23,523 nucleotides of DNA from the IMG/VR virus record IMGVR_UViG_3300027631_000141, positions 1 through 23,523 of that record. One strand, written 5' to 3'. The DNA is from a virus. Shown one piece after another: positions 1 through 23,523 of this stretch (the first letter of the stretch is position 1; every line of letters starts with the position of its first letter). The notes below the pieces were generated by a model. The model was not told where the DNA came from and made no database searches. It worked only from the letters and a program-made list of their open reading frames with translations. The position numbers and the translations under genes are program-made.

Positions 1-1
1 A

Positions 2-214
2 CTAATTGCTCTTATGCGATCTGATGATTTTAGTCATATAAATTCTCTTTTTACTACTAATGATGAAGGAAAAGAATTGCTCACTCCAGTAAATGCTAAG
101 AAACTAAACGAACTCATGGAGAGATTGGTTAATACAATGATCGACAAATATGGGGATGATTTTAGAAAACTTAGTAGTGATTATCTGAGCATGGCTCGCT
201 TTCAGGCACAGTAA
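2..214 (+). CDS. C-terminal part of an unrecognised protein
   Basis: The reading frame is open to the left edge of the window. Four codons (L-I-A-L) precede the first ATG at 14, so this may be the tail of a longer protein rather than a 66-residue one. The visible part is hydrophilic and probably helical (KKLNELMERLVNTMIDKYGD at about residues 29-48 counted from the ATG). No family is recognised. It ends just before the first copy of the CCGTAAGATAC palindrome. The frame is well supported by composition, the function is not. Confidence 0.6.
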   Translation, partial: LIALMRSDDFSHINSLFTTNDEGKELLTPVNAKKLNELMERLVNTMIDKYGDDFRKLSSDYLSMARFQAQ

Positions 215-216
215 CA

Positions 217-255
217 TTCCGTAAGATACGTTTGTATCATTTGCATCTTACGGAA
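217..255. repeat. Extended palindrome, copy 1 (CCGTAAGATAC family)
   Basis: Arms TTCCGTAAGATAC (217-229) and GCATCTTACGGAA (243-255) face each other across a 13-base spacer. The same arms recur at least nine more times up to 6018. There is no T-run directly after the stem as in an intrinsic terminator. It lies between the first gene and the first early promoter. Confidence 0.85.
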
Positions 256-308
256 TTAAAACCCCCTGGCCGTGTTATGGTTTGGCATATTTTTGTTTGC
301 GATTTTTC

Positions 309-346
309 TTGATCTTCCCAGTTATTTCTGAGAAGATATTTCTGTT
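309..346 (+). promoter_or_regulatory. Early-type promoter, cassette 1 (diverged copy)
   Basis: TTGATC (309-314), a 17-bp spacer, GAAGAT (332-337), then exactly 9 bp to the ATG at 347. The geometry is identical to six other promoters in the window, though the sequence is the most diverged. A start site about 7 bp after the -10 would fall within a few bases of the ATG. Confidence 0.6.
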
Positions 347-634
347 ATGAAACTAATCGCCACAATTCTGTGTTCATTATCATTAATCGGATGTGCCTCA
401 AAATCATACACAACTCCATCTACCTATTCATATACTCCTCCTCCATCTTCGTATGGTGTAACTGGATATAGTAGTGGAGTAGGATATGGTGGACAAGTAA
501 CTAACGTCCAAGATTATTATAGATCACAACCTCGTTATTGTTCTCCTACCTATTCATATAATCCTTATGAGGAACAACGTCCATCAAACGTAACAAACAA
601 CTACACAACAAACAATTACAATTATTACAAATGA
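347..634 (+). CDS. Small Tyr/Ser/Pro-rich lipoprotein
   Basis: This 95-residue protein begins with a classical lipoprotein signal peptide: MKLIATILCSLSLIGCAS has a positive start, a hydrophobic core and the lipobox LIGC with the lipidated Cys at residue 16. The mature part is low-complexity, rich in Tyr, Ser, Pro and Asn, and ends in Asn/Tyr repeats. It is probably anchored in the outer membrane. Phage lipoproteins of this size include receptor-blocking superinfection-exclusion proteins and outer-membrane spanins, but no lysis gene is adjacent and nothing here decides between roles. It is first in a three-gene unit: its stop overlaps the next start (ATGA at 631-634). Confidence 0.8.
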   Translation: MKLIATILCSLSLIGCASKSYTTPSTYSYTPPPSSYGVTGYSSGVGYGGQVTNVQDYYRSQPRYCSPTYSYNPYEEQRPSNVTNNYTTNNYNYYK

Positions 635-840
635 AATTTAAAATTCAAATGGTAGGAGCTAATGGATGGGGAGATGTAAAATCATCCTATGATGGTGGAC
701 CTTATGAGGTAGACCTTTTCTCTTCTAAAAAAGATGCAAAGACTGAAATAAAAGACTTGTCAGAACATTATGCAGATGATATTTCTAACTATCGAATAGT
801 AACAAAAGAGACTCCCTCTGACATTGACTTCTACAAATAA
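631..840 (+). CDS. Small unrecognised protein, 69 aa
   Basis: The start overlaps the stop of the lipoprotein gene by four bases (ATGA), so translation is probably coupled. The protein is charged and soluble, with an alternating pattern near the N-terminus (MKFKIQMVGANGWGDVKSS) and SKKDAKTEIKDLSEHYADDI in the middle, which suggests a small alpha/beta domain. No family is recognised. It sits in one unit with the lipoprotein and the methyltransferase-like gene. Confidence 0.7.
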   Translation: MKFKIQMVGANGWGDVKSSYDGGPYEVDLFSSKKDAKTEIKDLSEHYADDISNYRIVTKETPSDIDFYK

Positions 841-847
841 AAAATAT

Positions 848-1468
848 ATGAAAATTCTAGTAGCTTGCGAAGAATCCCAAGCAGTAACAAAAGTAATGAG
901 GGCAAGAGGACATGAAGCATTTTCGTGCGATGTTCTTCCTTCTAGTGGTGGGCATCCAGAATGGCATCTACAAGAAGATGTTATACCTCTCCTTCAGAAG
1001 GATTGGGATATGGTGATTGCCTTTCCTCCTTGCACTCACCTAGCAGTAAGTGGTGCTCCTCATTTTGCAAAGAAGAGGGCAGATGGAAGGCAACAACAAG
1101 GTATTGATTTCTTTAATATCTTTACCAACCTACCTCATATTCCAAAGGTGGCAATAGAAAATCCTATTGGGATCATGTCAAATCTTTGGAGGAAACCTGA
1201 TCAAATCATTCAGCCTTATATGTTTGGCGATGAGTTTTCTAAATCAACTTGCCTATGGTTAAAGGGATTACCTCTATTGACTCCAACTAAGATGGTGGGC
1301 AAGGGAGAGTTTAAAGAATGGATAGACAAGAAAACTGGAAAGAAGAAGAGACAAGCATTGTGGTTTTATGAGGCGTTTGCTAATGCAAAGTCGTCAGCAG
1401 AAAGATCGACTATTCGTAGTAAAACTTTTCAAGGCATTGCTGATGCAATGGGACAGCAATGGGCATGA
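848..1468 (+). CDS. Phage DNA cytosine methyltransferase-like protein
   Basis: This is a compact Rossmann-type protein of 206 residues. The N-terminal strand MKILVACEES is followed by an SAM-site-like turn, then AFPPCTHLAVSG with Cys62 in a PPC motif, matching the catalytic PC motif IV of cytosine-5 methyltransferases, and AIENPIG (about 103-108), matching motif VI (ENV/ENP). No long target-recognition domain is visible, and the last quarter is basic. Such short Dcm-like proteins are common in phages. The likely role is modification of phage DNA to evade restriction, but activity is inferred. I chose the ATG at 848, which puts MKILVACEES at the N-terminus. The ATG at 824 would overlap the previous gene by 17 bases. 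A hairpin terminator follows. Confidence 0.75.
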   Translation: MKILVACEESQAVTKVMRARGHEAFSCDVLPSSGGHPEWHLQEDVIPLLQKDWDMVIAFPPCTHLAVSGAPHFAKKRADGRQQQGIDFFNIFTNLPHIPKVAIENPIGIMSNLWRKPDQIIQPYMFGDEFSKSTCLWLKGLPLLTPTKMVGKGEFKEWIDKKTGKKKRQALWFYEAFANAKSSAERSTIRSKTFQGIADAMGQQWA

Positions 1469-1469
1469 T

Positions 1470-1513
1470 ATCGTGTTGTAATATAACATGGTGTTATATC
1501 ACAACGATTTTTG
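1470..1513 (+). terminator. Hairpin terminator after the methyltransferase-like gene
   Basis: ATCGTGTTGTAATATAAC and GTTATATCACAACGAT form a long imperfect stem with small bulges, followed by a short T-run at 1508-1512. It differs from the AATCCCATCAC terminators used by later cassettes. Confidence 0.6.
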
Positions 1514-1565
1514 TAACAACCTTCTTGCATATACAACTAAAAAACTAATACAACAAAAATAATTC

Positions 1566-1603
1566 TTGCCTTTACTAGAAATAACTGACATAATAATTGC
1601 CTT
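1566..1603 (+). promoter_or_regulatory. Early-type promoter, cassette 2
   Basis: TTGCCT (1566-1571), 17 bp, CATAAT (1589-1594), then 9 bp to the ATG at 1604. This copy has the best -10 of the set (five of six match TATAAT) and so anchors the interpretation of the others. The last bases, GCCTTATG, are shared with the other cassettes. Confidence 0.75.
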
Positions 1604-1903
1604 ATGAAAATTGTAACTGATTCAGCAGTCGTCAACGGAACTTCCCTCAAGGGATATATCTCTATCACACACCAAGAACTTGTTGATGTTCTCGGAGAAC
1701 CAAGGACGAATTTCTGTGGAGATGGAAAGGTAACTTGTGAGTGGATTGTAGAAGATTCTAATGGAAACGTCGGAACGATCTATGATTGGAAAACTGGTCG
1801 CACACCAATGGGACACTATGACTGGCACATCGGTGGACACACTCAAGATATTATTAAAAGTATGAGAGAATACTTTCCAGATCATTTAGTTTATGTTGGA
1901 TAA
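1604..1903 (+). CDS. Conserved phage protein of unknown function, 99 aa
   Basis: A single-gene cassette with its own promoter and terminator. Residues 22-36 (THQELVDVLGEPRTN) and the C-terminal half, with GKVTCEW, TIYDWK and YDWHIGG, resemble a small acidic protein type I recall from many phages, in which a GEP turn is followed by a Trp-rich beta sheet. I know no function for it. The start is fixed by the 9-bp promoter-to-ATG spacing. The protein is soluble, with no membrane segment. Confidence 0.75.
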   Translation: MKIVTDSAVVNGTSLKGYISITHQELVDVLGEPRTNFCGDGKVTCEWIVEDSNGNVGTIYDWKTGRTPMGHYDWHIGGHTQDIIKSMREYFPDHLVYVG

Positions 1904-1959
1904 AATTTTCCCCCAACCCCCTTATATCTAACTCCCCTTCCCCAAGATATAAATCCCCA

Positions 1960-1994
1960 AATCCCATCACTTGAAAGAGTGGTGGGATTTTTTT
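1960..1994 (+). terminator. Cassette terminator 1 (AATCCCATCAC type)
   Basis: AATCCCATCAC (1960-1970) pairs with GTGGTGGGATT (1979-1989), followed by a T-run to about 1994. Near-identical hairpins end the other cassettes. Confidence 0.9.
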
Positions 1995-2010
1995 GTGTGT
2001 ATTAAAACTT

Positions 2011-2209
2011 TTTATACGTATAATATTATTTTATACGTATGTTTTTGCTTTTGTATCTTACGGATTTCCACTGTCTGGGGTGGGACGAGCGACACCCGGT
2101 AAGCCGTTTTCCGTAAGATACTTTTATAGGATTCGTATCTTACGGATTTCTACTGTACCGGGGCAAGAAGGGTCTAAAATTATAAAAATATATTTTTGTA
2201 TCTTACGGA
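2011..2209. repeat. Palindrome-rich spacer, copies 2-4 of the CCGTAAGATAC family
   Basis: This 300-base gap holds two TATACGTAT palindromes (2013-2022 and 2032-2040), a half-site GTATCTTACGGA at 2053-2064, a full palindrome at 2111-2145 and another half-site at 2198-2209. GC-rich patches (ACTGTCTGGGG, ACTGTACCGGGG) follow the half-sites and recur at other copies. An open frame runs through the region but looks fortuitous. Confidence 0.8.
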
Positions 2210-2288
2210 TTTTCCCGACAGGGGCCCAACCGGAATACAGCCATCACCTACCTAGAACTTTTTTTTGTTTGGAGAATTTTCATCTTCT

Positions 2289-2426
2289 ATGAAAACTAGA
2301 ATATACCTTCATCTGCAATGTATGATCCATCGACCAAGAAATTGGAAATTTTATCTTGGTGGAATATGGAGAGAACTCTATGAATTTTTTCCAAAGATTT
2401 TTCTTGCTTTTACTAGAAATAAATGA
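2289..2426 (+). CDS. Possible 45-aa basic peptide
   Basis: A short frame encodes MKTRIYLHLQ followed by a Trp/Tyr/Phe-rich stretch (RNWKFYLGGIWRELYEFFPK). It has a weak GGAGAA about 13 bases upstream and no cassette promoter. Its last codons overlap the promoter of the next gene. The composition is plausible for a small phage gene, but chance cannot be excluded. Confidence 0.3.
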   Translation: MKTRIYLHLQCMIHRPRNWKFYLGGIWRELYEFFPKIFLAFTRNK

Positions 2427-2441
2427 AAGACTATGTGCCTT
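2404..2441 (+). promoter_or_regulatory. Early-type promoter, cassette 3
   Basis: TTGCTT (2404-2409), 17 bp containing AGAAATAAATGA, AAGACT (2427-2432), then 9 bp to the ATG at 2442. The fixed spacing decides the start against the in-frame ATG at 2433. Confidence 0.7.
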
Positions 2442-2852
2442 ATGAAACTCAAATATCAATTCAATGATGGAGGAAGGTTCTTGGCTGGATACAGTGGAGG
2501 TGTTGGAGATTGTGTAGTCCGTGCCTTGTCTATTGCAACTGGTTCTTCATACAGCAATATGTATGAATTTGTAAATAGAACTGCTCGCTGTTTTGAAAGT
2601 CACTCCAAAGTCAAAAGCTCAAATGCTTATGGAATTTATAGTGATTCTGTAAAGGGGATAATGAAAATCTTAGGACTGAAGTGGATTGCAAAGAAGAACA
2701 ACGGAATGCTTGCAATCCCATCGAAGGGAACATATATTGTTTCTCTCATCGGACACGTTTGTGCCGTGGTTGACGGAACTATCCATGACACTCATAATAC
2801 AATTGATCCCATCAACTTAACTCTTGCACAAGGATATTGGAAAGTAAAATAA
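2442..2852 (+). CDS. Putative papain-like cysteine peptidase-fold protein
   Basis: This protein of 136 residues has the layout of a small papain/C39-like domain. GDCVVRALSIATG (about residues 22-34) puts a Cys at the start of a helix, HVCAVVDG (about 104-111) provides a His on a strand, and IHDTHN follows with an Asp. That order (Cys, His, Asp) is the one used by cysteine peptidases of this fold, and similar D-C-x-x-R-A proteins occur in phages. Enzymatic activity is inferred from residue order only. The likely role would be cutting or binding a host protein early in infection. It shares its cassette with the 64-aa gene that follows one base later. Confidence 0.6.
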   Translation: MKLKYQFNDGGRFLAGYSGGVGDCVVRALSIATGSSYSNMYEFVNRTARCFESHSKVKSSNAYGIYSDSVKGIMKILGLKWIAKKNNGMLAIPSKGTYIVSLIGHVCAVVDGTIHDTHNTIDPINLTLAQGYWKVK

Positions 2853-2853
2853 T

Positions 2854-3048
2854 ATGAACATGATCGAACTTCTAACTGGTGATGATGCACTCAACGCCGC
2901 AACTTTGTTTGGATTCAAAAACATTGAAAACATCTTTTCTATAAGAGTTTATGGAACTGCCTTCAACGATCTCGATGAGTATTGTAATCTAATTGCAAGA
3001 GACTCTAACGGAAACGTAATCGAAGAGAAAAGAATTAACGGATACTAA
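2854..3048 (+). CDS. Small unrecognised protein, 64 aa
   Basis: It starts one base after the stop of the peptidase-like gene, so the two are surely co-transcribed. A second ATG at 2860 (MIELLTGDD) is an equally possible start. The protein is acidic and soluble, ending in a beta-type segment (YCNLIARDSNGNVIEEKRI). No family is recognised. The cassette terminator follows directly. Confidence 0.65.
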   Translation: MNMIELLTGDDALNAATLFGFKNIENIFSIRVYGTAFNDLDEYCNLIARDSNGNVIEEKRINGY

Positions 3049-3063
3049 CAATACAATTCCCCA

Positions 3064-3098
3064 AATCCCACTCTTTAACTAGGGTGGGATTTTTTTTT
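3064..3098 (+). terminator. Cassette terminator 2
   Basis: AATCCCACTC (3064-3073) pairs with GGGTGGGATT, followed by a long T-run to 3098. The loop differs from the other copies (TTTAACTA). Confidence 0.85.
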
Positions 3099-3162
3099 GT
3101 GTATTGAATTGTGTGTTTAAAAAATATGTCAAGCAACCTTCGAGATCCAACGGGTGGTTGAA

Positions 3163-3267
3163 TCCGTAAGATACAAAAAGATATAATGCATCTTACGGAT
3201 TCTCACTGTTCAGGACCGAATTCGGCCAACCCTCGAGATCCCAGCTGCTATACTTTCCGTAAGATAC
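3163..3267. repeat. CCGTAAGATAC palindrome, copies 5-6
   Basis: A full palindrome (TCCGTAAGATAC 3163-3174, GCATCTTACGGA 3188-3199) is preceded by GGGTGGTTGAA and followed by CTCACTGTTCAGG, flanks shared with copies at 4714 and 5982. A single half-site TCCGTAAGATAC lies at 3256-3267, just upstream of the next promoter. Confidence 0.85.
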
Positions 3268-3290
3268 AAAAAGATTTTTTCATTTTATTC

Positions 3291-3328
3291 TTGATATTTT
3301 CAGAAATAAATGAGACACTATATGCCTT
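3291..3328 (+). promoter_or_regulatory. Early-type promoter, cassette 4
   Basis: TTGATA (3291-3296), 17 bp, GACACT (3314-3319), then 9 bp to the ATG at 3329. The segment CAGAAATAAATGAGACACT is identical to that of cassette 6. Confidence 0.75.
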
Positions 3329-3790
3329 ATGAATAAAAATCAAATCCTCTCAATCGTTCAAGGAACAAGCGGCAGACACATTGCAGTGCATTTTGAATCT
3401 GTCAAAAAACCTGCGGCGGCATTCAAAGCTCATTCGCTTCGCAAAGAAGTAAAGGGTGCTTTCCGTGCTGGAATTGATTTTTCAAATCTTTCCGTGGTTA
3501 AAGAGGGGATTGCAAATGGTGAACGTGGTGAGGTGCAAAAATTGCCGTGGGGTGAATGGGTGAACTTCCCCTATCAAATTGATCACAAGGATAAATCATA
3601 TTTCCGATTCTACCTTCCGACTGGTGGAGCTATTCAGCGTCCAAAAGTGGAATATTTTGTTGACGACAAGGCTGTTGCGAAGGATGAGTTTGCATCCTAT
3701 CTAACTAATTCCGAACGTGATAAAATGTATTCGGAAGATCGTGATCCTTGCTTCGTGGTCAATGCTGACAACATCTTCAGCATAGGATAG
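3329..3790 (+). CDS. Conserved phage protein of unknown function, 153 aa
   Basis: A single-gene cassette. The middle of the protein (KLPWGEWVNFPYQIDHKDKS, about 71-90, then YFRFY) has the look of a phage family I recall, with W-G-E-W...Y-P...H-K...Y-R-Y segments and no assigned role. The N-terminus contains a basic helix (AAFKAHSLRKEVKGAFRAG). It has no membrane segment. The higher GC and codon choice of this gene match its region A neighbours rather than the AT-richer late genes. Confidence 0.75.
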   Translation: MNKNQILSIVQGTSGRHIAVHFESVKKPAAAFKAHSLRKEVKGAFRAGIDFSNLSVVKEGIANGERGEVQKLPWGEWVNFPYQIDHKDKSYFRFYLPTGGAIQRPKVEYFVDDKAVAKDEFASYLTNSERDKMYSEDRDPCFVVNADNIFSIG

Positions 3791-3818
3791 TTTTCGTAGT
3801 AGGCAAAAATAAGGAGAG

Positions 3819-3855
3819 AATCCCATCACTCGAAAGGGTGGTGGGATTTTTTTTT
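3819..3855 (+). terminator. Cassette terminator 3
   Basis: AATCCCATCACTCGAAAGGG leads into TGGTGGGATT and nine or so Ts. The same sequence recurs at 4558. Confidence 0.9.
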
Positions 3856-3898
3856 GTAAAAAAATAAATTACTTTTTTTCTGGACATCCGGGAGAAAC

Positions 3899-3938
3899 TT
3901 TCCGTAAGATACTTTTTTGTTATTAGTATCTTACGGAA
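3899..3938. repeat. CCGTAAGATAC palindrome, copy 7 (reversed flanks)
   Basis: The core is TTTCCGTAAGATAC facing GTATCTTACGGAAA. The downstream flank (CAACCACCTGTTCG) is the reverse complement of the upstream flank of the 4714 copy (AACAGGTGGTTG), so this copy lies in the opposite orientation. Confidence 0.85.
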
Positions 3939-4005
3939 ATCAACCACCTGTTCGTGGAGCCGGATTTTGGTGCTTCGACCATATTGATTTTTTTTTATTT
4001 TTTCC

Positions 4006-4043
4006 TTGCTTTTACCAGAAAAAAATGAGACACTGATTGCCTT
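4006..4043 (+). promoter_or_regulatory. Early-type promoter, cassette 5
   Basis: TTGCTT (4006-4011), 17 bp, GACACT (4029-4034), then 9 bp to the ATG at 4044. Confidence 0.75.
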
Positions 4044-4541
4044 ATGAAACTACTATCTGAAGTCATCGAACGTCCGTCAGCATTTGATTCCTTTGCCAAC
4101 TATGTGGGGGAGGTTCCAAGTGGAGAATGGGTGTGTTTATTAACGCGCACAAGAGACTCTCAAACATTAACGGAATCCAACTGGAGAGTGGCATTGAAAA
4201 TGCTAGGGGGAGAAAGTGAAGAGGTGGAAGTCCATCGCTTCGGACATTGGGCGTGTGGGTGGTGGGAAGCTATTGCTGTTAAGAAAGATACGGAATCCTA
4301 TAAGAAAGCTGTAGTGATTGAAAAGTCTTTGGAGAACTATCCTCTACTCGACGACGAGGATTACAACGAACTTCAAGATGAGCAAGCTCAAGAGGTGTGG
4401 GTGAATTGCTTCAATACAAAGGATCGGATCAAATATATTCGTGAACATAGGGATCAGTTTGATTTTAATTCGTTCTCCGATCTTCGCTCTCAAGTCAAGG
4501 GTGAATACTTCTGTGGTTATGCAAGTGATCTAATTGATTAA
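4044..4541 (+). CDS. Conserved phage protein of unknown function, 165 aa
   Basis: A single-gene cassette. Recognisable blocks are RTRDSQTLTESNWRVALKML (about 35-54), VEVHRFGHWACGWWEAIAV (about 61-79) and NYPLLDDEDYNEL (about 98-110). This order, a R-D-S...S-N-W block, a G-H-W-A-C-G-W block and a YP-L-D block, is what I recall from a widespread phage and plasmid protein type with no assigned function. The protein is acidic and soluble. The Trp/His/Cys cluster could be a metal or active site, but this is speculation. Confidence 0.75.
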   Translation: MKLLSEVIERPSAFDSFANYVGEVPSGEWVCLLTRTRDSQTLTESNWRVALKMLGGESEEVEVHRFGHWACGWWEAIAVKKDTESYKKAVVIEKSLENYPLLDDEDYNELQDEQAQEVWVNCFNTKDRIKYIREHRDQFDFNSFSDLRSQVKGEYFCGYASDLID

Positions 4542-4557
4542 AAGGTTACCTTCAATA

Positions 4558-4592
4558 AATCCCATCACTCGAAAGGGTGGTGGGATTTTTTT
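4558..4592 (+). terminator. Cassette terminator 4
   Basis: AATCCCATCACTCGAAAGGG followed by TGGTGGGATT and a T-run, identical in the stem to the 3819 copy. Confidence 0.9.
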
Positions 4593-4604
4593 ATATCTTA
4601 ATAT

Positions 4605-4682
4605 AAACATTAACATTAACATTAAGTAAACATTAATTAAACATTAATTAAACATTAATTAAACATTAATTAAACATTAAGT
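4605..4682. repeat. AT-rich tandem array 1 (11-bp unit AAACATTAATT)
   Basis: Three CATTAA repeats of six bases lead into five near-perfect 11-bp units, AAACATTAATT, from 4628 to 4682 (the last ends in GT). The array runs directly into GTATCCAACGGCTGGG and a palindrome copy. A second array with the same unit and the same right flank lies at 5882-5950. Confidence 0.9.
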
Positions 4683-4713
4683 ATCCAACGGCTGGGTTCA
4701 ACAGGTGGTTGAA

Positions 4714-4804
4714 TCCGTAAGATACTTTTTTGTTATTAGTATCTTACGGAAACTCACTGTCCGGGGTGCGACCATCATAGTATATTAAAAATGTATCTTA
4801 CGGA
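4714..4804. repeat. CCGTAAGATAC palindrome, copies 8-9
   Basis: A full palindrome at 4714-4750 has the flanks CAGGTGGTTGAA and CTCACTGTCCGGGG. A half-site GTATCTTACGGA is at 4793-4804, followed by GAGCCGGATGTTGGTG, which resembles 3957-3972. Confidence 0.85.
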
Positions 4805-4863
4805 AATCTTGCCCAGGGGCTTCGAGCCGGATGTTGGTGACTGAATCTTTTTTCATTTTGTTC

Positions 4864-4901
4864 TTGATATTTTCAGAAATAAATGAGACACTGATTGCCT
4901 T
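4864..4901 (+). promoter_or_regulatory. Early-type promoter, cassette 6
   Basis: TTGATA (4864-4869), 17 bp, GACACT (4887-4892), then 9 bp to the ATG at 4902. Confidence 0.75.
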
Positions 4902-5090
4902 ATGAAATTCGCAATCAAATCTCAGAGCGGAGTAAACATACTAAAGCACTGCACTCTCGGCAGAGGCACGACAGAGTCAGAGGCATGGGAAGATGCCTTC
5001 GGACCAAAGCCTTGGCACTCGTCTGTCAAGAGGGCAGCAAAGAAGGCATGGGTAACAGAGGTAGATGAAGAGGAGGAATATGAAGACTAA
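4902..5090 (+). CDS. Small unrecognised protein, 62 aa
   Basis: The first two thirds are basic (SVKRAAKKAW near residues 41-50) and the C-terminus is strongly acidic (EVDEEEEYED). GRGTTESEAWEDAFGPKPWH in the middle suggests a short helix-turn region of the kind found in small phage proteins. No family is recognised. The acidic tail is encoded by a run that doubles as the AGGAGG ribosome site of the overlapping next gene. Confidence 0.7.
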   Translation: MKFAIKSQSGVNILKHCTLGRGTTESEAWEDAFGPKPWHSSVKRAAKKAWVTEVDEEEEYED

Positions 5091-5208
5091 AATCCTCAAA
5101 GCAATCGATACTCTAGATAACTTAGCATTCCCTATCATTGGTATGATTGCTGTCTATTCAATCATATCCCTACTACTCATACTAAAAGATTATCTCAATG
5201 CACACTAA
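5080..5208 (+). CDS. Single-span membrane microprotein, 42 aa
   Basis: The frame overlaps the end of the previous gene by 11 bases and has a strong AGGAGG (5071-5076) just upstream of its ATG, the best Shine-Dalgarno in region A. After a short charged N-terminus (MKTKILKAIDTLDNLA) comes one hydrophobic span (PIIGMIAVYSIISLLLIL, about 18-35) and a short KDYLNAH tail. It is probably an inner-membrane peptide. Small early membrane peptides in phages often modify the host envelope, but the role here is unknown. The cassette terminator follows. Confidence 0.7.
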   Translation: MKTKILKAIDTLDNLAFPIIGMIAVYSIISLLLILKDYLNAH

Positions 5209-5230
5209 ATAACATTTCATATCATAAGAC

Positions 5231-5266
5231 AATCCCCACTCTTTAATTAGGGTGGGGATTTTTTTT
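5231..5266 (+). terminator. Cassette terminator 5
   Basis: AATCCCCACT pairs with GGGTGGGGATT, with a T-run to 5266. The next promoter's TTGCTT starts at 5268, so terminator and promoter abut with no palindrome between them. Confidence 0.85.
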
Positions 5267-5267
5267 C

Positions 5268-5305
5268 TTGCTTTTACCAGAAATAAATGAGACACTATTT
5301 GTCTT
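5268..5305 (+). promoter_or_regulatory. Early-type promoter, cassette 7
   Basis: TTGCTT (5268-5273), 17 bp, GACACT (5291-5296), then 9 bp to the ATG at 5306. This promoter is the main reason to accept the short gene that follows. Confidence 0.75.
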
Positions 5306-5482
5306 ATGAAAATACCAAAGACTCCGAAGTTTAAGTTACAAGCGTTTGCTAAACACATTCCAGCATGGGGATGGTGGGAGTGGTTATCAATAGAGTTTGC
5401 TTCCAAGGAGGAGGCTGATACCTACCTCAAGGTAAATGACCTGCTTGGGTATGGCTTTGAATTTAGAGTAGTGAAAGGGTGA
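5306..5482 (+). CDS. Small unrecognised protein, 58 aa
   Basis: The basic N-terminus (MKIPKTPKFKLQAFAKH) is followed by a Trp-rich segment (WGWWEWLSIEF) and a helix with SKEEADTYLKVNDLLGYGF, ending in a strand. The pattern resembles small phage domains with a strand-helix-strand layout in which a residue run is followed by EEA. The start is fixed by the cassette promoter spacing. It shares its unit with the 81-aa gene 16 bases downstream. No function is assigned. Confidence 0.7.
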   Translation: MKIPKTPKFKLQAFAKHIPAWGWWEWLSIEFASKEEADTYLKVNDLLGYGFEFRVVKG

Positions 5483-5498
5483 TAAAAAAAATACGACC

Positions 5499-5744
5499 AT
5501 GAAAACAACAGTCTATAAAAAATTCACAATTAACGGAGGTCATCGCAATCGGGAATCGTATGTGATCGATCCGGAAGCAAGTAGAGAGGAAAGCATTCTC
5601 TTTGTCATCGAGCGAGAACAAGATTACTTCTTGTCTCATAAAACAGGGTATAGCTACTTTGTTAAAAGGTGTGCCGCGAAACACGGAAGTTTTCTTGCCG
5701 AATCGTGGGGCGAGGTCATAACAAAACTGCACGAAATCCTATGA
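5499..5744 (+). CDS. Small unrecognised protein, 81 aa
   Basis: Second gene of cassette 7. It has no strong ribosome site (only an A-rich leader and ACGACC). The protein is soluble and mixed-charge: MKTTVYKKFTINGGHRNRES looks like two strands, followed by helical segments around EASREESILFVIEREQD. Two Cys/His-bearing stretches (SHKTGYSYF, RCAAKHGSF) do not form a recognisable metal site. No family is recognised. The cassette terminator lies 39 bases downstream. Confidence 0.7.
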   Translation: MKTTVYKKFTINGGHRNRESYVIDPEASREESILFVIEREQDYFLSHKTGYSYFVKRCAAKHGSFLAESWGEVITKLHEIL

Positions 5745-5783
5745 CTTTAGTCGCTTGCTGATCCTCCAATAATCCCCTACAAC

Positions 5784-5819
5784 AATCCCATCACTCGAAA
5801 GGGTGATGGGATTTTTTTT
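5784..5819 (+). terminator. Cassette terminator 6
   Basis: AATCCCATCACTCGAAAGGG followed by TGATGGGATT and eight Ts. It ends the last gene of region A. Confidence 0.9.
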
Positions 5820-5839
5820 GAACAACTGCTGTAGTCTAT

Positions 5840-5875
5840 CAAAGTGTATAGGTATAACAAAGTGTATGGGTATAA
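5840..5875. repeat. Tandem 18-bp repeat
   Basis: CAAAGTGTATAGGTATAA and CAAAGTGTATGGGTATAA are adjacent and differ at one base. They lie between the last early terminator and the second AT-rich array. Confidence 0.85.
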
Positions 5876-5881
5876 CATTAG

Positions 5882-5950
5882 TATTATATTAATATTAATA
5901 TTAAGTAAACATTAATTAAACATTAATTAAACATTAAGTAAACATTAAGT
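5882..5950. repeat. AT-rich tandem array 2 (11-bp unit AAACATTAATT)
   Basis: Short ATTAAT repeats lead into four 11-bp units from 5907 to 5950. Unit and right flank (AAGTATC, CGGCTGGGT) match array 1, so the array plus palindrome block has been duplicated or has moved as one piece of about 130 bp. Confidence 0.9.
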
Positions 5951-5981
5951 ATCGAACGGCTGGGTCCAGCAGGTGGCTGAA

Positions 5982-6018
5982 TCCGTAAGATACTTTTATG
6001 GTATTCGTATCTTACGGA
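5982..6018. repeat. CCGTAAGATAC palindrome, copy 10
   Basis: TCCGTAAGATAC (5982-5993) faces GTATCTTACGGA (6007-6018), with flanks CAGGTGGCTGAA and CCCACTGTCCGGG as at 4714. It is the last copy of the family in the window. Confidence 0.85.
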
Positions 6019-6073
6019 AACCCACTGTCCGGGTAAACCTTGGTTAAAATTTTATGATGTTTTTTTAAAATAC

Positions 6074-6124
6074 GGTAAAAAAACAGACATCGGTATTCTA
6101 GGACCCCGTCTGTAAAAATTTACC
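6074..6124. other. Long imperfect hairpin at the early/late junction
   Basis: GGTAA...ACAGAC...CGG pairs with CCG...GTCTGT...TTACC across a loop around 6100, with internal A/T mismatches. It stands in the 440-base gene-free gap 5820-6262. It could act as a bidirectional terminator or a processing site. Confidence 0.5.
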
Positions 6125-6142
6125 ACATATGTTTTTATTTTA

Positions 6143-6218
6143 AGGAAAGGGGGGTGTGGGCGATGCCCCCTATACCCCCTATATTTCTCCTATACTGCCC
6201 TATATGCCCCCTTTCTTT
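6143..6218. other. GC-rich structured island with CCCCTATA repeats
   Basis: AAGGAAAGGGGGG (from 6143) can pair with GCCCCCTTTCTTT (6206-6218). Inside are a GGGC-GAT-GCCC mini-hairpin (6158-6168) and four tandem variants of CCCCCTATA (from about 6166). This stands out strongly in an AT-rich genome and contains no reading frame of note. Confidence 0.6.
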
Positions 6219-6256
6219 ATAAATAATACTAATATATGTTATAAATAGTATAAATA
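6218..6256 (+). promoter_or_regulatory. Triple T4-type late promoter boxes
   Basis: Three exact TATAAATA octamers start at 6218, 6240 and 6249. The last ends 6 bp before the ATG at 6263. TATAAATA is the known T4-type late promoter consensus, so a late sigma factor should recognise it. The start site of the last box would fall at or next to the ATG. Confidence 0.8.
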
Positions 6257-6262
6257 GTTTTT

Positions 6263-6742
6263 ATGAAAAACAAAGATCAGATTATCCTTGAGGATATGTA
6301 TTTAAAGACTCGTAATATTATCAATGAGGATAATAATGATTTGGTATTTGAGTGTGTGGTGGATTTGGATGTTTTGCAACAAAAGAAGGGTGTTTATATT
6401 GATTATCCTAAAGAGATACGTGTTAAGTATAGATTAGAATTTGAGTATAAGAGTTGGGGGATTTCTGGAGCAAGTGCTATAGTTTTGGGATTTGAGTCTT
6501 TTAATATTACTGTTACAGATGAATTTTTAGATTCTTTGAGTGATGAGGAGAGGGAAGTTAATTCTATTATGGATGATAGTTTTGCGGAGCACAAGAGGGA
6601 AATTGAGATAGTATATTCTAAGGATATGCGTGTTGAGTGGGGAAGGATTACTTCTGATAGTTATGGTCAGATAAGACCTAATTCTATTGAATTTTTCTTT
6701 GATGATGATTTTAAGGTAGAGTCTATTAATCTTACTTTTTAG
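6263..6742 (+). CDS. Leader-bearing protein of unknown function, 159 aa
   Basis: The N-terminus MKNKDQIILEDMYLKTRNI belongs to the leader family shared with five or more otherwise unrelated proteins here. It contains an L-x-E/I-x-E type site like those cut by T4-type prohead proteases. The rest is acidic and beta-rich (GISGASAIVLGFESFNITV around residues 72-90) with a charged helix (DSLSDEEREVNSIMDDSF). No family is recognised. The three late promoter boxes directly upstream, the leader and the position suggest a late, possibly capsid-internal protein. It is followed within 15 bases by the ubiquitin-like gene, which has its own late-like box. Confidence 0.75.
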   Translation: MKNKDQIILEDMYLKTRNIINEDNNDLVFECVVDLDVLQQKKGVYIDYPKEIRVKYRLEFEYKSWGISGASAIVLGFESFNITVTDEFLDSLSDEEREVNSIMDDSFAEHKREIEIVYSKDMRVEWGRITSDSYGQIRPNSIEFFFDDDFKVESINLTF

Positions 6743-6743
6743 G

Positions 6744-6751
6744 TATAAGTA
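6744..6751 (+). promoter_or_regulatory. Late-type box before the ubiquitin-like gene
   Basis: TATAAGTA ends exactly 6 bp before the ATG at 6758, the spacing seen at other late genes. That favours 6758 over the ATG at 6752, which touches the box. Confidence 0.55.
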
Positions 6752-6757
6752 ATGGGT

Positions 6758-7021
6758 ATGCAGATATATGTTCAAAAGATTTCAAATCCTTCTATGGAAT
6801 GGGATGTGGATGTAGAGCCTTCTGATGATATTGAAGGAGTTAAACAAAAAATTCAAGACAAAGAACTTCCTTCTGTTTATGATATTTCTCGAATTCGTTT
6901 ATTTTTTAATGGAACAGAATTAGAGAATGGGAATACTTTATCTTTTTATAGTATTGTGAAGTTCAGTCATTTGACTGCTATATATAAGGTTCCAGGGCGG
7001 TCTGTTTTATATATGTCTTAA
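6758..7021 (+). CDS. Phage-encoded ubiquitin homologue, 87 aa
   Basis: The protein starts MQIYVQ (ubiquitin MQIFVK) and carries VEPSDDIEGVKQKIQDKE at residues 19-36, where ubiquitin has VEPSDTIENVKAKIQDKE. It continues with RLFFNGTELENGNTLSFYSI (47-66) against [20 protein letters not shown]. By hand alignment about 36 of 76 ubiquitin positions are identical, and all secondary-structure blocks of the beta-grasp fold are present. Lysines matching K27, K29, K33 and K63 are kept; K48 is Thr53 and I44 is Phe49. The end differs: VPGRSVLYMS replaces LRLRGG, so Gly75 is kept, Gly76 is Arg81, and six more residues follow. Without processing it should not be conjugatable. I chose 6758 because it matches the ubiquitin N-terminus and the late-box spacing. 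No E1, E2, E3 or deubiquitinase gene is visible in the window. Confidence 0.93.
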   Translation: MQIYVQKISNPSMEWDVDVEPSDDIEGVKQKIQDKELPSVYDISRIRLFFNGTELENGNTLSFYSIVKFSHLTAIYKVPGRSVLYMS

Positions 7022-7052
7022 AAGTTTATATCTATATATACTTAGGTGAAAA

Positions 7053-7059
7053 ATAAGTA
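7053..7059 (+). promoter_or_regulatory. Late-type box
   Basis: ATAAGTA ends 5 bp before the ATG at 7065. It matches the TAARTA core of the other late boxes. Confidence 0.45.
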
Positions 7060-7064
7060 TTGAT

Positions 7065-7310
7065 ATGACAAAGAAAACAAATTGGAACTCTCGCATGAAG
7101 GGGAGTTCTAGTGATAAGCCAACAAGGAAAAAGAATCAAGGATTTATTACCTCATCATTTAGGGTTGAGGAGGTATTGGATGAGAGTGGGGAAGTGTTGG
7201 AAGATACTGTTATTAAGTTTATATTTGGGGGACTTATAATATATTTGAGTATTGCGAATGCAATTAAGATGAATATTGATTTGGATAAGATATTGAAATT
7301 TAAGAAGTGA
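7065..7310 (+). CDS. Small basic protein with one hydrophobic segment, 81 aa
   Basis: The N-terminal third is Lys/Ser/Asn-rich and probably disordered (MTKKTNWNSRMKGSSSDKPT). Then come a short acidic stretch (VEEVLDESGEVLED) and a hydrophobic segment IKFIFGGLIIYLSIANAI (about 50-67) that could be a weak membrane span, ending in KILKFKK. No family is recognised. It is the third gene after the triple late promoter, and its stop is 2 bases from the stop of the convergent nuclease gene. Confidence 0.65.
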   Translation: MTKKTNWNSRMKGSSSDKPTRKKNQGFITSSFRVEEVLDESGEVLEDTVIKFIFGGLIIYLSIANAIKMNIDLDKILKFKK

Positions 7311-7312
7311 TA

Positions 7313-7849
7313 TCAATCTTCAATGATTTGTTCTATTTTACAATTAGTAAAAACCTCATCTAGTCTTTCCATTGGATATAGTTTGTCTTTTGGTAGGTAA
7401 TAGTTATTAATATTAAGAGAGGAGAAAACTTTTTTGGGTTGTTCTTTCATTATCTTTTTTGTTGTCCAGCCAAGGAAGTTTATATTATCCTCTGAGAGAA
7501 ATTCTGCTAGAATGAGAATATCCGAACATTTATTGATTTCCCATTCTTTTACTAGGAGGTTAAATGCTTTTTGATATGTTTTAACATCAAGGGTAACAAT
7601 CTTCTTATCGTCTATTTTGATTTTGAAATCTATATGATTGTCTCCTTTGGGACGGAATTTGAGATCTGGTTTTAAATTATATCTTTTTCCAAGGCCGATT
7701 TCACCAGAGAGTCCTATTGTCTGTTCTCTGTATTTGTCATCTTTATAATATCTTTTTCCCTTTAGAGAATTTTCGGAATTGGGTTTATCTTTTCTGTGGA
7801 GGTCTTGTCTTTCCTCGGCTATTTGTCTTGTGTTAGATTTTTTGTCCAT
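7313..7849 (-). CDS. PD-(D/E)xK-type phage endonuclease, probable
   Basis: The N-terminal 40 residues are highly charged and probably flexible. The core then reads LSGEIGLGKRYNLKPDLKF (Glu50), GDNHIDFKIK (Asp74) and VTLDVKTYQKA (Asp88-Val-Lys90). This E...D...D-x-K order is the catalytic layout of PD-(D/E)xK nucleases, and the following LLVKEW and SDILILAEFL strands plus LGWTTKK fit the restriction-like fold. The likely role is DNA cleavage, possibly as a free-standing homing or anti-competitor nuclease. It runs opposite to its neighbours and no clear late box lies upstream. The substrate is unknown. Confidence 0.65.
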   Translation of the reverse strand: MDKKSNTRQIAEERQDLHRKDKPNSENSLKGKRYYKDDKYREQTIGLSGEIGLGKRYNLKPDLKFRPKGDNHIDFKIKIDDKKIVTLDVKTYQKAFNLLVKEWEINKCSDILILAEFLSEDNINFLGWTTKKIMKEQPKKVFSSLNINNYYLPKDKLYPMERLDEVFTNCKIEQIIED

Positions 7850-7866
7850 TTTTTGTATTTTTTATT

Positions 7867-7873
7867 GTAAGTA
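7867..7873 (+). promoter_or_regulatory. Late-type box
   Basis: GTAAGTA followed by TAAAGT ends 6 bp before the ATG at 7880. Confidence 0.5.
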
Positions 7874-7879
7874 TAAAGT

Positions 7880-8122
7880 ATGAGAGATAAAGATCAAGTA
7901 TTATTAGAGAATTTGTATAACAATGTAGATAACAAAAGTAAATTGGAAAATTTAAAAACTAAAATTCGTTATGCAATGAAGACTAATAACAAAGCAGAGC
8001 TTTCCTTTGCTCAAGAAGAATTGTATCAACTTGCAACACGATTTAATTTGATGAAAGATCCAGAAGTTCTTGAGTTATTAGCAGATAGTGACGTTGCTCA
8101 TGTGACGGGCAATAGGCAATAA
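7880..8122 (+). CDS. Leader-bearing small protein, 80 aa
   Basis: It begins with the shared leader MRDKDQVLLENLYNNV, containing LLE. The remainder is almost entirely helical and charged (NLKTKIRYAMKTNNKAELSF, then AQEELYQLATRF), which could form a coiled coil or helical hairpin, and ends with a short polar tail. No family is recognised. Its own late-type box lies 6 bp before the start, and it is flanked on both sides by opposite-strand genes. If the leader is a capsid-targeting peptide, the mature product would be only about 70 residues and packaged in the head. Confidence 0.75.
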   Translation: MRDKDQVLLENLYNNVDNKSKLENLKTKIRYAMKTNNKAELSFAQEELYQLATRFNLMKDPEVLELLADSDVAHVTGNRQ

Positions 8123-8130
8123 TTAAACAA

Positions 8131-9075
8131 TCAAGAGAGTAGATTTTTAAATATTTGTTCTAATACATTTACTGTTATAGTATTACCCATTTGTCTATAA
8201 GTATGTCTGTCTTTGGAATGAATAACAAATGTATCTGGAAATCCTTGAAGTCGAGCACATTCTCTTGGTGTAAACTTTCTTATAGTCTTACCATCTGGAT
8301 ATATAAATCCATGAATATCAATTAGATTTTGACAAAATATAGTTCCTTCATATCTAATTTTTTTTCTACCGAATTTTGTCTTTTTGTTTGCTTGTTTAAC
8401 TTCTCCGAATAGATTTTCTATTTTAAAATTTTCTTGTTCTCTATGACAAACATTTACCATATCTTCTGCGATTTGTTCTGATACAAAGTATTTGCTATCT
8501 GGAGATTGTTCTAGAATGTCTTTGAAGTGTGATTGTTTTTCTATAAAACAAAAATTGTTTGGATTCTTATTAAGATCTTTTCTAATTCCTATTCCAAAAA
8601 TACGTTCCCTATTGTGTGCAACTCCGAAGTTTTTTGAGTTTAGTATATAGGAATGAAAATTATAATTTTTTTCTATTCTTTCTTTTATTTGAGAATAAAA
8701 AGCACTAAACTTGTTATGTAGTAGTCCTTTAACATTTTCAAACATGATATAATCGGGTAATAGTTTATCGATAATATCTAGAGAATAGTTTACTAATATA
8801 CTTCTACCCTTAGAAAGATCTTGATTTCCAATAGAACTGACATCTTGACAAGGAAATCCAAATACATATAAATCAACAGGTTCTAATTTATTTATATCTA
8901 TTTTAGTAATATCATCATACCATACTTCACAAGTATGATTTTTCATATATGTTTCCTTTGCAAACTTATCAATATCACATGCCCATTTTACAACATGTGG
9001 TATATTAATATTTTTGAGTGCTTGCTCTGGAGAACCAATTCCGCTAAATGTTGTTCCTACTCGTAGTGTTTTCAT
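8131..9075 (-). CDS. C5 cytosine-specific DNA methyltransferase
   Basis: A 314-residue enzyme with the full motif set in order: FSGIGSPEQAL (motif I, about 10-20), ACDID (motif II), FGFPCQDVSSIG (motif IV, catalytic Cys76), FENVKGLL (motif VI, about 112-119), HNRERIFGIG (motif VIII), RKFTPRECARLQGFPDTF (motif IX) and MGNTITVNVLEQI (motif X). It transfers a methyl group from SAM to C5 of cytosine in a specific DNA site. The length is typical of small phage enzymes, with a short target-recognition region between motifs VIII and IX. No matching restriction enzyme is adjacent, so self-protection against host restriction is the likely role. It starts 3 bases after the stop of the upstream gene and is cotranscribed with it. 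Confidence 0.95.
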   Translation of the reverse strand: MKTLRVGTTFSGIGSPEQALKNINIPHVVKWACDIDKFAKETYMKNHTCEVWYDDITKIDINKLEPVDLYVFGFPCQDVSSIGNQDLSKGRSILVNYSLDIIDKLLPDYIMFENVKGLLHNKFSAFYSQIKERIEKNYNFHSYILNSKNFGVAHNRERIFGIGIRKDLNKNPNNFCFIEKQSHFKDILEQSPDSKYFVSEQIAEDMVNVCHREQENFKIENLFGEVKQANKKTKFGRKKIRYEGTIFCQNLIDIHGFIYPDGKTIRKFTPRECARLQGFPDTFVIHSKDRHTYRQMGNTITVNVLEQIFKNLLS

Positions 9076-9078
9076 ATT

Positions 9079-9576
9079 TTAAATATTCCACCAATTTGGG
9101 ACATTACCATTCTTTTCCCACTTTGCAAATTCTTTTTTATCTTTGAGGTAATATGTTCTATATGCCTTTACTGGATCGATGTTTTTATATTCTTCTGGCA
9201 TGGCTTGGGCAAATGGTGTTTGTTCTCCATCGGGAATAAGATCAATCATTTTACACAGACTTTCAATTCCCTTTTGGCAACTATGGATTTTCTTATATCT
9301 ATGGGTATATTCATTACATAGTTCTAGTGCATGATGTGCCGCCCATTCATAATTTTTTTTGGTGTCCCCTACCCATCTTGTACAAGGATGATTTTTATGA
9401 CCACCCTTTAATGGAGTTCCTTTTGCAGTTAAAGGCATGTCTTCTGGTGTTGCACCATGTCTTAAAACAGCACTTCCCATTTGTTGATATAATTCAACAA
9501 CCATTTTCACTATATGTTTATCACAATATTGTTGTGCCGCTTCGATTGGATCTGTAGATAGAATAAAGATATTCAT
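9079..9576 (-). CDS. Conserved phage protein of unknown function, 165 aa
   Basis: The sequence matches a protein type I recall from many large phages: an N-terminal strand with D-P-x-x-A-A-x-x-x-C-D-K-H (here STDPIEAAQQYCDKHIVKM), a central KNHPCTRWVGDTKKNYEW, then ELCNEYTHRY and AQAMPEEYKN, with PVKAYRTYYLKDKK and a final PNWW. The conserved Cys, Asp, His and Lys residues suggest an enzyme, but I know of no confirmed activity. It is first in a two-gene unit with the C5 methyltransferase, so a role in DNA modification is possible by association only. Confidence 0.8.
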   Translation of the reverse strand: MNIFILSTDPIEAAQQYCDKHIVKMVVELYQQMGSAVLRHGATPEDMPLTAKGTPLKGGHKNHPCTRWVGDTKKNYEWAAHHALELCNEYTHRYKKIHSCQKGIESLCKMIDLIPDGEQTPFAQAMPEEYKNIDPVKAYRTYYLKDKKEFAKWEKNGNVPNWWNI

Positions 9577-9620
9577 TTGTTATGTTTTATTGAATTTTCA
9601 TAAAAATGTCAACTAAAAAG

Positions 9621-9627
9621 GTAAATA
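9621..9627 (+). promoter_or_regulatory. Late-type box
   Basis: GTAAATA followed by GTTTTTAT lies 8 bp before the ATG at 9636. It falls inside the 5' end of a longer open frame from 9606, which supports 9636 as the start. Confidence 0.55.
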
Positions 9628-9635
9628 GTTTTTAT

Positions 9636-10352
9636 ATGAGAGACAACGATCAGATACTACTAGAGAGTTTATATATATCAGTATATAATGAAAATTCTTT
9701 GAATTCTGCCCAACAACAAGCACTTAGCAATCTACCACAACATTCACAAGACATAGCAAATCAACTTTTAGATTACCTTTCACAAGGTGCTCGTAAAGCA
9801 AGTTTTTATTATAGATCAAAAATAAGTGGAAGAGAAGGAAAGTATTATGTTGATCTTGGAGTTGACTACGGAACCGCAAAGCGTGAAAGTCATGATGCTA
9901 TAAAAAAATATGTAGATATGTTGAAGGAATCAGATCCACAAAATCCTGATATTGAAGTTGGAGAAAAGATTTTAAATCCTCCTCCTTCTAATAGAAAAGC
10001 ACCAGTTGATAGAAAAATAAATATAGGTCATGGTATATCTATTCAAGACACTGCTAAAGAACCTGGTGTATATCGTCTTTACATCTATGCATATTGTCAA
10101 AATGATATAGAGAAAGATGATGAAGGAAAAGCCGTAAGAGATTTTGAAGGAAATTTTGTTCGTTCTGCCGCAGGAAAAGTTGATGAGGTAGTACCCGCTT
10201 CCAAACCAAAATCATTTAGCAGTGCCGAACAATTACAATATAAATTAAAAACTAAATTATCTAGATTCAGAAGATTTATACTTGATCCAGAAAACATATC
10301 TGGAGTTGCGTATAAAGGTGGTGTTATGGAATTTCAACAAAATACTCCATAA
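9636..10352 (+). CDS. Leader-bearing protein, 238 aa, unknown function
   Basis: An ATG at 9606 is in frame, but the start at 9636 gives the shared leader MRDNDQILLESLYISVYNEN and respects the late-box spacing. The body has a basic, SGREGKYYVDLGVD-containing segment (about 70-83), a PPPSNRKAPVDRK linker, then a beta-rich part (GVYRLYIYAYCQND) and a C-terminal helix region (SAEQLQYKLKTKLSRFRRF). No family is recognised. It is followed 5 bases later by another gene with an E-ending leader, so both may be packaged head proteins. Confidence 0.75.
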   Translation: MRDNDQILLESLYISVYNENSLNSAQQQALSNLPQHSQDIANQLLDYLSQGARKASFYYRSKISGREGKYYVDLGVDYGTAKRESHDAIKKYVDMLKESDPQNPDIEVGEKILNPPPSNRKAPVDRKINIGHGISIQDTAKEPGVYRLYIYAYCQNDIEKDDEGKAVRDFEGNFVRSAAGKVDEVVPASKPKSFSSAEQLQYKLKTKLSRFRRFILDPENISGVAYKGGVMEFQQNTP

Positions 10353-10357
10353 TTATT

Positions 10358-10711
10358 ATGAATTTCAAAGAATATACAACTCTTTCGGAAGAGAAAGAAT
10401 CTTTGTGTATTGACGAGTTTATTGATAAGCGTTCTGCTGGTGCAAAAAAGATTCAACACCAAGCACAAGAAAAGGGCGGACCTGCATTGCTAACTTACGT
10501 CCATTTCAAGGCAAAAGAAAAACCATATGAATACTGTTCAAATAATTACGATAGTATCGAAAAGATTACTTCAAAAGCTGATAAAGTTTTTGATAAGTTA
10601 AAGAATTGGAAAGAAATGTCTCAAAGGGATTTTCAACACTATATGGGAATGTTGGAAGCCTATGGAGAGATTATTATAAAAATAAAGAAACCAAATGGTT
10701 TGATTGATTGA
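10358..10711 (+). CDS. Protein with T4-type leader, 117 aa, unknown function
   Basis: The N-terminus MNFKEYTTLSEEKES resembles the classic T4 internal-protein leader (M-K-x-F/Y-x-E-F...x-x-E), with LSE as a candidate cleavage site. The remainder is basic and helical, with AGAKKIQHQAQEKGGPALLT, a central HFKAKEKPYEYC and YMGMLEAYGEIIIKIKKPNG near the end. No family is recognised. It lies 5 bases after the previous gene and 1 base before the microprotein gene, so the three form one unit. Confidence 0.7.
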   Translation: MNFKEYTTLSEEKESLCIDEFIDKRSAGAKKIQHQAQEKGGPALLTYVHFKAKEKPYEYCSNNYDSIEKITSKADKVFDKLKNWKEMSQRDFQHYMGMLEAYGEIIIKIKKPNGLID

Positions 10712-10712
10712 T

Positions 10713-10844
10713 ATGCCGTATAAAATAAAAAAATTAGAAACTCTTTTTATCGAAGCTTGTTGGAAAAATTACAAACAAGTAGGAATGAAAAAGAAGGGAA
10801 AGAAAATGGTTCCCAACTGTGTTCCTAAGAAAAAGAAATCCTAA
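10713..10844 (+). CDS. 43-aa basic microprotein with KMVPNCVP motif
   Basis: A complete short frame with ATG one base after the previous stop encodes LETLFIEACWKNYKQVGMKK followed by KGKKMVPNCVPKKKKS. The G-M-K-K-K-G-x-K-M-V-P-N-C-V-P block is one I recall from phage virion and scaffold-type proteins, where it is a short segment inside much longer chains. Here it stands almost alone, with 16 lysines in 43 residues. It could be a DNA-binding head peptide. It overlaps the end of the convergent gene by 4 bases. Confidence 0.7.
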   Translation: MPYKIKKLETLFIEACWKNYKQVGMKKKGKKMVPNCVPKKKKS

Positions 10845-11209
10845 GAAACCAATTCAAATTCAAACTTAAAAGGTTTTTTCATAGGTCTAATAAAAAAGGA
10901 TTCGGGATGTTTCCCTAGATACTGAAGCGTTACTGGACAGAGAGTTCCTTGCATTTTTTTATATTCATATAAGGCCCAGTCGTTATCCATGTCTTCAACT
11001 TTGGTAATTTCTACCATATCCTGTGCTTCTTTTTCTAAAGAGAACTCGATGTCGATACCTCTATGACTTCCTGCCCAAACACCCTTTTCTTTTAGAATAA
11101 AATCAATCAATTCACTAAAACCACCCACAAAGGGTTCTTTTTCGATAAATTTTGAGGCATCATCGAACATCCATAGTCCTTGGTTCTTGTAAATTTTTAG
11201 TGTCATCAT
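10841..11209 (-). CDS. Conserved phage protein (DUF6717-like), 122 aa
   Basis: The N-terminus MTLKIYKNQGLWMFDDASKF followed by IEKEPFVGGFSELIDFIL resembles a phage family with the signature Y-x-x-G-x-W-x-F-D-D...E-P-F-V that I associate with DUF6717; no function is known to me. A second ATG at 11206 fits the family start as well. The rest contains a GIDIEFS strand and a C-terminal basic stretch. The start lies 50 bases inside the end of the upstream gene, an unusually long overlap, which implies co-translation. Confidence 0.75.
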   Translation of the reverse strand: MMTLKIYKNQGLWMFDDASKFIEKEPFVGGFSELIDFILKEKGVWAGSHRGIDIEFSLEKEAQDMVEITKVEDMDNDWALYEYKKMQGTLCPVTLQYLGKHPESFFIRPMKKPFKFEFELVS

Positions 11210-11666
11210 TTGATTTTGGTGTTAATAAATAAAACTTTATCATATCCCTGTCATCTATGTCAACATCAAAATTATCAGAAACAAAAGAATTCTTCATGAA
11301 TCTATCATACAATCTAACTCTACTAATATCTTTTTTAGCAGCAGAGAATTTTATATGTTTATATTCTCCTCTATATTCTTCAGTAAATCTTTTAAACATA
11401 TTCGCAACAGCACCAAAAACCTTATGAGATGATCCAACTCCTACAATAGACAAAGGATTTTCAAACTCATCTCCTATTATTGCAAATATAAAAGATGCTA
11501 TTTTTGTAGCATTATCAATAGTAATTAAAACCGAATATTCATATCCATCTATATGAAATTCATATTCGACGTCCTTTTCATGTCCTTTATTTTTTTCAGA
11601 TTTTTTAATATCTTCTGGTGTATAATCAAAAGACTCTGATATAGAAAAAAAAGACTTGAAAGACAT
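11160..11666 (-). CDS. Putative GNAT-like phage protein with T4-type leader, 168 aa
   Basis: The N-terminus MSFKSFFSISESFDYTPEDI has the M-x-F-K-x-F...I-x-E pattern of T4-type capsid-targeting leaders. The core (ASFIFAIIGDEF, then VFGAVANMFKRFTEEY and HIKFSAAKKDISRVRLYDRF) has the strand-helix-strand order seen in phage GNAT-like proteins, where F-S-A...S-R-x-x-L-Y-x-R is a recurring block near the end. No clear acetyl-CoA P-loop is visible, so catalysis is doubtful. It sits in an operon on the minus strand between the 122-aa gene and the acidic protein. Confidence 0.65.
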   Translation of the reverse strand: MSFKSFFSISESFDYTPEDIKKSEKNKGHEKDVEYEFHIDGYEYSVLITIDNATKIASFIFAIIGDEFENPLSIVGVGSSHKVFGAVANMFKRFTEEYRGEYKHIKFSAAKKDISRVRLYDRFMKNSFVSDNFDVDIDDRDMIKFYLLTPKSNDDTKNLQEPRTMDVR

Positions 11667-11668
11667 TT

Positions 11669-12316
11669 TTAGTTTTTGATTCCCTCTAAACCAGCTTTTA
11701 GATCTTTATAATAATCTCCTAAAGCGTTTTTTATTATTGGAGGAATTTGCTGACCATATACTACAAGGTAATGAGCATATCTCTTAGCATATTCTTTATC
11801 ACCAGCTATGTCTTTGAGTATTTCTTCACTTGCTGGTTTTTTAGATTTGATAGCTTCTTCATATGCTCTCATTGCTCTTACATATGGTGTAAGCTCTTCT
11901 TTTGGTACTGCTTTATTTGCTAAATCCGAAATAGATTGACTCGGTACTGCTTTATTTGCTAAATCCGAAATAGATTGATTGGGTTCTGCCTTTATATCTC
12001 CTAGTCCACCCATTCCTAATGAAGCAGCAAGTGCCATAGCTTTTAATCTGTTTTCTTCTATTATATTATATGCTTCTTCTAAATTTAAAACATCTTTATT
12101 TTTTCTCATGGATTCCGCAGACATTTCAGTTTCTCCTTCTTCGCTAGAATCTTCGGATTCAGTAGATTCGCTTTCTTTTTCTTCTGATTCTGAAGAACTT
12201 GTATCAGAAGAAAGATCTTCTTCTGTTTCGTTTTCAAAACTGCTCATATCATCTTCTTCTTTTAAAAGGACTTTTAGATATGTATCTTGTAATTTTAATC
12301 TGTCTGTGTTATTCAT
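11669..12316 (-). CDS. Acidic repeat protein with two leader copies, 215 aa
   Basis: The N-terminal leader MNNTDRLKLQDTYLKVLLKE is followed by about 40 Ser/Glu/Asp-rich residues. A second copy of the leader, MRKNKDVLNLEEAYNIIEEN, lies inside the chain at residues 70-89. Then come two 13-residue tandem repeats built on QSISDLANKAVP (about 114-138) and a helical C-terminal domain ending YYKDLKAGLEGIKN. The arrangement suggests two leader-bearing genes fused in frame, or a head protein with two protease sites. The very acidic linker recalls scaffold or DNA-mimic segments. No family is recognised. Confidence 0.75.
   Translation of the reverse strand: MNNTDRLKLQDTYLKVLLKEEDDMSSFENETEEDLSSDTSSSESEEKESESTESEDSSEEGETEMSAESMRKNKDVLNLEEAYNIIEENRLKAMALAASLGMGGLGDIKAEPNQSISDLANKAVPSQSISDLANKAVPKEELTPYVRAMRAYEEAIKSKKPASEEILKDIAGDKEYAKRYAHYLVVYGQQIPPIIKNALGDYYKDLKAGLEGIKN
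11904..11978. repeat. In-frame 39-bp tandem repeat
   Basis: Two copies of a 39-bp unit start at 11904 and 11943, with 36 bases identical. They lie in frame inside the acidic leader-bearing gene and encode the QSISDLANKAVP repeats. The near identity at DNA level implies a recent duplication. Confidence 0.9.
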
Positions 12317-12320
12317 AATT

Positions 12321-13442
12321 TTAAATTTCTGTTGGATCTTTTCCTATTATAAGACCAGGGGTGTTTCCACCTTTGTATAACTGCGGATATTGGTCTTGTG
12401 GCCAACGTTTTCTAAATTCTTTTTCCGCATTCTTACTGTCAACTGCTAACTCAATTTCTTTTAATGTTGAACCACGAATCTGCTCTGGTCTATATTTATC
12501 AAACGGGTTTGGTGCGGGAGCATAATGTGTTTGTCCTTTATATATTTTTTTGGAGGATCCTTCAGAAGCTTGTGAGTTATCTATTTCGACATAACGAGGA
12601 GTTCTGCTATTTTTTTCAAAAAACATTTCATCAACAGTTCCGTCCTTTGAAACATAAATATTATTTCTTAATGGTATTAAAATGGGTGTTCCTAATTTTG
12701 CTTTATTCGCTTTTACATATGCATTCCACGGTCTTGCTTTCATACTAGGAATTCCTCTTTCTTCTCCTGTTTCATTTGGATAAAAACCACTACCTGGATT
12801 GAAATATCCTATATGAGCACCATCTTCTGTTGAATAAACGTCATGTCGTTTCGCCCAATAGAAAATATCATGTCTTTTAACTCCGTCCTTTCCCTCTTCT
12901 CTGCGACTTCTTGTTACTGCGTCCATGTCTGGTAAAGCATCAATCAACTCTCTAAATAAAAAATAATGAGCAGCAGATCTTCCTGGTATTGCAACTTTTC
13001 GTCTTAATTTTGGATCCCATTCTTTTAGATAATCATCTATTTTAAGTCCATCAGCAGAGTTTGGATCGTCATTTTTAATTATAAGAGCAGGATCATTATC
13101 CGAAGTTGTTGTTAATTTTAAAAGAAGTCTTAATACATCTTCGTATGTTGACTCTTCACCTTTTACCCAAAAGTGTTCTCTTTCTTTATCGAAATTGTTT
13201 ATGATATTTAACGTATCTATAGCAGCTGCAATATTATTAGGATCTTTTTCCAATTCTTCTATATTTTTATTTATTTTTAATGCTGATTTTGCGTTTCTTT
13301 CTGTAACATCTTCTTTGTATGATGGGTTATTTGTAGATTTTTCTACAGAAGGAATTTTAGAAAATCTTGGCATTATTTCTCTATATGTTTCATGTATTGT
13401 CATATATGCATTTTCTAACAGAATAGTATCTTTATTTCTCAT
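12321..13442 (-). CDS. Leader-bearing protein, 373 aa, unknown function
   Basis: This is the largest leader-bearing gene. MRNKDTILLENAYMTIHETY is the leader, with LLE as candidate cleavage site. The body has a helical N-terminal part, a central segment with GRSAAHYFLFRELIDALPDM (about 154-173) and RHDIFYWAKRHDVYSTEDG, and a C-terminal beta-rich part containing IPLRNNIYVSKDGTVDEMFF. It has no membrane span or known catalytic motif. The repeated R-H-D elements might bind metal. The late-type box GTAAATA is 11 bp upstream. It heads the minus-strand unit 13442 to 10841, which probably encodes packaged virion proteins. Confidence 0.75.
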   Translation of the reverse strand: MRNKDTILLENAYMTIHETYREIMPRFSKIPSVEKSTNNPSYKEDVTERNAKSALKINKNIEELEKDPNNIAAAIDTLNIINNFDKEREHFWVKGEESTYEDVLRLLLKLTTTSDNDPALIIKNDDPNSADGLKIDDYLKEWDPKLRRKVAIPGRSAAHYFLFRELIDALPDMDAVTRSRREEGKDGVKRHDIFYWAKRHDVYSTEDGAHIGYFNPGSGFYPNETGEERGIPSMKARPWNAYVKANKAKLGTPILIPLRNNIYVSKDGTVDEMFFEKNSRTPRYVEIDNSQASEGSSKKIYKGQTHYAPAPNPFDKYRPEQIRGSTLKEIELAVDSKNAEKEFRKRWPQDQYPQLYKGGNTPGLIIGKDPTEI

Positions 13443-13453
13443 ATTGTTTTATA

Positions 13454-13460
13454 TATTTAC
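13454..13460 (-). promoter_or_regulatory. Late-type box, minus strand
   Basis: GTAAATA on the minus strand, 11 bp before the ATG at 13442. The spacing is longer than at most plus-strand genes. Confidence 0.4.
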
Positions 13461-13524
13461 ACAATATTTATTTAAAATATATATTTTTATTCAAAAATGT
13501 AAACTACTTAGGTAAATTATAAAC

Positions 13525-13758
13525 ATGACGATTAGAGAACTAATACAAACTGTTGATGAAGTACGTGATGTGCTTGTTGAAAAATTCATCGACACTTTTG
13601 ATAGAAAACCAAAAAAAGGAGAGCTTTTAGAATATGTTAAAAAAATATATAAAGAACAGTCAGAGAGTGACATATTAGAACAGTTTTTTCTAGAAGACTT
13701 TGAATTTCCAGAAGATTTTGGAAAACTTTTATTGGTATTTTCTGCTACTATCGAGTAG
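13525..13758 (+). CDS. Small acidic helical protein, 77 aa
   Basis: The sequence alternates helices: MTIRELIQTVDEVRDVLVEK, then DTFDRKPKKGELLEYVKKIY and a C-terminal acidic stretch (FFLEDFEFPEDFGKLLL). No family is recognised. GTAAATTATAAAC directly before the ATG resembles a late-type box. Its 3' end overlaps the convergent nucleotidyltransferase gene by 11 bases. Confidence 0.65.
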   Translation: MTIRELIQTVDEVRDVLVEKFIDTFDRKPKKGELLEYVKKIYKEQSESDILEQFFLEDFEFPEDFGKLLLVFSATIE

Positions 13759-14458
13759 TTTTTTTATTATAAATAAAAGAAGAAAATGATTCTAGTGAAA
13801 GTTTAGCATCTCTTATCTTTGCTTTGTAATCGTAAAGTTTTTTAATATATCCAGTGTGTCTGAGTCTTTTAAATGTTAAGTTTCCAATAGAAAATTCTCC
13901 ATTAGATTCAAGTCCGGTTTTTCTTAAATTCTTTATCTCATCTCTTATTTTTTTTAAATACTCCATAGAAGCATTGTTTTCTATGGCATTGTCTATTATT
14001 CTTTGAAGTTTTTTAGTTTTTTCTATAACTTCTTCATCATTTAGAGTTATGTCAGAATGTACTGGTTTAGAAACCCATTCGTCTTTTTGTAGATCAAATA
14101 TGGCTTTTCCTTTTAATAATTCTTCTTTGTATTTAATGTTTACTTCTACTCTATATCCCTTTATGTATATTTCATGTTCTTTGTTATATACTTTAGATTT
14201 TGTGTCAAAGTAATCTTGAATAGTTTTATCTCCACATAATTTTTGCGAAGGAAGTGCAATTATATGAAGGTCTAAATCACTATCAGAAGTCCAGTTATAA
14301 GAACATATAGATCCGGTTAGGTATATATTCTTAATATCTATGGGAAGTTCTATTCCACTCAAAAAATCGTTGGCAATTAAAAGCAACTTTTTTTGTATTG
14401 GTTGATATAATCTATTTTTAATGTCCCATAAAAGAGGATTTAATTTTTCGATTCCCAT
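13748..14458 (-). CDS. Nucleotidyltransferase (DNA polymerase beta superfamily)
   Basis: In this protein of 236 residues, residues 46-66 contain YLTGSICSYNWTSDSDLDLH, the G-S-x(10)-D-x-D signature of the polymerase beta superfamily: Gly49-Ser50, with Asp61 and Asp63 as metal ligands. GYRVEVNIK supplies the third acid as a Glu. The C-terminal half is helical (LQRIIDNAIENNASMEYLKK). Related proteins occur in many T4-type phages. They transfer a nucleotide to an unknown acceptor, perhaps a protein, RNA 3' end or small molecule. The start sits after a minus-strand GTAAATA box. Confidence 0.8.
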   Translation of the reverse strand: MGIEKLNPLLWDIKNRLYQPIQKKLLLIANDFLSGIELPIDIKNIYLTGSICSYNWTSDSDLDLHIIALPSQKLCGDKTIQDYFDTKSKVYNKEHEIYIKGYRVEVNIKYKEELLKGKAIFDLQKDEWVSKPVHSDITLNDEEVIEKTKKLQRIIDNAIENNASMEYLKKIRDEIKNLRKTGLESNGEFSIGNLTFKRLRHTGYIKKLYDYKAKIRDAKLSLESFSSFIYNKKTTR

Positions 14459-14472
14459 GTTCTTTTGCTTTA

Positions 14473-14479
14473 TATTTAC
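14473..14479 (-). promoter_or_regulatory. Late-type box, minus strand
   Basis: GTAAATA on the minus strand, 14 bp before the ATG at 14458, in the intergenic region shared with the divergent 14543 gene. Confidence 0.4.
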
Positions 14480-14526
14480 ACCTATTATTATTTTTATATT
14501 ATAAAAAACACTAAGTTGAGTGTAAA

Positions 14527-14534
14527 TATAAATA
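14527..14534 (+). promoter_or_regulatory. T4-type late promoter box
   Basis: An exact TATAAATA, 8 bp before the ATG at 14543. It lies inside a longer open frame starting at 14465 and so decides the start. Confidence 0.7.
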
Positions 14535-14542
14535 CCGATGCC

Positions 14543-14755
14543 ATGATACTTCAGATAAAATATATTTTTGCTGTTTTTATTATGTTTTTTAGTTCTAGTG
14601 TTTTCTTATATAATATTACTGGAAAAACAGAATGCTTTTGGTTTATATTAGCATTGTTAATATTAGGTAGTATATTAGGCATATTTACATATGCCTTTTT
14701 GTTTTATATAGCAGATAGTTTGTTTATAAAATATAAAAATATAAACAAACATTGA
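14543..14755 (+). CDS. Two-span membrane protein, 70 aa
   Basis: MILQIKYIFAVFIMFFSSSV with the following FLYNI forms a first hydrophobic span, and FWFILALLILGSILGIFTYA a second, separated by a short polar loop (TGKTEC) and ending in a basic tail (KYKNINKH). The topology is a small inner-membrane hairpin. Holins and antiholins have this shape, but the lysis cassette is about 4.7 kb away, so the role stays open. The longer frame from 14465 adds an unlikely Tyr-rich extension upstream of the late promoter. Confidence 0.65.
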   Translation: MILQIKYIFAVFIMFFSSSVFLYNITGKTECFWFILALLILGSILGIFTYAFLFYIADSLFIKYKNINKH

Positions 14756-14771
14756 ATTAATATAATCTTGT

Positions 14772-14779
14772 AATAAATA
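14772..14779 (+). promoter_or_regulatory. Late-type box
   Basis: AATAAATA, 8 bp before the ATG at 14788. Confidence 0.55.
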
Positions 14780-14787
14780 ACTGTGAT

Positions 14788-14979
14788 ATGGAAGATAATA
14801 CTTTAAAAGAAGAATTTTTATACTTGGTTACAAGCAAAGATAAAGATGAAGTTGGTAATTCACATGTTGAAATTGCTCAGTACAGAAAAGGTGCTTTTTG
14901 GTTTTTTGGTTGGGAACATCCTGAATTAGTAGAAAAGTTTGAATCGTATAAAGAATTAATAATTGCTATTAAAGAGTAA
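14788..14979 (+). CDS. Small acidic protein, 63 aa
   Basis: It begins MEDNTLKEEFLYLVTSKDKD and contains AQYRKGAFWFFGWEHPELVE, an aromatic-rich turn near the middle, followed by a short helix. It is soluble, probably a single small alpha/beta domain. No family is recognised. It has its own late-type box and is followed by another box for the next gene, so it is probably transcribed as a single gene. Confidence 0.65.
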   Translation: MEDNTLKEEFLYLVTSKDKDEVGNSHVEIAQYRKGAFWFFGWEHPELVEKFESYKELIIAIKE

Positions 14980-14987
14980 TAGTTTTG

Positions 14988-14994
14988 GTAAGTA
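14988..14994 (+). promoter_or_regulatory. Late-type box (long spacing)
   Basis: GTAAGTA, 17 bp before the ATG at 15012. This is one of the two plus-strand late-type genes with a longer spacing; the other is at 21248. Confidence 0.4.
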
Positions 14995-15011
14995 CTTATA
15001 TATTTTAGTAT

Positions 15012-15641
15012 ATGAGTAACTACACCTTCAATAATATTGTTTCAACTTCTCCTACAAATTGTAATGTAGGATATAATAATTCTTGGTTAAAAGTGGAAAA
15101 TAATGCAGGAAGAGAAATATTTTCTCAAGCATCGTATATAACCAATTTAAGTGATATTAATATCAGCTTATCCGCATCAAATCTTTCTATTGGAAATGTT
15201 CATATAGCAGATCATACTACAGGATTAAATGCCGACGTTGTTAATGTTGGAATTGGTTCTGGTGCATTGAGAGTAATAACACAAGATTTAGAATCTACTC
15301 AAGATGACGTAACAATAGGAGATCGAAATGGCAATTTTGCTGACATATATCCTTCATTAAGTGCTTTGAAGGTTTATGTGACTAATCCAATTGTGAATGT
15401 TCCATATTCTTATACATTATGTGAAACAAAAACAACAGGAAATCCCTCATTTACTCCTAAACAAATTTTAATACACAATTCAGCTAATTCTGATGTAAAC
15501 GTTGATTTGACATTAACTAGTGGATTAAGTTGTTCGATTCCAATTGGAAAATCTTCTACAGGAAATCACATTGTTTCAGTGAATCTTGCAGTTTCACAAG
15601 TCAATAACTATAATGGATGTAGTATTAACTTTTTTGCATAA
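15012..15641 (+). CDS. Beta-rich probable virion protein, 209 aa
   Basis: The sequence is Ser/Thr/Asn/Val-rich with regular hydrophobic alternation and few charges (ASNLSIGNVHIADHTTGLNA, GIGSGALRVITQDL, NVDLTLTSGLSCSIPIG), typical of phage tail, decoration or fibre domains. There is no signal peptide or membrane span. Two Cys in the C-terminal third could be buried. It is followed 3 bases later by the coiled-coil membrane protein gene, and the two are likely cotranscribed. Assignment to the virion rests on composition and late-type promoter only. Confidence 0.65.
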   Translation: MSNYTFNNIVSTSPTNCNVGYNNSWLKVENNAGREIFSQASYITNLSDINISLSASNLSIGNVHIADHTTGLNADVVNVGIGSGALRVITQDLESTQDDVTIGDRNGNFADIYPSLSALKVYVTNPIVNVPYSYTLCETKTTGNPSFTPKQILIHNSANSDVNVDLTLTSGLSCSIPIGKSSTGNHIVSVNLAVSQVNNYNGCSINFFA

Positions 15642-15644
15642 TTT

Positions 15645-16478
15645 ATGTTTGCTTTAATTGTTGGTTTTGCTGCTTTGATAGTAGCAAGTTGTGCTGCATT
15701 TTTTTCTGTACAAGGACTTGCTACTCTTTATGCTGGTCAATTTATTTCTGTGTGTATAATGACTAGTGGTTTAGAATTTGGTAAATTGATAGCTGCTAGT
15801 TACCTTCATAGGTATTGGGATAAAACAGCATTTTTATTAAAAACATATTTGATATTGGCCGTTATTACACTAATGGGAATTACTTCTTTAGGTATATTTG
15901 GATTTTTAACATCTGCATATCAACAAAGTCATGTTAAAGTAGAAATCGTAGATACAAAAAAAGCAGCACTTGATTCTACAAAACAAACACTATCCGATGA
16001 TATATCAAATTTAAATAAAAGAATAGAAGTTCTAAATAAAGCAAGAGAACAACAAGAAAAAAGAGTTCTAGACTCTGGTAATTACAAAGCACCAAGAGAA
16101 CAAGCATACGCAGCAATAGAAAAAACAAATATAGAAGTTAAAGAACTCCAAGAAAAAATAGACGAAAAAACTAATAATATATCATCTTTGCAAACAGAAT
16201 TATTGTCTTTAAAGGTTGAGGAAACAAAATCTACTGACATAGGTACTTTAAAATTCGTGTCTATTCTCTTTAATAAAGACATATCAACCATTGTGAAGTG
16301 GTTTACTATTATAATAGTTTTAGTCTTTGATCCATTGGCTATATCTTTGGTACTTGCGTATAATAATATCGTTTCTAATAAAGAAGTTACCGTTTTTGAA
16401 AAAAAAGAAAATATTTTAAACTTTTTTAAAAAAAAAGTCTTTAAAAAACAAGCGGTAAATGCTAATTATAGATTGTGA
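15645..16478 (+). CDS. Multi-span membrane protein with coiled coil, 277 aa
   Basis: Three hydrophobic spans lie near the N-terminus (MFALIVGFAALIVASCAAFF, then GLATLYAGQFISVCIMTSGL and YLILAVITLMGITSLGIFGF). A long charged coiled coil follows at about 100-198 (DDISNLNKRIEVLNKAREQQ and onward), then another span (WFTIIIVLVFDPLAISLVLA, about 225-244) and a Lys-rich tail. The block LEFGKLIAASYLHRYW (about 44-59) is one I recall from a conserved family of large, mostly marine T4-type phages with no known function. The coiled coil would project into the periplasm or form a ring. Confidence 0.75.
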   Translation: MFALIVGFAALIVASCAAFFSVQGLATLYAGQFISVCIMTSGLEFGKLIAASYLHRYWDKTAFLLKTYLILAVITLMGITSLGIFGFLTSAYQQSHVKVEIVDTKKAALDSTKQTLSDDISNLNKRIEVLNKAREQQEKRVLDSGNYKAPREQAYAAIEKTNIEVKELQEKIDEKTNNISSLQTELLSLKVEETKSTDIGTLKFVSILFNKDISTIVKWFTIIIVLVFDPLAISLVLAYNNIVSNKEVTVFEKKENILNFFKKKVFKKQAVNANYRL

Positions 16479-16493
16479 TTCTTCATCTATAAT

Positions 16494-16688
16494 ATGCGAT
16501 ACAAAACTACTATTAGAAATTATGTTAATAATAATAATAGAAATTATAGAGATTTTTTTGAAGAATACGAAGTCGATGCTTACGACGAAAATCTTTTAAA
16601 AAAAGAAAAGTCTTCTTTTTTTAAATTTTTAATTCGTTTAAAAATTCTAAATAGAAGAGCAAAAAGATTCGTTAAGAGTTTTTTTTAA
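16494..16688 (+). CDS. Small basic protein, 64 aa
   Basis: An Asn/Tyr-rich N-terminus (MRYKTTIRNYVNNNNRNYRD) is followed by an acidic patch (FFEEYEVDAYDENL) and a basic C-terminal helix (FLIRLKILNRRAKRFVKSFF) that looks amphipathic and could bind membrane or nucleic acid. TATAAT directly before the ATG may be part of a promoter. No family is recognised. The low-complexity composition lowers confidence slightly. Confidence 0.6.
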   Translation: MRYKTTIRNYVNNNNRNYRDFFEEYEVDAYDENLLKKEKSSFFKFLIRLKILNRRAKRFVKSFF

Positions 16689-16697
16689 AATTATGTG

Positions 16698-16726
16698 TTG
16701 ACATATGAATATGTTTGGAGTAATAT
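16698..16726 (+). promoter_or_regulatory. Consensus sigma-70 promoter
   Basis: TTGACA (16698-16703), 17-bp spacer, TAATAT (16721-16726): a perfect -35 and a near-perfect -10 at ideal spacing. It lies 16 bp before the ATG at 16743 and inside the longer frame from the GTG at 16695, arguing for 16743 as the start. Confidence 0.75.
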
Positions 16727-16742
16727 CGCCAAACATCAATTT

Positions 16743-17846
16743 ATGACAACACCAATTGAACAAGCAAAACAACAGCTAATAGACTCTGCTATTTCTTTAA
16801 GAAATAAAGGAAAAACAAATACAGAAATTTCTAAGATTTTGAATGTTCCTCGATCTACTTTGTTTCACTGGATTGGTGGAAGTATGAAAAAAATAATCAT
16901 GGAAGAAACTATTGTTTCGGATGAAAATGATTTATTTGATGTTAATTCAATAAAAGGATTTTGTGGAAATTCAAACAAAGATGATGAGATTTTAAGATTC
17001 ATTGAAAACATCAAACCAATTAAATATGCTGCTCCCACTAGAAGTAAAGTTAAGCAAAAGGCAAATGAAATTGCAGTAGTTATTGGTGATCTACATTTCG
17101 GAATGGAGCACCAACAAACTATTGATATTTTTTATCAAGTAGTATCTGAACTTAAACCCGAAAAGGTAATTCTCAATGGAGATACTCTTGATATGTTTGC
17201 TATTAGCAAGTATCCAAAGGATTCTAGGCATAGTCAAACACTGCAAGATGAACAAGAAAGATATCACAAGTTTTTAAAAATTTTACACGACATTACCGTT
17301 GATTGGGATTGTGAAATCCTAGAAACAAATGCTAATCATTCGGGAAATAGTCAAGAAGGACGTTATTGGAGATATATCAGCAGTGGAATAGGAACGCTTG
17401 CTTCTTTACCACAAGTTCAAAAAGCATTGAGTTATGAAAATATTTTCTTTCCTCAAGATGATTGGTGTAGAATCAAATTGGTAGAAAACGTTATCCTTCC
17501 TACTAATCTTATTGTTCAACATGGAACTGTAGTTAGAAAACATGGTGGTATGTCTGCTAGAGGAGAATTTGAAAAGATTTTAGCATCTACACTAACAAAT
17601 CATACACATCGTTTTGGGTGTTCATCACAGAGATTTCCTGGAATTGGAAATCGTTTAGAACAAACATTTGTAAATTATGAAAATGCATGTGCATGTAGAT
17701 TTGATGTTGATTATGTTAAAAACGCGAATTGGCAAAACGGATTTGCTATAGTTAATTATACAAATGATAATATTGGTATCGAACAAGTTGTTGTTCATGG
17801 CGATAAAGCAACTGTTTGTTCTTTAAATAAGACATTATTTGCGTAA
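16743..17846 (+). CDS. Metallophosphoesterase with N-terminal helix-turn-helix
   Basis: The 367-residue protein starts with a helix-turn-helix segment (about 24-45: KTNTEISKILNVPRSTLFHW) like those of resolvase or transposase type. It continues with the calcineurin-like phosphoesterase motifs: VVIGDLHFG (Asp116, His118), LNGDTLD (Asp147), ETNANHSG (Asn198-His199 in place of GNHD), VQHG (His260) and NHTHR (286-290, in place of GHTH). It should hydrolyse phosphoesters with two metal ions, on DNA, RNA or nucleotides. The HTH suggests a DNA-directed nuclease or repair role. Host sigma-70 promoter use implies expression from early on, unlike its late neighbours. Confidence 0.85.
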   Translation: MTTPIEQAKQQLIDSAISLRNKGKTNTEISKILNVPRSTLFHWIGGSMKKIIMEETIVSDENDLFDVNSIKGFCGNSNKDDEILRFIENIKPIKYAAPTRSKVKQKANEIAVVIGDLHFGMEHQQTIDIFYQVVSELKPEKVILNGDTLDMFAISKYPKDSRHSQTLQDEQERYHKFLKILHDITVDWDCEILETNANHSGNSQEGRYWRYISSGIGTLASLPQVQKALSYENIFFPQDDWCRIKLVENVILPTNLIVQHGTVVRKHGGMSARGEFEKILASTLTNHTHRFGCSSQRFPGIGNRLEQTFVNYENACACRFDVDYVKNANWQNGFAIVNYTNDNIGIEQVVVHGDKATVCSLNKTLFA

Positions 17847-17849
17847 GTA
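17843..17849 (+). promoter_or_regulatory. Late-type box
   Basis: GTAAGTA followed by TATAAAAT lies 8 bp before the ATG at 17858 and overlaps the stop codon of the phosphoesterase gene. Confidence 0.5.
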
Positions 17850-17857
17850 TATAAAAT

Positions 17858-18013
17858 ATGAATGATAACGAATTAAAACTACTAACAAGTATAGACAATA
17901 CTCTTATAAAGATTTCTAAAAAAATTGGAGCAGAACTTATTGAAGATCCTAAAGTAGAAGAAGAATCTTCAACTGAAAAAACAACAGAATTGTTGTTAGA
18001 GGAAACTTTATAA
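17858..18013 (+). CDS. Small acidic protein, 51 aa
   Basis: A short frame with its own late-type box encodes MNDNELKLLTSIDNTLIKIS, then KKIGAELIEDPKVEEESSTE and a tail ending LLLEETL. It is helical and acidic, with no signal peptide. The N-terminal ELKLLTSIDNTL resembles coiled-coil starts of small phage structural proteins. No family is recognised. It ends 20 bases before the tmRNA. Confidence 0.6.
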   Translation: MNDNELKLLTSIDNTLIKISKKIGAELIEDPKVEEESSTEKTTELLLEETL

Positions 18014-18033
18014 TATAGATCTTTGAAATTTAT

Positions 18034-18474
18034 GGGGGTGTACTGGTTTTCGATTTATAGTTGAAAACTAAGAGTGCATGTAGAGGATAATAGTTGGCCT
18101 CTTTAAACATCTATTAAAAAAACTAAATGCAGAGGATAACACTTCTGATCTTTTAGCTGAAGCTGAATACATCTTCAACAATGCTGACGAGTTTCTCGCT
18201 GGCGTTGAAGACTACGCACTCGCAGCCTAAGAGCCTAATGCTAGATCCTCTAAAAGCATTTTGAAACGCAGAGGTTTTGATGAACTGTTAGAGATCATAG
18301 AAAAAATAATACAGAGGTAGTATGTGACCTTTCACACATACAGGCAGACTTAAAAAGAAAAGGGTTAATGAGCCAATACAGCCTGTAGTCAACAAATGTA
18401 AAATTCATTAAAGCATGTAGTATCTTTTAGTGGATATTATAGAAACAGGGGTTCGAATCCCCTCACCTCCACCA
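18034..18474 (+). ncRNA. ssrA: tmRNA (transfer-messenger RNA)
   Basis: The 5' end GGGGGTGTACTGGTTTTCGA is the conserved tmRNA start and pairs (GGGGGTG with CACCTCC) with the 3' end ACAGGGGTTCGAATCCCCTC...ACCTCCACCA, which includes the T-arm and an encoded CCA. The tag frame ends at TAA 18228-18230 and encodes ...AGVEDYALAA. The resume codon could be GCA at 18129 (33-residue tag) or GCT at 18156 (24-residue tag), both in the same frame. tmRNA rescues ribosomes stalled on broken mRNAs and marks the product for proteolysis. It needs SmpB, not encoded in this window and perhaps supplied by the host. The molecule is single-piece, about 441 nt, with no permutation. Confidence 0.95.
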
Positions 18475-18496
18475 TTTTCGTTTGCGGAGTCGAACC

Positions 18497-18537
18497 AAAC
18501 CCCTTTGGGCTACCAACCCAAGGGGGTTTATTTTTTA
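18497..18537 (+). terminator. Intrinsic terminator after the tmRNA
   Basis: AAACCCCTTTGGG (18497-18509) pairs with CCCAAGGGGGTTT (18517-18529), followed by a T-rich tract. It should define the tmRNA precursor end. Confidence 0.85.
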
Positions 18538-18546
18538 CTAAAACTT

Positions 18547-18553
18547 GTAAGTA
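18547..18553 (+). promoter_or_regulatory. Late-type box
   Basis: GTAAGTA lies 7 bp before the GTG start at 18561. The spacing supports the GTG start. Confidence 0.5.
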
Positions 18554-18560
18554 TAGTTCT

Positions 18561-19184
18561 GTGAACAATTATATAAATCAATTAAAAAGGGATGAAAGCT
18601 CAATTAAAAGCAATTCTAATTATATTAAACCTTACGATAAAAGTTATTCGAATAGAATTTTAGAAGAACAAAAAATTCTTCAATATAGAAGAATGCGAGA
18701 GGAAGAAATATCGAATGCAATCGGCGGTGATGGTGGTGATGTTATAATCCCAAAAATAGCCGAATATGTATTTGTTGATCCGTTACCGAGTCTGCCTAAC
18801 GATGATGCATGGATTAGAATGAATGGTTGGTGTTTAGGTGGTAACGGGGTCGGTGGTAACTCAGAGAGGGTTCTAAGATCAAATCATCCAGACTTTCTTG
18901 GAGAAGTAACGGTAAACGGAAGATTGGCTTATTATACGGAAATAGGCGGTGAAAAGTGTATATACAACGATACTCTTAATAGATGGGAATTGTTGGCAAT
19001 GTGGTATGGTAATGGGCATCCAGATAATCCACTACTAGGTATCGGGACAGGATCAAATATACCATATCCTTTTTATGCAACATGGACAACATATATAGCT
19101 TCAGATGGATCAAGCATAAAATCAATAGGGAAAGTTGCAGTAGGAACAACTAAAGCACCCGATCCTGGGCCAGCTTGTTCTTAA
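18561..19184 (+). CDS. Probable virion-associated protein, 207 aa
   Basis: The start is GTG. The N-terminal 50 residues are charged and helical (SNRILEEQKILQYRRMREEE, around 30-49), followed by a glycine-rich hinge (NAIGGDGGDV) and a beta-rich C-terminal domain with VNGRLAYYTEIGGEKCIYND, then LNRWELLAMWYG and ATWTTYIASDGS. A small beta sandwich after a helical stalk is common in phage fibre or adhesion proteins, where an N-G...Y...G...Y-x-x-x-x-x-x-W block recurs. Base composition is richer in GC than the flanks, which may point to separate acquisition. No enzyme motif is seen. Confidence 0.65.
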   Translation: MNNYINQLKRDESSIKSNSNYIKPYDKSYSNRILEEQKILQYRRMREEEISNAIGGDGGDVIIPKIAEYVFVDPLPSLPNDDAWIRMNGWCLGGNGVGGNSERVLRSNHPDFLGEVTVNGRLAYYTEIGGEKCIYNDTLNRWELLAMWYGNGHPDNPLLGIGTGSNIPYPFYATWTTYIASDGSSIKSIGKVAVGTTKAPDPGPACS

Positions 19185-19219
19185 TAATTATATTAAATGT
19201 AATTAGTTATTTAACAAAG

Positions 19220-19227
19220 GATAAATA
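19220..19227 (+). promoter_or_regulatory. T4-type late promoter box
   Basis: GATAAATA, 6 bp before the ATG at 19234, probably driving the whole coupled lysis unit. Confidence 0.65.
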
Positions 19228-19233
19228 TATAAT

Positions 19234-19845
19234 ATGAAAACTCTATTTTTATTTTTATTTATTTTATTGTCTTTAAATTCTTGTACTGTATATACAGAAA
19301 AACAATCAGAAGCATTATCAAAAGTAGTATATGCTTCCAAAGATTCAATGGAAGCTGCTAGAATTGATTTGGCTGACAAGTACGTTACTGAAACAACAAG
19401 ACTAGTTAGACCTCCAAAAAACAGAATTAAAATAGAATCTATTTACCAAAAAAGCATTCAGCAACATATTGAAACAATTGCATCTAGTAGCAACAGAGAA
19501 CCCATTCCAATTAACAAACAAAGAATGGTCATAATTCCAGAAAAGTATAGAGCAGATACCGTTGTTGTAGTAAGCACCGAAGAATATCAACGTCTTTTGA
19601 AAGATAAAGAAACGTTTGCTCAAATTCAACGAGATAACGAAGGATTAGCAGAAGCCAAACAAACAGTCGATAATGAATTAATTCGTCAATTAGAAAATAG
19701 AGACAAAATGATTAACGATTTAAATATTATGCAGAAAAAACTTGTTGAAAAGGATTTAGCAATACTGCAAAGAAACATTATTATAGTATTTTTGATTTCT
19801 GCAATCGGAGGAGCAACATATTTGAGAATTAAAGGAATATTATGA
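19234..19845 (+). CDS. Candidate unimolecular spanin (lipoprotein with C-terminal span)
   Basis: The N-terminal signal MKTLFLFLFILLSLNSC ends in a lipobox with the lipidated Cys at residue 17. A periplasmic part with basic patch (LVRPPKNRIKIE) and a helical stretch (AKQTVDNELIRQLENRDKMI) leads to a C-terminal membrane span IIIVFLISAIGGATYL (about 182-197). A protein tethered to the outer membrane by lipid and to the inner membrane by a C-terminal span is the topology of u-spanins, which fuse the membranes in the last lysis step. Its position at the head of a coupled holin/endolysin unit supports this. Length (203 aa) is longer than typical u-spanins. Confidence 0.65.
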   Translation: MKTLFLFLFILLSLNSCTVYTEKQSEALSKVVYASKDSMEAARIDLADKYVTETTRLVRPPKNRIKIESIYQKSIQQHIETIASSSNREPIPINKQRMVIIPEKYRADTVVVVSTEEYQRLLKDKETFAQIQRDNEGLAEAKQTVDNELIRQLENRDKMINDLNIMQKKLVEKDLAILQRNIIIVFLISAIGGATYLRIKGIL

Positions 19846-19949
19846 ATAATATAGAAGAAAAAATAAAAGAGTTAATATGGAATCATGCACTTAAAATTAT
19901 TTTTACGTTTGGAGTTGTTGTGGGGATTATAATTAAAACTATTTTATGA
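19842..19949 (+). CDS. 35-aa single-span membrane peptide
   Basis: The ATG overlaps the previous stop (ATGA at 19842) and its own stop overlaps the next ATG (ATGA at 19946), so it is locked into a translationally coupled chain. MNNIEEKIKELIWNHALKII is an amphipathic start and IIFTFGVVVGIIIKTIL a single span. AAAGGAATATT just upstream provides a weak ribosome site. It could be an antiholin or a small holin. Confidence 0.7.
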   Translation: MNNIEEKIKELIWNHALKIIFTFGVVVGIIIKTIL

Positions 19950-20374
19950 TTCCGTTTATAAAAAATGCAATAATGACGGGAGTTTCTTACTTGAGTAGTA
20001 ATAAGGTTCCTCCAAATACTTCACCAGAAAAACAAAAACGATTGCGGTCAACCAACCACATGGAGTCTAAAAAATTCTATATTGTGTTAACGTCTGTAAT
20101 TATTCTTGCTTTTTTTTATTTTGCTAGTGTTGGTATGATATTTTTAATACCCGCTAGTCCTGAATTTATTAGCGGATTTGTTACAATGTTTTCTAAAACA
20201 ATTGAAATTTTGTCTATTATCATTGCTTCATATGTAGGAGCACAAGCAGTCGTAGATTTAAAATATGGTAGTCATTCGAGTGCTTCTTTGGAAGGAACAA
20301 CACATACAGAGAAAACAGAAAATATAACTGTTATACATACAAATGCTAAGGAAGACGATTATGAACTCATCTAA
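19946..20374 (+). CDS. Candidate holin, 142 aa
   Basis: A basic, Pro-rich N-terminus (about 1-42) is followed by two spans: FYIVLTSVIILAFFYFASVG (about 44-63, plus MIFLI) and TIEILSIIIASYVGAQAVVD (about 85-104). The polar tail has many Thr/Glu/His residues. The sequence ASVGMIFL...PEFISGFVTMFSKTIEIL resembles a conserved membrane protein I recall from marine T4-type phages. Its place directly before the lysozyme gene, with overlapping start and stop codons, makes a holin role likely. The tail is longer than in classic holins. Confidence 0.65.
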   Translation: MIPFIKNAIMTGVSYLSSNKVPPNTSPEKQKRLRSTNHMESKKFYIVLTSVIILAFFYFASVGMIFLIPASPEFISGFVTMFSKTIEILSIIIASYVGAQAVVDLKYGSHSSASLEGTTHTEKTENITVIHTNAKEDDYELI

Positions 20375-20978
20375 ACCCTCTAATAAAACTCTAGATTTAT
20401 TGCTTAACTACGAAGTTGGAGGTGGTAAATCATATTATGAAAAATATCTTTCTAAATTCACTTGGCCTGGAGGTGCTTCTGGACCAACGATTGCCATTGG
20501 AGTAGATTGTGCATATTATTCTGAAACAGAACTTGTTAAAATATTTTCCTTTCTTTCAAAAGAACAACTAGATAAAATTAAAAAAGCTTCTGGAAAATCG
20601 GGAGAGAGAGGAAAGGAATATACCAAGACACTTAGATCAGCAGGAATTATTGTTGACTGGGATAAAGCTCTAGATATTTTTCAAAAACTTACTTGGCCAA
20701 AATTTACAAAACTTGCAGAAAAAACATTTCCTGGTTTATCAGACTTACATCCAGATGCTTATGGAGCAATTATTTCTTTAGTATTTAATCGTGGAACTAG
20801 TCTTAAAGGAGATTCTAGAAAAGAAATGGTTAATATAAAAAATCTAATTCCAAAAAAAGATTATAAAAAAATAGCAAAAGAATTTCGTAATATGAAACGA
20901 ATTTGGATTGGAAAAAATTTAGACGGTTTACTTGAAAGAAGAGAGGCAGAAGCTAAGTTAGTTGAAAGCTGTGTATGA
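20361..20978 (+). CDS. Lysozyme-like endolysin, 205 aa
   Basis: The N-terminal part contains LDLLLNYEVGGGKSYYEKYL (Glu18 as probable catalytic acid), followed by TWPGGASGPTIAIGVDCAYY (about 34-53), the E...G-x-T-I-G-x-G-x-D layout of phage lysozyme-type muramidases. YGAIISLVFNRGTSLKGDSR (about 135-154) matches the conserved S-L-V-x-N-R-G block of this endolysin type. There is no signal peptide, so it would need a holin to cross the inner membrane. The start at 20361 is preceded by AAGGAAG and overlaps the holin gene by 14 bases; the ATG at 20343 is in frame but has no ribosome site. It cuts the glycan backbone. Confidence 0.8.
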   Translation: MNSSKPSNKTLDLLLNYEVGGGKSYYEKYLSKFTWPGGASGPTIAIGVDCAYYSETELVKIFSFLSKEQLDKIKKASGKSGERGKEYTKTLRSAGIIVDWDKALDIFQKLTWPKFTKLAEKTFPGLSDLHPDAYGAIISLVFNRGTSLKGDSRKEMVNIKNLIPKKDYKKIAKEFRNMKRIWIGKNLDGLLERREAEAKLVESCV

Positions 20979-21214
20979 ACCTTTCTGATATATATTCAAA
21001 TAATGTTAAAGGATCTGTAAATTCTAGTGGATTTATGCTTCCTACTATAGAAAAGGATCCTACTATTTTAGATCTAGAAAGAAAAATGTTTAATACATTT
21101 GAAAAAATAGATCCATATAAAGAAACGATTAAATTAAATAACGTATCAACAGTGTCATTAGAAGATGCTATAAAGGAACTTGCTAAAACACTAAGAAACA
21201 AAGATACGAAGTAG
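20975..21214 (+). CDS. Small unrecognised protein, 79 aa
   Basis: Its ATG overlaps the endolysin stop (ATGA at 20975-20978), continuing the coupled chain. The N-terminal half is Ser/Asn-rich (MNLSDIYSNNVKGSVNSSGF), the rest helical and charged (LDLERKMFNTFEKIDPYKET, then EDAIKELAKTLRNKDTK). It has no membrane span. No family is recognised. Coupling suggests a role in lysis timing or late morphogenesis. Confidence 0.7.
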   Translation: MNLSDIYSNNVKGSVNSSGFMLPTIEKDPTILDLERKMFNTFEKIDPYKETIKLNNVSTVSLEDAIKELAKTLRNKDTK

Positions 21215-21226
21215 GTATTTTTATTG

Positions 21227-21233
21227 ATAAGTA
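21227..21233 (+). promoter_or_regulatory. Late-type box (long spacing)
   Basis: ATAAGTA, 14 bp before the ATG at 21248. It overlaps a possible upstream TTG start at 21224, which is therefore less likely. Confidence 0.4.
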
Positions 21234-21247
21234 TTGTATATACTACA

Positions 21248-21658
21248 ATGTCTACAAAAGAATCTACAAAAACATCTAATACTTTTTTAAATAAAATAGG
21301 AATATTTGAATCGAATCACGGTCCTTTTATTAATATAATATTTAAACCACTTTTAACTCTTATGGTATTTTTATCAGTAGGATATTATACTATGTGGTTA
21401 TCAACAAATTATTTAAAAACGGATAAATTTGTTGTTTATGCCGAAAAACAACTTTTATCTGATAAACAACAAGATGAATTTTCAAAGTCTAGATTTGAAA
21501 TTACACAAACAAAACTAGAAACAATAATAAATCAGCAAGTAGCATATACAGAACAATTAAAAGCATATAATCAAATATTAAGTAATTTTCAAAAACAAGT
21601 AGATACTATAAACGATAGACTTATATATTTAGAAAGAAATAAAAATGTTAATCAATAG
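21248..21658 (+). CDS. Single-span membrane protein with coiled coil, 136 aa
   Basis: A short polar N-terminus, one hydrophobic segment (IIFKPLLTLMVFLSVGYYTM, about 30-49) and a long helical Gln/Lys-rich region with coiled-coil heptads (QTKLETIINQQVAYTEQLKA and on to RLIYLERN) suggest an inner-membrane protein with a periplasmic rod. That topology fits an i-spanin or an antiholin, but also other envelope proteins. It follows the lysis cluster with its own late-type box. Confidence 0.65.
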   Translation: MSTKESTKTSNTFLNKIGIFESNHGPFINIIFKPLLTLMVFLSVGYYTMWLSTNYLKTDKFVVYAEKQLLSDKQQDEFSKSRFEITQTKLETIINQQVAYTEQLKAYNQILSNFQKQVDTINDRLIYLERNKNVNQ

Positions 21659-21688
21659 TATTCTAACATTGTTTGTGTAATTATATTT

Positions 21689-21862
21689 GTGAAAAAAACT
21701 CAAGCATATCGACAAGGAATTATAAAGACAAAATCACATTCTGTTTTATTGTATGGACAAGTTGTTTATATAATTGAGGAACTTGATGATATATGTAAAG
21801 TTAGAGTTTCTAATTGTTCTAATATTGAGATCATAGACAAAAAAAATATAATAATTTATTGA
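21689..21862 (+). CDS. Possible 57-aa protein, GTG start
   Basis: A short frame with GTG start encodes KKTQAYRQGIIKTKSHSVLL, then YGQVVYIIEELDDICKVRVS and a strand-rich end. The G-x-V-V-Y-x-x-E...V-R-V-S...I pattern looks like a small SH3-like beta barrel as found in some phage proteins. A box TGTAATTAT lies a few bases upstream but is a poor match. The frame stops where the tRNA promoter begins (TTGACT overlaps the stop). Confidence 0.45.
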   Translation: MKKTQAYRQGIIKTKSHSVLLYGQVVYIIEELDDICKVRVSNCSNIEIIDKKNIIIY

Positions 21863-21886
21863 CTTTTTATAGAAAATAATTATTAT
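21859..21886 (+). promoter_or_regulatory. Sigma-70-type promoter of the tRNA cluster
   Basis: TTGACT (21859-21864), 16 bp, TATTAT (21881-21886), 8 bp before the first tRNA base at 21895. It probably drives the Glu-Ser-Ser tRNAs. Confidence 0.6.
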
Positions 21887-21894
21887 AAACATAT

Positions 21895-21969
21895 GTCTTC
21901 ATAGTGTAATGGTTAGCACCTGCCCCTTTCACGGGCATAGTAGGGGTTCAAATCCCCTTGGAGATGCCA
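21895..21969 (+). tRNA. tRNA-Glu (anticodon TTC)
   Basis: GTCTTCA pairs with TGGAGAT across the acceptor stem. The anticodon arm is TGCCC-CTTTCAC-GGGCA with anticodon TTC, and the T-arm is AGGGG-TTCAAAT-CCCCT. CCA is encoded. Confidence 0.95.
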
Positions 21970-21981
21970 ATAGCGAGATTA

Positions 21982-22071
21982 GGAAGCTTACTCAAGTGGT
22001 TTACGAGAGCGGTTTACTAAACCGCCGAACTTTAATAGGTTCCGTGGGTTCGAATCCCACAGCTTCCTCCA
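21982..22071 (+). tRNA. tRNA-Ser (anticodon ACT), long variable arm
   Basis: GGAAGCT pairs with AGCTTCC. The anticodon arm is GCGGT-TTACTAA-ACCGC, so the anticodon is ACT, reading AGU. The variable arm GAACTTTAATAGGTTC is class II, consistent with serine. CCA is encoded. Bacterial Ser tRNAs for AGY codons normally have GCT, so A34 is unusual. Confidence 0.9.
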
Positions 22072-22076
22072 TATAC

Positions 22077-22165
22077 GGATAGATGGCAGAGTTGGTCTAT
22101 TGCACCTGACTTGAAATCAGGAGAACCGAAAGGTTCCGTGGGTTCGAATCCTACTCTATCCGCCA
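22077..22165 (+). tRNA. tRNA-Ser (anticodon TGA)
   Basis: GGATAGA pairs with TCTATCC. The anticodon arm is CCTGA-CTTGAAA-TCAGG, anticodon TGA. The long variable arm GAACCGAAAGGTTC is typical of serine. CCA is encoded. Confidence 0.95.
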
Positions 22166-22179
22166 TTTTCAATTTTATA

Positions 22180-22197
22180 GTAAGTATAAGATAAATA
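22180..22197 (+). promoter_or_regulatory. Two late-type boxes
   Basis: GTAAGTA (22180-22186) and GATAAATA (22190-22197). The latter ends 7 bp before the ATG at 22205. Confidence 0.65.
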
Positions 22198-22204
22198 TTA
22201 AAAC

Positions 22205-22492
22205 ATGAGAACACTAGACAATATTTTATTAGAAGAGGCGTATTTCAAAATACTAAAAGAAGATGAAAATTTTTCACCTTCAAATACAGAACCACAAGTT
22301 ACTCCAACTGATTTTCAATCTTTAATACGATCTAAGGTAAGTGTTATTTTAAATCAAATACGAGACGTAATAGAAGATACTACAAACGAATTGATAAAAT
22401 CATCCACCGAAGGAGATGTACAAGATATTTCAGATGATGTTGAGCGTGGTATAAAATCAGAAATTGCTAAATATTTGAAAGAATACGTTTGA
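22205..22492 (+). CDS. Leader-bearing protein between tRNAs, 95 aa
   Basis: MRTLDNILLEEAYFKILKED is a clear member of the shared leader family, with LLE as candidate protease site. The rest is acidic and helical (SLIRSKVSVILNQIRDVIED, then SDDVERGIKSEIAKYLKEY) with a Pro/Thr-rich hinge between (SPSNTEPQVTPTD). No known family. It is inserted between the Ser and Tyr tRNA genes and has its own two late-type boxes. A 9-bp palindrome follows. Confidence 0.75.
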   Translation: MRTLDNILLEEAYFKILKEDENFSPSNTEPQVTPTDFQSLIRSKVSVILNQIRDVIEDTTNELIKSSTEGDVQDISDDVERGIKSEIAKYLKEYV

Positions 22493-22503
22493 TTTTTTTA
22501 AAT

Positions 22504-22529
22504 ATTGTTGTAAATTATTATACAACAAT
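22504..22529. other. Perfect 9-bp inverted repeat before tRNA-Tyr
   Basis: ATTGTTGTA (22504-22512) faces TACAACAAT (22521-22529). There is no T-run after it, and the tRNA starts 5 bases later. It may be a processing hairpin or weak terminator. Confidence 0.55.
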
Positions 22530-22533
22530 AAAT

Positions 22534-22618
22534 GGGTAGTTCGTATAGCGGCAATTACCGGGGACTGTAAATCCCCTGCCTTCGGGCTTCGCAGGTTCGA
22601 GTCCTGCACTGCCCACCA
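22534..22618 (+). tRNA. tRNA-Tyr (anticodon GTA)
   Basis: GGGTAGT pairs with ACTGCCC. The anticodon arm is GGGGA-CTGTAAA-TCCCC, anticodon GTA, with the long variable arm GCCTTCGGGC as expected of bacterial Tyr. CCA is encoded. Confidence 0.95.
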
Positions 22619-22625
22619 TTTTAAT

Positions 22626-22715
22626 GCCAATGTGACCGGAATTGATAACGGCCCCGATTTGTAATCGGGTATGGAATAATATCCTTTGTGGGTTTGAGTC
22701 CCACCGTTGGCTCCA
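22626..22715 (+). tRNA. tRNA with Thr anticodon (TGT) and long variable arm
   Basis: GCCAATG pairs with CGTTGGC. The anticodon arm is CCCGA-TTTGTAA-TCGGG, anticodon TGT (Thr, ACA). The variable region is 18 nt with a GGA/TCC mini-stem, a class II feature normally limited to Leu, Ser and Tyr in bacteria. The T-loop is TTTGAGT, lacking the usual C at position 56. CCA is encoded. Confidence 0.8.
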
Positions 22716-22721
22716 TTTCAA

Positions 22722-22748
22722 TGTAGAGTAGATCAGTGGTTTATTGCA
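22722..22748 (+). pseudogene. Possible degraded tRNA 5' half
   Basis: TGTAGAG-TA-GATCAGTGGTTTA resembles an acceptor strand, T8-A9 and a D-arm with GG. Only its GAG matches the CTC of the 3' half at 23391. It lies between the last tRNA and the HNH gene. The assignment is weak. Confidence 0.25.
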
Positions 22749-22763
22749 ATGTATTATCGTGTT

Positions 22764-22771
22764 GATAAATA
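22764..22771 (+). promoter_or_regulatory. T4-type late promoter box
   Basis: GATAAATA ends 5 bp before the ATG at 22777, which favours that start over the in-frame ATG at 22744. Confidence 0.6.
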
Positions 22772-22776
22772 TTTTT

Positions 22777-23400
22777 ATGATTATTAAAAGGAATAAAAAA
22801 GAGTGTCCAAAATGTGGATTAAAAATTGCATTATCATCTTTTCGCAGACACGTTAATGGTAAAAGTTGTGGTAAACAATATGAAAAATTTGATGGTAATA
22901 ATTGTGTTTATTGTGATCTTTTAATTTTAAATAAAGGATCTTTACTCGCTCACATGAAATGTTGTAAGAAAAATCCAAATCCGATTAAATGGAATCGATC
23001 CCCAAAAGCTGGTTCTAAAAAAGGACGGGTTGTATGGAACAAAGGTAAAAAATTTGAAAATGAAACAATAGATAGAATTATTCATCAAATTGATTCCGGT
23101 GAATATATGAAATATGGAGAATGTAATATAAGAAAAAAAATTAAAAAATATTTAATTTATAAATACGGACATAAATGTATGATATGTGATTTATCGGAAT
23201 GGCAAGATGTAAAAATACCTTTAGTTTCTGATCATATTGATGGTGATTCTAAAAATAACGAAATCTCAAATTTTAGAATAATTTGCAATAATTGTGATTC
23301 AATATTACCAACATTTAAATCAAAAAACAGAGGAAAGGGTAGAATAAACAGATACAAAATAAACCCGTCGGTCATCGGTTCAAATCCGATCTCAGGCTGA
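22777..23400 (+). CDS. HNH homing-type endonuclease with zinc fingers
   Basis: In this 207-residue protein, two N-terminal zinc-finger-like units (C10-x2-C13 with H25 and C31; C43-x2-C46 with H59 and C62) precede a basic linker containing WNRSPKAGSKKGRVVWNKGK. The HNH core at 134-173 has CMICD, VSDHIDGDSKNNEISNFRII and CNNC: metal-binding Cys pairs, the catalytic His in DHIDGD, and N-x-R. Phage HNH enzymes of this type nick or cut DNA near their insertion site and spread by homing. The last 12 or so codons read through the 3' half of a tRNA, and the stop TGA lies at its very end, so the gene's 3' end was probably captured from the tRNA. Confidence 0.9.
   Translation: MIIKRNKKECPKCGLKIALSSFRRHVNGKSCGKQYEKFDGNNCVYCDLLILNKGSLLAHMKCCKKNPNPIKWNRSPKAGSKKGRVVWNKGKKFENETIDRIIHQIDSGEYMKYGECNIRKKIKKYLIYKYGHKCMICDLSEWQDVKIPLVSDHIDGDSKNNEISNFRIICNNCDSILPTFKSKNRGKGRINRYKINPSVIGSNPISG
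23361..23398 (+). pseudogene. tRNA 3' half fused to the HNH gene
   Basis: AAACCCGTCGGTC looks like an anticodon-stem 3' strand and variable loop. ATCGG-TTCAAAT-CCGAT (23374-23390) is a perfect T-arm and CTCAGGC an acceptor strand. No CCA follows, unlike every intact tRNA here. No matching intact 5' half (GCCTGAG, CGGGT) is seen upstream. Confidence 0.7.
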
Positions 23401-23408
23401 TTTTTTTA

Positions 23409-23437
23409 TTGACATTTTTCGAAAAAAATAATATTTT
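23409..23437 (+). promoter_or_regulatory. Possible sigma-70-type promoter
   Basis: TTGACA (23409-23414), 17 bp, TATTTT (23432-23437), 6 bp before the ATG at 23444. The T-run at 23401-23407 may belong to an upstream terminator. Confidence 0.45.
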
Positions 23438-23443
23438 AATTAA

Positions 23444-23523
23444 ATGAATAAAATATACGATCAGTTAGCAGAACTTGATGATGATCTCAACAAGGTAAAG
23501 GATCTTCAAGATAGTATATTGGA
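23444..23523 (+). CDS. N-terminal part of an unrecognised protein
   Basis: An open frame runs off the window end and begins MNKIYDQLAELDDDLNKVKD. It is acidic and helical, possibly the start of a coiled coil. Too little is visible to assign a family. Confidence 0.5.
   Translation, partial: MNKIYDQLAELDDDLNKVKDLQDSIL

What the first reader, a model, noticed from the sequence alone, without database searches (positions are those of the whole stretch)
22722..23400. HNH endonuclease gene that ends inside a tRNA 3' half
The gene's last dozen codons encode a tRNA variable loop, a perfect T-arm and an acceptor strand, and its stop coincides with the tRNA end. A possible weak 5' half lies before the gene. 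The endonuclease may have inserted into a tRNA anticodon region, destroying it, or this could be the trace of a group I intron. All other tRNAs in the cluster are intact with CCA.
Basis: partly seen in the sequence, partly recalled or inferred. Interest (0 to 1): 0.6.

Follow-up and report, generated by a model that had tools for sequence, protein, structure and literature searches.

The report
Phage endonuclease gene fused into broken tRNA
In an uncultured phage, a selfish DNA-cutting gene of a kind that lives between tRNA genes has run into the middle of a threonine tRNA gene, destroying it and using its remains as the end of its own reading frame; this is an unusual variant of known mobile elements, not a tRNA intron.

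Summary
Window 23360-23398 is the 3' half of a tRNA-Thr(UGU), from anticodon base 36 to the discriminator, identical bar one extra C to the intact tRNA-Thr of two relatives (L011, L012). The HNH reading frame crosses it and stops at its end. In relatives the same HNH (79-81% identical) stops at '...RYKS*' before any tRNA, so the tRNA half is not part of the conserved protein. The proposed 5' half is not established: the match is short, only marginally above chance, and may be HNH leader sequence. No group I intron was found, and no joining of the flanks gives a tRNA. Best reading: a free-standing HNH homing endonuclease of the phage tRNA-cluster type, whose members habitually abut the next tRNA. 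Here its 3' end is fused inside tRNA-Thr, which is lost. Two further loci (L041 clear, L026 weaker) show HNH genes running into orphan tRNA 3' pieces. The endonuclease is under purifying selection (dN/dS about 0.19). The remnant plus a T-run could serve as terminator. A second tRNA-Thr(UGU), with a long variable arm, lies directly upstream and may make the loss tolerable. New variant of a known kind; moderate interest.

The parts
22777..23358 (+). HNH endonuclease coding region homologous to relatives (194 codons: N-terminal zinc-finger-like Cys/His modules, C-terminal HNH with zinc cysteines)
   Evidence: 79-81% identical to L002/L003; invariant H153, D155, N165, C134/C137/C170/C173; PHROG HNH 5e-17; dN/dS 0.094/0.494 vs L002
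23360..23398 (+). 3' half of tRNA-Thr(UGU), position 36 to discriminator, read as the last codons of the HNH ORF
   Evidence: 38 of 39 nt aligned identically, one inserted C, against intact tRNA-Thr of L011/L012
23398..23400 (+). TGA stop of the HNH ORF, overlapping the tRNA discriminator base
   Evidence: same GGCTGATT context in intact L011
23367..23407 (+). terminator-like structure: 12-pair hairpin made from the tRNA half, followed by a T-run
   Evidence: -12.1 kcal/mol, z -3.3 (z only -1.3 for a slightly longer stretch); same hairpin in L011 has no T-run; not flagged by the simple terminator scan
22729..22740 (+). possible remnant of the tRNA 5' half (doubtful)
   Evidence: TAGATCAGTGGT vs TAGCTCAGTGGT; significance depends on anchoring
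22737..22776 (+). HNH leader with T4-type late-promoter-like GATAAATA at 22764-22771
   Evidence: shared with L022 leader; ATAAATA upstream of 6 of 39 ORF starts, 0.6 expected
22626..22715 (+). intact second tRNA-Thr(UGU) with long variable arm, possibly making the broken copy dispensable
   Evidence: ARAGORN/Rfam; 99% identical copy in L036, where no canonical tRNA-Thr and no HNH follow; shares GCC/GGC-T73 ends with other tRNA-Thr

Best explanation
This is a free-standing HNH homing endonuclease gene of the kind that colonises phage tRNA clusters. It carries its own leader, has a late-promoter-like site just before its ATG, and shows no sign of an intron. Its family normally ends a few bases before, or a few bases inside, the 5' end of the next tRNA. 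In this phage the 3' end of the gene is fused to the middle (anticodon loop) of a tRNA-Thr(UGU), so the tRNA's 5' half is lost or decayed and the tRNA is dead. The endonuclease lost its own stop and reads through the tRNA 3' half to a TGA at the tRNA end. The inferred route is a double-strand break in or next to the tRNA, made by the endonuclease itself, then repair from a donor that fused the gene's end to the broken tRNA end; or a later deletion between gene end and tRNA. The 3' half probably persists because it supplies the stop and a hairpin followed by a T-run. The loss is tolerable because another tRNA-Thr(UGU) lies directly upstream. Shown: the fusion, tRNA identity, endonuclease conservation, absence of a spliceable tRNA, recurrence next to tRNAs. 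Inferred: cleavage site, repair route, terminator use, compensation.
For: Intact tRNA-Thr at the corresponding place after tRNA-Tyr in L011/L012. Same HNH with normal end RYKS* in L002-L004. Family survey: in most of the 26 loci tabulated the HNH stop lies between -40 and +6 nt from the next tRNA start, including named phages PEi26, Arash and Smoothie, where it overlaps the tRNA by exactly 10 nt and the stop codon is tRNA positions 8-10. Orphan tRNA 3' pieces follow HNH in L041 (anticodon-loop fusion) and, with a mismatched T-stem, in L026. dN/dS about 0.19. No intron and no spliceable tRNA. tblastn relatives include a T5 tRNA-region HNH and proteins annotated F-TflIV, found near tRNAs. SegB precedent for cutting inside tRNA genes (PMC13096335).
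Against: No cleavage data and no target site. The closest relatives L002-L004 have HNH downstream of an intact tRNA-Thr, not upstream of one, so the order of events is not fixed. Only one contig carries this exact junction, so an assembly chimera cannot be excluded. The empty-site relatives are not near-identical phages, and the second tRNA-Thr(UGU) lies between tRNA-Tyr and the junction in the window but not in them.
Confidence: 0.75

Rival explanations
1. True insertion of the HNH element into the body of tRNA-Thr, with the 5' half (22720-22740) still visible and decayed.
For: TAGATCAGTGGT at the expected distance after the tRNA spacer; anchored p about 0.0006; colinear match including the spacer.
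Against: Unanchored p 0.03-0.17. The sequence from 22737 is HNH leader shared with L022, and L017's leader also has ATCAGT. The 5' acceptor strand is gone while the 3' half is nearly perfect, an asymmetry that needs explaining. In L041 and L026 no 5' half is seen.
Confidence: 0.3
2. Group I (or other self-splicing) intron in tRNA-Thr encoding the HNH protein.
For: HNH proteins are often intron-encoded; the 3' junction lies in the anticodon loop, a classic tRNA intron site (established knowledge).
Against: No intron family in Rfam at E<=10. None of 2800 joins is called a tRNA, against 290 of 441 for a control. The ORF occupies everything up to the tRNA half, leaving no room for a 3' intron core outside it. 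No 5' half to pair with the acceptor strand elsewhere in the window.
Confidence: 0.02
3. Split or trans-spliced tRNA whose 5' half is encoded elsewhere in the phage.
For: The 3' half itself is tRNA-competent: grafted on a 5' half it is called tRNA-Thr(UGU) by ARAGORN. The contig is only a fragment of the genome.
Against: No matching 5' half in the 23.5 kb at up to 3 mismatches; an intact tRNA-Thr(UGU) already exists; the tRNA half is read as part of an ORF.
Confidence: 0.03
4. Assembly chimera joining an HNH contig end with a tRNA-Thr contig.
For: Junction seen in one contig only; tRNA genes are repeats that can mislead assembly.
Against: Flanks are colinear with a tRNA array in the same orientation. 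L041 shows, and L026 suggests, the same kind of junction in other contigs. The GGCTGATT context after the half is natural.
Confidence: 0.07

Closest known systems
F-TflI/II/IV and other HNH endonucleases of the T5 tRNA region
   Same: Free-standing HNH genes between tRNA genes of phages; homologous to this protein by tblastn
   Different: The T5 copy examined does not end inside a tRNA; about 45-49% identity over the HNH core only; different N-terminal module
SegB of T-even phages (GIY-YIG)
   Same: Free-standing homing endonuclease in the tRNA cluster, cuts inside tRNA genes, spreads or amplifies the cluster (PMC13096335; PMC2988022)
   Different: Unrelated nuclease fold; inserted between tRNA genes, tRNAs intact
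mobE of Aeromonas phage Aeh1
   Same: Free-standing HNH homing endonuclease; in Aeh1 it interrupts a ribonucleotide reductase gene (PNAS 2007 title seen; detail from memory)
   Different: The interrupted protein keeps function in pieces; here the tRNA cannot
HNH genes overlapping the 5' end of the next tRNA (Edwardsiella PEi26, Salmonella Arash, Gordonia Smoothie, Streptomyces Jollison)
   Same: HNH ORF runs into the tRNA and takes its stop there
   Different: The tRNA stays whole; overlap 10-15 nt at its 5' end instead of 39 nt of its 3' half

Membership tests
Free-standing HNH homing endonuclease of phages | HNH motif with catalytic His and zinc-binding cysteines | tested here: met
   Invariant H153, D155, N165 and C134, C137, C170, C173 across 14 proteins; PHROG HNH 5e-17; Pfam HNH_3 and HNH hit other members, the window only weakly
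Free-standing HNH homing endonuclease of phages | Not inside an intron or intein | tested here: met
   No intron family at E<=10; no spliceable tRNA
Free-standing HNH homing endonuclease of phages | Sporadic presence at a site that is intact in relatives | tested here: met
   L011, L012 and L037 have intact tRNA-Thr without HNH; L036 has neither
Free-standing HNH homing endonuclease of phages | Site-specific cleavage and biased inheritance (homing) | not testable with these tools
   Needs protein and phage crosses
Phage tRNA-cluster HNH (F-TflIV type) | Location beside phage tRNA genes | tested here: met
   Between tRNA-Thr(UGU) and a tRNA-Thr remnant; sister loci beside tRNAs
tRNA group I intron | Conserved ribozyme core between exons that join to a tRNA | tested here: not met
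Split/trans-spliced tRNA | Both halves present with complementary flanks | tested here: inconclusive
   No 5' half in the fragment; genome incomplete

The most novel reading that the evidence does not exclude
A recurrent kind of element in which a homing endonuclease gene ends in a tRNA gene by design: the tRNA gene is its target and landing site and also supplies its stop codon and transcript end, sometimes at the cost of the tRNA (window, L041, possibly L026), sometimes sharing only its first bases with a living tRNA (PEi26, Arash, Smoothie, L027, L031, L034).
Probability: 0.25. Interest if true: 0.55.

Novelty: new variant of a known kind. Interest (0 to 1): 0.36.

Why it matters
It is a clear case of a free-standing homing endonuclease fused into, and destroying, a tRNA gene, with comparative loci showing the intact state and milder overlaps. 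It makes testable how such genes enter tRNA arrays, whether their cut site is the tRNA itself, and how phages tolerate loss of a tRNA through redundancy. It also warns that the last codons of some annotated phage HNH proteins are tRNA sequence.

Tried and rejected
Group I intron (Rfam at E<=10; exhaustive join test with control). Integrase-like replacement, i.e. the upstream intact tRNA donating the displaced 3' half: rejected, because the orphan acceptor strands do not match the upstream tRNA in the window, L026 or L041 (by eye). tRNA half as conserved HNH C-terminus: rejected by relatives. 5' half by local alignment: weak. Of the six pattern hits, L040, L043, L044 and L045 are tRNA-like coincidences, not HNH. 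Neighbour gene 22205-22492 found no relatives. HNH profile in bacterial genome contigs: none confirmed. PDB sequence search: none; AlphaFold model pLDDT 73, PDB fold matches all E>0.1 with HNH and zinc-finger entries among them. Long-variable-arm tRNA-Thr not found in the phages collection.

Full report
Check of the observation. The window is a 23.5 kb IMG/VR virus fragment. ARAGORN finds five intact tRNAs and a tmRNA, and neither ARAGORN nor Rfam calls a tRNA at 23350-23400. Yet 23360-23398 (TAAACCCGTCGGTCATCGGTTCAAATCCGATCTCAGGCT) is the 3' half of a tRNA-Thr(UGU). It scores 72 against tRNA-Thr 3' halves, with a null mean of 15.5 and maximum of 28. Two other viral contigs carry a 30-nt stretch of it exactly; in both it is the end of an intact tRNA-Thr directly after tRNA-Tyr. 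The HNH ORF passes through it and stops with TGA at 23398-23400. The intact relatives have the same GGCTGATT context, so the stop is simply what follows that tRNA, and the missing CCA is ancestral.

The 5' half. TAGATCAGTGGT at 22729-22740 resembles a tRNA-Thr D-arm. Against all tRNA 5' halves the score is ordinary (p about 0.17), against tRNA-Thr alone marginal (p about 0.03), and only when anchored on the spacer after the previous tRNA is it convincing (p about 0.0006). The sequence from 22737 onward, TGGTTTATTGCAATGTAT...ATAAATATTTTTATG, aligns with the leader of the L022 HNH gene, which has no tRNA there. I treat the 5' half as unproven.

The protein. Relatives L002-L004 (79-81% identical) align with the window from the Met at 22777, and the zinc-cysteine members of the family end shortly after GKGRxxRY. 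The window copy keeps the HNH histidine and zinc cysteines and evolves under constraint (dN 0.094, dS 0.494 against L002). Its tail INPSVIGSNPISG is tRNA sequence and has no counterpart. The gene therefore lost its own stop at the fusion.

The neighbourhood of the family. In the survey the HNH stop often falls within a few bases of the next tRNA or inside its 5' end: +5 L020, +3 L024, -40 L027/L028/L029, -18 L031, -24 L034 (others are further off: +33 L022, +57 L025, +107 L018). In more distant named phages it is +1 (KKP_3262), +3 (Cronus), +6 (ES12, BP32), -10 (PEi26, Arash, Smoothie) and -15 (Jollison, iF6). At -10 the stop codon is formed by tRNA positions 8-10. L041 fuses an HNH gene to an orphan tRNA 3' half at the anticodon loop, with the HNH ATG directly after the CCA of the preceding tRNA. 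L026 has a TTCGAATCC-type T-loop and acceptor-like fragment directly after the HNH stop, but its T-stem is mismatched, so it is weaker. The window is thus an extreme of a habit. This favours fusion of the gene end with a broken tRNA over a clean insertion, but does not settle the order of events: in L002-L004 the gene follows an intact tRNA-Thr.

Not an intron. No Rfam intron at E<=10. Of 2800 ways to join the flanks none gives a tRNA by ARAGORN, while a control tRNA-Thr split by the same ORF is recovered in 290 of 441 joins. No partner 5' half lies in the window.

Expression and retention. GATAAATA at 22764-22771, just before the ATG, fits a T4-type late promoter. ATAAATA lies upstream of 6 of 39 ORF starts where 0.6 is expected. 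L031 and L034 have the promoter-like motif inside a hairpin before the start codon, the layout described for I-TevI, segB and mobE (PMC2988022). The tRNA half with the T-run forms a 12-pair hairpin (-12.1 kcal/mol, z -3.3; without the T-run in L011) and may act as terminator; the simple scan did not flag it.

Tolerance of the loss. The tRNA directly upstream (22626-22715) has anticodon UGU and a long variable arm. It is 99% conserved in L036, which has neither a canonical tRNA-Thr in its 45 kb nor an HNH at this place. It shares GCC/GGC and T73 with the other tRNA-Thr of these phages. Compensation is an inference.

Comparison with known systems. Free-standing HNH endonucleases in phage tRNA regions are known (T5 F-TflI/II/IV, cited in PMC3326045), and SegB is known to cut inside tRNA genes (PMC13096335). 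I found no report of a free-standing endonuclease fused into a tRNA gene, but the paper library is partial and the searches were few. Filed as a new variant of a known kind.

Noticed in passing
L025:2258-2393 (+) and L026:3023-3156 (-): tRNA-Asn-like genes of 134-136 nt whose anticodon loop holds a ~61-63-nt insert that itself folds like a D-armless tRNA (acceptor-like stem and T-arm), with compensatory changes between the two phages; a nested tRNA or tRNA-like intron. Whole unit not found in the phages collection or genome contigs.
   Followed up: partly
window 22626-22715; L036:3710-3799; L010:3866-3948: tRNA-Thr(UGU) with a long (class II) variable arm, 90 nt in the window and L036, intermediate (83 nt) in L010; keeps GCC/GGC-T73 ends of the other phage tRNA-Thr.
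   Followed up: partly
L013, L060, L061, L057 (PEi26, Arash, Smoothie, Jollison): HNH reading frames overlap the 5' end of the next tRNA by 10-15 nt, three of them taking their stop codon from tRNA positions 8-10; RNase P processing would cut the HNH mRNA before its stop.
   Followed up: partly
window 18034-18474; also L011, L036, L023, L025: Phage-encoded tmRNA near the tRNA clusters in these phages.
   Followed up: no
L011:7231-7305: A tRNA-Gly(UCC)-like gene with unusual T-loop (GGCAGTA) and no GG in the D-loop, missed by ARAGORN; read by eye only.
   Followed up: no
window/L002/L003 against L031/L034: The family swaps N-terminal modules: zinc-finger-like Cys/His in some, helix-turn-helix-like in others, with the same HNH core.
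   Followed up: no
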